NCBI RefSeq assembly: GCF_024105665.1
Contig: NZ_JAAAMK010000001.1
Location: forward strand, 310,001-374,000
Direction of reading: 5' to 3'
Source: Aliihoeflea aestuarii
GTDB taxonomy: Bacteria; Pseudomonadota; Alphaproteobacteria; Rhizobiales; Rhizobiaceae
Length of the DNA: 64,000 nt
In this document: positions 1-64,000 of the stretch, one piece after another
How the letters are laid out: every line of letters starts with the position of its first letter
Numbering within the stretch: the first letter of the stretch is position 1
Translations under genes and position numbers: made by a program
The notes under the pieces: model-generated
The model's input: the letters and a program-made list of their open reading frames with translations, nothing else
Database searches by the model: none
Told to the model about the DNA's origin: nothing

Positions 1-1034
1 ATCCGGAAAAGATGGTCGCCGAACTGGAAGACGCCTACATCCTTCTCCACGAGAAGAAGCTGTCCAACCTCCAGGCGCTGCTGCCGGTTCTCGAAGCCGT
101 CGTTCAGTCGTCCAAGCCGCTCGTCATCATCTCGGAAGACGTCGAAGGCGAGGCTCTTGCCACGCTCGTCGTCAACAAGCTGCGTGGCGGCCTCAAGATC
201 GCTGCCGTCAAGGCTCCCGGCTTCGGCGACCGCCGCAAGGCCATGCTGGAAGACATCGCGATCCTGACCGGCGGTCAGGTGATCTCCGAAGACCTCGGCA
301 TCAAGCTCGAGAATGTCGGCCTCGACATGCTCGGCCGCGCCAAGAAGGTCTCCATCACCAAGGAGAACACCACGATCGTCGACGGTGCCGGCCAGAAGGC
401 CGAGATCGAAGCCCGCGTCGGCCAGATCAAGCAGCAGATCGAAGAGACCTCCTCCGACTACGACCGTGAGAAGCTCCAGGAGCGCCTCGCCAAGCTGGCC
501 GGCGGCGTTGCCGTCATCCGCGTCGGCGGCTCCACGGAAGTCGAAGTCAAGGAAAAGAAGGATCGCGTCGACGACGCCCTCAACGCGACCCGCGCGGCCG
601 TCGAAGAAGGCATCGTTGCAGGCGGCGGCACCGCTCTCCTGCGCGCGTCGGCCGACCTCACCGTCAAGGGCGAGAACGTCGATCAGGACGCCGGCATCAA
701 CATCGTGCGTCGCGCCCTGCAGGCTCCGGCCCGCCAGATCGCAGCCAACGCCGGTGCGGAAGCGTCGATCGTTGCAGGCAAGATCCTCGAGAACGGCTCG
801 AAGACCTTCGGCTACAACGCCCAGACCGGCGAATATGGCGACATGATCCAGCTCGGCATCGTCGATCCGGTAAAGGTCGTGCGCACGGCCCTTCAGGACG
901 CAGCTTCGGTTGCCGGCCTTCTCGTGACCACCGAAGCGATGATCGCCGAGGCTCCGAAGAAGGAAGCTGCCGGCGGCGGTATGCCTGGTGGCATGCCCGG
1001 CGGCATGGGTGGCATGGGCGGCATGGACTTCTAA
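1..1034 (+). CDS. groEL: Chaperonin GroEL, 3' part (5' end outside window)
   Basis: This is the C-terminal part of the 60-kDa chaperonin, the ATP-driven folding chamber that works with GroES in the cytoplasm. The reading frame is already open at base 3, and about 343 residues are present against roughly 545 for the family, so the first 200 or so lie upstream of the window. Visible family features are the apical-domain stretch KAPGFGDRR, the [10 protein letters not shown] segment, the equatorial GGGTALLR segment, and the C-terminal glycine-methionine tail ending GGMDF that projects into the cavity. An intrinsic terminator follows within 30 bases. Hyphomicrobiales often carry several groEL copies, and nothing here shows which copy this is because groES is not in view. 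Confidence 0.98.
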
Positions 1035-1060
1035 GAAGTCTCCCTCATCGAGTTTGCGAA

Positions 1061-1090
1061 AGGGCGCTCTCGTGGCGCCCTTTTTCTTTT
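1061..1090 (+). terminator. Intrinsic terminator of groEL
   Basis: A perfect 7-bp stem (AGGGCGC at 1061-1067 with GCGCCCT at 1075-1081) is followed directly by a T-rich run to 1090. It lies 27 bases after the groEL stop codon. Confidence 0.88.
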
Positions 1091-1178
1091 GGCCCGCAGA
1101 CGGCGTGGCAACCAGTGTCACCTTTGCGCGTTCTTGCAGCACCCCGACAGTTCAGTCGGTGTTTCAAAGAGACGATCG

Positions 1179-1349
1179 ATGGTGAACAAGGATCAGGTCA
1201 AAGGCGCAGCCAAACAGGCAACCGGCGCGGTGAAAGAAGCCGCTGGCAAGGCGACGGGCTCGACCAAGACGGAACTGAAGGGCAAGGCCGAAAAGACCGC
1301 CGGCAAGGTCCAGAAGGAAGCCGGCAACGTCAAGGAAAAGCTGAAATAG
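1179..1349 (+). CDS. CsbD-like stress-response protein (56 aa)
   Basis: This is a 56-residue, lysine- and alanine-rich hydrophilic protein built from imperfect repeats of the form KGxAxxxxGxxK, as in the CsbD family. CsbD proteins are small, abundant and stress-induced (sigma-B in Bacillus, general stress in proteobacteria), and their molecular role is unknown. The start chosen is the ATG opening MVNKDQVKG, which matches the usual CsbD N-terminus. The same frame is open further upstream, but that extension looks nothing like the family. The gene is monocistronic between two terminators, groEL's and its own at 1373. The family assignment is secure from repeat pattern and length. Confidence 0.85.
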   Translation: MVNKDQVKGAAKQATGAVKEAAGKATGSTKTELKGKAEKTAGKVQKEAGNVKEKLK

Positions 1350-1372
1350 CTTTTCGTCAATTGCAAGCATGC

Positions 1373-1400
1373 AGGGCGGCCGCAAGCCGCCCTTTTTCTT
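1373..1400 (+). terminator. Intrinsic terminator of the CsbD-like gene
   Basis: A perfect 8-bp stem (AGGGCGGC at 1373-1380 with GCCGCCCT at 1386-1393), 5-base loop, then a T-rich tail to 1400. It lies 23 bases after the CsbD-like stop. Confidence 0.88.
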
Positions 1401-1467
1401 TGCGCCTCGCTTGCCTTCGTGAGACGCCACGGGCATCTGGCCCTGATGAACATGCGCATACGCCAAA

Positions 1468-1905
1468 ATGATCGGTGAAGCCGGCGCCCTGTGGGGCCTT
1501 GCCGTTTCCGCCTTCACGTCGGCGACGCTCTTGCCGGGCACGTCCGAAGCGGTGCTTGCCGCGCTTCATGCCAGCCGAGCGGCCGATCCACTGCTGCTTC
1601 TTGCCGTTGCAAGCCTCGCCAACACGGCGGGGTCCTGCGTCAACTGGCTGATGGGCGTCTTCGTCACCCGCTTTCGCGACCGTCGCTGGTTTCCCGCCTC
1701 GCCCGACCAGATCGCCCGCGCCGAGGCGTGGTATGCGCGCTATGGTTTGTGGTCGTTGCTCCTGTCATGGGTGCCCGTCATCGGCGATCCGCTGACGGTC
1801 GTCGCGGGCGTGCTGCGGGTGCCTTTTCTTGTTTTTCTCGCTATCGTCGCAATCGCCAAGACGGCCCGCTACGCCTTCGTGCTCTTTCTGGCCGGCCTCA
1901 TCTGA
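1468..1905 (+). CDS. YqaA-family (DedA/SNARE-associated type) inner-membrane protein
   Basis: This is a 145-residue hydrophobic protein with several predicted membrane segments. The N-terminal part contains [13 protein letters not shown] and the C-terminal half [20 protein letters not shown] followed by a hydrophobic [10 protein letters not shown] segment. This arrangement is typical of YqaA, a small relative of the DedA/VTT membrane proteins that have been linked to lipid scrambling and membrane homeostasis. The function of YqaA itself is not established. Its start lies 67 bases after the CsbD terminator and its stop 62 bases before fumC, so it may share a transcript with fumC. Length and the WVPVIGDP motif make the assignment firm. 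Confidence 0.85.
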
Positions 1906-1967
1906 AGCACCCTTCAAGCGCGGCGCGAAAACCCCATATGCCGGTCAACCGAAGGGAGCTTCATTTC

Positions 1968-3359
1968 ATGACCGACACCCGCACCGAAACCGACACGTTC
2001 GGCCCGATCGACGTTCCGGCGGACCGTTACTGGGGCGCACAGACGCAGCGCTCGATCGAGAATTTCCGCATCGGCACGGAGAAGATGCCGCTGCCGCTCG
2101 TCCATGCGCTCGGCCTCGTCAAGCGCGCGGCGGCGGAGACGAATCTGTCGCTCGGCATTTTGGATCAGGAGCGCGCGGGCGCGATCGTGGAAGCAGCGCA
2201 GGAGGTCATCGACGGCAAGCTCGACGACAATTTCCCGCTCGTCGTGTGGCAGACCGGCTCGGGCACCCAATCGAACATGAACGCCAACGAGGTCATATCC
2301 AACCGCGCGATCGAGATTCTGGGCGGCGAGATGGGCACGAAGACGCCCGTCCATCCCAATGACCACGTCAATATGAGCCAGTCGTCGAACGACACGTTCC
2401 CGACCGCCATTCATATCGCCATCGTGCGCGAGGCGCATTCCGTTCTCCTGCCGGGGCTCGACCATCTGATCTCCGCGCTTCAGGAAAAGCAGAATGCCTT
2501 CGCCGACATCATCAAGATCGGTCGCACCCACACGCAGGACGCGACGCCGCTGACGCTCGGACAGGAGTTTTCCGGCTATGTCGCCGCGCTCGTGGCCGGC
2601 CGTCGCCGGCTGGTCGAAAGCCTGCACGACGTTCATGCGCTAGCGCAGGGCGGCACGGCCGTCGGCACCGGCCTCAATGCGCCCGCCGGGTTCGACGAGG
2701 GTTTCGCCGCGCGCCTTGCCGAGTTGACCGGCCTGCCCTTCCGCACCGCTGAAAACAAGTTCGAGGCGCTGGCGAGCCATGGCGCGGTCGCTCATTTCCA
2801 CGGCGCGCTGGCGGCTCTTGCGGCCGACCTCTTCAAGATTGGCAACGACATTCGCTTCCTCGGTTCAGGCCCCCGCTCGGGATTGGGCGAACTCAACCTG
2901 CCGGAGAACGAGCCCGGCTCGTCGATCATGCCGGGCAAGGTCAATCCGACGCAGGCCGAGGCGCTGACCATGGTCGCCACGCAGATCCTCGGCAACCAGA
3001 CGATCGTGCAGACGGCTGCAAGCCAAGGCCATTTCGAGCTCAACGTCTTCAAGCCGGTCATCGCCAATGCCGTCCTTCAATCGGTGCGACTTGCAGGCGA
3101 TGCCGCGCATTCCTTTGCCGACAATTGCATCAGCGGCCTTTCGGCCAACGAGGAGCGGATCGCCGAACTCGTGCAGAACTCGCTCATGCTGGTGACGGCG
3201 CTCGCGCCGAGCATCGGCTACGACAAGGCCGCCAAAATCGCCAAGACCGCGCACAGGAACGGCACGACATTACGCGAGGAGGCGATTGCGAGCGGCGATG
3301 TGACGGCAGACGATTACGACCGCATCGTGCGGCCTGAAAAGATGATCCGTCCGGGTTGA
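1968..3359 (+). CDS. fumC: Fumarate hydratase, class II
   Basis: FumC interconverts fumarate and L-malate in the TCA cycle; class II enzymes are oxygen-stable homotetramers without an iron-sulfur cluster. The 463-residue product has the family length. It shows the N-terminal [11 protein letters not shown] segment, [14 protein letters not shown], the SSNDTFPTA substrate-binding region, [10 protein letters not shown], and the aspartase/fumarase signature [11 protein letters not shown] at about residue 317. The start chosen is the ATG before [11 protein letters not shown], preceded by a GAAGGGAG ribosome-binding sequence at 1951-1958. The frame is open much further upstream, but that stretch overlaps the YqaA-like gene and is not fumarase-like. 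Confidence 0.97.
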
Positions 3360-3485
3360 GGTGAACAGCTTCGACTGATCGTTCACAAATAGAGAACGTA
3401 GTGTCGAGAAGTCGATAGCTCGTGGAATATCCGGCGTAGGGTAAAAGGAAGCAACCAAGTTTCTCCTCCCAAGGATCGCCTTCCC

Positions 3486-3866
3486 ATGTCCAACGACGCC
3501 GTTCTTCTGGTCGCCCGTATCCTTCTGGTTGCGATGTTCCTCATCTCCGGTTTCGGCATGTTGACCGCGCCGAGCGGTTTCGCCGGTTACATGGGCGCGA
3601 TCGGCATGCCCGCACCGATGCTCGTCACCTGGCTCGTCATCGCTCTCAAGGTGCTTGGCGGCATCGCGATCGTCATTGGCTTCCAGACGCGCTATGTGGC
3701 CTATGCCTTCGCGCTGTTCTGCGTCGCGACTGCGCTGATCGCGCACACCAATTTCGCCGATATGAACGAGTTCAACAACTTCTTCAAGAATTTCGCCATC
3801 GCGGGCGGCTTTCTGGTGCTTTCGGTTGCCGGTCCGGGCGCACTGTCGCTCGCCGGTCGTCGCTGA
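3486..3866 (+). CDS. DoxX-family membrane protein
   Basis: This 126-residue, four-helix membrane protein belongs to the DoxX/DoxD-like family. Members are small inner-membrane proteins, some associated with quinone-linked oxidoreductases and oxidative stress, but most have no defined reaction. The RILLVAMFLISGFGML segment with its following glycines, and the later IALKVLGGIAIVIGFQTRY stretch, are the typical DoxX pattern. It stands alone, 126 bases after fumC and followed by a weak terminator and a repeat element. The function is therefore inferred only at family level. Confidence 0.8.
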   Translation: MSNDAVLLVARILLVAMFLISGFGMLTAPSGFAGYMGAIGMPAPMLVTWLVIALKVLGGIAIVIGFQTRYVAYAFALFCVATALIAHTNFADMNEFNNFFKNFAIAGGFLVLSVAGPGALSLAGRR

Positions 3867-3894
3867 TCGACGTCAGTTCGTAATTGATGGAAGA

Positions 3895-3914
3895 CGGGCT
3901 GCGGCCCGCCTTTT
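3895..3914 (+). terminator. Weak intrinsic terminator after the DoxX-like gene
   Basis: A 5-bp GC stem (CGGGC at 3895-3899 with GCCCG at 3904-3908) with a 4-base loop, then CC and four T residues. It is short, and is called mainly because of its position 28 bases after the stop codon. Confidence 0.45.
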
Positions 3915-3947
3915 GTCGTTCTGGGAGATGGGTGTGTCTCATCATCC

Positions 3948-4077
3948 TTGAGTCATGGCTTCCTGTGACAAGCACAGGAATGACGGTGGAGAGGTTGACG
4001 CCAGTCTCCAGCGTTGGTGATTGGCATATCCCCTCGATGCCTTCATTCCTGTGCTTGTCACAGGAATCCATGCCTCG
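3948..4077. repeat. Family A two-hairpin intergenic repeat, copy 1
   Basis: This is one of three related elements in the window (others at 22896-23024 and 59996-60122). Two 21-nt arms, 3960-3980 and 4046-4066, are exact reverse complements of each other. Each arm is itself a hairpin: TTCCTGTG pairs with CACAGGAA around a 5-nt loop. The 65-nt space between the arms begins TGACGGTGGAGAGGTT, as in copy 2. The organisation recalls the rhizobial intergenic mosaic elements (RIME), which also carry two large palindromes, but identity with them cannot be confirmed here. It fills most of the 316-base gap between the DoxX-like gene and hisS. Confidence 0.85.
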
Positions 4078-4182
4078 CCCTCTCCACCACGACCCGACCC
4101 TTGCCGCCCTTGTTCCTATCGGCTAGGACAGCCGCGCCCCTTCCGGGCACGGTTTTCCATTCAATCGCAGGCGGATAAGACG

Positions 4183-5790
4183 ATGAACAGCAAGGCGGAC
4201 AAGATGAGGGCGCGGCTCCCGCGGGGCTTCGTCGACCGCCATGCAGACGACATTCGCGCCGTCGACGCGATGACGGCGAAAATCCGCGAAGTTTATGAGC
4301 TTTACGGTTTCGACCCGGTCGAGCAGCCGCTGATCGAATATACCGACGCGCTCGGCAAGTTCCTGCCCGATCAGGACCGACCCAACGAGGGCGTCTTCTC
4401 GTTTCAGGACGATGACGAGCAGTGGCTGTCGCTGCGCTACGATCTGACAGCGCCGCTGGCGCGCTTCGTGGCGGAGAATTTCGAACGGGTGCCGAAGCCC
4501 TATCGCTCGTACCGCTCTGGCTGGGTGTTCCGCAACGAAAAGCCCGGCCCCGGCCGCTTCCGCCAGTTCATGCAGTTCGACGCCGATATCGTCGGCACGC
4601 CGGGCGTTGCCGCCGATGCGGAGATGGCGATGATGATGGCCGACACGCTGGAGGCCGTCGGCGTCCAGCGCGGCGACTACGTCATCCGCGTCAACAACCG
4701 CAAGGTGCTCGACGGCGTGCTCGAAGCCATCGGGCTTAGCGGCGATGAAAACGCAGGTCGCCGGTTGGGGGTCTTGCGCGCCATCGACAAGCTCGACAAG
4801 TTCGAATGGGAAGGAGTTCGCCAGCTCCTAGGAGAAGGTCGCAAGGACGATAGTGGCGACTTTACAAAAGGCGTTGATCTAACCGATGACCAGATTTCGA
4901 TAGTCAAACAATTTCTGTTTGCCCGGCTGGACACACTCGAATTTACAAGCTCAGCGGACAATTTGGTGCCGTTCGGGTCGACTCTTGACGAGAAAATGAA
5001 AAACACAACGCAAGCATTTGTTCGATCGCGGCCAAACTCGAAAACCATATTCGCGCTTAGGGATTCTCTGCCCGATAATGCGGCTATCAGCGACGCATTG
5101 AATGAACTAGAAACGATAGCCAAGCTCCTTGAAGCTGCTGGCTACGACACAAACCGCATCCGCATCGATCCCTCCGTCGTGCGCGGCCTCGAATATTACA
5201 CCGGCCCTGTCTACGAGGCCGAACTGACCTTCGAAGTCACGAACGAAGACGGACAGGTCGTACGCTTCGGCTCGGTCGCGGGCGGCGGGCGTTATGACGG
5301 GCTTGTCTCGCGCTTTCGCGGCGAGTCTGTGCCGGCGACGGGCTTTTCCATCGGCGTCTCGCGCCTCGTCACCGCGCTGAAGAATCTCGGCAAGCTGAAC
5401 GCGGCGAATGTGACCGCGCCGGTCGTCGTGCTTGTCATGGACAAGGACACGGAAAGCCTCGGCCGCTACCAGAAAATGGTCTCCGACCTTCGCGCGGCGG
5501 GCATTCGCTCCGAGATGTATCTGGGCGGTGCCGGCATGAAGGCGCAGATGAAATACGCCGACAGGCGCGGCGCGCCTTGCGTCGTCATTCAGGGCGGCGA
5601 CGAGCGCGCGGCGGGCGAAGTGCAGATCAAGGATCTCGTGGAAGGCGCGCGGTTGTCGGCCGAGATCACCGACAACGATGCATGGCGCGAAGGTCGTCCG
5701 GCGCAGTTCTCCGTCAAGGAGAGCGAGTTGGTCGCGGCCGTGCAGAAAGTTCTCGACGCGCAGGCGGCGGATCGGGATAGGGCGGAATGA
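4183..5790 (+). CDS. hisS: Histidyl-tRNA synthetase
   Basis: This class II aminoacyl-tRNA synthetase charges tRNA-His. The 535-residue product has motif 2 around [20 protein letters not shown], the histidine-A-type motif [14 protein letters not shown], motif 3 region [12 protein letters not shown], and a C-terminal anticodon-binding domain. It is of the divergent alphaproteobacterial type that pairs with a tRNA-His lacking G-1, and such a tRNA is at 30318-30394. The start chosen is the ATG before [15 protein letters not shown], because the open frame further upstream runs through the family A repeat. Between about 4840 and 5150 the base composition falls sharply and the protein seems longer than the family norm, suggesting a recombined insertion domain. 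It heads hisS-hisZ-hisG. Confidence 0.95.
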
Positions 5791-5794
5791 CGGT

Positions 5795-5984
5795 GGTTTG
5801 CGCTTCGTCACGCCCCCCTCTGTCCTGCCGGGCATCTCCCCCGCGAGGGGGGAGATCACGCACGTCGTCGTCGTGCTCGGCTGCAATAAGTTCGAGAATG
5901 GGCGAAAGCCCGATGAAGGCTGTTCTCCTCCCTTGCGGGGGAGATGCCCGGCAGGGCAGAGGGGGGCGCCGTAAAGCGCAAACC
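5795..5984. repeat. Family B long-inverted-repeat element, copy 1 (between hisS and hisZ)
   Basis: This element of about 190 bp begins four bases after the hisS stop. Its ends are inverted repeats: 5795-5805 (GGTTTGCGCTT) matches the complement of 5974-5984, and the homology continues inward through GCCCCCCTCTG, CCTGCCGGGCATCTCCCCC and a GGGGGAGAT palindrome. Each arm can also fold alone, as CTCCCCC faces GGGGGAG around GCG. A second copy is at 43222-43399. No open reading frame of its own looks genuine. It separates hisS from hisZ inside an otherwise compact operon and may affect message stability or translation coupling. Confidence 0.85.
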
Positions 5985-6007
5985 TCCCCCAAAGCAGCGG
6001 CAATCCA

Positions 6008-7129
6008 ATGACATCCCGCATTCCGGAAATCGCGGACGACATCCGCTCGATCTTCGCCGCGCGTGGCGCGGGGATGGTCGACGTCGCCATCCTGCAGCCA
6101 GCCGACCCGTTCCTCGACATGGCCGGCGAGGATTTGCGCCGCCGCATCTTCCTCACCGAAAGCGAGACCGGCGCGGCGCTGTGCCTGCGGCCTGAATTCA
6201 CGATCCCCGTCTGCATCGATCACATCGCCTCGAAAGCCGGCACCCCGCGCCGTTACGCCTATCTCGGCGAAGTCTTTCGCCAACGCCGCGAAGGCGGCAA
6301 CGAGTTCTTCCAGGCGGGCATCGAGGACCTCGGCGAAACCGACATCGCCCGTGCCGACGCGCGCTCGATAGCCGACGCGCATGCGCTCATCGCTGGCGTG
6401 TTGCCAGATCGCTCACTTACCGTCACGCTTGGCGACCAGCGCGTGTTCGAGGCCGTTCTGGCGGCGCTTGGCCTGCCGCGTGGCTGGCAAAAGCGCCTTG
6501 GCCGCGCCTTCGGTTCCAAGGACATGCTCGATGCGGCGCTGGACGATCTGGCCAACCCCTCGCGCCGCGTGACGCTGGACGAGCCCGCCGCGTCGCTCGT
6601 TGCCGAAGGCGACCATGACGGGCTGGCGGACCATATCGCCGGGCGCATGACCGAGACGGGACTTTCCGAAAGCGCCGGACGCACGTCGAAGGAGATCGCG
6701 CTGCGGCTGATCGAAAAGACCGAGCTGCGATCGGTGCGTCTCGCCGACGACGCCTTGAATGCGCTGAAGACGTTTCTCGCCATTCGCGCGCCATTGCGGC
6801 AGGCGGGCAATGCCCTGCGCGACTTTGCCGGCGACGCCGGCATATCGCTCGGCGCGGCGCTCGACATCTTCCTTGCCCGCGCGCGCGCGATTTCCGAACT
6901 CGGCCTGCCCGAAGCGGAAATCCAGTACGACGCGGCTTTCGGACGGCCGCTCGATTACTATACCGGTCTCGTCTACGAGATTTCGTCGGGCGATGCAGAG
7001 CACCCGCTCGTCGGCGGCGGACGCTATGACCGGCTCCTGACGCTACTGGGCGCGAAGCAAGCCATACCGGGCGTCGGCTTTTCCGTCTGGCTCGACCGGA
7101 TCGAGGCGCTGAAGGGAGACGCGAAATGA
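6008..7129 (+). CDS. hisZ: ATP phosphoribosyltransferase regulatory subunit
   Basis: HisZ is a catalytically inactive HisRS paralogue that forms a hetero-octamer with the short form of HisG and is needed for the first step of histidine biosynthesis and its feedback control. The 373-residue protein keeps class II synthetase core features such as [20 protein letters not shown], the [10 protein letters not shown] segment and a C-terminal GGGRYDRLL, but lacks the HisRS anticodon-binding domain. The start ATG at 6008 follows the family B element. It overlaps hisG by four bases (ATGA), so the two are translationally coupled. The pairing with a short hisG next door confirms the call. Confidence 0.95.
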
Positions 7130-7824
7130 CCGTCACGCTCGCCCTTCCCTCCAAGGGACGCCTCAAGGACGCCGCGATCGAGACGCTCGCCGCTGCCGGG
7201 CTCAATGTGGAAACGCCCGGCGACGAGCGCCGCTATCGGGCGCGCATCGCCGGTCGCGACGATATCGAGATCGCGTTTCTCTCGGCCTCCGAGATCGCGC
7301 GCGAACTCAGCCAGGGCACGATCGATCTCGGCGTCACCGGCGAAGACCTCGTTTGCGAAGGCATTGCGGACTGGCAGGATCGGACGGACATCTCTGCCCG
7401 TCTCGGCTTTGGCCGCGCCGATGTCGTCGTCGCCGTTCCCGACGCGTGGCTCGACGTCGAGACGATGGCGGACCTCGAAGACGTTGCCGCCGATTTTCGC
7501 CAGCGCCACGGCAGGCGTCTGCGCATCGCGACCAAATACTGGCGACTGACGCAGCAGTTCTTTTCGCGCACCCATGGCATTCAGGTCTACCGGATCGTCG
7601 AGAGCCTCGGTGCCACGGAGGGCGCGCCGGCTGCCGGTTCGGCAGACATCATCGTCGACATCACCACGACCGGCTCGACGCTCAAGGCCAACCATCTCAA
7701 GATTCTGGATGACGGCGTTATTTTGAAATCGGAAGCGTGCCTCTTCGCGGCGAGAACGGAGCGTACTGCGTCCGATCAAGCCGTGGTGGACGAGATCGCG
7801 CGGGCGGTATCAGCGTCCGTCTGA
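7126..7824 (+). CDS. hisG: ATP phosphoribosyltransferase, short form
   Basis: HisG condenses ATP and PRPP to phosphoribosyl-ATP, the committed step of histidine synthesis. At 232 residues it is the short form that lacks the C-terminal regulatory domain and requires HisZ, encoded immediately upstream with a four-base overlap. Family features visible are the N-terminal LALPSKGRL, the GVTGEDLV segment, [14 protein letters not shown], and the PRPP-binding stretch around [18 protein letters not shown]. Its last 15 bases overlap the 3' end of the convergent gene at 7810-8430. Confidence 0.96.
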
Positions 7825-8430
7825 CCACAACGGCTTGTAGCCAGCACGCAATGTGGCGACCGACGATGGCGGCGTGACGAGACGAGCCCGTCCCTGCGGG
7901 ACGCCGTGTCGATAACCCTCGAACGACCAGCGCAGCCACTGGCCGTCACGCCGGGTGAACACAACCTCGCCCGCTTCGATCATCGCACCATCCGGCAAGT
8001 TTTCGAGCGAAACGCTCCTCGACGGCGCACGGGAAGACAAAAACCGCTCGGCGTGAAGCCGCGCATCCATCTGCGGTGCGGAGACAGAGCCAAGCCCGTT
8101 TCCCTTCGCGAAGGCGTCCCGAAACGCAGTGGCAGCGGCCCGCCGGCAGAAGAAGCAGGGCCGATGACCGGCAGCGAGCGCCGTCACCTCATCGAGGAAG
8201 AACAGTTCCGTCCAACCGACACCTCCATCCGGTCCGTTGCGACCCCACACGTCGCGCCGCCGGCCTTTCCAGTCGCATGTGCATATGATCCACGCTTTGG
8301 TCGCCCAGCTTCGGCCGGTCAGGCCTTTCGTTTCCGGATCATGGATGATTCCGCGATTGCCGGTAAGTTTTCCGCGTGCTTCAATCGCATGAAGACGGCC
8401 GAACGGATCGACGCGGTTTTGCAGCCTCAT
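7810..8430 (-). CDS. Conserved protein of unknown function with CxxC motif
   Basis: I do not recognise a functional family, although proteins opening like this one ([15 protein letters not shown]) are, as I recall, common in alphaproteobacteria. The 206-residue product has a [18 protein letters not shown] segment, then [18 protein letters not shown] followed by a CxxC (PCFFCRR) and an AATAFRDAF helix. The cysteine pair and nearby histidine could bind a metal, but this is inference. The start chosen is the internal ATG ten codons into the open frame, because it begins the recognisable part. The gene is convergent with hisG, overlapping it by 15 bases, and divergent from the amidotransferase-like gene 65 bases away. 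Confidence 0.7.
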
Positions 8431-8495
8431 GCAGCCTCCTTTGCAGAGCGGACGGCGCATGCTACCCGCGAAAGACCAATTCGTCAGGCGGTCTC

Positions 8496-9194
8496 ATGCG
8501 CGTTCTCGTCATCCAGAATATCGATGGCTCGGGTCTCGGGCAGTTGCGCGGCGCGCTCGACGAGGCCGGCGCGACGATCGATCTGCGCAGGCCCTATCGC
8601 GGCGACGGGCTACCCAAAACGATCGAGGATCACGACGCGCTGATCGTGCTCGGCGGCGCGCAGAGCGCGTATGCGGATGACGAGCACCCGTATCTGCCGC
8701 ATCTCGTTCGCTTCATGCGCGACTACGCCGATAGCGGCCGCGCGACGCTCGGCATCTGTCTGGGCGCGCAATTGCTGGCCCGCGCGTTCGATGCGCAGGT
8801 ATTGGTGAACTCGGCCTATGAATTTGGATGGCAGGACGTCCAACTGACGCCCGCAGGCCGCGACGATCCCGTGCTCGGCGCGCTGCCGACAAGCTTTCCG
8901 ATCTTCCAGTGGCATGGCGACCACTACATGCTTCCGCGCGGCGGCTCGCGCCTTGCCGGCAACCTTGTCGCGCACAATCAGGCGTATCGCGTCGGCTCGA
9001 AGGCGTATGGCGTGCAGTTCCACTTCGAGGCGGATCGGCCGCATGTCGAGGCGTGGTCCAAACGATTCGCGGAATGGATTGCGGAGCGCGAACCCGATTG
9101 GGAAAAGCGCCACAGAATCGACGCCAGCCGATTCGGCCCTGAAGCGGATATGGCGGGCATGACGCTTGCTCGCGCATGGGTTTCGGTCATCTGA
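8496..9194 (+). CDS. Class I glutamine amidotransferase-like protein (GuaA N-domain type)
   Basis: This 232-residue protein has the class I amidotransferase fold as found in stand-alone GMP-synthase-like proteins. The nucleophilic cysteine lies in LGICLGAQLLAR, and the catalytic histidine is in GVQFHFEAD with glutamate two residues later. An oxyanion-side VLGGAQSAY segment precedes it. No synthetase domain follows, so this is one of the orphan enzymes that hydrolyse gamma-glutamyl compounds or small glutamine-like substrates; the substrate cannot be told. The start is the ATG before RVLVIQNIDG. The open frame continues upstream into the divergent gene and was not used. Confidence 0.85.
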   Translation: MRVLVIQNIDGSGLGQLRGALDEAGATIDLRRPYRGDGLPKTIEDHDALIVLGGAQSAYADDEHPYLPHLVRFMRDYADSGRATLGICLGAQLLARAFDAQVLVNSAYEFGWQDVQLTPAGRDDPVLGALPTSFPIFQWHGDHYMLPRGGSRLAGNLVAHNQAYRVGSKAYGVQFHFEADRPHVEAWSKRFAEWIAEREPDWEKRHRIDASRFGPEADMAGMTLARAWVSVI

Positions 9195-9435
9195 GCCTGT
9201 GCCGTTGCACAAATGCAACGATGCGAAAATAGCCGTGGCAAAGCCTTGGGCCGTCTGGCTTTCGCCCGGTTTCAAGCATAGATCAGCCACCTCATCCGGT
9301 GGGTTTTCCGCTCAATCGCCCAGTCGAACGCCCGTGCGAAGTTTTTCGCGCGGAACGATTTTTTGCGGCGGAAATTGATCTGATGAAACCGATTTGTAAC
9401 GGACCTCGTTCTAAAACTTGCAGGAACAAACCGAG

Positions 9436-9570
9436 ATGACCGCCGTGCGTGCAGCCCTGATCACCCTTTCCATGCTTTCCGGTATCCTGCTTTGGGGCGC
9501 GGGCATCTATGCGGCCGACGCCGCCGGCGATCAGGTAGTCGACGGCTACGGCGTCGTCGCCTCCGAATAG
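9436..9570 (+). CDS. Small putative membrane or exported protein (44 aa)
   Basis: This short frame begins MTAVRAALITLSML and runs through a single hydrophobic segment (LITLSMLSGILLWGAGIYAA) followed by a short acidic tail. An AGGAAC sequence at 9422-9427 can serve as ribosome-binding site. It stops three bases before the 3' end of the convergent phosphatase gene. The 241 bases upstream hold no other gene, only a small 7-bp hairpin at 9203-9220. The codon choices are ordinary for the region. No family is recognised, and it may be a signal-anchored micro-protein or a chance frame. Confidence 0.45.
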   Translation: MTAVRAALITLSMLSGILLWGAGIYAADAAGDQVVDGYGVVASE

Positions 9571-9573
9571 TTT

Positions 9574-10314
9574 TCAGCGCTGGCTGCGCATAAAGCGCTT
9601 GGTTCGTCCTTCCATGACCATGGAAGTCAAACGGCCCGTAGCGAAAGCGCATGTATCCAGATTGACGCGATTCGCCAGGATTTCGGGCTGGTGATTCGGC
9701 GTGTGGGCGTGAATGACGAGCTTGGGATGCAATCCCCGGTGGTCGAGGAACTCACCCCTGATCCAGATAAGATCGTGTTCGACCTGCCGGTCCAGCGGAA
9801 CGCCGGGCCTGATGCCGGCATGACAGAAAAAGAAATCCCCAAAATTCACGGAAAGCCGTAGCCCGTTCAGGAATGCCAGATGCGTTTGCGGCACGACCGC
9901 GAGCAGTTCACGCTGACCACGAAGAACGGTTCGATCGTCCCGAAAATCGATCTGGACGCCGTAGGAGCGCGCCGTCGCGGCCCCGTCGAAATCGGCGAAC
10001 TGATGCCAGTTTGTCGGATCGGCAAGAAAACCGGCGAAGACCTTATCGTGATTGCCCTCGAGCGCGATGTTGCGCGGATCGGCCTCGACGCGCGCGGCGA
10101 GCGTTTCGAGCACGCGGGCGCTTTCGGGACCGCGATCGACATAGTCGCCAAGATAGACCACCCGCCAGTCCGCCGGCCTGTCGCGGGCAATCTCGGCTTC
10201 GATTTTTGCGAGAAGATCAGTTAGGCAATCGGCGCGTCCGTGGATGTCACCGATTGCGTAGATGCGCATTCCGTCGGGCGTTGCGGCGTCGTCGTAAGTG
10301 ACGCCGCCGCTCAT
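9574..10314 (-). CDS. Serine/threonine protein phosphatase-like metallophosphoesterase
   Basis: This 246-residue protein has the full PPP-type metallophosphoesterase signature: GDIHG (about residue 20), GDYVDRGPES, GNHD, a later HAGIRPG, and HAHTPN in the C-terminal third. These motifs coordinate two metal ions and hydrolyse phosphate monoesters. Related bacterial proteins include PrpA/PrpB and diadenosine-tetraphosphatase-like enzymes; the substrate is not known. The start chosen (MSGGVTYDDAATPDG) lies one base past the lutC stop, so it is probably co-transcribed as the last gene of lutABC. An alternative start is the ATG directly before RIYAIGD. A phosphatase downstream of lactate oxidation genes has no obvious metabolic link. 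Confidence 0.87.
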   Translation of the reverse strand: MSGGVTYDDAATPDGMRIYAIGDIHGRADCLTDLLAKIEAEIARDRPADWRVVYLGDYVDRGPESARVLETLAARVEADPRNIALEGNHDKVFAGFLADPTNWHQFADFDGAATARSYGVQIDFRDDRTVLRGQRELLAVVPQTHLAFLNGLRLSVNFGDFFFCHAGIRPGVPLDRQVEHDLIWIRGEFLDHRGLHPKLVIHAHTPNHQPEILANRVNLDTCAFATGRLTSMVMEGRTKRFMRSQR

Positions 10315-10315
10315 C

Positions 10316-10984
10316 TCACCCCTCGACGATGAAGACGTGCAGCGCGCGCGGGCCATGTGCGCCGAGCAGCATCTTCTGCTCGATGTCGCCTGAGCGCGAC
10401 GGGCCGGTGATCATGTTCAAGGTTCGCGGCATCACACCCTTGCCGAACCTGTCGCGGATATTGGCGAGCACCGTTTCGAGATCGCCCGCCACATCCTTCG
10501 CATCGACCACGACGAGATGATGTTCGGGCAGGAAGTTCACCGTCGTCGGATTGTCCGGTCCCGAATGCAGCACCAGCGTTCCAGTCTCGGCGATCGCTCC
10601 GAATGCGTGGCTCAGTCCCGCTTCGTCGCTCCCGTCTGAGGGACCGTCACGCACTTCGAGCGCCGGCTGGCTGGACCAGTGCGAGCCGCGAAGGCGTGGA
10701 TCGCCGCCCATGCGTATCGAGGCCGGCAGGTTCTTGGACCGCAGATAGGAGGCCACCGCCGCCGGCAGATCGGCATGCGAGGCAAGACGTTCGGTCGTGG
10801 AGAAGACCTTTGCAGCCTGTGCCTCGAACAGAGCGACACGCTCGGCATCGGCCAGTTGTCCACGCGCCGGGATGAGACCGCGCGGGGCACTGCGAAGTCT
10901 TTCGTCCACGGCTGTCTTTCGGTCTCCCGCGCCCGCGTTCAACGATGCACGCACCTTGTTCAGGATCGCCTCGCGCCCGCTCAT
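10316..10984 (-). CDS. lutC: LutC/YkgG-family L-lactate utilisation protein
   Basis: This is the third component of the LutABC-type L-lactate oxidising complex, which converts L-lactate to pyruvate without the classical LldD flavoprotein. The 222-residue product has the YkgG/LutC fold features, including GAIAETGTLVL near the middle and the C-terminal GPSRSGDIEQ and GAHGPRALHV segments. The start chosen (MSGREAILNKVR) overlaps the lutB stop by an ATGA, implying translational coupling. Order lutA-lutB-lutC is the usual one. Confidence 0.93.
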   Translation of the reverse strand: MSGREAILNKVRASLNAGAGDRKTAVDERLRSAPRGLIPARGQLADAERVALFEAQAAKVFSTTERLASHADLPAAVASYLRSKNLPASIRMGGDPRLRGSHWSSQPALEVRDGPSDGSDEAGLSHAFGAIAETGTLVLHSGPDNPTTVNFLPEHHLVVVDAKDVAGDLETVLANIRDRFGKGVMPRTLNMITGPSRSGDIEQKMLLGAHGPRALHVFIVEG

Positions 10985-12417
10985 GAAGATACCTCCTGCT
11001 TGAGCGCTTCTCGCTGCGCCCATTGCTGCATGAAGGTGCGCCCTTCAGGTGCCGGCAGCTCGCGATATTTCGTCCAGCCGCCCGCAAAGGGCAGCCAGGA
11101 GAAGCGCCGTTTGGCGCCACCCAACATGGAAAGCGCCGGAATGCCGAACGAGGCGAAGAACCGGTAGAGACGCGGTCGTCTTGCGAAAAACGCCCAGCTT
11201 TTCAAACCATAGCGTGCGACGGCAGGGTTCAGGCCACGTTCGAACTCGCGCTCGCGCCAGTGTCGCATCATCTTCGGCAGCGGGATGCGCATCGGGCAGA
11301 CGCTTTCGCAGCGCCCGCAAAAGGTCGACGCGTTGGGCAGGTGGCCGCCCTTGTCGACGCCGATCAGCGACGGCGTCAGCACCGCGCCCATCGGGCCGGG
11401 ATAGACCCAGCCATACGCATGGCCGCCGACCGCGTGATAGACCGGGCAGTGGTTCATGCAGGCGCCGCAGCGGATGCAGCGCAGCATCTCCTGAAACTCG
11501 GTGCCGAGCATGGAGGAGCGGCCATTGTCGAGCAGGACGACATGGTATTCGTCCGGCCCATCGGGATCGCTTTCGCGGCGCCCACCCGTCGAAACCGTCG
11601 TGTAGACGCTCATCTCCTGCCCCGTGGCCGAGCGCGCCAGAAGGCGAAGGATTTGCGCTGCGTCTTCGAGGGTCGGCACGACCTTTTCGATCGAGGCGAT
11701 GACGACATGGACGCGCGGCAGGATCTGCGTCAGGTCGCCATTGCCCTCATTCGTGACGATGATCGAAGAGCCTGTCTCCGCGACGAGGAAGTTCGCGCCG
11801 GTGATGCCGAGATCGGCCTTGAAATATTCGGCACGAAGGACCGCGCGCGCCTCCGTCAAAAGCTTCTCATGCTCGACCAATTTGCGGTCTGCCGGCAGAT
11901 GCGTATGGACGCGGCGGAAATCTGCCTCGATCTGCTCCTTGTTCAGATGCACGGCCGGCGCGATGATGTGGCTGGGGTGTTCGCCGCGAAGCTGGATGAT
12001 GTATTCGCCAAGATCGGTCTCGACCGGGCGCACGCCCGCTTCTTCAAGCGCATCGTTCAGCGCGATCTCCTCCGAGATCATCGACTTGCCCTTGGTGACC
12101 GTTTTCACGCCGCGCGTCTTGCACAGATCGAGGATGATATTGCGCGCATCCTCGGCCGTCTGCGCCCAATGAACGTGTCCGCCAGCTTTCTTGACCTGCT
12201 CCTCGTAGGCTTCGAGGTAAAGGTCGAGATGGGCGAGCGTGTGGTCCTTGATCGCCTTGCCGTTGTCGCGCAATGCGTCGAATTCGGGCAGCGCATCGAC
12301 GGCCTTCGTGCGCTTGTCGATGAAGCCGGCGCGTACATTGCCCAGAGCCTTCTGGAGTTGCGCATCCGACAACGCCTGGACGGAGTTCTTCTTGAAGGAA
12401 GGAGAGGTGATCTGCAT
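10981..12417 (-). CDS. lutB: Iron-sulfur protein LutB (L-lactate utilisation)
   Basis: LutB is the central electron-transfer subunit of the LutABC L-lactate oxidation system. The 478-residue protein has an N-terminal LutC-like fold (LUD domain, with TKGKSMISEE and the GANFLVAETGSSIIV segment), followed by two [4Fe-4S] ferredoxin motifs, CIRCGACMNHCP at about residue 312 and CGRCESVCPM at about 369. The C-terminal part carries the DUF3390-type tail. The ATG shares one base with the TAA stop of lutA, and the gene overlaps lutC. The operon runs opposite to glcD, so two 2-hydroxyacid oxidation systems diverge from one control region. Confidence 0.95.
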   Translation of the reverse strand: MQITSPSFKKNSVQALSDAQLQKALGNVRAGFIDKRTKAVDALPEFDALRDNGKAIKDHTLAHLDLYLEAYEEQVKKAGGHVHWAQTAEDARNIILDLCKTRGVKTVTKGKSMISEEIALNDALEEAGVRPVETDLGEYIIQLRGEHPSHIIAPAVHLNKEQIEADFRRVHTHLPADRKLVEHEKLLTEARAVLRAEYFKADLGITGANFLVAETGSSIIVTNEGNGDLTQILPRVHVVIASIEKVVPTLEDAAQILRLLARSATGQEMSVYTTVSTGGRRESDPDGPDEYHVVLLDNGRSSMLGTEFQEMLRCIRCGACMNHCPVYHAVGGHAYGWVYPGPMGAVLTPSLIGVDKGGHLPNASTFCGRCESVCPMRIPLPKMMRHWREREFERGLNPAVARYGLKSWAFFARRPRLYRFFASFGIPALSMLGGAKRRFSWLPFAGGWTKYRELPAPEGRTFMQQWAQREALKQEVSS

Positions 12418-13211
12418 TACAATTTCCCTCCGACCGGCGGCTGATCGGTCATTCCCGCGAGAACTTCGGCAACATGGCGCACCTCGATTGCCGAGCCTTC
12501 GCGCTGCAGCTTGCCAGCCATGTTCATCAGGCAGCCGAGATCGCCCGCCAAAAGCATATCAGCGCCCGCGACCTCGATATTCGACGTCTTCTTCGTCACG
12601 ATCGCGTTGGAGATGTCCGAATATTTGACGCAGAACGTGCCGCCGAAACCGCAGCACACATCCGCCTCTTCCATCTCGGCGATCTTCAGCCCTTCGACGC
12701 TTTGCAAGAGCTTGCGCGGCTGGTCGCGAATGCCGAGCTCACGCAGGCCCGAGCAGGAATCGTGGTAGGTGGCGGTCGCGGAGAGTTTCGCGTCGACGCC
12801 CTGGATGCGCAATTCGTCGGCGAGGAAAGAGACGAGTTCGTGGACCTTCTTCGAGAACTCGCCAGCGCGGCTTTCCCAAACCGCATCGCCCGTGAACAGC
12901 GCCGGATAGTGCTTCTTGAGCATCGACGCGCAGGAGCCGGACGGGGCGACGACGTAGTCGAATTCCTCGAACGCGGCGATGGTCGCTTTCGCGATCTCGC
13001 GCGTATCGTCCCGGTCGCCGGAATTATAGGCCGGCTGCCCGCAGCAGGTCTGGGCGGCAGGCACATCGACGCTGCATCCCGCGTCTTCCATGAGCTTGAC
13101 GGCAGCAAAGCCGACGCTCGGCCGGAAAAGATCGACGAGGCAGGTGACGAACAGCCCGACATGCGGACGCGTTTTTACTTGGTGTTGCAAAGTGGTTCCC
13201 GAAACATTCAA
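12417..13211 (-). CDS. lutA: (Fe-S)-binding protein LutA (L-lactate utilisation)
   Basis: LutA is a CCG-domain protein of the LutABC L-lactate oxidation system, related to heterodisulfide reductase subunit B and to the C-terminal half of GlcF. Two cysteine-rich CCG motifs are visible, TCCGQPAYNSG in the first half and CCGFGGTFCVKY in the second, with further cysteines in DSCSGLRELG. No ATG is available near the conserved beginning (HVGLFVTCLVDLF). The best starts are TTG at 13211, giving 264 residues, or a second TTG eight codons in. The first start lies inside one arm of a 9-bp inverted repeat that may be an operator. Confidence 0.92.
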   Translation of the reverse strand: MNVSGTTLQHQVKTRPHVGLFVTCLVDLFRPSVGFAAVKLMEDAGCSVDVPAAQTCCGQPAYNSGDRDDTREIAKATIAAFEEFDYVVAPSGSCASMLKKHYPALFTGDAVWESRAGEFSKKVHELVSFLADELRIQGVDAKLSATATYHDSCSGLRELGIRDQPRKLLQSVEGLKIAEMEEADVCCGFGGTFCVKYSDISNAIVTKKTSNIEVAGADMLLAGDLGCLMNMAGKLQREGSAIEVRHVAEVLAGMTDQPPVGGKL

Positions 13212-13259
13212 CTGGCCGGCACGATAAGCTGCGGGCCTCCTTTTTCAATAGGCCAGTTG
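13209..13259. promoter_or_regulatory. Inverted repeat in the lutA-glcD divergent control region
   Basis: CAACTGGCC at 13209-13217 and its exact complement GGCCAGTTG at 13251-13259 bracket the middle of the 85-base divergent intergenic region. One arm covers the lutA start codon. ACTGG/CCAGT half-sites of this kind resemble those of FadR-type GntR regulators such as LldR and GlcC, but no such regulator is encoded in the window. The operator role is inference. Confidence 0.5.
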
Positions 13260-13296
13260 GGCGCACGCGGTTATAAGGCGAGACGGAGGACCTGCA

Positions 13297-14793
13297 ATGA
13301 CCGGATTGACCATGCCCGCGCCCGACGCGGCAACGATGTCGCGCCGTGCCGAAATCGTCGCGGACATGCGCATCATCGTGCCGGGCGAAGGCGTGGTCGA
13401 GGCCGAACATGCCATGCGCGCCTTCGAAAGCGACGGGCTGACCGCGTACCGCCAGTTGCCGCTGGTCGTCGTGCTTCCGGAGACGACCGCACAGGTCTCG
13501 CGCATTCTCAAATATTGCAGCGAGCGCAACATCCGCGTCGTGCCGCGCGGCTCGGGCACCTCACTTTCGGGCGGCGCGCTGCCGCTGGAAGACGCCGTGC
13601 TTCTCGTCATGAGCCGGTTCAACCGCATTCTCGATATCGACTATGCCAACCGAACGGTCGTTGCGCAGCCGGGCGTGACCAATCTCGGCATCACCAAGGC
13701 CGTGGAGGCCGAAGGCTTCTACTACGCGCCCGACCCATCCTCGCAGATCGCCTGCTCGATCGGCGGCAATGTCGCGGAAAATTCCGGCGGTGTGCACTGC
13801 CTCAAATACGGGCTGACGTCCAACAACGTGCTGGGCATCGAAATGGTGCTGATCGACGGTGAGGTGATTCGGCTCGGCGGCAAGCATCTCGATTCGGAAA
13901 GCTACGATCTTCTCGGTCTGATGACTGGATCGGAAGGGCTGCTCGGCGTCGTCACCGAAGTCACGGTGCGCATATTGCAGAAGCCGGAAGCCGCGCGCGC
14001 TTTGCTGATCGGCTTCCCCACCTCCGAACAGGGCGGTCAATGCGTTGCCGACATCATCGGCGCGGGCATCATCCCCGGCGGCATGGAAATGATGGACCGA
14101 CCCGCGATCCATGCGGCCGAAGCCTTCGTCCATGCAGGCTATCCCATGGATGTCGAGGCGCTGCTGATCGTCGAACTCGACGGGCCGATGGCCGAGATCG
14201 ACCATCTGATCGGCGAGGTGGAGCGACTTGCCGCGCAAAACGGTTCGACCACCTGCCGCATTTCGCAATCGGACGAGGAGCGCGCGATTTTCTGGGCCGG
14301 GCGCAAGGCCGCCTTCCCGGCCGTCGGGCGCATCTCGCCGGACTATTACTGCATGGACGGCACGATCCCGCGCAAGGAATTGCCGACGGTTCTTGCCCGC
14401 ATGCGCGAACTGTCCGAGCAATACGGGCTCGGCGTCGCCAACGTCTTCCATGCGGGCGACGGCAATCTGCATCCGCTGATCCTCTACGACGCGAACAAGC
14501 AAGGTCAGCTCGAAAAAGCCGAAGCCTTCGGCGCGGACATTTTACGGCTGTGCGTCGAGGTCGGCGGCGTCCTGACCGGTGAACACGGCGTCGGCGTCGA
14601 AAAACGCGATTTGATGCCCGAAATGTTCACCGAGATTGATCTGAACCAGCAAATCCGCGTCAAATGCGCGTTCGACCCCGACCATCTGCTGAACCCCGGC
14701 AAGGTATTTCCGCAACTTCACCGCTGCGCCGAACTCGGCCGCATGCACATCCATCGCGGGCAAGTGCCGTTTCCAGACATTCCGAGATTTTGA
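13297..14793 (+). CDS. glcD: Glycolate oxidase, FAD subunit GlcD
   Basis: GlcD is the FAD-linked catalytic subunit of the GlcDEF glycolate oxidase, which oxidises glycolate (and D-lactate in relatives) to glyoxylate. The 498-residue protein shows the PCMH-type FAD domain (VVPRGSGTSLSGGALPLED, then CSIGGNVAENSGG) and the C-terminal FAD-oxidase domain ending with HAGDGNLHP and GEHGVGVEKR. A strong CGGAGGA ribosome-binding site precedes the ATG. It heads an operon with an ASCH-domain gene, glcE and glcF, and is divergent from lutABC. Glyoxylate produced here can feed the glyoxylate-shunt pool together with isocitrate lyase at 52 kb. Confidence 0.95.
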   Translation: MTGLTMPAPDAATMSRRAEIVADMRIIVPGEGVVEAEHAMRAFESDGLTAYRQLPLVVVLPETTAQVSRILKYCSERNIRVVPRGSGTSLSGGALPLEDAVLLVMSRFNRILDIDYANRTVVAQPGVTNLGITKAVEAEGFYYAPDPSSQIACSIGGNVAENSGGVHCLKYGLTSNNVLGIEMVLIDGEVIRLGGKHLDSESYDLLGLMTGSEGLLGVVTEVTVRILQKPEAARALLIGFPTSEQGGQCVADIIGAGIIPGGMEMMDRPAIHAAEAFVHAGYPMDVEALLIVELDGPMAEIDHLIGEVERLAAQNGSTTCRISQSDEERAIFWAGRKAAFPAVGRISPDYYCMDGTIPRKELPTVLARMRELSEQYGLGVANVFHAGDGNLHPLILYDANKQGQLEKAEAFGADILRLCVEVGGVLTGEHGVGVEKRDLMPEMFTEIDLNQQIRVKCAFDPDHLLNPGKVFPQLHRCAELGRMHIHRGQVPFPDIPRF

Positions 14794-14795
14794 GC

Positions 14796-15368
14796 ATGTT
14801 GTTCAAGCGCGCGATGCTGGACCGAATCGAGAAGGGCGAGGTCACGCTCGCCTTTCGTCGCTGGAAACGGCCGACAGTCCAAGCCGAAGGGCGGTTGCGT
14901 ACAGCAATCGGAGTGCTACGCATCGGCAAGGTCGAGCGAATCGACGATGAAGCTATTGATGCAAAGGACGCCGTTTCTGCGGGATTTGCCGATCAAGACG
15001 CCGCCCGCATCTCGCTCGCAAACCACGGCGGCGACATCTACCGGGTAGAGATAATCGGTATCGAGCCCGACGCGCGCGTGACGCTGCGCGAAAATGTGAA
15101 TCCCGAAGAGGCCGAGTTGACGATGATCCGGACGTTTCTGGAAGGCCCGAACGGCACGGCGCGATATCTACGCATACTCGAGGCCGTCGGGAAGGATGCC
15201 GCCCGCCCCGCCGGCGAGATCGCTTCACGACTCGGACTGGAAAAGGAAACGTTCAAACGCGATGTTCGCAAGCTGAAAGAACTGGGCCTCACCGAAAGCC
15301 TCGATGTCGGTTACAGGCTGTCGCCTCGGGGACAGGCTGCTCTGCGCGATCGAAAGCAGAAAACATGA
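14796..15368 (+). CDS. ASCH-domain and winged-helix protein inside the glc operon
   Basis: This 190-residue protein appears to have two domains. Residues 1 to about 100 resemble an ASCH domain (MLFKRAMLDRIEKGEVTLAF, then RRWKRPT and GVLRIGKVERI), a PUA-like fold proposed to bind RNA or nucleotides. Residues from about 125 to the end look like a winged helix, with AGEIASRLGLEKETFKRD, RKLKELGLTESL and GYRLSPRGQAAL. Its ATG lies two bases after the glcD stop and its last codon overlaps the glcE start, so it is embedded in the operon. Placement suggests a regulator of glycolate metabolism, but this is inference. The ASCH assignment is by eye and should be tested by profile search. Confidence 0.72.
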   Translation: MLFKRAMLDRIEKGEVTLAFRRWKRPTVQAEGRLRTAIGVLRIGKVERIDDEAIDAKDAVSAGFADQDAARISLANHGGDIYRVEIIGIEPDARVTLRENVNPEEAELTMIRTFLEGPNGTARYLRILEAVGKDAARPAGEIASRLGLEKETFKRDVRKLKELGLTESLDVGYRLSPRGQAALRDRKQKT

Positions 15369-16567
15369 CCACTTTCACCCCCGCCTCCGCCGCCGAAGTG
15401 CTCGACGCCGTTTCATGGGCCGTATCCGAAGAAACGCCGCTCGAAATCCTCGGTCATGGTTCCAAACGCGATATCGGACGGCCGGCGCAGACGGAGCATG
15501 CGATCGATATGTCCGGGCTGGCGGGCGTGACGCTTTATGAGCCGGAAGAGCTGGTGTTGTCGGCGCGCGCAGGGACGCCGCTCGCCGAGATCGAGGCTCT
15601 GTTGAAGGAGCATCGGCAGGAACTTGCGTTTGAGCCGATGGATTACGGCCCGTTACTTGGCGGCGAAGAAGGACGAGGGACGATCGGGGGAACGCTCGCG
15701 GCAAACCTTTCGGGTCCGCGAAGGCTGAAGTCCGGGGCGGCGCGCGACCATATTCTCGGCATCCATGCCGTTTCGGGGCGCGGGGAAGCGTTCAAATCCG
15801 GCGGGCGTGTCGTCAAGAACGTGACGGGCTACGATCTTTCCAAGGGAATGGCCGGTTCGTGGGGCACGCTTGCCGTGCTGACCGACGTGACGTTCAAGGT
15901 GCTGCCGGCAGCCGAGACGGAAAAGACGTTCGTCCTGCGCGGCCTGGACGATGGTCCCGCCGCTTTCGCGATGGCGGCGGCGATGGGTTCGAGCGCCGAG
16001 ATTTCCTCTGCCGCGCATCTGCCGCGGAGCGTGACCGGACGCGTGCTGGATGGTGCGTTGAAAGGCGGGGCCTCGACGCTTCTGCGCCTCGAAGGCTTCG
16101 GTCCATCGGTCGAATACAGGCTTCGGACGCTGACGGGCCTGCTTGCCTCGCAAGGCGAGACGGAAGTTCTGGACGAGGCCCAATCGCGTCAGGTCTGGCG
16201 TGAAATCCGCGATTGCAAACCCTATGCGGACGGGACGCAGCGGCCCGTCTGGCGCATCTCCATGACGCCGTCCGAGGCTTACAAAATGGTGGCCGAGCTT
16301 CGCCTTCATGCAGGCGTCGACGTCTTCTATGACTGGCAAGGCGGTCTCGTCTGGGCGCGGATGGAAGCCGAGCCCCAGGCCGAGGGTATTCGCGCTTTGA
16401 TCGCGCATTTCGGCGGCGGCCATGCGACGCTGGTGCGAGCACCGGCGAGCTACCGGGCGTCAGGCGCGGTCTTCCAGCCACAGCCGCCGGCGCTCGGCGC
16501 GCTGTCGCGCCGGCTCAAAGAGCAGTTCGATCCTGCCGGCATTCTCAATCCGGGACGGATGAACTGA
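15365..16567 (+). CDS. glcE: Glycolate oxidase subunit GlcE
   Basis: GlcE is the second FAD-binding subunit of glycolate oxidase. The 400-residue protein contains a PCMH-type FAD domain (EILGHGSKRDIGRP at the start, GGTLAANLSGPRR near residue 105, and GGRVVKNVTGYDLSKGMAGS near 145) and the shortened GlcE C-terminus ending NPGRMN. It overlaps the ASCH-domain gene upstream and shares one base with the glcF start, so the three are translationally coupled. Confidence 0.93.
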   Translation: MTTFTPASAAEVLDAVSWAVSEETPLEILGHGSKRDIGRPAQTEHAIDMSGLAGVTLYEPEELVLSARAGTPLAEIEALLKEHRQELAFEPMDYGPLLGGEEGRGTIGGTLAANLSGPRRLKSGAARDHILGIHAVSGRGEAFKSGGRVVKNVTGYDLSKGMAGSWGTLAVLTDVTFKVLPAAETEKTFVLRGLDDGPAAFAMAAAMGSSAEISSAAHLPRSVTGRVLDGALKGGASTLLRLEGFGPSVEYRLRTLTGLLASQGETEVLDEAQSRQVWREIRDCKPYADGTQRPVWRISMTPSEAYKMVAELRLHAGVDVFYDWQGGLVWARMEAEPQAEGIRALIAHFGGGHATLVRAPASYRASGAVFQPQPPALGALSRRLKEQFDPAGILNPGRMN

Positions 16568-17868
16568 TGCAGACTTCCTTCTCCCTCGCCCAGCTTGCCG
16601 ATCCGCATGTCGCCGAATCGGAAAAGATCCTGCGCACCTGCGTCCATTGCGGGTTCTGCACCGCGACCTGTCCAACCTATGTCACGCTCGGCAATGAACT
16701 CGACAGTCCGCGCGGGCGCATCTATCTGATCAAGGACATGCTGGAGAACGACCGTCCGGCAGACGATACGGTCGTCACCCATATCGACCGGTGCCTGTCC
16801 TGCCTGTCGTGCATGACGACCTGCCCGTCGGGCGTCCATTACATGCATCTGGTCGATCATGCCCGCGCGCATATCGAGAAGACCTACCGGAGGCCGTTTC
16901 TCGATCGCATGGTCCGTTCGCTGCTGGCGGCCACCCTGCCCTATCCGAACCGGATGCGTGCGAGCCTGAAGCTTGCCGGGTTCGGGCGCGCGTTTTCGAG
17001 TGTGTTCCGTTCGGTGCCGGGCCTGAAGCCGCTCGCCGCCATGCTCGACCTCGCGCCCAAATCGGTGCCTACCGCTTCGCCCGTTTCGAAACCGGGCACG
17101 CATGATGCGCAAGGGGAGCGTAAAGGCCGTGTCGCCCTCCTGACAGGTTGCGCGCAATCTGTTCTCGACCCCGGCATCAACGAGGCGACGGTGCGACTTT
17201 TGAACCGTCTCGGCGTCGAGGTCGTGGTGCCGCAGGGCGAAGGCTGTTGCGGCGCGCTCGTCCACCACATGGGCCGCGAAGACGACGCGCTCGATGCCGC
17301 GCGGCGCAATGTCGATGTGTGGGCGCGGCAGATCGAGAACGGCGGGCTCGACGCCATCGTCATCACGGCGTCCGGCTGCGGCACGACGATCAAGGATTAC
17401 GGCTTCATGCTACGGCTCGATCCGGCCTATGCGCAAAAGGCGGCGCGCGTTTCAGAACTCGCCAAGGACGTGACCGAATATCTCGCCACGCTCGATCTGC
17501 CTGCGCCCGCGATCCAGCCCCATCTCACCGTTGCCTATCATTCGGCCTGCTCGATGCAGCACGGTCAGAAGATCGTGCGTCAGCCGAAGGAGTTGCTGAA
17601 GGCCGCCGGCTTTGCCGTGCGCGAGCCGCTCGAAGGGCATTTGTGCTGCGGTTCGGCCGGCACGTACAACATTCTCCAGCCGGAGATTTCCAGCCGCCTG
17701 CGAGAGCGCAAGGTCAGGAACATCGAGGCGACCGGCGCCGATATCGTCGCGACCGGAAATATCGGCTGCATGACGCAGATCGCGTCGGGCTCCGCTCTGC
17801 CGGTCGTGCACACTGTCGCGTTGCTCGACTGGGCGTATGGCGGGCCGAAGCCCGCCTCCCTGACCTAA
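16567..17868 (+). CDS. glcF: Glycolate oxidase iron-sulfur subunit GlcF
   Basis: GlcF passes electrons from the flavin subunits to the quinone pool. The 433-residue protein has two [4Fe-4S] motifs near the N-terminus, CVHCGFCTATCP (about residue 25) and CLSCLSCMTTCP (about residue 77), followed by two CCG domains with GEGCCGALVHHMG and HLCCGSAGTYN. The start overlaps the glcE stop by one base. It ends the operon four bases before the convergent TctC-type gene. Confidence 0.95.
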   Translation: MQTSFSLAQLADPHVAESEKILRTCVHCGFCTATCPTYVTLGNELDSPRGRIYLIKDMLENDRPADDTVVTHIDRCLSCLSCMTTCPSGVHYMHLVDHARAHIEKTYRRPFLDRMVRSLLAATLPYPNRMRASLKLAGFGRAFSSVFRSVPGLKPLAAMLDLAPKSVPTASPVSKPGTHDAQGERKGRVALLTGCAQSVLDPGINEATVRLLNRLGVEVVVPQGEGCCGALVHHMGREDDALDAARRNVDVWARQIENGGLDAIVITASGCGTTIKDYGFMLRLDPAYAQKAARVSELAKDVTEYLATLDLPAPAIQPHLTVAYHSACSMQHGQKIVRQPKELLKAAGFAVREPLEGHLCCGSAGTYNILQPEISSRLRERKVRNIEATGADIVATGNIGCMTQIASGSALPVVHTVALLDWAYGGPKPASLT

Positions 17869-17872
17869 CAGA

Positions 17873-18835
17873 TCAGTCCATCCGGACGCCGGCCGCTTCG
17901 ATCACCGGGCCCCAGCGCTCGACCTCGGAGCGGACATGTTCGCCCAACGGCCCGGCGCCCTCCGCCACGATGATCGCACCGGTGTCCTCGAGACGCTGCT
18001 GGACGGCGGGATCGCCGACCGCGGCCAGCGCTGCAGCTTCCAGGATATCGAGGACCTCTTGCGGCGTACCCGCGGGCGCGAAAAGCGCGTTCCATGAATT
18101 CGTCTCATAGCCCGGCACCCCTGCCTCCTCCATCGTCGGCAGATCCGGAAAATTGCCGGCGCGCGTCGTCGTCGTGACGGCCAGCGCCCGCAACTGACCG
18201 GCGCGGATCGGCTCCGTCGCGGAGGGCAGATTGTCGAAGATGATCGGCACCTGACCGCCGATGACGTCGATGAGCGCCGGACCCGATCCCTGATAGGGGA
18301 TGTGCTCCATTTGGACATCGGCAAGCGTCTTGAAGAGTTCGCCGGAAAGATGGAGGGGCGTGCCGTTGCCGGATGAGGCATAAACGTAGCCCTCGGGGTC
18401 TTCCTTCAGGAGCGCGATCAGCTCTTCGACTGTCTGGGCAGGGAAGTCCGCATTCACGGCGAGCACGTTCGGCACGGTTACGAGCCAGGCGATCGGCGCG
18501 AAGTCCTCGATCGGGTCGAATGGCGGGCTCGCGTAGAGCGACGCCGAGAGCGCATGGGTCGCGATCGTGCCCATCAGGATCGTGTAGCCGTCGGGATTGG
18601 CCTGAGCGACCGCCGTCGCGCCGAGCGTGCCGCCCGCGCCCGCGCGATTCTCGACGATGACCTGCTGACCAAGTTCCTCAGCCATGCGCTGGGCGACGAT
18701 GCGCCCGACAAGGTCGGTGGAGCCTCCGGCCGCGAAGGGCACGACGAGTGTGATCGGTTGCTCCGGGAAAGCGGTTTGCGCGCTTGCCGGCAAAAGTCCG
18801 GAAATGAGAACGCTGAATGCAGCGATTGCTTTCAT
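17873..18835 (-). CDS. TctC/Bug-family periplasmic solute-binding protein
   Basis: This 320-residue exported protein belongs to the Bug/TctC family of tripartite tricarboxylate transporter receptors, which bind carboxylates or related solutes in the periplasm. After the signal peptide (MKAIAAFSVLISGLLPASAQ) comes FPEQPITLVVPFAAGGSTD, the hallmark beginning of the mature protein, then VENRAGAGGTLG, HIPYQGSGPALID and the C-terminal AGTPQEVLD. No TctA or TctB membrane genes are adjacent, which is common for these greatly amplified receptors, so the ligand is unknown. The chosen ATG starts the signal peptide; longer frames upstream are not signal-like. Confidence 0.9.
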   Translation of the reverse strand: MKAIAAFSVLISGLLPASAQTAFPEQPITLVVPFAAGGSTDLVGRIVAQRMAEELGQQVIVENRAGAGGTLGATAVAQANPDGYTILMGTIATHALSASLYASPPFDPIEDFAPIAWLVTVPNVLAVNADFPAQTVEELIALLKEDPEGYVYASSGNGTPLHLSGELFKTLADVQMEHIPYQGSGPALIDVIGGQVPIIFDNLPSATEPIRAGQLRALAVTTTTRAGNFPDLPTMEEAGVPGYETNSWNALFAPAGTPQEVLDILEAAALAAVGDPAVQQRLEDTGAIIVAEGAGPLGEHVRSEVERWGPVIEAAGVRMD

Positions 18836-18927
18836 GAGAAGCCTGTTCAACGCGTGTCCTCCTGTCGCGCCCATCTCCGCCCGCGCGCGACAAGCTACAC
18901 TACCGTTGGGGAAACCGACATCGATTT

Positions 18928-19791
18928 CTAGCCCGCCAGCCTGCGCCGCCATAGGACGAACGGGATCGACACCGCATACATCGTCACGCCGTAGAGCCCC
19001 GAGGGCAGGCTGAAGGGCGGTAGCGCCATGACGCGCTCCACGATCAGCGAACCGATCGCGATGCCGAGCGTGGCGTTCTGGATGCCGGCCTCGATCGAAA
19101 TGGCCGTCGCCTGTTCCTGCGGCAGACGGAACAAGTGCGCCAGCCCAAGTCCGGCAAACAGCAGAATGACGTTCAAGACCACCAGAAGCGGGCCGAGCAG
19201 CGCGAGATTTGCGGTCAAAAGCGACCAATTGGCGGCGATCGCGCCGACGACGATGACGACGAACAGGACAAGGGCAAGACGATCAAGCACCGGCTCGATC
19301 CGGGCCGCAACCCCAGGGGCGAGGCCGCGTATCGTCATGCCGATGGCGACCGGCACGGCCGTGATGGCGAACATGGTAAGCCCGAGCGCCCGCACGTCGA
19401 TGCGCGGCGCGTCCAGCCCCATGAAATGTTCCGCGCTGAACGCCACCAGCAAGGGGACAGTCACGACCGCGATCAGGCTCGTCGCGCCGGTCATCGCAAT
19501 CGCCAAAGCGAGATCGCCGCGCGCAAGCTTGGTCAGGATGTTGGAACTCGGCCCGCCGGGACAAAAGCTCAGGATCATGATGCCCAGCGCAAGCTCGCCC
19601 GAAAAGCCGAACGTGGCGATGAGCACATAGGCGACGACCGGAATCAGCAGGAGTTGGCACGACACGCCGATCACGAAGGCTTTGGGCTTCGTCAATACGC
19701 GCCTGAAGTCAGCCAGCGTCAGGACGAGGCCGAGCGACAGCATGATCGTGCCGAGCGCGAGCGGAAGAAATATTGTTATCAGGCTGTCCAT
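18928..19791 (-). CDS. Bile acid:sodium symporter (BASS) family transporter
   Basis: This 287-residue protein has about nine hydrophobic segments and the BASS/SBF family pattern, with the conserved SFCPGGPSSNILTKLARGD region and the later EAGIQNATLGIAIGSL motif that binds sodium and substrate. Bacterial members carry bile acids, pantoate, pyruvate or other organic anions with sodium; the substrate here is not known. The ATG at 19791 is the first in the frame and begins directly with a membrane segment. It lies in the same direction as the TctC-type receptor downstream, but 92 bases separate them. Confidence 0.87.
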   Translation of the reverse strand: MDSLITIFLPLALGTIMLSLGLVLTLADFRRVLTKPKAFVIGVSCQLLLIPVVAYVLIATFGFSGELALGIMILSFCPGGPSSNILTKLARGDLALAIAMTGATSLIAVVTVPLLVAFSAEHFMGLDAPRIDVRALGLTMFAITAVPVAIGMTIRGLAPGVAARIEPVLDRLALVLFVVIVVGAIAANWSLLTANLALLGPLLVVLNVILLFAGLGLAHLFRLPQEQATAISIEAGIQNATLGIAIGSLIVERVMALPPFSLPSGLYGVTMYAVSIPFVLWRRRLAG

Positions 19792-19846
19792 GTCGGCTCC
19801 CCCCCAGGTCCGGTTCGGGGGAATTCCGGCACGTCGTTCAAGATCG

Positions 19847-19879
19847 AAGGGCAGCGCGACGCCAGGTCGCGCTGCCCTT
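19847..19879 (-). terminator. Strong 14-bp hairpin, probable terminator of the L,D-transpeptidase gene
   Basis: AAGGGCAGCGCGAC at 19847-19860 is perfectly complementary to 19866-19879, with a five-base loop. It lies 94 bases beyond the L,D-transpeptidase stop on the same strand and 55 bases before the transporter start. The T-tract after it on the minus strand is poor, so it may act as an attenuating or RNA-stabilising hairpin rather than an efficient intrinsic terminator. Confidence 0.6.
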
Positions 19880-19972
19880 CGTGCGATGGGGCGTTGCCGT
19901 CCCCCACCGCTGCGGCCGTTTGCCCCCCGGCACGACCGCCATTCCCCTCTCCGGGAATCTCGTGATCAACTT

Positions 19973-20758
19973 CTAGCTGACGACTACCCTTGTACCAATC
20001 TTCACGCGTTCGTAAAGGTCCGTGACATCCTCGTTACGCATTCGGATGCAACCCGACGACACGGCATGGCCGATCGTGGAGGGCTGGTTGGTACCGTGGA
20101 TGCGGTAGAGCGTGGAGCCGAGATAAAGGGCGCGCGCGCCGAGCGGATTCGCCGGGCCGCCCGCCATATGGACGGGCAGGATGACGCCCTTCCTGCGCTC
20201 GCGCTCGATCATCGACGCGGGCGGGTGCCAGTCCGGCCACTCTGCCTTGCGCGTGATCGTCTCCGAGCCTTTCCACGAAAAGCCCTCGCGTCCGACGCCG
20301 ACACCATAGCGCCGCGCCATGCCGCCTTCCTCGACGAGATAGAGAAACTTCGCGCTCGTATCGATGACGATGGTGCCCGGCTTGTGCGGTCCATTATAGC
20401 TGACCTGCTGCGGCAGGAATTTCGGATCGATGCCCGCCGCAATGCTTTGCGGCGCGGCCGGGACGGGCACCACTGCCGACACGGACTGAACCGAAACGGA
20501 CGCCGGCATCGGCCGTGCGCGCACGACGGGCGACGGGGCGACGGCGATGCGGGCGCTGGGCACGACGCGTTGCTGCACGACCCGTTCGCGGATGGGAGCG
20601 CCCTGCGGCGCACGCTGCAACTGCATCACCCACGGAGCGGACAGGTCCGGGCTGACGACCAGCGGCGGACGCTCGCCGTAGCGATCTTGCGCATGGGCGG
20701 TCGTCGCCATAAGAGCCGCGATGAGCGCCGCTCCCAAAAGTTTCCTCGACATTGCCAT
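19973..20758 (-). CDS. L,D-transpeptidase (YkuD domain)
   Basis: The 261-residue protein has a signal peptide (MAMSRKLLGAALIAALMA) followed by a proline- and alanine-rich linker of about 120 residues, then the YkuD catalytic domain. The active-site signature is HGTNQPSTIGHAVSSGCIRM, containing the histidine and the SSGCIR cysteine nucleophile. Such enzymes form 3-3 peptidoglycan cross-links or attach proteins to peptidoglycan in the periplasm; in Hyphomicrobiales they are numerous and linked to polar growth. The gene is alone on its strand here, with a hairpin behind it. Confidence 0.92.
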   Translation of the reverse strand: MAMSRKLLGAALIAALMATTAHAQDRYGERPPLVVSPDLSAPWVMQLQRAPQGAPIRERVVQQRVVPSARIAVAPSPVVRARPMPASVSVQSVSAVVPVPAAPQSIAAGIDPKFLPQQVSYNGPHKPGTIVIDTSAKFLYLVEEGGMARRYGVGVGREGFSWKGSETITRKAEWPDWHPPASMIERERRKGVILPVHMAGGPANPLGARALYLGSTLYRIHGTNQPSTIGHAVSSGCIRMRNEDVTDLYERVKIGTRVVVS

Positions 20759-20931
20759 GGACGATCCCTCTCGTGATGACGGGTCATTCTCGAGGGTTCA
20801 TTGTCAGCAGCGATGCCAAGCGAAGTATGAATCGGCTTTCATAAAGTGTCGATCTTCGTCTAAAGCTGTTGCTGTGGTTATCAGCGCGTTCATTTCATTG
20901 GTAAATCCGTGATTAAAAAGGCTTGCATCGA

Positions 20932-21576
20932 ATGACGGAGCAGACGGGACTGATCGAAGGCGACGATGGAAAGCTGCGCTGCGCCTGGCATGGCAATCTG
21001 CCGGACTATCTCGCCTATCACGATGCCGAATGGGGCCGTCCCGTGGTGAGCGACACACGGCTGTTCGAGAAGCTGTGTCTCGAAGGCTTCCAGTCAGGCC
21101 TGTCCTGGCTGACGATCCTTCGCAAACGCGAGAATTTCCGCGAGGCGTTCGACGGCTTCGATTTCCGCATTCTTGCCACCCGCTCCGAAAGCGAGAGCGA
21201 GCGACATCTGACCAATACCGGCATCATCCGCCATCGCGGCAAGATCGCATCGGTCTATAACAATGCGCGCCGCGCGGTAGAACTTGCCCACGAGCACGGC
21301 TCGCTCGCGGCGTTCTTCTGGTCGTTCGAGCCGCAACCGCACGAGCGGCCCGCGACCTTCGATTTCGCTGCGCTGCGCGCAAATCCCAAGACGGAGATTT
21401 CGACGCGCATCTCCAAAATCCTGAAGAAAAAGGGCTGGTCGTTCGTCGGGCCAACCACCGTCTACGCTTTCATGCAGGCGATGGGCCTCGTCAACGATCA
21501 TATCGAGGGCTGCTTCTGCCGCCCGGAAATCGAACGTGAGCGGGAACGATTGGCACGTCCCGTTACGCAGATTTAA
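20932..21576 (+). CDS. tag: DNA-3-methyladenine glycosylase I
   Basis: Tag removes 3-methyladenine from alkylated DNA, starting base excision repair. The 214-residue protein has the family's N-terminal RCAWHGNLPDYLAYHDAEWG, the EKLCLEGFQSGLSWLTIL helix, KKKGWSFVGPTTVYAFMQA, and a C-terminal CFCRPE that contributes cysteines to the structural zinc site. The chosen ATG opens MTEQTGLIEGDDG; a TTG three codons earlier is possible. The gene follows 173 AT-richer bases downstream of the divergent L,D-transpeptidase start. Confidence 0.95.
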   Translation: MTEQTGLIEGDDGKLRCAWHGNLPDYLAYHDAEWGRPVVSDTRLFEKLCLEGFQSGLSWLTILRKRENFREAFDGFDFRILATRSESESERHLTNTGIIRHRGKIASVYNNARRAVELAHEHGSLAAFFWSFEPQPHERPATFDFAALRANPKTEISTRISKILKKKGWSFVGPTTVYAFMQAMGLVNDHIEGCFCRPEIERERERLARPVTQI

Positions 21577-21649
21577 TGCAGCGGAAAGCACGCCGTAATG
21601 TTCGCTTCGTCATGTTGCCTGTCAGGGACACATCACGAGGACATCATCC

Positions 21650-22069
21650 ATGAAACGAACCGTCGCGCTCATTCTCATCGGCAGCTTCGCAGCTTCCACC
21701 GCCGCTTTCGCGCAGGCCGCCAACGAGGCGGACAAACCGGCCCGTGAAGGCCCGCGCCACCAACTCCGGCAGGAAATCCGCGCCGGCAACCTCGATCAGG
21801 CGCGCTTTGCCGAAATCATGACCGAACGCGCTGAAACCCGCTTCGACCGGCTCGATGCGGATGGCGACGGCATGATCTCGCGCGAGGAATTCCTCGCCGC
21901 AATGGAAAACCGCGTCGAACGCCAGTTCGCGCGCATGGATCGCAACGAGGACGGCAGGATCACCCGCGAGGACCGTCCGTTCCGCGGCGGCTGGCGCGGT
22001 GAGCGCGGTGAGCGCACCGAACGCGCCGCGCCTGCCGAACAATCGGGCGACGAGGCTCCGGCGGAATAA
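21650..22069 (+). CDS. Exported EF-hand calcium-binding protein
   Basis: This 139-residue protein has a signal peptide (MKRTVALILIGSFAASTAAF) and two EF-hand loops, DADGDGMISREE at about residues 68-79 and DRNEDGRITRED at about 97-108. Both keep the acidic residues at positions 1, 3, 5 and 12 and the glycine at 6, so calcium binding is likely. The C-terminus is a low-complexity Arg/Gly/Glu tail with repeats of RGERGERTE. It stands alone between tag and rsmE. Related alphaproteobacterial periplasmic EF-hand proteins are widespread but of unknown role. Confidence 0.85.
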   Translation: MKRTVALILIGSFAASTAAFAQAANEADKPAREGPRHQLRQEIRAGNLDQARFAEIMTERAETRFDRLDADGDGMISREEFLAAMENRVERQFARMDRNEDGRITREDRPFRGGWRGERGERTERAAPAEQSGDEAPAE

Positions 22070-22129
22070 TACTCAAGGCGATGGCGCGGGCTTGACCGCG
22101 CCATCGCCGCTCGTGCATCTCCTTCGCCC

Positions 22130-22864
22130 ATGCGCGCGAACTACAAGATGCAACGGCTTTTCGTGACGGATGCGCTTTCGGTCGATGCCGAAATCGCCCT
22201 CCCTACCCAGCAAAGCCATTACCTTTCCAATGTCCTTCGCATGCGTGAGGGCGGCGAAGTGCTCGTCTTCAATGGACGCGACGGCGAGTGGCTGGCGGTC
22301 GTCAACGAAGTCGCCAGAAAAAGCGTGCGACTTTCCCTGCGCGAACAGACCCGGCCGCAGCCGACCACTCCCGACCTTCTCTATTGCTTCGCGCCGATCA
22401 AGGCGGGCCGGCTCGATTATATGGTGCAAAAGGCCGTCGAGATGGGCGCCGGCATGCTCCAGCCCGTCATCACGCAGCACACGCAGGTTCCCAGGATCGG
22501 CATCGACCGGCTTCAGGCGAATGCGCTGGAAGCGGCTGAGCAATGCGGCATCCTTGCAGTACCGCAGGTTCGCGAGGCGGTGAAGCTCGACCGGCTGCTC
22601 GCGGACTGGGACGAAAGCCGCGCGCTGATCTTTTGCGACGAAAGCGCGGCCGGCGACAATCCGGTCAGCGCGCTGGCTCCCTTGAAAGGCCGCAAGCTGG
22701 CCCTGATCGTCGGCCCGGAAGGCGGATTTTCTGACGCCGAGCGCAAGCAGCTTCGCGCCTTGCCATTCGTCACCGCCATTCCGCTCGGTCCCCGCATCCT
22801 GCGTGCGGACACGGCGGCAGTCGCCGCGCTTGCCGTCATTCAGGCAACGATCGGGGATTGGTAG
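22130..22864 (+). CDS. rsmE: 16S rRNA (uracil(1498)-N3)-methyltransferase
   Basis: RsmE methylates N3 of U1498 in 16S rRNA of the 30S subunit. The 244-residue protein shows an N-terminal PUA-like domain ([20 protein letters not shown]) and a SPOUT methyltransferase domain with the knot motifs [12 protein letters not shown] at about residue 193 and [11 protein letters not shown] near the end. An alternative start is the ATG six codons in, before QRLFVTDAL, which matches the family's N-terminus better. It precedes gshA, but a family A repeat separates them. Confidence 0.95.
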
Positions 22865-22895
22865 CTTGTTGAGGCATCGACTTGGCATCGTGCGA

Positions 22896-23024
22896 CGAGG
22901 CATGGATTTCTGTGACAAGCACAGAAATGACGGTGGAGAGGTTTGCGGCTACTAAACCGACGACTGTCATTGGCTGACCGTTGATGCCGTCACCTCTGTG
23001 CTCGTCACAGAGGTCCATGCCTCG
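22896..23024. repeat. Family A two-hairpin intergenic repeat, copy 2
   Basis: Arms at 22907-22927 and 22993-23013 are separated by exactly 65 nt as in copy 1. The ends CGAGGCATGGA and TCCATGCCTCG are inverted repeats. The left hairpin is TTTCTGTG/CACAGAAA and the right CCTCTGTG/CACAGAGG. Relative to copy 1 (TTCCTGTG/CACAGGAA), both sides of each stem have changed together, so each local hairpin is still perfect although the two arms no longer match each other. The element sits in the rsmE-gshA gap. Confidence 0.85.
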
Positions 23025-23153
23025 ATCTTTCAACCATGGAATCCGCCGACGAAGATGCGTTGATACGACGGTCAGGATTTTTCGCTTGATCGCGCAGCGC
23101 TTTTGCGGGCAACAAGCGCGCAGATTCTTGCCGACCGGCTCCGGAGACTTCTC

Positions 23154-24527
23154 ATGGCACGCGACACAACCGATTTCCGGCCGATCGAATGGAAATCGGA
23201 ACTGATCGACTACCTCGCCGCCGGCTCGAAGCCGAAATCCGACTGGCGCATCGGCACCGAGCACGAGAAGTTCCCGTTCTATGTCGATGGCCACGCGCCG
23301 GTGCCCTATGGCGGCGAGCGCGGCATCCGTGCGCTGCTCGAGGGCATGCAAAAGACGCTCGGCTGGGACCCGATCATCGATGCGGGTCACATCATCGGCC
23401 TCGTCGAGCCGACCGGACAGGGTGCGATCAGCCTTGAGCCGGGAGGCCAGTTCGAGCTTTCCGGCGCGCCCGTCGAGACGATCCACCAGACCTGCCGCGA
23501 AGGCAACGCGCATCTGGCGCAGCTTCGCCAGATCGCCGAGCCGCTCGGCATCCGCTTTCTCGGCCTCGGCGGCAGCCCGAAATGGACGCTGGCCGAAACC
23601 CCGCGCATGCCCAAATCGCGCTACGACATCATGACCGCCTATATGCCGAAGGTCGGCTCCCAGGGCCTCGACATGATGTACCGCACCTGTACCATCCAGG
23701 TGAATCTCGACTTCTCGTCGGAAGCGGACATGCGGCGCAAGATGCAGGTGTCGCTCAAGCTCCAGCCGCTTTCGACCGCGCTCTTCGCCAATTCGCCCTT
23801 CACCGAGGGCCGCACGAACGGCCTGCAAAGCTGGCGCGGCGATATCTGGCGCGACACGGACAACCAACGCTCCGGCATGCTGGAACTGTGCTTTTCGGAA
23901 GATTTCGGCTTCGCCGACTATGTCGAATGGGCGCTCGACGTTCCGATGTATTTCCTGATCCGCGAAGGCCGCTATTTCGACGTCACGCACGTCACTTTCC
24001 GTCAGTTCATGGAAGGTGCGCTGCGCAACGAGATTCCCGACGGCCTGCCGACGATGGGCGACTGGGCGAACCATCTGTCGACGCTGTTTCCAGACGTGCG
24101 GCTGAAGCGTTTTCTCGAAATGCGCGGAGCGGACGGCGGACCGTGGCGGCGCATCTGCGCATTGCCCGCCTTCTGGGTCGGACTGCTTTACGACGAGGCA
24201 GCGCTCGATGCAGCCGAAGCGCTCACGCGTGATTGGACCTTCGCCGAGGCGCTGGCACAGCGCGATGCCGTTCCAGCCCAGGGGCTCGCAACGCCGTTCC
24301 GCAATCACACGCTGCGCGAGATCGGACGCGAAGTCCTCGACATTTCCCGTATGGGACTTGCCAATCGCGGCTTGAAGAACCGCGAAGGCTACGACGAAAC
24401 CGGCTTCCTCGCGCCGCTCGACGAAGTTATCGCGCGCGGGACGACGAGCGCCGAGGAAATGGTGCGCGCCTACAACACGCGCTGGGGCGGATCGATCGAG
24501 CCGGCATTTCTCGAATACGCCTATTAG
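23154..24527 (+). CDS. gshA: Glutamate-cysteine ligase, plant/alphaproteobacterial type
   Basis: GshA makes gamma-glutamylcysteine, the first step of glutathione synthesis. The 457-residue product is of the plant-like GCS2 class typical of alphaproteobacteria, with DWRIGTEHEKFPFY, SLEPGGQFELSG, the MYRTCTIQVNLDF segment and GLPTMGDWANHLST. The ATG chosen (MARDTTDFRPIEW) is preceded by CCGGAGA, and the frame upstream begins with unrelated sequence. No regulator is adjacent. The LysR-type LsrB, reported to influence glutathione synthesis in rhizobia, may be the one at 27242, but that link is inference. Confidence 0.95.
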   Translation: MARDTTDFRPIEWKSELIDYLAAGSKPKSDWRIGTEHEKFPFYVDGHAPVPYGGERGIRALLEGMQKTLGWDPIIDAGHIIGLVEPTGQGAISLEPGGQFELSGAPVETIHQTCREGNAHLAQLRQIAEPLGIRFLGLGGSPKWTLAETPRMPKSRYDIMTAYMPKVGSQGLDMMYRTCTIQVNLDFSSEADMRRKMQVSLKLQPLSTALFANSPFTEGRTNGLQSWRGDIWRDTDNQRSGMLELCFSEDFGFADYVEWALDVPMYFLIREGRYFDVTHVTFRQFMEGALRNEIPDGLPTMGDWANHLSTLFPDVRLKRFLEMRGADGGPWRRICALPAFWVGLLYDEAALDAAEALTRDWTFAEALAQRDAVPAQGLATPFRNHTLREIGREVLDISRMGLANRGLKNREGYDETGFLAPLDEVIARGTTSAEEMVRAYNTRWGGSIEPAFLEYAY

Positions 24528-24610
24528 CAAATTCTCATGTTGATGATCGCGGTGCGGCCTCTATCGGGCCACATTGAGTCGGCGTTCTGGCACGCGTGAA
24601 TCGCTCGCGC

Positions 24611-25783
24611 ATGGAGAAAACGCCCTTGAACATCATCGCCAGACTGTCGCCTTCGATGGCATTCGCCGCCTTCGCCATTCCGGCAGGAGCGGCCGAGCCG
24701 CCCGCCTCGATCACCGCCGTGGTCGACAGCGAGATCGAGGCGATCATGCGCGCGCATGACATTCCCGGCATGGCGGTCGCGGTGACGGTCGGCGGGCAGT
24801 CCTATATTTTCAACTATGGCACGGCGGAACGCGGCGAAAGCCGAAGCGTGGACGACGATACGCTGTTTGAGATCGGCTCGGTCAGCAAGGTCATCACCGC
24901 AACGCTCGTCGGCTACGCCGTCGAGCGCGGCAATATCTCACTGACGGACACGCCCGCAAAATACATGCCCGAACTCACCGGCACGCCGGTCGACAACGCC
25001 ACCATCCTGCATCTGGGCACCTATACGGCCGGCGGGTTTCCGCTTCAATTCCCCGACACGGTGACGGACGAGGCGAGCATGGTCGCCTATTATCGCGACT
25101 GGCAGCCTGACGGCGAACCCGGAGCGATCCGGCGCTATTCCAATCCGAGCCTGGGCCTGTTCGGTCATCTTGCGGCGCTGTCGATGGGCAAGCCTTATGG
25201 CGAGTTGATCGAAGGTGAAATCTTTCCGGGTCTCGGCATGGCGGCGAGCCATGTTCACGTTCCCGAAGCGCGGATGGCCGATTATTCCTGGGGTCATTCC
25301 AGTTCGGGTAACAAGGTACGCGTCAATCCCGGCGTTCTCGACGGCGAAGCTTATGGCGTAAAGACCACAGCCTCCGACCTCATCCGCTTCGTCGAAGCGA
25401 ACATCCGGCCCGACGACCTCGAAGGCGACATGCAGCGCGCGGTCGAAGCCACGCAGGTCGCGTATTTCCGCTCCGGCGACCTCGTTCAAGGTCTCGGTTG
25501 GGAGCAATATCCATACCCAGCGCCGCTAGAACAGCTTCTGTCCGGCAACTCGACCGAGATGGCGCGCGAACCGCATCCGGCAACAGTGATCGAACCGGCT
25601 GAACGCCCCTCCGCGCCGACGCTGTTCAACAAGACCGGCTCGACCGGCGGATTCGGCGCCTATGTGGCTTTCGTTCCGGACGAGGAGATCGGCGTGGTCA
25701 TGCTCGCCAACCGCTTCTATCCGAACGCCGCACGCATAGAGGCGGCGCATGCGATACTGGAAGTCTTGTCGGACGCGAAGTAA
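24611..25783 (+). CDS. Class C (AmpC-type) beta-lactamase homologue
   Basis: The 390-residue precursor begins with a hydrophobic signal region and shows the three AmpC motifs: SVSK with the nucleophilic serine at residue 90, YSN with tyrosine 176, and KTG with lysine 341. The spacings (86 and 251 residues) equal those of S64, Y150 and K315 in reference AmpC enzymes. The C-terminal KTGSTGGFGAYVAFVPDEE segment is also AmpC-like. The product is predicted to be a periplasmic serine hydrolase that may open beta-lactams. No ampR-like LysR gene is divergent from it, so classical induction is not indicated. The start is uncertain: ATG 24611 is used, and GTG 24596 also lies in frame. It could instead be a peptidase of the same fold. 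Confidence 0.85.
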   Translation: MEKTPLNIIARLSPSMAFAAFAIPAGAAEPPASITAVVDSEIEAIMRAHDIPGMAVAVTVGGQSYIFNYGTAERGESRSVDDDTLFEIGSVSKVITATLVGYAVERGNISLTDTPAKYMPELTGTPVDNATILHLGTYTAGGFPLQFPDTVTDEASMVAYYRDWQPDGEPGAIRRYSNPSLGLFGHLAALSMGKPYGELIEGEIFPGLGMAASHVHVPEARMADYSWGHSSSGNKVRVNPGVLDGEAYGVKTTASDLIRFVEANIRPDDLEGDMQRAVEATQVAYFRSGDLVQGLGWEQYPYPAPLEQLLSGNSTEMAREPHPATVIEPAERPSAPTLFNKTGSTGGFGAYVAFVPDEEIGVVMLANRFYPNAARIEAAHAILEVLSDAK

Positions 25784-25860
25784 TCGTTGGTCGGCTGGCC
25801 CTTGCCGCGCGCGGTCCTTGCGATACTCTTGCAAGGATCGCCGCATTTCGGGAGGATAGG

Positions 25861-26661
25861 ATGCTGCCGCTCTACGACATGATGATGAAGGTGCAGAACG
25901 GACGCGTTGCCGAACTTCTCGCGCGGCAGGTCAATTTGACCCGCCAGCAAGGCGAACTCGCGCTCGAAGCGCTTCTGCCCGCATTTTCCGAAGCGTTGAA
26001 GCGCAACACGGCCGACCCGTTTGGTTTCTCGCAATTCATGGGCGCGATGGGCGGCGGGCAATACGCCAAATATTTCGAGGACGCGGCCCGTGCCTTCACG
26101 CCCGAGGGCGTGGCGGCCGGCAACGACGTTCTGGGCCAGCTGTTCGGTTCCAAGGAACTGTCGCGCGCGGTGGCGGCCCAGGCCGCGCAGGCGACGGGGA
26201 TCGCGCAGGAAGCCTATCGCCAGATCATGCCGTCGCTCGCCGCCATGATGATGGGCGGCTTCTTCAAGCAGGCGACAGGGCAGATGCCGGGGGCCGGTTC
26301 CAACCCGTTTCTGGACGCCTTCCAAAAGATGGCGCCGCAGGCCGACAACGGCGCAAATCCTTTCGATGCCTATGCGAGGATGATGCAGGACATGTTCGCC
26401 CCGAAGGCGCAGGAAAAGCCGAAGGCCGTGCCCGATCCCTTCGCCGGCAACCCGTTCATGAAGATGTTCGAGGACATGATGCAGATGACGCCGCCGGCGC
26501 GCCCGGATGAGCCGACGGCCAAACAGGAGCCGACGCCTTTTCCGTTCGAGAATTTCTTCGGCGAGATGTTCGAGACGGGCCGCAAGCAGCAGGAAGATTA
26601 CCAGAAGACCATGACGAAACTCGTCGACGACTTCTTCGCGAACGCCAGGCCGCGGCAATAA
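25861..26661 (+). CDS. DUF937-type protein of unknown function
   Basis: The 266-residue protein is rich in methionine, phenylalanine and alanine. The first half has a DUF937-like pattern (MLPLYDMMMKVQNGRVAELL, then FTPEGVAAGNDVLGQLFGSKE and AYRQIMPSLAAMMMGG). The second half is low-complexity and repetitive, with several NPF and MFEDMM type segments. Its function is unknown. A weak AGGATAGG-like sequence precedes the ATG. The gene is convergent with the DUF1127 gene and its stop lies within the shared terminator hairpin region. Confidence 0.72.
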   Translation: MLPLYDMMMKVQNGRVAELLARQVNLTRQQGELALEALLPAFSEALKRNTADPFGFSQFMGAMGGGQYAKYFEDAARAFTPEGVAAGNDVLGQLFGSKELSRAVAAQAAQATGIAQEAYRQIMPSLAAMMMGGFFKQATGQMPGAGSNPFLDAFQKMAPQADNGANPFDAYARMMQDMFAPKAQEKPKAVPDPFAGNPFMKMFEDMMQMTPPARPDEPTAKQEPTPFPFENFFGEMFETGRKQQEDYQKTMTKLVDDFFANARPRQ

Positions 26662-26689
26662 AAAAGCCCGGCCTCGCGAGAGACCGGGC
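26658..26689 (-). terminator. Intrinsic terminator of the DUF1127 gene
   Basis: GCCCGG at 26666-26671 pairs with CCGGGC at 26684-26689. Read on the minus strand, the hairpin is followed by an uninterrupted run of six T residues and then ATT, so it terminates leftward transcription from the DUF1127 gene. On the plus strand there is no T-tract. Confidence 0.82.
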
Positions 26690-26746
26690 AAAATGCAGGC
26701 GGCCGGGAGGGAACCGGCGGCGTGGGAGCGCCTGCGTGGTGGAACG

Positions 26747-27034
26747 TCAGCAGACGCGCCGGGCCATCCGTTCTTCGGCGCGCCGCTGCGACAACGCGCT
26801 CAGCGTCGCGGTCGGATCGGCGGACATGCTCGCCAGCTTCGCTTCGAAGAGATCGGATCGCATGAGGCCGATATCGGCCAGTTGGTGATCCGAAAGCTCG
26901 TTCAGACTACCCAGATGGCGTCGATTGAGCATCGCGCGCAGAACTGCCTTGAGCCCGTTCGCCACGCGCGACGCCACATCCGTGCGCGACGGGGCGGCAC
27001 CGGCATATGTCGTGGTGTGATCGAGGGCGGTCAT
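26747..27034 (-). CDS. DUF1127 small protein
   Basis: The 95-residue product has the short arginine-rich DUF1127 helix-loop motif (NRRHLGSLNELSDHQLADIG) in its middle. DUF1127 proteins are small alphaproteobacterial proteins, several of which bind RNA or influence stress and phosphate or polysaccharide physiology. The start chosen has a strong AAGGAGA ribosome-binding site at about 27041-27047; the open frame upstream is not family-like. It is divergent from the LysR gene at 27242. In Brucella and Agrobacterium the LysR protein VtlR activates DUF1127 genes, which suggests that this pair is functionally linked. Confidence 0.85.
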   Translation of the reverse strand: MTALDHTTTYAGAAPSRTDVASRVANGLKAVLRAMLNRRHLGSLNELSDHQLADIGLMRSDLFEAKLASMSADPTATLSALSQRRAEERMARRVC

Positions 27035-27215
27035 GGCAGGTCTCCTTTTCGATGGATGCGATGCGATCGGCTCCACAGTCTGGTTGAGGCGCGCGTCTTC
27101 CCGCGCGGGCGCACCACCAAAAAGAGGTGCCGCCCGCCGAAAAGCCGGCATGTGGGAACGGTCGAAGATGCGCTGCTTCGATTGATTAGTCGAACGAATG
27201 TTTCTAATATTTAGC

Positions 27216-27238
27216 ATCAATGATCATGATGGATTGAT
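27216..27238. promoter_or_regulatory. LysR-type operator (T-N11-A) upstream of the LysR gene
   Basis: ATCAAT at 27216-27221 and ATTGAT at 27233-27238 form a perfect 6-bp dyad with an 11-base spacer, exactly the T-N11-A architecture of LysR-type boxes. It ends three bases before the LysR start codon, where binding would be expected to repress the regulator's own synthesis. A second ATTGAT lies at 27181-27186. Confidence 0.6.
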
Positions 27239-27241
27239 CCC

Positions 27242-28204
27242 ATGGCAGCGGCACCGCTCGATCTCGACCAGTTGCATACCTTCATCACAATCGCCGATAT
27301 GGGCTCGTTCACGCGCGCGGCGGAAGAGGTTCACCGCACGCAGTCGGCGGTTTCCATGCAGATGCGCCGGCTCGAAGAGCGGGTCGGCAAGCAGCTTTTC
27401 GCCAAGGACGGACGCACGAACCGCCTCACGGAGGATGGCGAGCGGCTGCTGTCCTATGCCCGCCGCCTGATCCGGCTCAACCGCGAAACGCTCGCCGCTT
27501 TCGACGACGCGTCGCTCGAAGGTCACATCCGCATCGGCACGCCGGACGATTACGCAGACCGTTTCCTGCCGGAGATCATGGCGCGGTTTCTGCGATCCAA
27601 TCCGCGCGTGGAATTGTCGGTGACCTGCGAGCCGACCGCCAATCTGGTCGAGCAGATCAAGCGCGGACAGCTCGATATCGCGCTCATCACCCATGACGAC
27701 GCACGCGGTTCCGAAGTCGTGCGGCGCGAGCCGCTTTTGTGGGTCGGCTCGATGAACCACGAAGTACACCAGGAAGAAGTGCTGCCGCTTGCGCTCGGCC
27801 GCCCGAGCTGCCTTTGGCGGCGCACGGCCTGCGACATGCTCGACGCGATGAACCGCGACTATCGCATCATCTTCACAAGTTGGTCGGCGACCGTCATCAT
27901 GTCGGCCGTCCTTTCGGGGCTCGCCGTCTCGGTCCTGCCGGAATGCGCCTTGCGGCCCGGCATGCGGATCCTCGGCGAATCCGACGGGTTCGGCGCGCTG
28001 CCGGATTGCCGGATCGGCATTTTGCGCGGTCATTCCAGCCAGCCGCAGATCGTGGACGCGCTGGCGCGCCACATTTCCGAAAGTCTCGACAACATCTCCG
28101 TCGTGCCGCCGGCGACCGACGAGGCCGGGCATTTCGACTTTGCCGGCATCGCCTACGGGCGCGCCAAGCGGCTTCGGCCGGGCCAGATGCTTCCCGGTTG
28201 GTAG
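27242..28204 (+). CDS. LysR-family regulator (VtlR/LsrB-like)
   Basis: This 320-residue LysR-type regulator has an N-terminal helix-turn-helix (MGSFTRAAEEVHRTQSAVSM, QMRRLEERVGKQLF) at residues 8-67, and a substrate-binding domain starting GHIRIGTPDDYADRFLPEIM. Both the opening APLDLDQLHTF and a divergent DUF1127 neighbour recall VtlR of Brucella and LsrB of Sinorhizobium, regulators of DUF1127 genes, small RNAs and the envelope or redox state. This assignment is by resemblance. A T-N11-A palindrome sits directly before its start codon. xseA follows 45 bases downstream in the same direction. Confidence 0.85.
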   Translation: MAAAPLDLDQLHTFITIADMGSFTRAAEEVHRTQSAVSMQMRRLEERVGKQLFAKDGRTNRLTEDGERLLSYARRLIRLNRETLAAFDDASLEGHIRIGTPDDYADRFLPEIMARFLRSNPRVELSVTCEPTANLVEQIKRGQLDIALITHDDARGSEVVRREPLLWVGSMNHEVHQEEVLPLALGRPSCLWRRTACDMLDAMNRDYRIIFTSWSATVIMSAVLSGLAVSVLPECALRPGMRILGESDGFGALPDCRIGILRGHSSQPQIVDALARHISESLDNISVVPPATDEAGHFDFAGIAYGRAKRLRPGQMLPGW

Positions 28205-28249
28205 GGCGGCGGGCTGGTAAGCTACGCGCCAACGTTTTACGAGTCCGGC

Positions 28250-29803
28250 ATGTCTGATCCTGCGACCTCCGATTCGCGCACCAATGCGAGCGAATATTCC
28301 GTCTCCGAGATTTCCGGCGCGCTGAAGCGCGTCGTCGAGGATACGTTCGGAAATGTGCGCGTGCGCGGCGAAATCTCCGGCTATCGCGGCCCGCACTCGT
28401 CGGGCCATGCGTATTTCTCGCTCAAGGACGATCGCGCCCGCATCGAGGCGGTGGTCTGGAAGGGGACGTTCACGAAGCTCAAGTTCCGGCCCGAAGAGGG
28501 CATGGAAGTCATCGCCTCCGGCAAGCTCACCACCTATCCCGGATCGTCGAAATACCAGATCGTCATCGACAATATCGAGCCGGCCGGCGCCGGCGCGCTG
28601 ATGGCGCTTCTGGAGGAGCGCAAGCGCAGGCTTGCCACCGAGGGATTGTTCGAAAGCGCGCGCAAGCGGCCCCTTCCCTTCATGCCCCGCACGATCGGCG
28701 TCATCACCTCGCCGACCGGAGCCGTGATCCGCGACATCATCCACCGCATTGCCGACCGGTTCCCCGTGCATGTCATCGTCTGGCCGGTTCGCGTCCAGGG
28801 CGACACCACGGGCGCGGAAGTCTCGAGCGCGGTCGCCGGCTTCAATGCGCTGCCGGACGGCATCGCGCGTCCCGATCTCCTGATCGTCGCGCGCGGCGGC
28901 GGCAGTCTGGAAGATTTGTGGGGCTTCAATGACGAGGCGGTAGTGCGCGCCGTCGCAGCTTCGCAAATCCCCATCATCTCCGCCGTCGGCCACGAGACCG
29001 ACTGGACGCTGATCGATCTCGTCGCGGACCGCCGCGCGCCAACGCCGACGGGCGCCGCCGAGATGGCCGTGCCCGTGAAGGCGGATCTGGAAGCTGCCGT
29101 CGCGCGGTTTTCGGCGCGGCTCAAGGGAGCCGTCTCGCGCAGCACGCAAAGGAAACGCGACGGACTGCGCGCGACCGCCCGCGCGCTGCCATCGGCGGAT
29201 ATGCTTCTTGCTCTTCCGCGCCGACGTTTCGACGAGGCGGCAAGCCGGCTGCAACGCGCGCTCGTCGCGAGCACCGAGGCGAAGAAGCTGCGCCTGCGCG
29301 GCCTGCGCCTGTCGCCGGCCGTGCTATCGCGACGACTGACGGACGCGAAGGCCCGCAGCGAGCGCGCGGCGGCACGGTTGCCGAACTGCTTCGAGGCGAT
29401 GGTCGCCAACCGGCGCAACCGTCTGGCGCGCGATGCGATGCGCGTGACGCCGTCTGCCCTGCTGCGCCGGCTCGAAGCGGCGGGTCAAAGGGCCGACAGT
29501 CTCGGACAGCGACAGCGGCAGTCGATCGACCGGGCAATCGAAAGGCGGCGCCAGCGCTTCGAGCAGGCGGCGCGGCTCGCCGGTTCACTCTCCTATACGA
29601 AAATCCTGGAACGCGGCTTTGCGGTCGTGCTCGACAGCGAAGCCAAACTCGTAAAGCGCGCTCTGGAGGTATCTGCCGGCGATGCCGTATCGATCCGTTT
29701 TGCCGATGGTGATGTTGCCGCCATCACGGCAGGGGATGCGCCGGTACGGCCAAAGGCCAAGACGAAGCCTTCCGGTCCCGCCGGACAAGGCTCGCTTTTC
29801 TAG
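28250..29803 (+). CDS. xseA: Exodeoxyribonuclease VII large subunit
   Basis: XseA is the catalytic subunit of exonuclease VII, which degrades single-stranded DNA from either end with XseB. The 517-residue product has the N-terminal OB-fold ([34 protein letters not shown]), the catalytic domain signature [16 protein letters not shown] at about residue 213, [15 protein letters not shown], a long coiled-coil arginine-rich region, and the C-terminal LERGFAVV segment. The xseB small subunit is not adjacent. The usual C-terminus is extended by a short lysine/proline tail. Confidence 0.95.
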
Positions 29804-29812
29804 AGAAACGGA

Positions 29813-30016
29813 TCACTCGCCCGGTTGGGCGGAAGAAAACTCATCCTGATCGCAAGGCTGGCCCGTGCGGAACTGTTCGGACAGGCAAGCGCCCCGATCA
29901 AAGCCACCCCCGGCAGTCGTCACAGCACGCGCCATTCCGCCCGCGCCACATGCCTGCAATGAAACAGCCGCAATCGCTATCGCTGCAATGGTTCGCAATG
30001 GAAGGGATATGGTCAT
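29813..30016 (-). CDS. Small putative lipoprotein
   Basis: The 67-residue product starts MTISLPLRTIAAIAIAAVSL and has LQAC at residues 20-23, a plausible though imperfect lipobox with the cysteine at the expected distance from the N-terminus. The mature part is short, glycine-rich, and has two more cysteines (RGACLSEQ and GQPCDQDE). I do not recognise a family. An ATG six codons earlier (MRSDGRM) is an alternative start. The longer open frame upstream overlaps the next small gene and is not exported-like. Confidence 0.5.
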   Translation of the reverse strand: MTISLPLRTIAAIAIAAVSLQACGAGGMARAVTTAGGGFDRGACLSEQFRTGQPCDQDEFSSAQPGE

Positions 30017-30081
30017 TCGCCCATCTGAACGCATTCGAATCTCTTGCGCAAGACGTCGTGCTGTGTGGGCGGCATGCGAGT

Positions 30082-30195
30082 TCATTGGAAGTACAGGATC
30101 AAGGCGAGTCCCATTAGCCCTGCGACGATGACAATGCCGAAAAGCCATTTGCCGCTTTGACCTCGCGGACGCTGCTTGGGATACTCGCTCCGCAT
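30082..30195 (-). CDS. Tiny single-pass membrane protein (37 aa)
   Basis: A 37-residue frame reads MRSEYPKQRPRGQSGKWLFG followed by the hydrophobic segment IVIVAGLMGLALILYF. This basic-N-terminus, single-helix layout is typical of small membrane proteins. GAGAGGGCG lies just upstream as a candidate ribosome-binding site. It is in line with the lipoprotein-like gene downstream. No family is recognised, and the evidence is the composition, start site and reading frame. Confidence 0.5.
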   Translation of the reverse strand: MRSEYPKQRPRGQSGKWLFGIVIVAGLMGLALILYFQ

Positions 30196-30317
30196 CGTCG
30201 CCCTCTCTTTGAGTGTACCTTAGACGCAATCACCCGCAATGCAATTGCGACACTCAAAGCGAAGACCGACCGAGTTTGTCGACGAGCGGGAGGGGCGAAC
30301 CGATGTTCAAGAGAGAA

Positions 30318-30394
30318 TGGTACGGTTGGCTGGGGTTGAACCAGCGACCTCCGGATCCACAATCCGGCGCTCTAACCAGCTGAGCTACAACCGC
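30318..30394 (-). tRNA. tRNA-His (GTG), encoded CCA, no G-1
   Basis: The 77-base cloverleaf is complete. Acceptor stem GCGGTTG pairs with CAACCGT, giving a G1:U72 pair. The D-stem is GCTC/GAGC. Anticodon stem CCGGA/TCCGG encloses loop TTGTGGA with anticodon GTG. The T-arm is GCTGG/CCAGC with loop TTCAACC, and discriminator A73 is followed by encoded CCA. The base before position 1 is T, so the usual G-1 is not encoded. The U72, A73, no-G-1 form is the known divergent alphaproteobacterial type that is charged by a specialised HisRS. Confidence 0.97.
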
Positions 30395-30525
30395 ACGACC
30401 GACTGGTTGGGCTGCCTATTACGGGCATTCAGCCGCGATTTCAAGCGGGAATGGCACGGTGCGGCAGGAAAAACCCCTGTCGGAACGGCAACTGCTCGGC
30501 TCCATGGGATGCGATCCCTTGGAAG

Positions 30526-30554
30526 CAAAAGGCCGAGCGAGAAAGCCCGGCCTT
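30526..30554 (-). terminator. Intrinsic terminator of the phasin gene
   Basis: AAGGCCG at 30529-30535 pairs with CGGCCTT at 30548-30554. Read leftward, the stem ends in TTTTG. It lies 81 bases beyond the phasin stop. No other feature is seen in 30395-30635. Confidence 0.7.
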
Positions 30555-30635
30555 CGTTCGAGCCCGCCGGGAGGACGGCAGGTCAGGCGCCCGGCGAAAG
30601 GGAGAAGGTTTCGCCAGGGCATAGACACTCGCCCG

Positions 30636-31094
30636 TCAGGCGGCCTCGAGGTCCTTGATGGACTTTTCGAAAGCGCTCTTCATGGGCTTGATGACGTCTT
30701 CGGTCGCCTTCGTCGAAGTCGCCTGGAAATCCTTGGCCTGCTCGATGGCGAGCTCCATCGACTTGCGCACGAAAGCCGTCTGCAATTCGAAGATTTCGGA
30801 GATGGACTTCGCCTTAACCAGCGCTTCGAAATGCGCGAAGCTCAGCTCGCTATTGGCGCGCAGGGCCGAAATCGACTTCAGCGACAATTCGCTGCCGGCC
30901 TGCTTGGCCGTTTCGAAGGTCGTCTCCAGCGATTGCTGGGTGTGTTCGGCATGCGACTTGATCTTGTCATAGGCCTGCCGGGATTGTTCGAGTCCGTTTT
31001 CCGCGAATGCGCGGAACTGGTCCGTTGCCTTGCTGGCGTCAAACGCGGCAGTGTCGATAATTTCGGCGGTCTGGGTGGCGGCGGTCTTGCTCAT
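30636..31094 (-). CDS. phaP: Phasin (polyhydroxyalkanoate granule protein)
   Basis: Phasins coat polyhydroxybutyrate granules and control their number and size. The 152-residue product is alanine- and lysine-rich, wholly helical in character, without cysteine. It shows the Phasin_2-type pattern (FRAFAENGLEQSRQAYDKIK, then SISALRANSELSFAHFEALV and AFVRKSMELAIEQAKDFQ). The C-terminal AFEKSIKDLEAA is also usual. It is monocistronic and ends in its own terminator. The acetoacetyl-CoA synthetase gene at 37.4 kb is also tied to PHB mobilisation. Confidence 0.9.
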   Translation of the reverse strand: MSKTAATQTAEIIDTAAFDASKATDQFRAFAENGLEQSRQAYDKIKSHAEHTQQSLETTFETAKQAGSELSLKSISALRANSELSFAHFEALVKAKSISEIFELQTAFVRKSMELAIEQAKDFQATSTKATEDVIKPMKSAFEKSIKDLEAA

Positions 31095-31289
31095 TGAACG
31101 TCCCTTTTCAGGTTTGGCGCGGCCCTTCCGTCGCTATCGACCGCGATCTTCGGGAACTATAGCCATTTTTTTGTGCAATGCAATATGAACGCGTGCAACG
31201 CGTCATGACCTGCCCGAGGATTAACCACATCTCCAATCGAAGCGGCTCACCACTGCCCCCAAGGTGGACGCGGAGCCGAAGCGCTTTTA

Positions 31290-31304
31290 TTAACGAAGGG
31301 TTAA
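31290..31304. promoter_or_regulatory. CtrA-type binding site upstream of the PdhS-family kinase
   Basis: TTAA, seven bases, TTAA occurs at 31290-31304, exactly the full CtrA recognition pattern, 32 bases before the kinase start codon. CtrA is the alphaproteobacterial cell-cycle master regulator that PdhS/DivJ/PleC kinases control through DivK. Binding is inference from the motif. Confidence 0.6.
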
Positions 31305-31336
31305 ATGACAGGACACTGCTTGAGCACAGGTATAAG

Positions 31337-34300
31337 ATGACGGCTGCGGGCCATTCCTTCATCGACATCGCCGTTCTCAACGGCGTGCGCGAGCGTTTCG
31401 CGCGCGGTGACGCCGTCGTGCTTCTCAACCCTGAGCTCGACAAGGTTATCTGGGCGAACGGGCCGGGAGCCGCCCTGTTCGGTCATGGCGACATCGAAAG
31501 CGCGATGGACAGCGATGCCGGGCTTGCGGTGCAGGCAAGGCGTCAGATCGCGTCCCTGTCGGGCTTTCCGCGTATAGGCACCGACCGCGCGATTTCGCTG
31601 CGGCTGAGCCAGGGCGCGACGAGTCGCATGGTGACGCTGGAAGCGGCTCAATTGCGCCTGCCGCGCGGTGAACTTGCAATCATGCTGTGCCAGCCGGCAA
31701 ACCGCGCCGGTGGACAATCCGCAAGCATGGCAGCGGCGATCAGCGGATTCTCCGATGCCGGCTATGCGGCGGCACTTGTCGGCCCGGACGGCGCATCGAT
31801 TGCGGCCAGTGTCGGCTTTGAGACGCTTGGGCTGACCCAAACCGCGCTCGGGCGACTGGTCGAAAGCGTCGCGCGCAAACGCGACCGCCTCGTAAAAACC
31901 CTCGTCAACGTGGACGGCGGGGTCCTGCCCGTCGGTTTCGCGCGCTTGACCGACGAGCCGGCCATGCACCTGCTTCTCACCACGCAGGCACTTCAACCGG
32001 TCGAAGAGGAAAGCGATATCGAGGACGAACCGGTTCCGGCAGCAATGGCGACCGAACGGCCGCCTGAACCTTCGCAGGCAGTTTTCGCGCAGGACGTGCC
32101 GTCTGAAACGCCGGTTTCCGGCGATGCCGAAACCTCCGACGACACGCCTTCCGCGCAGGTCGAGAGCACCTCACCGGCGTCTTTTTCCGAACGCGAAAGC
32201 ACGACGCCCCGTATGCGCGACCTGTCGGCGCAGCCGATCCGCTTCGTATGGCGGAGCGATGCGAACGGACGTTTCAGCGAACTCTCCCCGGAATTCGTCG
32301 AGGCCGTCGGGCCGAACGCGGCCGACATCATCGGCCGCAGCTTTCGCGATGTCGCAACCGTCTTCGGCTTCGACCTCGATGAGGAGATTTCCGCTCTTCT
32401 GGATCGCCGCGACACCTGGTCGGGTCGCACCGTGCTCTGGCCGGTGGAAAATCACACGCTGAAAGTCCCGGTCGATCTCGCCGCGCTTCCCGTCTACGAC
32501 CGCGACCGGACCTTCGAAGGCTTTCGCGGATTCGGCGTCGTGCGGATGGCCGACGCCGTCGAAGATGCGGATGCGCTCGGCCTTGCCTTGGCCGGCCCTC
32601 CCATTGCCGACCGACCGTCACAGCCGGAAAACCGCGAGACAGTGGACGCGGACGACAACATCGTCCGCCTCGACGACAAGCGGCCGACAAGTTCGACGAA
32701 GTCATTGTCGCCGGGAGACCGCGAAACGTTTCGAGAGATCGGAACGAAGCTGAAGAGCCAGGTAGGTCCGTCCGAACCCGACGCATCCGAAGACGAGGCG
32801 ACATCGGAGCGGCAGGCGCAGGAACGCGCCCGTTTTGCCGAAAACGATCCGGATGATGACACGCTCGAAATCGAAAGCGACGCAGACATGGCGGGCGGCG
32901 CGACGATCGTCCATCTGGCTGATGCGCGGCTGGACGACCGGGAGAGCGAAGCTGCGTTGATCGCGCAGGAGGCCGAAGACGACGACAATGCGCACCCTGC
33001 CGCGGCGACCTTGCATTTCCTGCCGTCCGCCTTCGCGACGAAATCCACCGAGACGCCGGGTATCGAAGACCAGTTGATCGGTCATCTGCCCGTCGCCACG
33101 TTGATCCATTCGGGCGAGCGGCTGCATTTCGCCAATCCCGCCTTTTTCGACCTGACCGGGTTTGTCTCGCTCGCCGCCTTCGCCGAAGCCGGCGGCCTCG
33201 ACGCCCTTTTTGGAACGGAGACGGAAACGTCGGACGGCGTTCTCGCGCTGAGGCGCGCCGATGGCATGGACGTGCCGGTCAAGGCGCATTTGCACGCCGT
33301 TCCCTGGCATGGCGGCAAGGCGCTGATGCTGACTCTGTTTGCGCAGGAGCAGGCGGGGACGGTTTCAGCGGAAGACGACCAGAACGAAGAATTGCGCGCG
33401 CATCTGGCGCAATTCCAGACGATCATCGATACGGCGACCGATGGCGTGGTACTGATCGACAACGATTTTGCCGTCCGCTCCATCTCGCAGCCTGCCGAAG
33501 CACTGTTCGGGTTCGACAGTGGGACGGTCGAGGGCCGCGCATTTCGAGAGCTTTTCGCGATCGAAAGCCAGCGCAGCGCGCAGGACTATGTCGAGCGGAT
33601 CGCCGGGAGCGGCGTCGACGCCATCATGAATGACGGACGCGAGGTGATCGGCCGCGAGGCGGAAGGCGGGTTCATTCCCTTGTTCATGACGATCGGCCGC
33701 CTGCCGATGGAGGGTGGATATTGTGCCGTCCTGCGCGATATTACGCAGTGGAAACAAGCGGAGGAAAGCCTCACCCACGCCCGTGCGGAGGCCGAGCGCG
33801 CCTCGTCGCAAAAAAGCGAATTCCTTGCCCGGATCAGCCATGAAATCCGAACGCCGCTCAACGCGATCATCGGGTTTTCCGAACTGATCATCAATGAGAG
33901 CTTCGGCCCGATCGGCACCGAGCGCTATCGCGACTATCTGCGCGACATCAGCCGCTCCGGCAATCACGTCCTCGACCTCGTCAACGACTTGCTCGACATT
34001 TCCAAGATCGAGGCGGGCGAGCAGGAACTGAACTATGAGGCGGTTTCGCTGAACGAGGTTCTGGGCGAGGCGGTGGCGATGATGCAGCCGCAGGCGAACC
34101 GCGAGCGCGTCATCATCCGCTCGTCCTTCGCCTCGCGCCTGCCGGACGTCGTCGCCGACCTGCGCTCGATCCGGCAGATCGCGCTCAACCTTCTGTCGAA
34201 CGCCGTTCGCTATACGCCGGCAGGCGGTCAGGTGATCCTGTCGACCGCGCTGGAGCCCGATGGCGGGATCGCCGTGCGGGTGCGCGACACGGGCATCGGC

Positions 34301-34510
34301 ATGACCGCACCCGAGATCGACCAGGCGCTGAAGCCGTTCAAGCGCGTCAACGCGCTGAAGCGCAGCCACCGCGAGGGAACCGGCCTCGGCCTGCCCTTGA
34401 CGAAGGCGCTGGTGGAGGCGAACCGCGCGCGGTTTACGATCAGTTCGAAGCCCGATGAGGGCACGCTGGTCGAGATCGACTTTCCGGCGACGCGCGTGCT
34501 GGCGGATTGA
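31337..34510 (+). CDS. pdhS: PdhS-family PAS-domain sensor histidine kinase
   Basis: This 1057-residue cytoplasmic-type kinase has no clear membrane segment. It carries PAS-like domains at about 300-400, 580-660 and 690-800 separated by acidic linkers, then a HisKA domain with the phosphoacceptor histidine at residue 835 in FLARISHEIRTPLNAI, and an HATPase domain (N-box NLLSNAVRYT, G1 DTGIGM, G2 GTGLGLPLTKALVEANRA). The HisKA/ATPase stretch matches the PleC/DivJ/PdhS family that phosphorylates DivK and PleD, and the size is near that of Brucella PdhS (about 1035 residues). The exact orthologue among PdhS, PdhS1 and PdhS2 is unresolved. The ATG at 31337 is used because the upstream extension covers the CtrA-type site. 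Confidence 0.85.
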   Translation: MTAAGHSFIDIAVLNGVRERFARGDAVVLLNPELDKVIWANGPGAALFGHGDIESAMDSDAGLAVQARRQIASLSGFPRIGTDRAISLRLSQGATSRMVTLEAAQLRLPRGELAIMLCQPANRAGGQSASMAAAISGFSDAGYAAALVGPDGASIAASVGFETLGLTQTALGRLVESVARKRDRLVKTLVNVDGGVLPVGFARLTDEPAMHLLLTTQALQPVEEESDIEDEPVPAAMATERPPEPSQAVFAQDVPSETPVSGDAETSDDTPSAQVESTSPASFSERESTTPRMRDLSAQPIRFVWRSDANGRFSELSPEFVEAVGPNAADIIGRSFRDVATVFGFDLDEEISALLDRRDTWSGRTVLWPVENHTLKVPVDLAALPVYDRDRTFEGFRGFGVVRMADAVEDADALGLALAGPPIADRPSQPENRETVDADDNIVRLDDKRPTSSTKSLSPGDRETFREIGTKLKSQVGPSEPDASEDEATSERQAQERARFAENDPDDDTLEIESDADMAGGATIVHLADARLDDRESEAALIAQEAEDDDNAHPAAATLHFLPSAFATKSTETPGIEDQLIGHLPVATLIHSGERLHFANPAFFDLTGFVSLAAFAEAGGLDALFGTETETSDGVLALRRADGMDVPVKAHLHAVPWHGGKALMLTLFAQEQAGTVSAEDDQNEELRAHLAQFQTIIDTATDGVVLIDNDFAVRSISQPAEALFGFDSGTVEGRAFRELFAIESQRSAQDYVERIAGSGVDAIMNDGREVIGREAEGGFIPLFMTIGRLPMEGGYCAVLRDITQWKQAEESLTHARAEAERASSQKSEFLARISHEIRTPLNAIIGFSELIINESFGPIGTERYRDYLRDISRSGNHVLDLVNDLLDISKIEAGEQELNYEAVSLNEVLGEAVAMMQPQANRERVIIRSSFASRLPDVVADLRSIRQIALNLLSNAVRYTPAGGQVILSTALEPDGGIAVRVRDTGIGMTAPEIDQALKPFKRVNALKRSHREGTGLGLPLTKALVEANRARFTISSKPDEGTLVEIDFPATRVLAD

Positions 34511-34513
34511 GAC

Positions 34514-36061
34514 CTATTTCCTGCCTTCGTAGCGCAGGATCAGGCCGACGAAGAAGCTCGAGAAAAGTACGATCAGCAGTGCATAGGGCGCGGCCTCGGC
34601 CATCATGCCTTCCGACGTCCGGCTGAAGACGGCCGTGGCGAGCGTACCGTAGCCGGTGGGCGCCAGAAGGAACGTGATCGGCAGTTCCTTCACGATCATG
34701 ATGAAGACCAGCAGCGCGGCGGCCACCATCGAACGGCGCAACAGGGGAAATGTCGTGCGCATGAAGGATTCGAACGGGCCATGCCCGAGCGAGCGCGATA
34801 CTTCTTCGAGGCGCGGTCCGATCTGCATCAGCCGGCTGCGCAATGGTCCCATGGCGAGCGCGAGAAACGTCATCACATAGGCGAAGCCGAGGATCGTCAG
34901 GCTCTGATAGAGGAACGGCACGGCGCGCAGCGAGAAGAACACCATGGACAGCGCGAAGGCCAGCGGCGGGACGGCGTAGCCCAGATAGGCGAGCCGGTCG
35001 ATCGAGGTCGACAAAGACGAGGGATAGCGCACGGTGAGATAGACGACAGGCAGCGCCAGAAGCGTTGCAACGGCCGCCGATGGAACGGCGATCGCCGTCG
35101 TTCGCATGAAGGCGCCCGCGACCTCCGCGACGTCGACGACGAAACCGCTCTGCGCCATCCAGTAGATAAGGACCAGAAGCGGCAGGCCGATCGACGCGGC
35201 GTAGACGACGATCAGGAACAGCCAGGCGAGCGGACGCCACTTGCCAAGCACGACGGGCCGGTGCGCACGCTGCGTGCCCTTGCCGACGCGCGCATAGCGC
35301 CGCCCGCGCAAATAGGATTCGGTGAGGATGAAGGAGAGCGTGACCGCCATCAGCATCAGCGACAGCCAGGCCGCGTAGATGCGATCGAACGCACCCGAAT
35401 ATTGCGTGAAGATCGCGTAGCTGAATACCTCGTAGCGCATCAGCGCGATGACGCCGAAATCGCCCAGAACGTAAAGGCCAATGACGAGCCAGCCTGCCAG
35501 CAGAGCCGGCACGAGATGCGGCAGAACCACGGTGAAGAAGGTGTTCGCCGGCGAACGGCCGAGGCTGCGCGCGCTTTCCTCAAGGCCCGGGTCGAGACCC
35601 AGCAGCGCGGAGCGCAGATTGAGGAACAGATAAGGAAACGTATAGAGCGACAGCGCGATGGCCGAACCGGCCAGCCCCTGCGGGCGTGGCAGACTGATGC
35701 CGAAGAACTGGTTGGCGAAGCCGTAATATCCGGACAGGCCGATCAGCGCATAGGCCATCACATAGCCCGGCACCGCCAGCGGCAGGACGCCCATGATCGA
35801 ATGGAATTTCTTGAAGGAAAGGTCGGTTCGCACGACGAGCCATGCTAGCGGCAGCGCGATCACGGTTACGACGGCGATCACGCATGCTGTCAGGGTCAGC
35901 GTATTGACCAGAAGCAGGAAATTGCGGCGGCGGAACACGATTTCAGCGAGAGAAGCCGCATCGGCCTCCATGGCCCGCGCCACCAGATACACCATGGGCA
36001 AAAGCATGCCCGCCCCGACCAGAAAAGCCGGAGCGAGCAAGGCAAAAGGTGGCCGCCGCAA
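34514..36061 (-). CDS. fbpB: Ferric iron ABC transporter permease (FbpB/SfuB type)
   Basis: This 515-residue inner-membrane permease is a fused two-domain protein with about twelve hydrophobic segments, as is typical of FbpB. Each half carries an EAA loop for contact with the ATPase: EESARSLGRSPANTFFTVVL in the first and EEVSRSLGHGPFESFMRTTF in the second. It follows the fbpA binding-protein gene by 32 bases, so the two are an operon. No fbpC ATPase gene follows; the next gene, tail to tail three bases away, is the PdhS-family kinase. The ATPase must be supplied from elsewhere. Confidence 0.9.
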   Translation of the reverse strand: MRRPPFALLAPAFLVGAGMLLPMVYLVARAMEADAASLAEIVFRRRNFLLLVNTLTLTACVIAVVTVIALPLAWLVVRTDLSFKKFHSIMGVLPLAVPGYVMAYALIGLSGYYGFANQFFGISLPRPQGLAGSAIALSLYTFPYLFLNLRSALLGLDPGLEESARSLGRSPANTFFTVVLPHLVPALLAGWLVIGLYVLGDFGVIALMRYEVFSYAIFTQYSGAFDRIYAAWLSLMLMAVTLSFILTESYLRGRRYARVGKGTQRAHRPVVLGKWRPLAWLFLIVVYAASIGLPLLVLIYWMAQSGFVVDVAEVAGAFMRTTAIAVPSAAVATLLALPVVYLTVRYPSSLSTSIDRLAYLGYAVPPLAFALSMVFFSLRAVPFLYQSLTILGFAYVMTFLALAMGPLRSRLMQIGPRLEEVSRSLGHGPFESFMRTTFPLLRRSMVAAALLVFIMIVKELPITFLLAPTGYGTLATAVFSRTSEGMMAEAAPYALLIVLFSSFFVGLILRYEGRK

Positions 36062-36093
36062 ACGCGACGGCCAGATGGCAAGCGTTCTTTCTA

Positions 36094-37080
36094 TCAGAGC
36101 AGACCCACTTCGCGCAGGAGCTCGAGCGTGCCGTCAAGATCGGAAATCTGGTCGATGTCGATTTCCGGGCTGATTTCGAGAACGGTGTCGAAGTCTTCGA
36201 GCGTGACGTTGCCGATCAGGCCCGGAACGACCGGATATTCGTTGCCTTCCAGCGTGATGTATTGCTGCGCCGGAACCGACAGGAGGTAGTCGATGAAGGT
36301 GCGCGCGTTTTCCTGGTTGTCGCTGGCGGCGACGATGCCGACGCCTGCAACATTCAGGAGATTGCCGATGTCGCCGGCTTCGAAATGCGTCTGCGCGACC
36401 GGGAAATCCTCGTCATTGGCGAGGTAGCGGCCGAGGTAGTAATTGTTGACGAGACCGAAATCGACTTCGCCATTGGCGACGGCTTCGACCTGCGTGCCGT
36501 TGTTGCGATAGACCTTGGCCTCATTGGCGATCATGCCTTCGAGCCATTCCTTCGTCGCCTCGTCGCCTTCGGCAACGCGCATCGCGGTCACGAAAGCCTG
36601 GAACGAACCGTTGGTCGGGGCCCAGGCCACACGGCCGCGATATTCCTCGTTGACGAGATCCTTGACGGAGGCAGGCAGCGCATCTTCCTCGACGCGCTCG
36701 GTCGAATAGAGAAGGACGCGCGAGCGGCCGCTGGTCGGCGCCCATTTGTTGTTCACATTGCGGAACGGAGCGGCGACACCCTCGTTCACCTCGGCCGGAA
36801 GGTCGGCAAAGAGCGGAGCGATCGCGCCCAGCGCGCCGCCGTCCTGCGCCCAGAACACGTCGGCGGGCGACTGCTCGCCTTCTTCCTGAAGCAGTGCGGC
36901 GAGTTCGGCCGTGCCGGCATAGCGCACGTTCACGTCGATGCCCGACTCGCGCTGGAACTGCGCGATGATCGGAGCGACGAGCGCTTCGCCGCGGCCCGAA
37001 TAGATGGTCAATTCCTGTGCGGATGCCGCAACCGGCAGCGCGAGGGCAGCCGCAAGGCACCCCACGATCAGCTTCTTCAT
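36094..37080 (-). CDS. fbpA: Ferric iron ABC transporter periplasmic binding protein
   Basis: This 328-residue exported protein is of the FbpA/SfuA class, which binds Fe3+ in the periplasm. After a signal peptide (MKKLIVGCLAAALALPVAAS) the mature protein begins ELTIYSGRGEALVAPIIAQF. Further features are FWAQDGGALGA, GRSRVLLYSTER, and VNNYYLGRYL, the last containing the double tyrosine used for iron coordination. The ATG at 37080 is used rather than the in-frame start six codons upstream. A TGA-N9-TCA iron box lies 90 bases upstream. Confidence 0.92.
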   Translation of the reverse strand: MKKLIVGCLAAALALPVAASAQELTIYSGRGEALVAPIIAQFQRESGIDVNVRYAGTAELAALLQEEGEQSPADVFWAQDGGALGAIAPLFADLPAEVNEGVAAPFRNVNNKWAPTSGRSRVLLYSTERVEEDALPASVKDLVNEEYRGRVAWAPTNGSFQAFVTAMRVAEGDEATKEWLEGMIANEAKVYRNNGTQVEAVANGEVDFGLVNNYYLGRYLANDEDFPVAQTHFEAGDIGNLLNVAGVGIVAASDNQENARTFIDYLLSVPAQQYITLEGNEYPVVPGLIGNVTLEDFDTVLEISPEIDIDQISDLDGTLELLREVGLL

Positions 37081-37169
37081 CGGAAAACTCCCTCTCAAAC
37101 CCGTCTATCGCATGGCGCACGGTGAAGCGCTGCGGCCGGTCGTCGCCGGCGAGGAAGGGGTATATTACC

Positions 37170-37184
37170 TGATTGTAATGGTCA
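37170..37184. promoter_or_regulatory. Candidate RirA iron-responsive operator (IRO box)
   Basis: TGA, nine bases, TCA is present at 37170-37184, the IRO-box pattern bound by the iron regulator RirA in Rhizobium and Sinorhizobium. It sits about 90 bases upstream of fbpA in the expected promoter zone, next to an AT-rich TAATATA stretch on the minus strand. Repression of fbpAB under iron sufficiency is the expected effect. Confidence 0.6.
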
Positions 37185-37223
37185 AGATTATTGCAGGCTC
37201 GACCGCGTCACGCCATCAGAGAA

Positions 37224-37249
37224 CAAAAAGGGCGCCCGCAAGGGGCGCC
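37224..37249 (-). terminator. Intrinsic terminator, leftward
   Basis: GGCGCCC at 37231-37237 pairs with GGGCGCC at 37243-37249 around a 5-base loop. Read leftward it is followed by CTTTTTG. It lies almost 200 bases past the stop of the acetoacetyl-CoA synthetase gene, so that message has an unusually long 3' end or a separate short transcript exists between. Confidence 0.75.
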
Positions 37250-37446
37250 ATCGAATTTGTGTCACACGGGGGACTTGAAGCGGCATGCGCCAATTCCAAC
37301 GCAGCTTATGTCTCAAGTTAGCGCCATCATGAAATAACACCGTTAACAAGACCTGAATCCTCGATGGAAATTTTTACCAAATATCAGGCTTGATAGAAAC
37401 GAAGTAAATTTCAGCGTGACGCTTCGTTAACCAGACCAATCGCCGT
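37250..37446. other. AT-rich gap between acetoacetyl-CoA synthetase stop and a terminator
   Basis: No convincing gene is seen in these 197 bases. The base composition is clearly lower in GC than the surroundings, and a leftward terminator closes the gap. It could be a long 3' untranslated region of the acetoacetyl-CoA synthetase message or hold a small RNA; I see no decisive promoter. Confidence 0.4.
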
Positions 37447-39405
<1,959 letters not shown>

Positions 39406-39588
39406 TCGTTCCTCCAGAAGGGCCGAAGCTCTTGAAGCACGGCGCGCACGGCGCTGACAAGCCGTCAGAAAGAGGTTGGCAACCGCCATCGGCAGGCCAC
39501 AAATGCTTGAAATGCCGGGGGCATCGATTAAACCGGATCGATAGGAAGGTCGGCGCGGCGAGCCTGCTCGACCAGTCGGCGAGGATGG

Positions 39589-41484
39589 ATGCAGGGACGC
39601 GTCGTCAAAAGAGCGATCATCGGGTTCGCGGTCCTGATCGCCGTCGGGGCGGCGCTGGTTCTCGCCCTCCCCTGGATCGCCTCCACGCAGATCGTGCGCG
39701 ACCGGATCGCGTATGAATTGTCGGCATGGAGCGGCTACCGGGTCCAACTCGGCCAGGCGCCGCGCATCGATGTCTGGCCGACCTTTTCCGCGCATCTGTC
39801 GAATGTCGCGCTCTATGAATGGGGCAGCAACGACAGCCGGCCCGTGCTCGAGGCCGAGCGCGTCGATATCGACATGTCCGCCTTCGCGGCCATTCGCGGC
39901 GATGTCGTCTTCTCCCGGCTTGCGCTCGAACATCCGCTTTTGCGTCTGACGCAGCCCACGCCGCTTTTCGATTTGCCGCCGCTACCCGGCGGCGGGCGAA
40001 TGAGCCGCGCGATCGCGGCGGCGGGCGAGGCGCTGGCGCTGGACGGTTCCAATCCCGATCTTGGCCGTTTGCCCGGCGATCCCTTCGGGCAGGTGACCTT
40101 CAACGACGGACGCATCGCCGTCGTGAACGACGGCAATGACGAGATCATCCTGTCCGGTCTGACGGGACAGATCGGCTGGCCGGCACTCGACCGGCCCGCA
40201 ACCCTTGTCACAAGCGGCATCTGGCGCAGCGAAGCGATCAGGGTCGAGGCATCGAGCGCGCAGCCGCTGCTTCTTCTTGCCGGAGGCACCTCGCCCGTGC
40301 GCGTCCTGCTCGATGCAGCGCCGGCGAAAGTCAATTTCGAAGGCACCGCGAATCTTTCGACAGAATCCTACGTCGACGGCGAAGCGAGCTTCGAGACACC
40401 ATCCTTGCGCCGCGCCCTCGAATGGTCGCGCACCGAGATTGCGGCGGGCCAGACCATCGGGGCCGCGAAACTTTCGGGGCGGGTCACGGGCAGCGTGCAC
40501 GGGTTGCGCATCGAGAACGCCTCGCTCGATCTGGCGGGCAGCCTCGGAACGGGCGTTCTGGAACTTTCGAGAAATGGCGCGACGCCGTCCATCGGCGGCT
40601 CGATCGCCTTCGAACAGCTCAATCTCGGCACGTTCCTCGCTCCGTTTACGCCGCAAATGGGTCAGGCAGGGGTGGCTGCGGACCTGATCGACCCGCAAAC
40701 GACCGGGCAGCTCAATCTTGACCTGCGGCTGTCGGCAAACCGTGCGATGCTGGGCGACTTTCCTTTGAACGGCGTCGCGGCCACAGCGCAGTTGCAGGAC
40801 GGTTCGGCCGCGTTCGACATCTCCGATTCCTCCGCCTTCGGCGGAACGATACAAGCGGGCATCCGCATCAACTCCGCCGAAGAGGAAAATGCCGTCGAAC
40901 TGCGCTTCCTCGCGAGCGAGGTGGATGTCGGCGCGATGGCCTTGCAAACAGGCGCAAAACGCTTCGTCCCGCAAACGCGCGGCAACATGTCGGCGATCCT
41001 GCGCGGCAAGGGGAATGACTGGAATTCCGTCATTTCCAGTTCCGAAGGCACCCTCACCGCCAATTTCGGTGCCGGGGACATCGTCGGCATCGACCCCGGC
41101 GCGTTCCTGCGCAGGACGGCGGAAGGCGAATTCTTCCCATTGTCGGCCGTGGCCGAGGGTGCTTTGCCGATCCGCGCACTTCAGTTCGCCGCGACCGTCG
41201 GGCGCGGACTTGCCCGCGTGGATACAGCCACCGTCCAGCTTGATGGCAGTCGCCTGACGCTCAACGGGATCGTGCCGCTTGCCGGGCGCGCGCTGGCGCT
41301 GTCGGGCGAAATCGTCTCGGTCGACGGCCAGGGCCAGGTGACCGGCGATCCGAACGCGTTTTTTGTCGGCGGCGGCTGGGACGAGCCGTTCGTGTCTCCG
41401 GTCGTGGGAGCCGATCCGGCAGAGCCGGAACCGGCGGAGGCCGATCCCATAACTCTCGAACAGGCGATCGAAGATCAACCCTGA
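39589..41484 (+). CDS. AsmA-family protein
   Basis: This 631-residue protein has one N-terminal transmembrane helix (AIIGFAVLIAVGAALVLALP) and a long periplasmic part rich in beta-strand sequence. AsmA-like proteins are bridge-like lipid-transport or outer-membrane assembly factors. The N-terminal VQLGQAPRIDVWPTFSAHL matches the AsmA beginning, and the C-terminal GTLTANFGAGDIVGIDP with LRFLASEVDVGAM is typical of the AsmA-like C-domain. The tail is acidic with PEPAEADP repeats. Its last ten bases overlap the convergent potI gene. Confidence 0.85.
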   Translation: MQGRVVKRAIIGFAVLIAVGAALVLALPWIASTQIVRDRIAYELSAWSGYRVQLGQAPRIDVWPTFSAHLSNVALYEWGSNDSRPVLEAERVDIDMSAFAAIRGDVVFSRLALEHPLLRLTQPTPLFDLPPLPGGGRMSRAIAAAGEALALDGSNPDLGRLPGDPFGQVTFNDGRIAVVNDGNDEIILSGLTGQIGWPALDRPATLVTSGIWRSEAIRVEASSAQPLLLLAGGTSPVRVLLDAAPAKVNFEGTANLSTESYVDGEASFETPSLRRALEWSRTEIAAGQTIGAAKLSGRVTGSVHGLRIENASLDLAGSLGTGVLELSRNGATPSIGGSIAFEQLNLGTFLAPFTPQMGQAGVAADLIDPQTTGQLNLDLRLSANRAMLGDFPLNGVAATAQLQDGSAAFDISDSSAFGGTIQAGIRINSAEEENAVELRFLASEVDVGAMALQTGAKRFVPQTRGNMSAILRGKGNDWNSVISSSEGTLTANFGAGDIVGIDPGAFLRRTAEGEFFPLSAVAEGALPIRALQFAATVGRGLARVDTATVQLDGSRLTLNGIVPLAGRALALSGEIVSVDGQGQVTGDPNAFFVGGGWDEPFVSPVVGADPAEPEPAEADPITLEQAIEDQP

Positions 41485-42290
41485 GTGGCAGCCTGTTCGT
41501 CGCGCCGCCGCTGGACATCGCGCCTTTTGTTGATCAGCGAGGCGATGATCACGCCTGTTGCGACGACGGCGATCAGGAGCGTCGAGACGGCGTTGATCTC
41601 GGGCGTCACGCCCAACCGGACCTGACTGTAGATCCGCATCGGCAACGTCGTCGCGCCCGGCCCGGACGTGAAGCTCGCGATCACCAGATCGTCGAGCGAC
41701 AGCGTGAAGGCGAGCATCCAGCCCGCCACGATGGCCGGCAGGATCACGGGCAGGGTCACGGCGAAGAAGGTTCGCACCGGCGTTGCGCCAAGGTCCATCG
41801 CGGCTTCCTCGAGCGAGCGGTCGAAGGCGAGCAGACGCGATTGCACCACGACAGCGACGAAGCACATCGAAAAGGTGATGTGCGCGAGCGTGATGGTCAT
41901 GAAGCCGCGGTCGAGGCCGATGGCGACGAACAGCAGCAACAGCGACAGGCCGGTGATGACCTCGGGCATGACGAGCGGCGCGAAAACCATGCCGGTGAAC
42001 AGGATGCGACCGCGAAACCGCGTGTAGCGCGTCAGCGCCAGCGCGGCCATGGTCCCCAGGACCGTCGCGATCGTCGCCGAGGCGAAGGCGACGCGCAGAG
42101 TCACCCATGCGGCGTCCAGCAATTGCTGGTTGCTCAAAAGCGAGACGTACCAGCGCGTCGAAAACCCGCCCCAGACGGTCACGAGCCGCGAGGCGTTGAA
42201 GGAATAGATCACCAGGATCAGGATCGGGATGTAGAGAAAGGCGAACCCGAAGACCAATGAGACGATGTTGAAGCGCGACAGCCGTTCCAT
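41475..42290 (-). CDS. potI: Putrescine/spermidine ABC transporter permease PotI
   Basis: This 271-residue inner-membrane protein with about six membrane segments is the second permease of the PotFGHI-type putrescine importer. The EAA loop reads EEAAMDLGATPVRTFFAVTL. The start shares one base with the potH stop (TGATG arrangement), so the permeases are coupled. Its stop overlaps the convergent AsmA gene by ten bases, leaving no room for a separate terminator. Confidence 0.93.
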   Translation of the reverse strand: MERLSRFNIVSLVFGFAFLYIPILILVIYSFNASRLVTVWGGFSTRWYVSLLSNQQLLDAAWVTLRVAFASATIATVLGTMAALALTRYTRFRGRILFTGMVFAPLVMPEVITGLSLLLLFVAIGLDRGFMTITLAHITFSMCFVAVVVQSRLLAFDRSLEEAAMDLGATPVRTFFAVTLPVILPAIVAGWMLAFTLSLDDLVIASFTSGPGATTLPMRIYSQVRLGVTPEINAVSTLLIAVVATGVIIASLINKRRDVQRRRDEQAATQG

Positions 42291-43201
42291 CAGCGCCCCC
42301 TTTCCTGCGCGCGGGCCTGCGCCTGCTGGAAGAACATGATGGGCACGACGAGAACCAGCAGGAGAACGATCGCCACCGCCGAGGCCACCGGCCAGTCGCG
42401 GTTGGCGAAGAACTCGTTCCAGAGCGTTCTGCCGATCATCAGCGTTTGCGAGCCGCCGAGAAGATCGGGGATGACGAATTCACCGACGGCCGGAATGAAG
42501 ACGAGCATGCATCCGGCGATGATGCCCGGCACCGAGAGCGGCACGGTGATCTTCCAGAACGCGCCGGCGGCCGTGCAGCCGAGATCCTGCGCCGCCTCGA
42601 TCAGCGAGAAATCCATCTTTTCTAGCGTCGCATAGAGCGGCAGCACCATGAATGGCAGGTAGGAATAGACGATGCCGATATAGATCGCCGTGTCGGTGCC
42701 CATGATGACCAGCGGGCGGTCGATGACGCCGAGGAAGAACAGGAACTGGTTGAGCAGCCCTTCGGGACGCAGGATACCGATCCACGCATAGACGCGGATC
42801 AGGAAGCTCGTCCAGAACGGAAGGATGACCAGCATCAGGAGCACCGCGCGCAGCGAGGACGGCGCGCGCGCCATGGCATAGGCCATCGGATAGCCGATCA
42901 GGAGCGTCAGCGCGGTCGAAATGGCGGCCAGACGAACGCTGTTCAGATAGGCGTTGACGTAGAGCGGGTCGTCCCACAGCCACAGATAATTCTCATGGGT
43001 GAAGTCGCGCAGCCCCTCGACGAGCGCCGCCCAGCCCTCCGCCAGATCGAAGACGGGCGTATAGGGCGGCATAGCCGTGACCGTCGTCGACAGCGAAATC
43101 TTGAAGACGATCAGGAACGGGACGAGGAAGAAGACCAGCAGCCACAGATAGGGCGCGATGATCGTCAATCGGGCCGCGATGGCTGAGACGAGGCGGTTCA
43201 T
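42290..43201 (-). CDS. potH: Putrescine/spermidine ABC transporter permease PotH
   Basis: This 303-residue permease has six membrane segments and the PotB/PotH EAA loop IEAAQDLGCTAAGAFWKITV. It begins 219 bases after the potG stop; most of that gap is a family B repeat, which is unusual inside an ABC-transporter operon where cistrons normally abut. potI follows with one-base overlap. Confidence 0.93.
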   Translation of the reverse strand: MNRLVSAIAARLTIIAPYLWLLVFFLVPFLIVFKISLSTTVTAMPPYTPVFDLAEGWAALVEGLRDFTHENYLWLWDDPLYVNAYLNSVRLAAISTALTLLIGYPMAYAMARAPSSLRAVLLMLVILPFWTSFLIRVYAWIGILRPEGLLNQFLFFLGVIDRPLVIMGTDTAIYIGIVYSYLPFMVLPLYATLEKMDFSLIEAAQDLGCTAAGAFWKITVPLSVPGIIAGCMLVFIPAVGEFVIPDLLGGSQTLMIGRTLWNEFFANRDWPVASAVAIVLLLVLVVPIMFFQQAQARAQERGR

Positions 43202-43221
43202 GGGTGTGGCTCGCCGGAAAA

Positions 43222-43399
43222 AGCGTGATCCGTCGCACCCCCCTCTGGCCTGCCGGCCATTTCCCCCGCGAGGGGGGAGATCAGTCCCGTCGTCGGCCCG
43301 CTCGGTCGGCTGCGATGCTGGCGCAAAAGATAACGTGCATGATCTCCCCCCTCGCGGGGAAGATGGCCGGCAGGCCAGAGGAGGACAACGTAGAGCGCT
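43222..43399. repeat. Family B long-inverted-repeat element, copy 2 (between potG and potH)
   Basis: The two arms, 43222-43283 and 43340-43399, are imperfect inverted repeats sharing CTCTGGCCTGCCGGCCAT and the GCGAGGGGGGAGATCA palindrome with each other and with copy 1 at 5795-5984. Both copies also share CGTCGTCG and CTCGG stretches in the centre. Each arm can fold alone as well as with its partner. The element occupies the potG-potH gap of the putrescine operon. Confidence 0.85.
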
Positions 43400-43420
43400 G
43401 ACGTCAAAGGATCATCTCCC

Positions 43421-44560
43421 CTACCGCGTCAGGACCACGCCGGCATCGGCCGGAAAGGCAAGCCAGGCGCGGTCGTTCCAGGTCAGCGGATCGGCGGTGG
43501 TGCGGTGGGCATTGAGTTGGCTGGAGCGCACGATCTGACCGTTGGCCAGCTTGACGTTATAGACCGTCATGTCGCCCAGATAACCGATGTCCCAGACCTC
43601 GCCCTCGACGGCGTTCACCGCCGTTTCGGGACGCTGGGATGAAATGCGGATCTTTTCCGGCCGCACGGCATACCACACGGTTTCGCCTGCCGGCGGCGCT
43701 GCACTTTCCTCGGCCTGAATGTCGAACCCGCTTGCCGTAGCGATCTTCACGCGGCCCGCATCCTGGCCGGCGACCTTGCCTTCGAACAAATTCACCGAAC
43801 CCACGAAATCGGCGACGAACCGCGAGGACGGCGCCTCGTAGATTTCAGCAGGCGTCGCCACCTGCATCACCTCGCCCTTGTCCATGATGGCGATGCGGTC
43901 GGCCATGGTCATCGCTTCTTCCTGATCGTGCGTGACGACCATGAAGGTCAGACCCAGATCCTGCTGCAAATCCATCAGTTCGAACTGCGTTTCCTCGCGC
44001 AACTTCTTGTCGAGCGCGCCGAGCGGCTCGTCCAGAAGCAGCACCTTCGGCCGCTTGGCGACCGAGCGGGCGAGCGCGACGCGCTGGCGCTGGCCGCCGG
44101 AAAGCTGGTGCGGCTTGCGTTTGGCGAACTGCTCCAGCTTAACCAGCTTGAGCATGTCGGCCACACGTTTTTCGATCTCCGCTTTCGGCATGCCGTCCTG
44201 TTTCAGGCCGAAGGCGATGTTCTTTTCCACGTTCATGTGCGGGAAAAGCGCATAGGACTGGAACATCATGTTCACCGGCCGGCGATAGGGCGGAATGCCG
44301 GCGAGGTCCTGCCCGTCGAGCAGGATGCGGCCCGATGTCGGCTCCTCGAAGCCGGCCAGCATGCGCAAAAGCGTGGACTTGCCGCAGCCTGACGCCCCCA
44401 GAAGCGCGAAGAATTCGCGTTCGTAAATGGTGAGAGAGAGATTGTCGACCGCAGTGAAATCCCCGAACGTCTTGGTCACGTTTTCGAAGGTGATGAAGGG
44501 CTTCGCCTCGGCGTTCGTCCACGGTGCAAAGGTTCGCCGAATGCTGCCGAGCGATTTCAT
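43421..44560 (-). CDS. potG: Putrescine ABC transporter ATP-binding protein PotG/PotA
   Basis: This 379-residue ATPase energises the PotFGHI putrescine importer. The Walker A sequence is GASGCGKST, the signature motif QLSGGQRQRVALARS, Walker B VLLLDEPLGALD, and the H-loop VVTHDQEEA. A C-terminal TOBE domain follows from about residue 300 (WYAVRPEKIRIS). The ATG at 44560 (MKSLGSIRRTFAPW) is used; an in-frame start 18 codons upstream would overlap the hairpin repeat. It follows potF by 113 bases, which contain a nested palindrome. Confidence 0.93.
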   Translation of the reverse strand: MKSLGSIRRTFAPWTNAEAKPFITFENVTKTFGDFTAVDNLSLTIYEREFFALLGASGCGKSTLLRMLAGFEEPTSGRILLDGQDLAGIPPYRRPVNMMFQSYALFPHMNVEKNIAFGLKQDGMPKAEIEKRVADMLKLVKLEQFAKRKPHQLSGGQRQRVALARSVAKRPKVLLLDEPLGALDKKLREETQFELMDLQQDLGLTFMVVTHDQEEAMTMADRIAIMDKGEVMQVATPAEIYEAPSSRFVADFVGSVNLFEGKVAGQDAGRVKIATASGFDIQAEESAAPPAGETVWYAVRPEKIRISSQRPETAVNAVEGEVWDIGYLGDMTVYNVKLANGQIVRSSQLNAHRTTADPLTWNDRAWLAFPADAGVVLTR

Positions 44561-44608
44561 GCCGGTCCCCAAACTCGATGAAAGAAAAAGGCCCGGTCTT
44601 TCCTGGTT

Positions 44609-44657
44609 GGACATCGGACCAGCCGAAAACCGGCTTCCACTTTTCGGTCCGATGTCC
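44609..44657. repeat. Family C nested palindrome between potF and potG
   Basis: GGACATCGGACC at 44609-44620 is exactly complementary to GGTCCGATGTCC at 44646-44657. Inside, AGCCG/CGGCT at 44621-44635 forms a second perfect stem, giving a stacked double hairpin. Sequences of the type CGGACCGAAAAGTGG with GGTTTTCGG are familiar intergenic repeats in Rhizobium and Brucella relatives. In the potF message it could protect the upstream binding-protein cistron. Confidence 0.8.
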
Positions 44658-44673
44658 GCCGGGTCATTTTCAA

Positions 44674-45774
44674 TTACTGGCCGGTGACGACACGCGTCCA
44701 GTTGCGCGTCAGGACGCGCTGCGCGCGCTGGTCCTTCGGCGTGACGGTGAAGAGGTTGGCGAGCGTTTCCTCATCCGGATAGATCGCGGTGTCCTCGACG
44801 ATTTCCGCCTCGATGAACTCCTGCGAGGCCAGATTTCCGTTCGGATAATAGACGTAGTTCGTCGCGCGTGCCGCGACTTCCGGGTCCATGATGAAATTCA
44901 GGAATTCGTGCGCCTCCTCGACGTTCTGCGCGTCGGCCGGGATCGCCATCTGGTCGAACCACATCTGCGTGCCTTCCTCGGGGATGGCGTAGGCGACCTC
45001 GACGCCGTTGCCGGCCTCTTCGGCACGATCGGCAGCCTGGAACACGTCGCCCGACCAGCCGATCGCAAGGCAGATGTCACCATTGGCGAGCGCGTTGATG
45101 TATTCGGACGAATGGAAACGACGGATCGACGGGCGCACCGACATGATGAGATCGGTCGCGGCGGTCATCTCGTCCTGATCATCGCTGTTCGGATCATGCC
45201 CGAGATAGTTCAGCGCGACCGGCATCACGTCCGTCGGCGAATCGAGAAAGTAGACGCCGCAGGAGGCGAGCTTCTGCATGTTTTCCGGATCGAACACGAC
45301 GTCCCAGCTCGTGATCTCGTCGACGCCGAGCGCCTCCTGGATCATCGCGACGTTGTAACCGATGCCGACCGTACCCCACATGTAATTGACCGAAAAGGTG
45401 TTGTCGGGGTCGTAGGTGGCGACGCGGCTCGAGACCATGTCCCACATGTTCTCCAGATTTGGCAGCTTCGACTTGTCGAGCGGCTGGTAGACGCCCGCCT
45501 CGATCTGCCGCGCCATGAAGGGGCTCGCAGTCGGCACGACGACGTCATAGCCGGACGAACCCGCCAGAAGGCGCGTTTCGAGGATTTCGTTGGAATCATA
45601 CACGTCGTAGACGACGCGGATGCCGGTCTGCTCGGTAAAGTCTTCCAGAATGGAGGCGTCGATATAGTCCGACCAGTTGAAGACGTTGACCACGCGATCC
45701 TGGGCGCTGAGCGGGGCCGCCGTCAGGATCAATGCCGACGACAGTGCAGCGCCTGCGAGCACGAGTTTCTTCAT
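44674..45774 (-). CDS. potF: Putrescine periplasmic binding protein PotF
   Basis: This 366-residue exported protein is the PotD/PotF type. The signal peptide is MKKLVLAGAALSSALILTAA, and the mature start VVNVFNWSDYIDASILEDF is the polyamine-binding family hallmark. Further segments are SSGYDVVVPTASPFM and NYMWGTVGIGYN. A GAGGAGA ribosome-binding site lies directly upstream. It heads potFGHI and is preceded by a gamma-glutamylputrescine synthetase-like gene 100 bases upstream, so uptake and catabolism are linked. Confidence 0.94.
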   Translation of the reverse strand: MKKLVLAGAALSSALILTAAPLSAQDRVVNVFNWSDYIDASILEDFTEQTGIRVVYDVYDSNEILETRLLAGSSGYDVVVPTASPFMARQIEAGVYQPLDKSKLPNLENMWDMVSSRVATYDPDNTFSVNYMWGTVGIGYNVAMIQEALGVDEITSWDVVFDPENMQKLASCGVYFLDSPTDVMPVALNYLGHDPNSDDQDEMTAATDLIMSVRPSIRRFHSSEYINALANGDICLAIGWSGDVFQAADRAEEAGNGVEVAYAIPEEGTQMWFDQMAIPADAQNVEEAHEFLNFIMDPEVAARATNYVYYPNGNLASQEFIEAEIVEDTAIYPDEETLANLFTVTPKDQRAQRVLTRNWTRVVTGQ

Positions 45775-45874
45775 TATGTTCTCCTCTGTCGGATATTCGT
45801 AGAACCGCGTTTCGCGCGGGCCTTGTTGACGCCAAACCTATTTTCGTTTTTGCAGCGCGGCAAGCCGAAAGCAC

Positions 45875-47278
45875 TTACAGATAGGTGGTGCGCTCCAGCG
45901 GTGTGATCTCAGCCCAGAAGGCGATGATCTCGGCCCGTTTCAGATCGCGGTAGACCTTGGCGAGAAGCGGCCCGAGAGCACGGTCCGCAAAGGCGCTCTT
46001 TTCCATCAGAAGAAGCGCATCGTCCATGTCGTCGGGGAGCATCAGCGCATCCTCGTCGTCATAGGCATTGCCCTCGACCGGCGGCGGCGGCACGGCGTTG
46101 GCTTCCACGCCCTCGACCATGCCCTGAATGATCGCGGACAGGACCAGATAGGGGTTGGCGTCGGCACCCGCGATACGGTGCTCGACGCGACGATTCTCTT
46201 CGTTCGATACCGGGATCCGCAGCGCGACGGAGCGATTGTTGTACGCCCACACCGCGCGCGTCGGCGCATAGGAGCCGGGCGTGATGCGGCGAAAGCCGTT
46301 CCAGGTGTTGATGAAGAGAAGCAGTGATTCCGGCATCGTCTTCAAAAGCCCGGCAACGGCGGATTCCAGCCGCTTTTGACCGCCCTCGCCGCCGAAGATG
46401 TTGCAGCCCTCGCCATCCAGCATGGACGCGTGGACATGCATGCCATTGCCTGCATATTCAAGGAAGGGCTTGGCCATGAATGTCGCCGTCAGCCCGTGCG
46501 CCCGTGCGCAGCCGAGCACGATGCGGCGCAGCATGATCACGTCGTCGGCGGCTTTGAGAGGATCGGCGCGATGTTTGAGATTGACCTCGAACTGGCCGGG
46601 CGCCGCTTCCTTGATGATCGTGTCGATCGGCAGGCCTTGAGCGTCGGCCGCATCGCGGATCATGTCGAAAAGGTCGGCATGTTCTGCCAGATCGTCGAGG
46701 CCGTACATGCGCAGGCGATCGGGTCCAGCCGTCGCACCGACAGGCCCCGGCATGCCGTCATCCCAATCGGTGTTGGGATCGAGTAGGTAGAATTCGAGTT
46801 CGAAGGCAACGACAGGGAAAAAGCCCTTCGCGTTCACTTCCGCGATCTTCTTCTTCAGCACCTGACGCGGGTCGGCCATAAAGGGCTCGCCTTCGGGCGT
46901 AAAGGTCTGCAGCAGCACCTGCGCCGTCTTGCGCTTGGCCCATGGCACGATGGAGAGCGTTTCGCGCGTCGCGCGGCAATAGCCGTCCTTGTCGCCCGTT
47001 TCGATGTGCAGTCCGGTCGCCTCGACCTCACGGCCCCAGACATCCAGACCGTGCAGGGACATGGGGAAATTGATGCCTTCCTCAAAGGCCTTCTTCAAGG
47101 CATCGCCCGGCGCCCATTTGCCGCGCATGACGCCATTGGGGTCCACGAGCAGGAATTCGACGGCCTCGATGTCGGGATGTTCTTCGATGAAGGCGCGATA
47201 TTCGCGCTCGTGATCGGGAGAAACAAAGTCCGATCCGGCCGCTTTCGGCTGGGGCGGGGGTGCCGCCAGAACTTCCAT
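45875..47278 (-). CDS. puuA: Gamma-glutamylputrescine synthetase-like (glutamine synthetase family), copy 1
   Basis: This glutamine synthetase-family protein (467 residues) most likely gamma-glutamylates putrescine at the expense of ATP, the first step of the Puu pathway. The GS fold shows as VAFELEFYLLD, EAAPGQFEVNLKH, and GNGMHVHASM, with the RIPVSNEENRRVEHRIAGAD segment and DANPYLVLSAI. The start is uncertain: ATG 47278 is used, with a TTG at 47326 in frame. The gene is upstream of potFGHI on the same strand, which supports a polyamine substrate. A second paralogue is at 55074. Confidence 0.85.
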   Translation of the reverse strand: MEVLAAPPPQPKAAGSDFVSPDHEREYRAFIEEHPDIEAVEFLLVDPNGVMRGKWAPGDALKKAFEEGINFPMSLHGLDVWGREVEATGLHIETGDKDGYCRATRETLSIVPWAKRKTAQVLLQTFTPEGEPFMADPRQVLKKKIAEVNAKGFFPVVAFELEFYLLDPNTDWDDGMPGPVGATAGPDRLRMYGLDDLAEHADLFDMIRDAADAQGLPIDTIIKEAAPGQFEVNLKHRADPLKAADDVIMLRRIVLGCARAHGLTATFMAKPFLEYAGNGMHVHASMLDGEGCNIFGGEGGQKRLESAVAGLLKTMPESLLLFINTWNGFRRITPGSYAPTRAVWAYNNRSVALRIPVSNEENRRVEHRIAGADANPYLVLSAIIQGMVEGVEANAVPPPPVEGNAYDDEDALMLPDDMDDALLLMEKSAFADRALGPLLAKVYRDLKRAEIIAFWAEITPLERTTYL

Positions 47279-47387
47279 GTTGGGTTCGTTGTTGTTCTGG
47301 AGAACGCCCGTTGCCGTGGGATGCAAGATAGACCTGTATGATTGTTGCGGATTGTTACAGGGTGCCCCTGTGCCAGCCCCGAGTCAA

Positions 47388-48335
47388 TCAGTTCGGCTGC
47401 GGCATTCCCGTCACGCCGGGCTTTGCCGGGCGGCGCTGGCGGCGAAATTCGAGCGCGATATGGACAAGCAGCGCCGCAAAGACGATCGCGCCGCCTACGA
47501 TCGTTCTGGTCGACGGAATCTCGGCATGGACGAGCCAGACCCAGACCGGGCCGAGCAGCGTTTCGAACGTGCCCAGCAATGCCGCGAAGGCCGCCGGGAT
47601 CAGCCGCGCGCCGCTGGCGAAGCAGGCAAGTCCAAGGCCGAGATTGATCGCGCCGAAGGCGAATAGAAATCCCATGTCGGATGTGGAAACGGCAAAGCTG
47701 CCCGCCTGCGTGAAGGCGAAGGACGCAGCGATCAACGTGCCGAGGCAGGCCGCAGGGGTCATGCGCACATGCGAGAAGCGTCGTGTGATCAGCGTCGCAC
47801 AGGCGAAGACGAGCGCGATCAGGACCGCAAGGCCATCACCTATCGGAGACACTTGTCCCGTCAGCGATTCCGAAACCATCACGCCGACGCCGAAGATGAC
47901 GGCCGCGATCGCTGCCCATGTCGCCGGCGCGACGCGTTCGCGGAACAGAATCCAGGACATCAGCGCCGCGATGAGCGGCACGCCCGCCTGCATCAAAAGC
48001 ACGTTCGCGACCGTCGTGTAGGAGAGCGCGACGACGAATGACGTCGACGCGGTGGCGAAGCAAAGGCCAACTGCGACGCCCGGCAATCCCATGCGCAGGA
48101 AGAGGTTCTTCGTGCCGTTGACGCCGTCGCGCCAGACCATGAATCCGATAAGGAACGCGGCGGCCCAGACGGAGCGCCAGAATATGATCGTCCACGAATC
48201 CGGCGTCTCGATAAAGCGCGCGATCGCCCCGCCGAAACTCCAGAACAGCGCCGAGAGGAAGACCAGCGCAAGACCGACCCGCTCCTCGCGCTGTGGCACG
48301 GCGGGCATTGCAGCGACATGCACCGTCTCGGACAT
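47388..48335 (-). CDS. EamA/DMT-family transporter
   Basis: The 315-residue protein has about ten membrane segments arranged as two EamA (DUF6) repeats, beginning LALVFLSALFWSFGGAIARF and again AACLGTLIAASFAFTQAG. Members of the drug/metabolite transporter superfamily export amino acids, metabolites or drugs; no substrate can be assigned. The start chosen, MSETVHVAAMPAVPQ, gives a short N-terminal tail; an ATG eight codons upstream is the alternative. Its promoter region is shared with the divergent MsrQ-like gene. Confidence 0.87.
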   Translation of the reverse strand: MSETVHVAAMPAVPQREERVGLALVFLSALFWSFGGAIARFIETPDSWTIIFWRSVWAAAFLIGFMVWRDGVNGTKNLFLRMGLPGVAVGLCFATASTSFVVALSYTTVANVLLMQAGVPLIAALMSWILFRERVAPATWAAIAAVIFGVGVMVSESLTGQVSPIGDGLAVLIALVFACATLITRRFSHVRMTPAACLGTLIAASFAFTQAGSFAVSTSDMGFLFAFGAINLGLGLACFASGARLIPAAFAALLGTFETLLGPVWVWLVHAEIPSTRTIVGGAIVFAALLVHIALEFRRQRRPAKPGVTGMPQPN

Positions 48336-48433
48336 TTCGAAGATTCCAGCGAGCGCCATGTATGCGTGCGGATTTTCTAGGCCCGAACGACAGCCATGGC
48401 GTGATCCACGAGGTTCGGCTAATTGGCTCACCG

Positions 48434-49009
48434 ATGCTTCTCAATTCGCGACCTTTCCTGTTCGGTTTGCTGATGGTGCCGTCGCTCGCGATGCTCGCCC
48501 CGCTGGCATTGAGTGCGCCGTTGCGCGTGCCGATCCGCCCGACCGGCGAGGCGGCGGCCGTGCTGCTCATCCTCGCGCTGGCAATCACGCCGCTGCATGT
48601 GCTGTTCGGCCCTTCGCGCTGGACGCTCTGGCTCACCCGCCAGCGCCGCGCCATCGGGCTTGCCGCCTTTAGCTATTCGGCGATCCACACGGTCGTTTTC
48701 TCCGCCTCGATCGGCAGTCTGGCCGACATCATCGCCGGCATGGCGTGGGCTTCGATGTGGACCGGCTGGCTGGCCTTTGCATCTCTGGCCGCCCTCGCGC
48801 TCATTTCAAACGATGCCTCGATGCGCCGGCTCGGGCGAAGCTGGAAGCGGGTTCAACGCCTCGCCTATCCGGCCGCCGTTTTGACACTGGCGCACTGGCT
48901 GCTCGTGACGCGCGACTGGACGGAGGCTCTATTGTGGTTCGCGCCGCTCGCCCTCTTGCAAATCGCGCGCGCTGTCGTGACCTTGCGACGCGACAAAAGG
49001 AGAGCCTGA
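48434..49009 (+). CDS. MsrQ-like ferric-reductase-type heme membrane protein
   Basis: The 191-residue membrane protein has a ferric reductase-like transmembrane domain. It includes GLAAFSYSAIHTVVF with a histidine in the helix, and RLGRSWKRVQRLAYPAAVL followed by AHWLLV with a second histidine, the pattern of heme ligands in MsrQ. MsrQ passes electrons to the periplasmic methionine sulfoxide reductase MsrP, but no msrP gene is adjacent, so it may serve another partner. The start at the ATG before LLNSRPFLFG is chosen because it opens the first membrane helix. It overlaps the quinone oxidoreductase by one base. Confidence 0.75.
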   Translation: MLLNSRPFLFGLLMVPSLAMLAPLALSAPLRVPIRPTGEAAAVLLILALAITPLHVLFGPSRWTLWLTRQRRAIGLAAFSYSAIHTVVFSASIGSLADIIAGMAWASMWTGWLAFASLAALALISNDASMRRLGRSWKRVQRLAYPAAVLTLAHWLLVTRDWTEALLWFAPLALLQIARAVVTLRRDKRRA

Positions 49010-49986
49010 TGAAAGCTGGCTGGTACGAGAAGAACGGCGAGGCGCGGGACGTGCTCGTGGTCGGCGAGATGGAAACGCCGAAGGCAGGGCCGGGCGAGGT
49101 TCTGGTGCGGCTGAGGACGTCCGGGGTCAATCCATCGGATGTCAAAAGCCGCAAGGCCCGCCCCTTGATCGCGCCGCGCATCGTGCCGCATTCGGACGGC
49201 GCTGGCGTCATCGAGGCCGTAGGTGAAGGCGTTGCTACCGCACGGATCGGCGAGCGCGTCTTCATCTGGAACGGGCAATGGAAGCGGGCCTTCGGCACCG
49301 CGGCCGAGTTCATCGCCGTGCCCAACGGGCAGGCCGTGCGCTTGGCCGAAGCGGTCGATTTCGACGCAGGTGCCTGCCTTGGCATTCCGGCGCTCACCGC
49401 GCTTCATGCCGTGAAGCTCCATGGCGACATTGCCGGCAAGACATTGCTTGTCACCGGCGCGGCAGCCTCGGTCGGGCATTATGCCGTCCAGATCGCGAAG
49501 CTCGCCGGCGCGCGCGTCATCGGCACGGCGTCGGATTCGCGTCGCGATCATGCGCTCGATGCAGGCTGCGACGAGGTGATCGATTACCGCGCGGAAGACG
49601 TCGTCGCACGCGTCAAGGACCTGACGGGCGGCAAAGGTGCCGACGGCATCATCGACATGGATTTGTCCTCGACCGCCGCGCTCCTGCCCGGCGGGGTCCT
49701 CGTGCCACATGGCAAGCTCGTCTGCTACGGCTCGAACGTCGCCGCGGACGTGCCGGTGTCCTTTCCTGCCCTCTTGTGGGGCAGCCTGACCTTGCAGGTC
49801 TTCGTCGTCTACGAACTGACCACCAACGAACGCGCGGTGCGGCTGAAGGAACTGGGCGAACTGCTCGACGCCGGCAAGCTCAGACACGCCATCGGCGCGA
49901 CTTTTCCGATTGATGAAATCGCTGCTGCGCACGAGGCGGTCGAACAAGGACAGATCATCGGGAATGTGGTTCTGCGTGTGGATTGA
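49009..49986 (+). CDS. Zinc-free quinone oxidoreductase-type MDR protein
   Basis: This 325-residue medium-chain dehydrogenase/reductase resembles NADPH:quinone oxidoreductase. It shows VRLRTSGVNPSDVKSR at the N-terminus, PHSDGAGVIEAVGEGV, and the NADPH-binding stretch VTGAAASVGHYAVQIAKL. Zinc-binding cysteines typical of alcohol dehydrogenases are absent. AAAGGAGAG precedes the ATG and the start overlaps the upstream MsrQ-like stop, so the two are co-expressed. That pairing suggests a redox role, but the substrate is unknown. Confidence 0.88.
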   Translation: MKAGWYEKNGEARDVLVVGEMETPKAGPGEVLVRLRTSGVNPSDVKSRKARPLIAPRIVPHSDGAGVIEAVGEGVATARIGERVFIWNGQWKRAFGTAAEFIAVPNGQAVRLAEAVDFDAGACLGIPALTALHAVKLHGDIAGKTLLVTGAAASVGHYAVQIAKLAGARVIGTASDSRRDHALDAGCDEVIDYRAEDVVARVKDLTGGKGADGIIDMDLSSTAALLPGGVLVPHGKLVCYGSNVAADVPVSFPALLWGSLTLQVFVVYELTTNERAVRLKELGELLDAGKLRHAIGATFPIDEIAAAHEAVEQGQIIGNVVLRVD

Positions 49987-49992
49987 GATGCA

Positions 49993-50279
49993 TCACGCTA
50001 CACGATGCTCGATTTCGGATAACTCAGCATCGTCAACCAGGGCGAGGTCGTAGTTGGCCTGGAGGTTCATCCAGAATTGCGGCGTGTACCGAAATACTTT
50101 GCCAATCGAGCGGCCGTATCTGCTGTAATTGTACGTGCTTCTCGAACGAGCTTTTCGATGCGGTCACGAGGCACATGCAAGGCTTTCGCCAGAGCACCAG
50201 CCGAAAGTTCATACTCGACCAGAAAGTCCTCACGAAGAATTTCGCCGGGATGGACTGGACGTGGCTTCAGTTCAGGCAT
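49993..50279 (-). pseudogene. higA: HigA-family antitoxin, disrupted by a one-base frameshift
   Basis: The first 63 codons (starting MPELKPRPVHPGEILREDF) encode a normal HigA-type XRE antitoxin, with the helix-turn-helix LSAGALAKALHVPRDRIEK. After KYFGT the frame runs into a stop at 50067, giving a 70-residue product ending RRNSG. In the next frame, from about 50089 to 49993, the expected family ending continues as PQFWMNLQANYDLALV and on to EIEHRVA. Deletion of one base near 50089 explains this. The DNA-binding part remains and could still bind the operator. A sequencing error is possible. The ribosome-binding site is TGAGGTG. Confidence 0.8.
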
Positions 50280-50287
50280 CTGACACC

Positions 50288-50569
50288 TCAATGATAATCG
50301 ACAATTTCAACGTCATATGCATTCCCGTCGCGCCAGATGAAGCAAAGACGCCATTGGCCGCTAGTCCGCACGGAATGCTGCCCGGCACGATCCCCCTTCA
50401 ACGCTTCCAGATTGTTCGACGGTGGTACGCTCATGTCCGGCAGCATTGAGGCGGCATCCAGTTGGGCCAGTTTGCGCTGCGCTCGTGCGATCAAATCGGA
50501 CGGAAAGCCCTTGACCGACTTGCCCGCCCGGATCGCTGGAATACGCTTGTCGCACATCGATCCGATCAT
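50288..50569 (-). CDS. higB: HigB/RelE-family mRNA-interferase toxin
   Basis: This 93-residue protein is a HigB-type RelE-superfamily toxin that cleaves mRNA in the ribosome. Features are KLAQLDAASMLPDMSVPPSN, LEALKGDRAGQHSVR and the C-terminal GQWRLCFIWRDG with VEIVDYH. The reading frame is intact and of normal length. The antitoxin gene follows eight bases behind the stop, the standard higBA order. Because the antitoxin frame is broken, either the truncated antitoxin still neutralises HigB or the toxin is inactive. It shares only 40 bases with the ScfR-type gene upstream, which contain its operator. Confidence 0.85.
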   Translation of the reverse strand: MIGSMCDKRIPAIRAGKSVKGFPSDLIARAQRKLAQLDAASMLPDMSVPPSNNLEALKGDRAGQHSVRTSGQWRLCFIWRDGNAYDVEIVDYH

Positions 50570-50575
50570 CTGATT

Positions 50576-50594
50576 TGTATCCTGATGAGATACA
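50576..50594. promoter_or_regulatory. Palindromic operator of higBA
   Basis: TGTATC, seven bases, GATACA forms a perfect dyad at 50576-50594, six bases upstream of the higB start. HigA or a HigBA complex normally represses its own promoter through such a palindrome. Confidence 0.6.
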
Positions 50595-50609
50595 TTTTGT
50601 AACCACCTC

Positions 50610-52040
50610 CTACTGAAAATCGAACGCGCTCAGCCCAGTCACCATCTCGTCGAGGCCGAGCGGGCGGGTGACGGGGGGTTCGGCGCGGGCGAGGCAGCCG
50701 ATGCGCTCGCACAGCCGGCAGGCCGGTCCGATGGCGATCGCCCCGAGGGTCTGTTTGCCGCCCGGTTGCACCGGCAGCGCGCCCGCATAGACGAGATCGT
50801 CCTTGAAGCCGATGTCGCACCCTATGAGGATCGCAGTGCGGCGTGGTCGTTCGGTGAATGAGCCTTGCGGGCCTTCCAGCGTGCGGCTGATGGTCAGGAA
50901 TTCCGCGCCGTCCGGCATTTCCACCGCTTCGACGAAAATCTGTCCCGGCTGGCCGAAGGCGGCATGGACGGCGAGCTTGGGGCATGCACCGCCGAAACGC
51001 GCCTGAGGAAACCCTTGCGCACCCGCACGCCGGAAGCGATTGCCGGCCTGATCGAGTTCCAGCATGAAAAACGGCACACCGGGGAGTGTCATGCGGCCGA
51101 GCATCGTCAACCGGTTCGCCGCCTGCTCGAAAGAGACGCCGAAGCGCGAGCGCAGAATATCGATGTCGTAGCGTGCGCGTACCGCAGCCGCATGGAACGC
51201 CTGATAGGGCATCATCAGTGCGTGGGCGGCGTAGCGCGCGAGCTCGAACCGGGCAAGACGCCGCGCCTCGTCGCTCGACAGTTTCAACGCCTGCACCTCG
51301 GCCGCGATGGCAACGCTCATGCGCACGAGGCAGGCTTCCATCGCCACCTCGCGCAACTGGTCGAAGGGCGACAGGCGCTCCGAGATGAAAAGCCGCTGCG
51401 AATGGCGATCATAGCGGCGGCGCCAGTTCGGCATGGTCGCGACCGGCAGCACCTTGACGACGATGCCGTGTTCGCGCCGCAGCCACTCCTTCAAGGCCGG
51501 CATCAATTCGTCGCCGCCGAGCAGTTTGTTGAAGGCTTCGGCCTCCTCCTCGATCTTCGCAAAATGGTTGGCACGGCGCTCCAGCACCTCACGCACCTCG
51601 TCGATCGGCAGACGCGCGGACGAGATAGTTGCCCGGCCTTCCCGGTTCAAAAGATCGGACAGGTCGGTCAGGCGCTCGGCCTGCTCGCGATAGGCGCGGT
51701 AAAGCTTGGCGATTGCGGCCGCCGCGTTGGGCGCGCCTTCTGCCAGTTCGATCAGTTCCTGATCACCCGGCAGTTCGCCGGACAGCAAAGGGTCGGCAAA
51801 AATTTCCTTGAGCGCGGTTACGGTTCCGGTCCCTTCCCCCTGCAACTCGTCCGGCTCGATCTTGAAAACGCTGGCAAGCTTCAAGATCAACTGGACTGTT
51901 AGCGGGCGCTGGTTGCGCTCGATCAGGTTGAGGTAGGACGGCGAAATGCCCAGCGCCTCGGCCATCGCCATCTGGGTCAGGCCCTTGCCGTTGCGAATGC
52001 GCCGGATGCGCGGTCCGGCGAATATCTTCTGGTCCGCCAT
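50610..52040 (-). CDS. ScfR/RamB-type short-chain fatty acyl-CoA regulator
   Basis: This 476-residue regulator has an N-terminal XRE helix-turn-helix (LTQMAMAEALGISPSYLNLI, ERNQRPLTVQLILKLASVF), an IrrE/ImmA-like middle region, and a C-terminal ScfR/DUF2083 domain with CPKLAVHAAFG and a cluster of cysteines (GPACRLCERIGCLAR). Members such as ScfR and RamB sense short-chain acyl-CoA or acetate status and regulate glyoxylate-shunt and acetate genes. It is divergent from aceA over a 198-base region containing repeated TTTACA elements, one abutting its own start codon, which indicates control of aceA and autoregulation. Confidence 0.88.
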   Translation of the reverse strand: MADQKIFAGPRIRRIRNGKGLTQMAMAEALGISPSYLNLIERNQRPLTVQLILKLASVFKIEPDELQGEGTGTVTALKEIFADPLLSGELPGDQELIELAEGAPNAAAAIAKLYRAYREQAERLTDLSDLLNREGRATISSARLPIDEVREVLERRANHFAKIEEEAEAFNKLLGGDELMPALKEWLRREHGIVVKVLPVATMPNWRRRYDRHSQRLFISERLSPFDQLREVAMEACLVRMSVAIAAEVQALKLSSDEARRLARFELARYAAHALMMPYQAFHAAAVRARYDIDILRSRFGVSFEQAANRLTMLGRMTLPGVPFFMLELDQAGNRFRRAGAQGFPQARFGGACPKLAVHAAFGQPGQIFVEAVEMPDGAEFLTISRTLEGPQGSFTERPRRTAILIGCDIGFKDDLVYAGALPVQPGGKQTLGAIAIGPACRLCERIGCLARAEPPVTRPLGLDEMVTGLSAFDFQ

Positions 52041-52180
52041 TTTACAATGCCTTTACAGACCTGCCGATTGACAATTTTTACAAATTTACACGCAGCGCAT
52101 GTCAAAGACAATACAGCATGACCCTTTTGAAACAGAGCTTTTGCGCATTTTCCTCGTTGAATTTCGCAGTGCAATGTAAA
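52041..52180. promoter_or_regulatory. Clustered TTTACA/TGTAAA elements between the ScfR-type gene and aceA
   Basis: TTTACA occurs at 52041-52046, 52052-52057, 52077-52082 and 52085-52090, and its complement TGTAAA at 52175-52180. The first abuts the regulator's start codon. Such a concentration in AT-rich control DNA suggests binding sites for the divergent ScfR-type regulator controlling both genes. The motif assignment is inference. Confidence 0.5.
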
Positions 52181-52238
52181 TCCGAATTGACCACCTGCAA
52201 TGAATGTCAGGCATCGGATTTATCGCGTGGAGAGCATT

Positions 52239-53528
52239 ATGACTGATTTTTACAACCTCGTCCCATCTGCACCGGAAGGTCGCTACGAAGGCATCGAGCG
52301 TCCCTACACGACCGAGGACGTGAAGCGGCTGCGCGGCTCGGTCCAGATTCGTCATACACTCGCCGAGAACGGCGCGAACAGGCTGTGGAAGCTCATCCAC
52401 GAGGAAGATTTCGTCAACGCGCTCGGCGCGCTTTCGGGCAATCAGGCCATGCAGATGGTCCGCGCGGGACTGAAGGCGATCTATCTGTCCGGCTGGCAGG
52501 TCGCGGCCGACGCCAACACCGCATCGGCCATGTATCCCGACCAGTCGCTTTATCCGGCCAACGCCGCTCCCGAGCTTGCCAAGCGTATCAACAAGACGTT
52601 GCAGCGCGCCGACCAGATCGAGACCTCGGAAGGCAACGGCCTTTCGGTCGACACCTGGTTCGCGCCGATCGTCGCCGATGCGGAAGCCGGTTTCGGCGGG
52701 CCGCTCAACGCATTCGAGATCATGAAGGCGTTCATCGAGGCGGGCGTCGCGGGTGTCCATTTCGAGGACCAACTGGCATCTGAAAAGAAGTGCGGGCATC
52801 TGGGCGGCAAGGTCCTGATCCCCACCGCCGCGCATATCCGCAACCTCAACGCGGCGCGCCTCGCCGCGGACGTGATGGGCGTGCCGACGCTGATCGTCGC
52901 GCGCACCGACGCCGAGGCCGCCAAGCTTTTGACTTCTGACATCGACGAGCGCGACGCGCCCTTCGTCGATCAGGACAAGGGTCGCACGGTCGAGGGTTTC
53001 TACAACGTCAAGAACGGCATCGAACCGTGCATCGCGCGCGCCATCGCCTATGCGCCGCATTGCGACCTGATCTGGATGGAGACCGGTAAGCCGGACCTGG
53101 AGCAGGCACGCAAATTCGCCGAGGCCGTCCAGAAGGAACATCCGGGCAAGATGCTCGCCTACAATTGCTCGCCATCGTTCAACTGGAAGAAGAATCTCGA
53201 CGACGCAACGATCGCCAAGTTCCAGCGCGAACTCGGCGCCATGGGCTACAAGTTCCAGTTCATCACACTCGCCGGCTTCCACCAGCTCAATTACGGCATG
53301 TTCGAACTGGCGCGCGGCTACAAGGACCGCCAGATGGCGGCCTATTCCGAGCTTCAGGAAGCCGAGTTCGCCGCCGAGGCAAACGGTTATACGGCGACCA
53401 AGCATCAGCGCGAAGTCGGCACCAGCTATTTCGACGCCGTTTCGATGGCCATCACCGGCGGCAAGTCGTCCACGACCGCCATGCACGAATCCACTGAACA
53501 CGAGCAATTCCGCCCGGCGGCGGAATAA
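52239..53528 (+). CDS. aceA: Isocitrate lyase
   Basis: Isocitrate lyase splits isocitrate to succinate and glyoxylate, the first step of the glyoxylate shunt needed for growth on acetate, fatty acids or PHB. The 429-residue protein is of family length. The catalytic signature [14 protein letters not shown] is at about residues 181-194, and [19 protein letters not shown] and [17 protein letters not shown] are clear. The ATG before [13 protein letters not shown] is used, with a GGAGAG ribosome-binding site. A small DUF gene follows 32 bases later. Confidence 0.97.
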
Positions 53529-53560
53529 TCCCGTCCGCAGCATCAGCAGGAGTAACGGAC

Positions 53561-53797
53561 ATGACACCCAACACACGCGTCAAGGAACGGGCCGAGGAAC
53601 AATCCTCGTCCATGAGCGGCGACCAGCAGGCAGCAATCCGCATGCTCGCCAACGACCTTCATCGCCTCAACCAGTCGGTCATGAAGGCCGTGGAAGCGGG
53701 TGTGTCGGTCGAACTCGTGCGCTCGGCCCGCCACCATGGCGGCGAAGGCAACTGGGGCGACCTGCTCATTCCGGTGATCGTGACGAAGAGCGCCTGA
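53561..53797 (+). CDS. Small conserved protein downstream of aceA (78 aa)
   Basis: The 78-residue product has a hydrophilic N-terminal half and a recognisable C-terminal segment, VSVELVRSARHHGGEGNWGD followed by LLIPVIV. I recall proteins of this kind accompanying aceA in alphaproteobacteria but cannot name a function. An AGGAG ribosome-binding site precedes the ATG. It is likely co-transcribed with aceA and the pair is closed by a terminator. Confidence 0.7.
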   Translation: MTPNTRVKERAEEQSSSMSGDQQAAIRMLANDLHRLNQSVMKAVEAGVSVELVRSARHHGGEGNWGDLLIPVIVTKSA

Positions 53798-53824
53798 GCG
53801 CTGGCGAAATCAGCTTCATACGAC

Positions 53825-53858
53825 AAGGGGCGGCGCAGCAATGCGCTGCCCCTTTTTT
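53825..53858 (+). terminator. Intrinsic terminator of the aceA operon
   Basis: GGGGC-G-GCGCA pairs with TGCGC-T-GCCCC around a GCAA loop between about 53827 and 53852. Six T residues follow to 53858. It ends transcription 28 bases after the small gene. Confidence 0.88.
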
Positions 53859-53901
53859 ATCCTGCCCACGACAATGTGGGCACATCGACCAGACTCGATA
53901 A

Positions 53902-54924
<1,023 letters not shown>

Positions 54925-55073
54925 TCGGTACGTTTGCTTTTGGCAAGTCGATGCATAGCCGTTTCGTTTCCCAAGGGTTCAGGGCAAACTGGCGGCTGCT
55001 CGTGCCTCCTCCTCTTTCCTTTGATCCCGCCCCGCGGCTATAGTCGCGCATATCCAATATTCAGTGGTGATTG

Positions 55074-56507
55074 ATGCCTGCTTCCAAGCCCCAAGACCGC
55101 GCGCCGGCGAAGGCCACGCGCACTCGCGTTCCGCAATTCGTCAAGAATGTTCGGGGGGTCAAGAACTGGAAGGAAGCGGGCGGCTGGCTCGACTGGCGCG
55201 GCATCGAGGACATCGAGTGCATCACGCCCGATCAGGCGGGCGTCGCGCGCGGCAAGATGATGCCGTCGAAGAAATTCACGTCGAATACGTCGCTCGCCCT
55301 GCCCTCCGCCGTTTTCATGACGACGATTTCCGGCTCTTATCCCGATGACGGCAACGGCTTCACGTATCCCGAAGACGACGGCGATCTGAAGCTCCTGCCG
55401 GATCTTTCGACGCTTTCGGTCGTGCCGTGGGAAAGCGATCCGACCGCACAGGTGATCTGCGATCTCGTTCATCAGGACGGGCGCATGGTCGAGTTCACGC
55501 CGCGCAACGTGTTGCGCAACGTGGTCGAGGCTTATGCGCGCCATGGGCTCAAGCCCGTGGTCGCGCCCGAGATCGAATTCTACCTCGTGCGCAAGAATCC
55601 GGACCCGGATTATCCGCTGGTGCCGCCGATCGGCCGCTCCGGCCGCGCGATCGCAGGCGGACAGGGTTATTCGATCGCCGGCGTCAACGAATTCGACGAG
55701 CTGATCGATGACATCTACCATTTCTCCGAGGTTCAGGGGCTGGAGATCGACACGCTGATCCACGAGGAAGGCGCGGGACAACTCGAAATCAATCTTCGCC
55801 ATGGCGACCCTATCGAGCTTGCCGACCAGGTGTTCCTGTTCAAACGCACCATCCGCGAAGCGGCCATGAAGCACGACACTTACGCGACCTTCATGGCCAA
55901 GCCGATTCAGGGACAGCCCGGCTCGGCCATGCACATCCACCAGTCGATCATCGACGCCAAGACCGGCAAGAACGTCTTCACCGCCGCCGACGGCTCGGAG
56001 ACTGACACGTTCGCCCACTTCATCGGCGGTTTGCAACGGCACATTCCGAACGCACTGGTGATGCTTGCGCCCTACGTGAACTCCTATCGCCGCCTGACGC
56101 AGGCATCCGCTGCCCCGGTGAATACGATGTGGGGCTACGACAACCGCACGACCGCCTTCCGCGTGCCGCGTTCCGATCCGGCCGGACGGCGCGTGGAAAA
56201 CCGCATTCCGTCCTCGGATGCCAACCCCTATCTGGCGCTCGCCGCCTCGCTCGCCTGCGGCCTCATCGGCATATTGCGCGAGACGCGCTGCGACGCGCCG
56301 ACCGGTTCCAGCGTTAACGAGGACGAGATCGAATTGCCGCGCGGCCTTCTGGAAGCCGTAGAGCTTTTCGAGGGCGACGACGACCTCACCGGCATCCTCG
56401 GCCAGCAATTCGTCTCCACCTATGCGGCAATCAAGAAGGCGGAGTTCGAGACCTTCATGGAAGTGATCAGCCCGTGGGAGCGGGAGTATCTGTTGTTGAA
56501 TGTGTAG
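55074..56507 (+). CDS. puuA: Gamma-glutamylputrescine synthetase-like protein, copy 2
   Basis: This 477-residue glutamine synthetase-family enzyme is predicted to gamma-glutamylate putrescine. GS motifs are VVAPEIEFYLVRKNPD, EEGAGQLEINLRHGD, GSAMHIHQSI, and RVPRSDPAGRRVENRIPSSD. The ATG opens MPASKPQDRAPAK. The stop codon is TAG at 56505-56507, which overlaps the beginning of an inverted repeat bounding a four-helix-bundle gene. The puuB-type oxidase follows beyond that element, so the element appears to interrupt a puuA-puuB operon. Confidence 0.88.
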   Translation: MPASKPQDRAPAKATRTRVPQFVKNVRGVKNWKEAGGWLDWRGIEDIECITPDQAGVARGKMMPSKKFTSNTSLALPSAVFMTTISGSYPDDGNGFTYPEDDGDLKLLPDLSTLSVVPWESDPTAQVICDLVHQDGRMVEFTPRNVLRNVVEAYARHGLKPVVAPEIEFYLVRKNPDPDYPLVPPIGRSGRAIAGGQGYSIAGVNEFDELIDDIYHFSEVQGLEIDTLIHEEGAGQLEINLRHGDPIELADQVFLFKRTIREAAMKHDTYATFMAKPIQGQPGSAMHIHQSIIDAKTGKNVFTAADGSETDTFAHFIGGLQRHIPNALVMLAPYVNSYRRLTQASAAPVNTMWGYDNRTTAFRVPRSDPAGRRVENRIPSSDANPYLALAASLACGLIGILRETRCDAPTGSSVNEDEIELPRGLLEAVELFEGDDDLTGILGQQFVSTYAAIKKAEFETFMEVISPWEREYLLLNV

Positions 56508-56935
56508 GGAAAAGGGAAGAGGGAGTAGGGAAATAGGGAATGAGCGAAAGAGCCGGCTCATATCGTGACCTGATCGTTTGGCAACAAGCTATGGATTTGG
56601 CGGTTGCGGGTTATGCCGAAACGAGGCAGTGGCCCAAGGAGGAACTTTACGGACTGACCGGTCAAGTCCGGCGTTCGGCCACCTCCGTTCCCTCAAACAT
56701 TGCTGAAGGCTATGGGCGCGAGGTTCGCGGTTCCTATCTGCAGTTTCTGCGAATTGCCCAAGGCTCTCTCAAAGAACTTGAAACTCAGCTTTTGATCGCA
56801 CAGCGCGTTGGCCTATCACAGGCTCAAGCGATAGAGCCATTGATGGAAGCTTCGGCGAACATCGGCCGACTCTTGCGGGCACTGTTGCGAAAGCTCGGAT
56901 CGACTTAGTTCCCTCTCCCTACTTCCCTTTTCCCT
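56506..56935. mobile_element. IVS-like element: inverted-repeat-bounded four-helix-bundle gene
   Basis: The unit is bounded by an imperfect inverted repeat: AGGGAAAAGGGAAG at 56506-56519 pairs with 56922-56935 (14 bp), AGGGAG at 56520-56525 with 56915-56920, and AGGGAA at 56527-56532 with 56909-56914. This gives 26 bp with two single-base bulges. The only gene inside encodes a protein of the 23S rRNA intervening-sequence (S23/IVP) family. In rRNA such units fold into a long hairpin removed by RNase III. Here the unit lies between puuA and puuB, with the puuA stop codon in its left edge. Mobility is inferred from structure; no transposase is present. Confidence 0.7.
56540..56908 (+). CDS. Four-helix bundle protein (23S rRNA intervening-sequence protein family)
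   Basis: The 122-residue product belongs to the S23/IVP four-helix-bundle family: it begins SYRDLIVWQQAMDLAVAGY and includes GLTGQVRRSATSVPSNIAEG, the usual signature, and SLKELETQLLIAQRVG. Members are encoded within insertions of 23S rRNA genes in several bacteria, and related Avd proteins accompany diversity-generating retroelements. The biochemical function is unknown; the family forms pentameric barrels with basic surfaces, so nucleic acid binding is suspected. It is not part of polyamine metabolism. Base composition is slightly lower in GC than the flanking operon. Confidence 0.9.
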   Translation: MSERAGSYRDLIVWQQAMDLAVAGYAETRQWPKEELYGLTGQVRRSATSVPSNIAEGYGREVRGSYLQFLRIAQGSLKELETQLLIAQRVGLSQAQAIEPLMEASANIGRLLRALLRKLGST

Positions 56936-56954
56936 TCCTGACCCAGAGCCCTCC

Positions 56955-58250
56955 ATGCCGTCCACTCCCTACCAATCCCCCATTTCCCCCGGCGTCTCGT
57001 GGTACGAGGCAAGTGTCGGCGAGCGGCCGGAATATCCCCCGCTCGACGGCAGCGTCACGGCCGATGTCGTTATCATCGGCGGCGGATTCACCGGATTGTC
57101 GGCCGCGACCCATCTCGCCAAGGCAGGCACCAATGTCGTCCTTATCGAGCAATACCGTTTCGGCGATGGCGCATCGGGCCGAAATGGTGGGCAGCTCAAT
57201 ACCGGCCAGCGCGCCTGGCCGGAGGATATGGAGGACGAACTCGGCTTCACGCGGGCCAAGGCTCTGTTCGATCTGGCCGAGGAAGCGAAGGCGCATCTTT
57301 TCGAATTCTCCAGAGCCAACGGCATCGAGATCGACTACGTGCCCGGTCACATGTCTGTCGTCCACAAGAAGCGCTATCTGAAGGACTATCAGGCGCATCC
57401 TGCCATCATGGCGGAACGCTATGGCTATCCGCACATCACATGGATGGACGCGCAGGAGACCGCAAAGCGGCTCGGTTCGACGCATTATTTTGGCGGGGTG
57501 CGCGATACCGGAACCGGCCATATCCATCCGATGAAGCTCGTCATCGGCACCGCGCGGGTCGCGGCTGCGGCAGGCGCGAAGCTTTATGAGAATACGTCCG
57601 CGACAAGCATGAAGAGCGAGGGCGGCAAGGTTCGCGTGACCACCGCAAAAGGCACGATCACGGCCGACAAGGCGCTGATCGCCGTCAATGCCTATGGCGG
57701 CGATCTCGAGCCGAAAAGCGCGGCGCACATCATGCCGATCGGTTCCTTCATCGGCGCGACCGTGCCGCTGGGCGACGACACCGACGTGCTGCCGGGCGGC
57801 GAGAGTGTGGACGATTCACGCTTCGTCGTGCGCTATTTTCGTCGTTCGAAGGACGGACGGTTGCTGTTCGGCGGGCGCGAAATCTATTCGACGGGCGACC
57901 CGAAAGGCATTGCCGACCACATCAGACGGCAGATCACGGAGGTCTATCCGCAATTGAAGGACGTGGAACTTACGCATCAATGGGGCGGTTACGTGGGCAT
58001 CACCATGCCGCGCAAGCCCTATGTACGTGAGGTCATGCCGAACGTCATCTCCGTCGGCGGTTATTCCGGACATGGCGTCATGCTCTCGAACTTCATGGGT
58101 AAGCTCTACGCCGAGACGGTGGCGGGAAACCGGGATCGGCTGAAACTCTTCGAGGATCTGAAAATCCCCGCCTTCCCCGGCGGGCGGGCGTTGCGCGCGC
58201 CGCTGCTCTTTCTTGCCCTCAACTGGTACGCGTTGCGCGACCGGTTTTGA
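56955..58250 (+). CDS. puuB: FAD-dependent oxidase, gamma-glutamylputrescine oxidase-like
   Basis: This 431-residue DAO-fold flavoprotein most likely oxidises gamma-glutamylputrescine to the aldehyde, the second step of the Puu pathway. The FAD site is DVVIIGGGFTGLSAATHLAK near residue 37, with the GASGRNGGQLN stretch following. A C-terminal GGYSGHGVMLSN motif is typical of the PuuB/OrdL group. Placement beyond puuA supports the assignment, although the intervening element separates the two by 447 bases. A strong bidirectional terminator follows. Confidence 0.88.
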   Translation: MPSTPYQSPISPGVSWYEASVGERPEYPPLDGSVTADVVIIGGGFTGLSAATHLAKAGTNVVLIEQYRFGDGASGRNGGQLNTGQRAWPEDMEDELGFTRAKALFDLAEEAKAHLFEFSRANGIEIDYVPGHMSVVHKKRYLKDYQAHPAIMAERYGYPHITWMDAQETAKRLGSTHYFGGVRDTGTGHIHPMKLVIGTARVAAAAGAKLYENTSATSMKSEGGKVRVTTAKGTITADKALIAVNAYGGDLEPKSAAHIMPIGSFIGATVPLGDDTDVLPGGESVDDSRFVVRYFRRSKDGRLLFGGREIYSTGDPKGIADHIRRQITEVYPQLKDVELTHQWGGYVGITMPRKPYVREVMPNVISVGGYSGHGVMLSNFMGKLYAETVAGNRDRLKLFEDLKIPAFPGGRALRAPLLFLALNWYALRDRF

Positions 58251-58256
58251 AACGCG

Positions 58257-58288
58257 AAAAGGCCGCCCGAGAACCGGGCGGCCTTTTC
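58257..58288. terminator. Bidirectional intrinsic terminator after puuB
   Basis: GGCCGCCCG at 58261-58269 pairs perfectly with CGGGCGGCC at 58275-58283 around a five-base loop. Four T residues follow on the plus strand and four on the minus, so it can also end the convergent small exported-protein gene. Confidence 0.9.
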
Positions 58289-58308
58289 ATTTTCAGTCGC
58301 CCAATGGC

Positions 58309-58584
58309 TTAGCGACCGCCTGGATATTCCCACGGGAAGACAGGGGTCGAAAATTCACGCCCTTCCGGCGCATTCGCAGACCACATTTCGCCGGTCCGCA
58401 TTTCACCCATCGACGCCGTGGTCATCCGGTCGATATTCGAAGACTGGGTGCGCTGATCGACGTAGCTCGATGCGGCTTCTTCCACATTGGCGCTGAAATC
58501 TCCCAGCATCAGCGGAGGGTCCATCGCGAAAACGGGACCCGAAACGAGAAGCGCGGCAGCGGCGGTCAAAGTATAAATTTTCAT
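58309..58584 (-). CDS. Small exported protein of unknown function (91 aa)
   Basis: The 91-residue product has a signal peptide (MKIYTLTAAAALLVSGPVFA) followed by a short hydrophilic region ending FPWEYPGGR. An AAGGGA ribosome-binding site precedes the ATG. I do not recognise a family. The reading frame further upstream lacks a signal and was not used. It is convergent with puuB across the shared terminator. The 181 bases upstream, to the KAS III-type gene, show no other gene. Confidence 0.65.
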   Translation of the reverse strand: MKIYTLTAAAALLVSGPVFAMDPPLMLGDFSANVEEAASSYVDQRTQSSNIDRMTTASMGEMRTGEMWSANAPEGREFSTPVFPWEYPGGR

Positions 58585-58765
58585 CTTACATTCCCTTCGT
58601 GGATCAAATTCTTTTCCGAGCCGGCCTCTGCCAGCCAAAGAAAGTCACGAGGGTTGCGAGAGCAAAGTTTCGCATGCGTCTGATTTCGTAAATCACGAAA
58701 AATTTAGCGGCATCTAATGAACGAAGTTCGTTTTCATCGCTTTGCGCGCGACCTCTCCGCTCTGC

Positions 58766-59893
58766 TCAATCAGCCTTGCGCACAATGACGCTGCCGGCCG
58801 AATAACCGGCGCCGAACGAGCAGATGACGCCAAGGCTGCCGGCCGGCAAATCCTGTGAAAAACGCGAGAAGGCGATGATGGAGCCGGCTGACGAGGTGTT
58901 GGCGAATTCCTGCAAAACGTTCGGCTGCTCCTCGCGCGTCGGCGCGCGGCCCATCACTTTCGCGCCGATCAGGTCGTTCATGCCCTTGTTGGCCTGATGC
59001 AGCCACAGGCGCGAAAGCTGTGAGGGCTCGATGCCCTCGTCGGCCAGATGCGACAGCATCATGTCCGCGACCATCGGCACGACCTGCTTGAAGACCTTGC
59101 GGCCTTCCTGCCGGAACTGCATGTCGCGCCGATCTTCCATGTGTCCTTCGCGCGTGCGGCGTAGGAAGCCGTTATTGTTGCGGATATTGTTGGAGAACTC
59201 CGTCAGGCAGCGCGTTGACAGGATTTCATAAATGTTGGCCGAGGTTGCGTCTTCGAGCCGCTGGAGGACGACGGCTGTGCACACGTCGCCGAAGATGAAA
59301 TGGCAGTCCCGGTCGCGCCATTCCTGATGGCCGGAGGTGATTTCAGGATTGACCATAAGGATCGCGCGGGCCGAGCCGGAGCGGATCATGTCGGCGGCTG
59401 CCTGGATGCCGAAGGTCGCCGACGAACAGGCGACGTTCATGTCGAAGGCGAAGCCCTTGATGCCGAGCGCTTCCTGTACCTCGATGGCGATGGCCGGATA
59501 GGCGCGCTCATGGTTGGACGCCGCGCAGATGACCGCATCGATATCCGCCGCCGTCAGACCGGCCTCGTCCATCGCCTTCTTCGCCGCGTCGACCGCGATT
59601 TCGCCCATGATCGAGATTTCGTCGTCGCCGCGCTCCGGCAGGCGCGGATGCATCGTCTCCGGATCGAGGATGCCGGCCTTTTCCATCACGTAGCGACGCT
59701 CGATGCCGGACGCCTTGACGATGAATTCCTCGCTCGACATCGCCATCGGCTCACGCGTACCGGCCTCGATCTCGTCGGCGTGCAAGCCGTTCTGCCGGGC
59801 GGCATAGTCGTTGAAGGAAGCGACCAGTTCGGCGTTGGTGATGATCTCGCTCGGCATGAAGATGCCGGTGCCGGTGATGGCGACCTTGTGCAT
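58766..59893 (-). CDS. 3-oxoacyl-ACP synthase III family protein (FabH-like)
   Basis: This 375-residue KAS III-type thiolase-fold enzyme carries the catalytic cysteine in MNVACSSATFG, the histidine in LHQANKGMN and the asparagine in EFANTSSAGS. It is longer than housekeeping FabH, and the opening MHKVAITGTGIFMPSEIITN with EEFIVKASGIERRYV is that of the second FabH-like subgroup common in proteobacteria. It probably condenses an acyl-CoA with malonyl-ACP, but the precise substrate is unknown. The ATG at 59893 is used because the family begins there. A family A repeat lies in the 329-base upstream gap shared with zwf. Confidence 0.88.
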   Translation of the reverse strand: MHKVAITGTGIFMPSEIITNAELVASFNDYAARQNGLHADEIEAGTREPMAMSSEEFIVKASGIERRYVMEKAGILDPETMHPRLPERGDDEISIMGEIAVDAAKKAMDEAGLTAADIDAVICAASNHERAYPAIAIEVQEALGIKGFAFDMNVACSSATFGIQAAADMIRSGSARAILMVNPEITSGHQEWRDRDCHFIFGDVCTAVVLQRLEDATSANIYEILSTRCLTEFSNNIRNNNGFLRRTREGHMEDRRDMQFRQEGRKVFKQVVPMVADMMLSHLADEGIEPSQLSRLWLHQANKGMNDLIGAKVMGRAPTREEQPNVLQEFANTSSAGSIIAFSRFSQDLPAGSLGVICSFGAGYSAGSVIVRKAD

Positions 59894-59995
59894 TGCGTTT
59901 CCCGTTTCCCGTGTCGGCACTGACGGCCTTTGAATTGACAGATAGGCGAAAACGACGCGGCGGCAAAGTTCTGAAAATATGCGGCGGGGAAAGGT

Positions 59996-60122
59996 CGAGG
60001 CATGGATTCCTGTGACGAGCACAGGAATGACGGAGGATAGGTTCGCACCAATCGCCCGCTATCCAGGTTGACACTTCCTAGCCGTCATCGTCATTCCTGT
60101 GCTCGTCACAGTTGCCATGTCG
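59996..60122. repeat. Family A two-hairpin intergenic repeat, copy 3 (degenerate right arm)
   Basis: The left hairpin, 60007-60027, is TTCCTGTG/CACAGGAA with the 5-base loop ACGAG. The right arm at 60094-60114 begins TTCCTGTG but ends CACAGTTG, so its outer three pairs are lost. The spacing is 66 nt against 65 in copies 1 and 2. The left end CGAGGCATGGA is preserved and the right end is degenerate. The element sits in the divergent gap between the FabH-like gene and zwf; the remaining bases before zwf hold an operator-like palindrome. Confidence 0.8.
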
Positions 60123-60174
60123 TGATAGTTCCGACACACGCTGTGCTTACAAACGAGGTGATCGGGGTGGTTAA

Positions 60175-60189
60175 TCTAAATCGATTAGA
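60175..60189. promoter_or_regulatory. Palindromic candidate operator upstream of zwf
   Basis: TCTAA, ATCGA, TTAGA is a perfect dyad at 60175-60189, 33 bases before the zwf start codon in otherwise AT-rich control DNA. It is a candidate site for a sugar-phosphate-responsive repressor (a HexR/RpiR-type or LacI-type protein), but none is encoded in the window. Confidence 0.5.
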
Positions 60190-60222
60190 GTAAGAGTTGT
60201 TTGACATGATGGACGAGCAGAG

Positions 60223-61692
60223 ATGACCAGCCAGACGATCCCCGTAGAGCCCTTCGACTTCATTATTTTCGGCGGTACGGGCGACCTTGCCGAACGCAAG
60301 CTCATTCCCGCGCTCTACCAGCGCCAGAAGGCCGGGCAATTCTCCGAGCCGACGCGGATCATCGGTGCGTCGCGCTCCGAACTTTCCGACGACGCCTTCC
60401 GAGACTTTGCCCGCAAGGCGATCGGCGAGCATGTGCCGGCCGGCGACATCGACGACACGCAGATCGAACGGTTTCTAGGCCGCCTTTCCTACATTCATGT
60501 GGACGCCAAGTCGGGCAATGGCTTCGACACGCTCAAGGATGCCATCGGCGAGAGCGAGCGTATCCGCGCCTTCTACCTGGCCGTCGCACCGGCGCTGTTC
60601 GGCGACATCGTCGGCCATCTCGGCAAGGCCGGGCTCGTCACCGGGACGAGCCGCGTCATCGTGGAAAAGCCGATCGGACGGGACCTGCCCTCCGCGCGCG
60701 CTCTCAACGACGCGATAGGCGCGGTCTTCCCCGAAGACCAGATCTTCCGCATCGACCATTATCTCGGCAAGGAGACGGTGCAGAACCTGATGGCGCTGCG
60801 CTTCGCCAACGCCCTCTATGAGCCCTTGTGGAACTCGGCGCATATCGACCACGTACAGATCACGGTCGCCGAAGCGGTGGGGCTCGAAGGGCGCGTTTCC
60901 TACTACGACAAGGCGGGCGCGCTGCGCGACATGGTGCAAAACCACATGCTCCAGCTTCTGTGCCTCGTGGCGATGGAAGCGCCTGCCGCCATCGACGCCG
61001 ACGCCGTGCGCGACGAAAAGCTGAAAGTGCTGCGCGCGCTCAAACGCGTCAACGGCAACGAAGCGGTGAAGGAAACCGTGCGCGGGCAGTACAAGGCGGG
61101 TGCATCGGCGGGCGGCGCGGTCCGGGCCTATACCGACGAACTCGGCCAGGAGAGCGATACGGAAACCTTCGTCGCCATCAAGGCCGAGATCGAGAACTGG
61201 CGCTGGGCTGGCGTGCCCTTCTACCTGCGCACCGGCAAAAGGCTTGCAGAACGCGTTTCGGAGATCGTCATCGAGTTCAAGCCGATCCCGCATTCCATTT
61301 TCGAGGAAAGCGCCGGCAACGTCGTCGCCAACCAGCTCGTCATCCGGCTTCAGCCGGACGAGGGCGTCAAGCAGTTCATCATGATCAAGGATCCTGGCCC
61401 CGGCGGCATGCGGCTGCGCAACGTGGCGCTCGACATGAGCTTCGCGCAGGCTTTCGACGTTCGAAATCCGGATGCCTACGAGCGGCTGATCATGGATGTC
61501 GTGCGCGGCAACCAGACGCTTTTCATGCGCCGCGACGAGGTCGAAGCGGCATGGCGCTGGATCGACCCGATCCAGAATGCGTGGAGCGAAAACCAGCAAG
61601 GCGTGCAGGGCTACACTTCGGGCACATGGGGGCCGTCCGGTTCCATCGCGCTCATCGAGCGCGATGGGCGCACATGGCACGAGAGCATCTGA
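60223..61692 (+). CDS. zwf: Glucose-6-phosphate 1-dehydrogenase
   Basis: Zwf oxidises glucose-6-phosphate to 6-phosphogluconolactone, yielding NADPH and feeding the Entner-Doudoroff pathway. The 489-residue protein has IIFGGTGDLAERKLIPALY at the N-terminus for coenzyme binding and the active-site signature RIDHYLGKETVQN at about residues 176-188. pgl begins directly after the stop and edd follows, the standard alphaproteobacterial operon order. A short palindrome upstream may be its operator. Confidence 0.97.
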   Translation: MTSQTIPVEPFDFIIFGGTGDLAERKLIPALYQRQKAGQFSEPTRIIGASRSELSDDAFRDFARKAIGEHVPAGDIDDTQIERFLGRLSYIHVDAKSGNGFDTLKDAIGESERIRAFYLAVAPALFGDIVGHLGKAGLVTGTSRVIVEKPIGRDLPSARALNDAIGAVFPEDQIFRIDHYLGKETVQNLMALRFANALYEPLWNSAHIDHVQITVAEAVGLEGRVSYYDKAGALRDMVQNHMLQLLCLVAMEAPAAIDADAVRDEKLKVLRALKRVNGNEAVKETVRGQYKAGASAGGAVRAYTDELGQESDTETFVAIKAEIENWRWAGVPFYLRTGKRLAERVSEIVIEFKPIPHSIFEESAGNVVANQLVIRLQPDEGVKQFIMIKDPGPGGMRLRNVALDMSFAQAFDVRNPDAYERLIMDVVRGNQTLFMRRDEVEAAWRWIDPIQNAWSENQQGVQGYTSGTWGPSGSIALIERDGRTWHESI

Positions 61693-61693
61693 G

Positions 61694-62392
61694 ATGGCGC
61701 AAGGCGGAACGCTGAGCATACGATCCTTCCCAGACGCCGATACCCTCTCGGCGGAACTGGCGGACCAGGTCGCCGAAGGTCTCAAGTCTTCGATCGCCGC
61801 GCGCGGACGAGCCACTCTTGCCGTTTCCGGCGGAACGACGCCGATCCGGTTTTTCGAATGCCTGTCGGTGTTCGAGCTTGACTGGTCGCGCGTGACGGTC
61901 ACGCTCGCCGACGAGCGCTTCGTGCCGCCGTCCTCGAAGCGGTCCAACGAAAAGCTGGTGCGTGACAATCTGCTCGTCGGTCAAGCAGCGGCGGCGTCCT
62001 TCGTGCCGCTCTATTCGCAAACCGCCGACGTTGAAGATGCTGCCCGCGCGGCTGCCGTCGCGATCGCTGCCCTTGGCCTGCCGCTCGACATTCTGGTTCT
62101 CGGCATGGGCACGGACGGGCATACCGCCTCGCTCTTTCCCGATGCCAATGAAACCGACGTATTGCTGACCGCCACGCCCGGTCCGGCCGTCCTGCCGGTG
62201 CATGCGCCGAGTGCCGGCGAGCCGCGCCTGACGCTCTCGCTCGACACGCTCTCGAATGCGCGCGCAATCTATCTACATATCGAGGGAACGGAAAAACGCG
62301 CCGTCCTGGAGCGGGCGGACAATGAAAATCTGCCCGTCGCCGCCGTTCTCGAAGCCGCCAGGACGCCCGTCGTCACCTACTGGGCGCCATAG
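61694..62392 (+). CDS. pgl: 6-phosphogluconolactonase
   Basis: Pgl hydrolyses 6-phosphogluconolactone to 6-phosphogluconate, the second step of the pathway. The 232-residue protein has the SOL/DevB-type features [36 protein letters not shown] and [17 protein letters not shown]. The ATG lies one base after the zwf stop. The frame upstream overlaps zwf and is not used. edd follows 38 bases later. Confidence 0.95.
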
Positions 62393-62430
62393 CGCCCCTT
62401 GAGCGCCACGTCATTCTGATTGGAGCCGCC

Positions 62431-64000
62431 ATGAGCCTGCACCAGACCGTCAACGCCGTCACGAAGCGTATTCGCGAACGTTCGCGCGACAGCCGCGAAA
62501 CCTATCTCGAACGCGTGGAGGCGCAGATCGCGCGCGGCGTTCACCGCTCCGTTTTGTCCTGCGGCAATCTCGCCCACGGTTTCGCCGCCTGCGGCGTTTC
62601 CGACAAAGCGGCACTTGCCGGCGATTTGGTGCCCAATCTCGGCATCATCACCTCCTACAACGACATGCTGTCGGCCCATCAGCCTTTCGAGACCTATCCG
62701 CAGATGATCAAGGAGGCGGCGCGCGCGGCGGGCGGTGTCGCGCAGGTGGCGGGCGGCGTGCCGGCCATGTGCGACGGCGTCACGCAGGGCCAGCCCGGCA
62801 TGGAGCTGTCGCTGTTTTCCCGCGACGTGATCGCGATGGCGACGGCGGTCGGGCTTTCGCACAACATGTTCGACGCTGCCGTCTATCTCGGCGTCTGCGA
62901 CAAGATCGTGCCGGGCCTCACCATCGCGGCATTCACCTTCGGGCATTTGCCGGCGATCTTTGTGCCCGCCGGACCGATGACCACCGGTTTGCCCAATGAC
63001 GAGAAGGCGCGCATTCGCCAGCTTTACGCCGAAGGCAAGGTCGGCCGCGACGAACTGCTCGAAGCCGAATCGAAGTCCTATCACGGCCCCGGCACATGCA
63101 CCTTCTACGGAACGGCCAATTCCAACCAGATGCTGATGGAGATGATGGGCCTGCATACGCCAGGCTCCTCCTTCGTCAATCCCGGCACGCCCTTGCGCGA
63201 TGCGCTGACACGCGAGGCGGCAAAGCGCGCGCTCGCGATCACCGCGCTCGGCAACGAATTCACACCGGTCGGGCGCATGATCGACGAGCGCTCCATCGTC
63301 AACGGCGTCGTCGGGCTGCACGCGACGGGCGGCTCGACCAATCACACGATCCATCTGATCGCCATGGCTGCAGCCGCCGGCATAAAGCTGACATGGCAGG
63401 ACATATCGGACCTTTCCGACGTCGTGCCGCTGCTCGCCCGCGTCTACCCAAACGGCCTTGCCGACGTGAACCATTTCAACGCCGCCGGCGGTCTCGGCTT
63501 CCTGATCCGCGAACTTCTCGACGCCGGGCTTCTGCATGAAGACGTCCAGACCGTCTGGGGCGAAGGCATGCGCCCTTATGCGGTCGAGGCAAAGCTCGGC
63601 GCGGACGGAAACGTCATCCGCACGCCCGCTCCGACGATTAGCGGAGACGACAAGGTGCTCGCGCCCTTCCCCAAGGCATTCCAGCCGACCGGCGGCCTCA
63701 AAGTTCTGTCCGGAAATCTCGGCCACGCCATCATCAAGACCTCGGCCGTCAAGCCGGAGCGCCGCGTGATCGAGGCGCCGGTGGTCATCTTCGACAGCCA
63801 GGAAGAGCTGAACGCCGCCTTCAAAGCCGGCGAACTCGACCGCGATTTCGTCGCCGTCGTCCGCTTTCAGGGGCCGAAGGCGAACGGCATGCCCGAGCTT
63901 CACCGCCTGACGACCGTGCTTGGGGTCTTGCAGGATCGCGGCCACAAAATTGCGCTCGTCACCGATGGGCGCATGTCCGGCGCGTCGGGCAAGGTGCCGG
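62431..64000 (+). CDS. edd: Phosphogluconate dehydratase, 5' part (runs past the window)
   Basis: Edd dehydrates 6-phosphogluconate to 2-keto-3-deoxy-6-phosphogluconate, the committing step of the Entner-Doudoroff pathway. The frame opens at the ATG before [17 protein letters not shown] and stays open to the end of the window, about 523 codons of the roughly 605 expected. Dehydratase features include [20 protein letters not shown], the iron-sulfur-cluster cysteines in VCDKIVPG and [19 protein letters not shown], and the [14 protein letters not shown] segment at the very end. A TTGGAG ribosome-binding site is present. zwf-pgl-edd form one operon. Confidence 0.96.

Follow-up and report, generated by a model that had tools for sequence, protein, structure and literature searches.

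Structures have been solved for proteins of the S23 or IVP family (2gsc, 2rld), but the literature credits them with no known function (PMC4990558). The Xanthomonas campestris member is a pentamer, and in the rRNA intervening sequence (IVS) of Coxiella, tandem heptamers lie at the stem that RNase III cuts (PMC4990558). Heptamer repeats form a separate literature. GGGAATC arrays are dispersed in the genome of X. campestris and partly paired as inverted repeats, and the 2015 account treats them as quadruplex-forming sequences whose role "still remains to be elucidated" (PMC4692102). A further heptamer, TAACTGA, has been reported (PMC4679880), and homology between the S23 profile PF05635 and Avd, a subunit of diversity-generating retroelements (DGRs), has been noted (PMC10053308).

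The terms S23, four helix and xcc0516 are absent from the main text of PMC4692102, and passages of PMC11270868, PMC10910872 and PMC8700078 hold no link between S23 genes and heptamer arrays outside rRNA. More widely, no paper linking the two outside rRNA was found in the accessible part of the open-access literature. The link between S23 genes and heptamer arrays is what appears to be new here, each being already known separately. The S23 unit described below is, on balance and with some reserve, best regarded as the coding representative of a hairpin family whose dispersed members are mobile or copied.

The S23 gene between puuA and puuB

The window is a stretch of 64,000 nucleotides from Aliihoeflea aestuarii. 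Within it, a 122-aa S23 (23S_rRNA_IVP) four-helix-bundle gene, assigned by profiles and a structural model, occupies positions 56540..56908 of the plus strand. On the same strand it is preceded by a puuA-like gene of the glutamine-synthetase family (55074..56507) and followed by a puuB-like gene, assigned by profile matches, for an FAD-dependent oxidoreductase (56955..58250). Both names are provisional, as the NCBIfam equivalog matches fall below the curated cut-offs. The first-pass annotation had placed an S23-family gene between these two, and profile searches bear this out. The ORF matches PF05635 at E 2.5e-34, with 118.1 bits against a gathering score of 33.8, in a search where no other profile matched the protein at E 0.001; it also matches TIGR02436 at E 1.2e-33.

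The gene is framed by a purine-rich left arm of 7/8-nt repeats (56506..56532, plus strand) and a pyrimidine-rich inverted copy as right arm (56909..56935, plus strand). In a gapped reading, the arms pair over 14+6+6 bp with one-base bulges at 56526 and 56921; ungapped, the inverted repeat spans 56506-56535 and 56906-56935 and is 80% complementary. The first base of the left arm is the A in the TAG stop codon of puuA (56505-56507), which the arm overlaps. Both the bulged repeat and the stop codon within its left arm had been described at first reading, and the pairing exceeds chance: its complementarity score is 21.5, against a control 99th percentile of 13.5 and a control maximum of 21 (324 spans from 108 loci, the window locus among them). 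The left arm also reads as a degenerate 7-nt tandem array (56506-56540, 4.9 copies of AGGGAAA, 78% matches). With an array threshold of 9, the left arm passes at 10, whereas the right arm, at 7, fails alone. The window copy is a worn member among S23 elements.

This S23 gene was the only one found in the 4.11-Mb, 25-contig genome. There is no Rfam rRNA match within 54000-59000, and the element sits between two protein genes. A known RNA family for the element was rejected: the single Rfam match lies elsewhere, at the end of puuB (58149-58296), where a sub-threshold resemblance to the Brucella sRNA BSR0602 (23.7 bits, the cut-off being 191) is probably due to chance. An anti-phage defence gene was rejected with no PADLOC match at E 0.1, as was a phage origin with no match at E 1e-5 among 50,697 phage records.

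The AlphaFold model of the window S23 has four helices and a pLDDT of 95.5. Its best structural matches are 2gsc (TM 0.89) and 2rld, and the predicted fold is that of the solved PF05635 members. Avd (4dwl) follows at TM 0.80 and 11% identity, and complexes of the DGR reverse transcriptase match with weaker E-values. Avd is a pentamer. The source of 2gsc is X. campestris, a genome with GGGAATC repeats, which is a suggestive hint of a link between S23 and heptamers.

Inverted tandem arrays around S23 genes

A set of 160 S23 elements, 143 of them with distinct coding sequence, was drawn from a genome-contig scan (best 80 kept) and from 199 genomes of the window's family, 62 of which contain S23. 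The same kind of repeat ends that the first reading had proposed looking for surrounds most homologous genes. In 96 of 108 elements, the flanks are more complementary than the control 99th percentile; the other 12, four of them from Bacteroidota, show no inverted repeat above control and count against the hairpin-family reading. The array threshold is passed by 100 of 143 left arms and 107 of 143 right arms, and of these 207 arms a single one has a period other than 7 or 8.

Where both arms pass (n = 81), the period is equal in 80, and the unit agrees with at most one mismatch in 73, compared with 735 of 4000 cross-pairings. The array unit thus varies from locus to locus, yet matches from arm to arm. 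Own arms match better than swapped arms at the nuo, grasp and mixed sites (0/2000 permutations each) and weakly better at the puu site (p 0.0095). At the mms site, where the test is without power, own arms are no better than swapped ones (p 0.43), a result also set against the hairpin-family reading.

A broader sample points the same way. PF05635 was searched in 398 genomes, 62 of which gave a match, and 58 usable genes came from 61 loci, 30 best-scoring and 31 hand-chosen, mostly outside the window's family; at least five loci are shared with the first set. An inverted repeat above control is present in 34 of the 58 and at least one array in 39; of 54 arms, 52 have a period of 7 and two a period of 8. 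The 24 elements without such a repeat again weigh against the hairpin-family reading.

Some S23 copies carry in-frame stops (G080:C11, G169:C17, G143:C11 and G039:C114), which indicates that elements can decay in place. Several draft contigs end at arrays or within about 60 nt of them (G060 C35 and C40, G199 C29). Arrays may break short-read assemblies and hence be undercounted.

Coding, non-coding and empty forms at gene junctions

The element opens with a short array of tandem units, 7 or 8 nt long and mostly G-rich, which is followed by a loop and then by the same array in inverted form. It occurs in two forms, one non-coding (about 80-230 nt) and one with an S23 gene in the loop. Both lie at gene 3' ends, mostly at junctions within an operon, and in several junctions the array itself supplies the stop codon. 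The 143 elements are distributed over nuoC-nuoD (45), puuA-puuB (40), ATP-grasp/alpha-E (16), acyl-CoA dehydrogenase-mmsB (10, with coding S23 elements in Mesorhizobium) and other sites (32), most of these junctions being named provisionally from peptide ends.

Description of the window element as a lone unit does not hold, given hairpins of the same type elsewhere in its genome. At least five further non-coding hairpins lie at gene junctions there, four of them with the GGGA-type unit of the window element. Besides the one between aroC and ribB, these are two-armed clusters, the first separating rpsM from rpsK, the second at the junction of an acyl-CoA dehydrogenase gene with an mmsB-like gene, and the third following the gene for a [2Fe-2S] subunit. 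An octamer hairpin (L248, about 1370-1465 of contig C19, outside the window) separates a CoA-ligase gene (sucD-like) from a 2-oxoglutarate dehydrogenase gene (sucA-like). Most were found by a GGGA pattern, L248 and the aroC-ribB hairpin (also) by other scans. The pattern gave 22 hits against 17 for a backward control; since that control can match the same arrays, only two-armed clusters were counted. A midpoint split of four candidates (L354, L360, L358 and L350) gave no excess over shuffles. L354 has two arms and folds as a long hairpin (z -2.6), and the other three were not counted as hairpins.

The dispersed non-coding hairpins share their arm unit with the coding copy in this genome and in congener G148, in a comparison that is partly circular and in which G148 and G060 lay outside the GGGA scan. 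In G060, five of six hairpins are not best matched to the arms of its own S23; they mostly have GTGAATG units, whereas the S23 arms have GGCAGTC.

The puuA-puuB junction was surveyed at 51 loci (the window, 30 others and the next 20), leaving aside G195, G198 and G067, whose puu-site S23 had already been collected. Three loci were unclassifiable. The remaining 48 comprise 9 with S23, 15 with a non-coding inverted-repeat hairpin in gaps of 84-227 nt (two of which, L129 and L130, lack the usual units), 13 empty sites of at most 60 nt and 11 others. The search for relatives without the element, suggested at first reading, therefore succeeded, and the empty sites include congener G200. In G060, G199 and G148 (L112, L113 and L114), the gap measures about 580 nt and apparently holds a small gene in place of the S23 element, with a C-terminus that we take to be RelE/ParE-like.

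The aroC-ribB junction shows similar variation within one genus. It is empty in G060 and G200, holds a GTGAATG hairpin in G148 and G199, and holds the GGGA-type hairpin in the window's own genome. In the filled forms, as read off the sequences, the array supplies the stop codon. No target-site duplication is visible by eye at this junction, where the flanks have diverged, and neither such a duplication nor a fresh transposition was seen among the elements compared, which counts against the hairpin-family reading. Two plasmid copies in Calothrix brevissima NIES-22 were rejected as separate insertions, both lying within a larger shared block.

The S23 tree mostly sorts by site, with 11 label changes against 77.9 when shuffled (few columns), so that moves are rare or old; this too counts against the hairpin-family reading. 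Four copies at other sites (L002, L009, L143 and L145) nest within the puu clade. Within the window's genus, S23 occurs at the puu site in G000 and at the nuo site in G148 and G060, and is missing from G199 and G200. The three copies represent three distant lineages at two sites.

Selection on the protein and on the arms

Across 26 independent pairs, kept at dS 0.1-1.2, S23 dN/dS has a median of 0.097 and a range of 0.02 to 0.74. S23 is under purifying selection. For the arms, RNA-level selection on pairing should leave G-U mismatches in excess of A-C mismatches. Over 134 elements, G-U and A-C mismatches number 300 and 311 (49 and 52 counted per element), and among 26 co-directional non-coding hairpins they number 32 and 30. 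By site, the respective counts are 109 and 83 at puu, 44 and 33 at grasp, 55 and 54 at nuo, 25 and 51 at mms, and 67 and 90 elsewhere. As there is no overall G-U excess, and taking the expectation from general background, we think that the two arms are kept alike chiefly at the level of DNA, through copying between arms or through the mode of movement.

These counts bear on the strongest alternative, which is that the element is an mRNA intervening sequence. Its arms would pair in the puu transcript and RNase III would cut the stem, separating the puuA, S23 and puuB messages, with the stem kept for that function. Several observations are in line with this. A 481-nt RNA containing the element folds with z -3.6 and the five hairpins of its own genome with z -2.5 to -4.9; sense genes were found both before and after 109 of 131 elements, in a run from which only these counts and the window row were used, as many arm starts reached into upstream genes; and RNase III cuts the corresponding stem in the rRNA element of Coxiella, which likewise has tandem heptamers (PMC4990558). 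The puu site taken alone leans towards G-U, which keeps an RNA reading alive there. The mms site is reversed, however, and the general excess is missing. Moreover, the 41 two-armed hairpins, with neighbour strands assigned by a GC3 heuristic, comprise 29 between co-directional and 12 between convergent genes, and convergent genes offer no cistrons to separate. We therefore regard this explanation as unlikely, and think that RNase III cutting of the stem, if it occurs, is a by-product. The first-pass proposal of a mobile mRNA intervening sequence is supported as regards insertion, which is visible in the empty junctions, and is not supported overall as regards a maintained RNA intron, of which the mismatches give no general sign.

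Co-occurrence of arrays and S23 genes

Exact two-unit arrays of three classes were counted in the same 199 genomes, with S23 arms subtracted for 56 of the 62 S23 genomes. Further arrays beyond the S23 arms are present in 46 of 62 genomes with S23 and in 18 of 137 others. With one genome per genus, the figures are 22 of 31 and 12 of 78 (p 5e-8). The class of the S23-arm unit also predicts the class of the dispersed arrays for class A (9/9 against 11/47) and class B (14/16 against 10/40), relatedness being ignored. Class C (GCGAATA), likewise with relatedness ignored, does not track the S23 arms (5/9 against 19/47, p 0.48), a result counted against the hairpin-family reading. None of the 18 array-bearing genomes without S23 yielded the gene in a profile search either, so hairpins outlive S23 or do not need it, and perhaps spread without it; this as well counts against the hairpin-family reading. 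A plus-then-minus order of arrays was found in 43 of 51 clusters at 48 loci, a figure that is biased because regions were partly picked by eye for such pairs, and some of the loci are orthologues (L234/L242, L235/L240).

A regulatory system could produce part of this pattern. S23 would bind its own heptamer in hairpin-bearing transcripts and tune their stability or translation, and the window copy would be a regulator under feedback. The presence of one coding copy beside several non-coding hairpins of the same unit in this genome and in G148 is consistent with such a role, as are the constraint on the protein and the resemblance of its model to Avd. Against this, sites differ among congeners and are often empty, the 18 genomes just mentioned keep arrays without S23, and the arms bear no overall sign of selection for RNA pairing. 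Regulation of this kind appears improbable.

We give still less credence to passive repeats. Here polymerase slippage would lengthen heptamer runs at the ends of genes, template switching would generate the inverted copies, and S23 would be no more than a hitchhiker in some of them. Slippage has already been proposed for heptamers (PMC4692102), and array copy number does differ between close orthologues, for example L015 and L059 (dS 0.19). However, most S23 genes from distant phyla are flanked by such arms, unlike random spans nearby, arrays and S23 co-occur by genus, and the protein is under purifying selection. Intrinsic terminators were rejected on operon-internal positions alone.

A proposed hairpin family with a coding member

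Under the favoured reading of a dispersed hairpin family with a protein-coding member, hairpin elements would move or be copied from site to site, and the S23 gene would depend on the host operon for its transcription. Its product, which like 2gsc is probably pentameric, may bind the arrays and help hairpins to spread or persist. A process acting on DNA would maintain arm identity, for instance template switching at the hairpin or a hairpin-dependent form of transposition.

A bolder extension, which we put forward as a doubtful conjecture, would unite S23 elements with the heptamers of many bacterial phyla in one mobile class. The S23 pentamer would recognise its own 7/8-nt array in a hairpin, as ssDNA or RNA, and, possibly aided by a reverse transcriptase or another enzyme in the manner of Avd, place copies of hairpins at further gene ends. 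The rRNA IVSs would then be members that landed in rRNA.

If S23 is the coding partner of heptamer repeats, two old puzzles would merge into a single testable question: a role could be proposed for each, and a possible origin for the rRNA intervening sequences. A further consequence is that gene junctions in operons for central metabolism and ribosomal proteins are subject to recurrent insertion.

Comparison with known systems

Avd of diversity-generating retroelements (4dwl, 8ube) appears to share the fold of the window S23, judging from the model, and differs in sequence, the two being barely a ninth identical over 4dwl. REPIN/RAYT systems likewise pair small hairpins, scattered through a genome, with a partner protein that this genome encodes (PMC3116915). 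The partner here is a four-helix bundle rather than a tyrosine transposase, and the arms are tandem 7/8-nt arrays. A REPIN/RAYT-like organisation was found in the window's own genome and in G148; across genomes it extends to unit classes A and B, not to C.

The heptamers of Xanthomonas and Nostoc, GGGAATC and GGGGA(C/T)T, are likewise 7-nt G-rich arrays near stop codons and between aligned genes, and they are rare between divergent genes (PMC4692102); here, none of the 41 hairpins has divergent neighbours. Periods of both 7 and 8 occur here, the 8-nt units being a departure from those heptamers.

The rRNA IVSs of Coxiella and Leptospira share with the window element an S23 gene within a terminal inverted repeat. 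The likeness drawn at first reading is confirmed by the tandem heptamers of the Coxiella stem (PMC4990558). The window element differs in lying in a protein operon rather than inside an rRNA gene, and expression of the Coxiella S23 in vivo is reported to be unlikely, whereas the operon S23 is strongly conserved.
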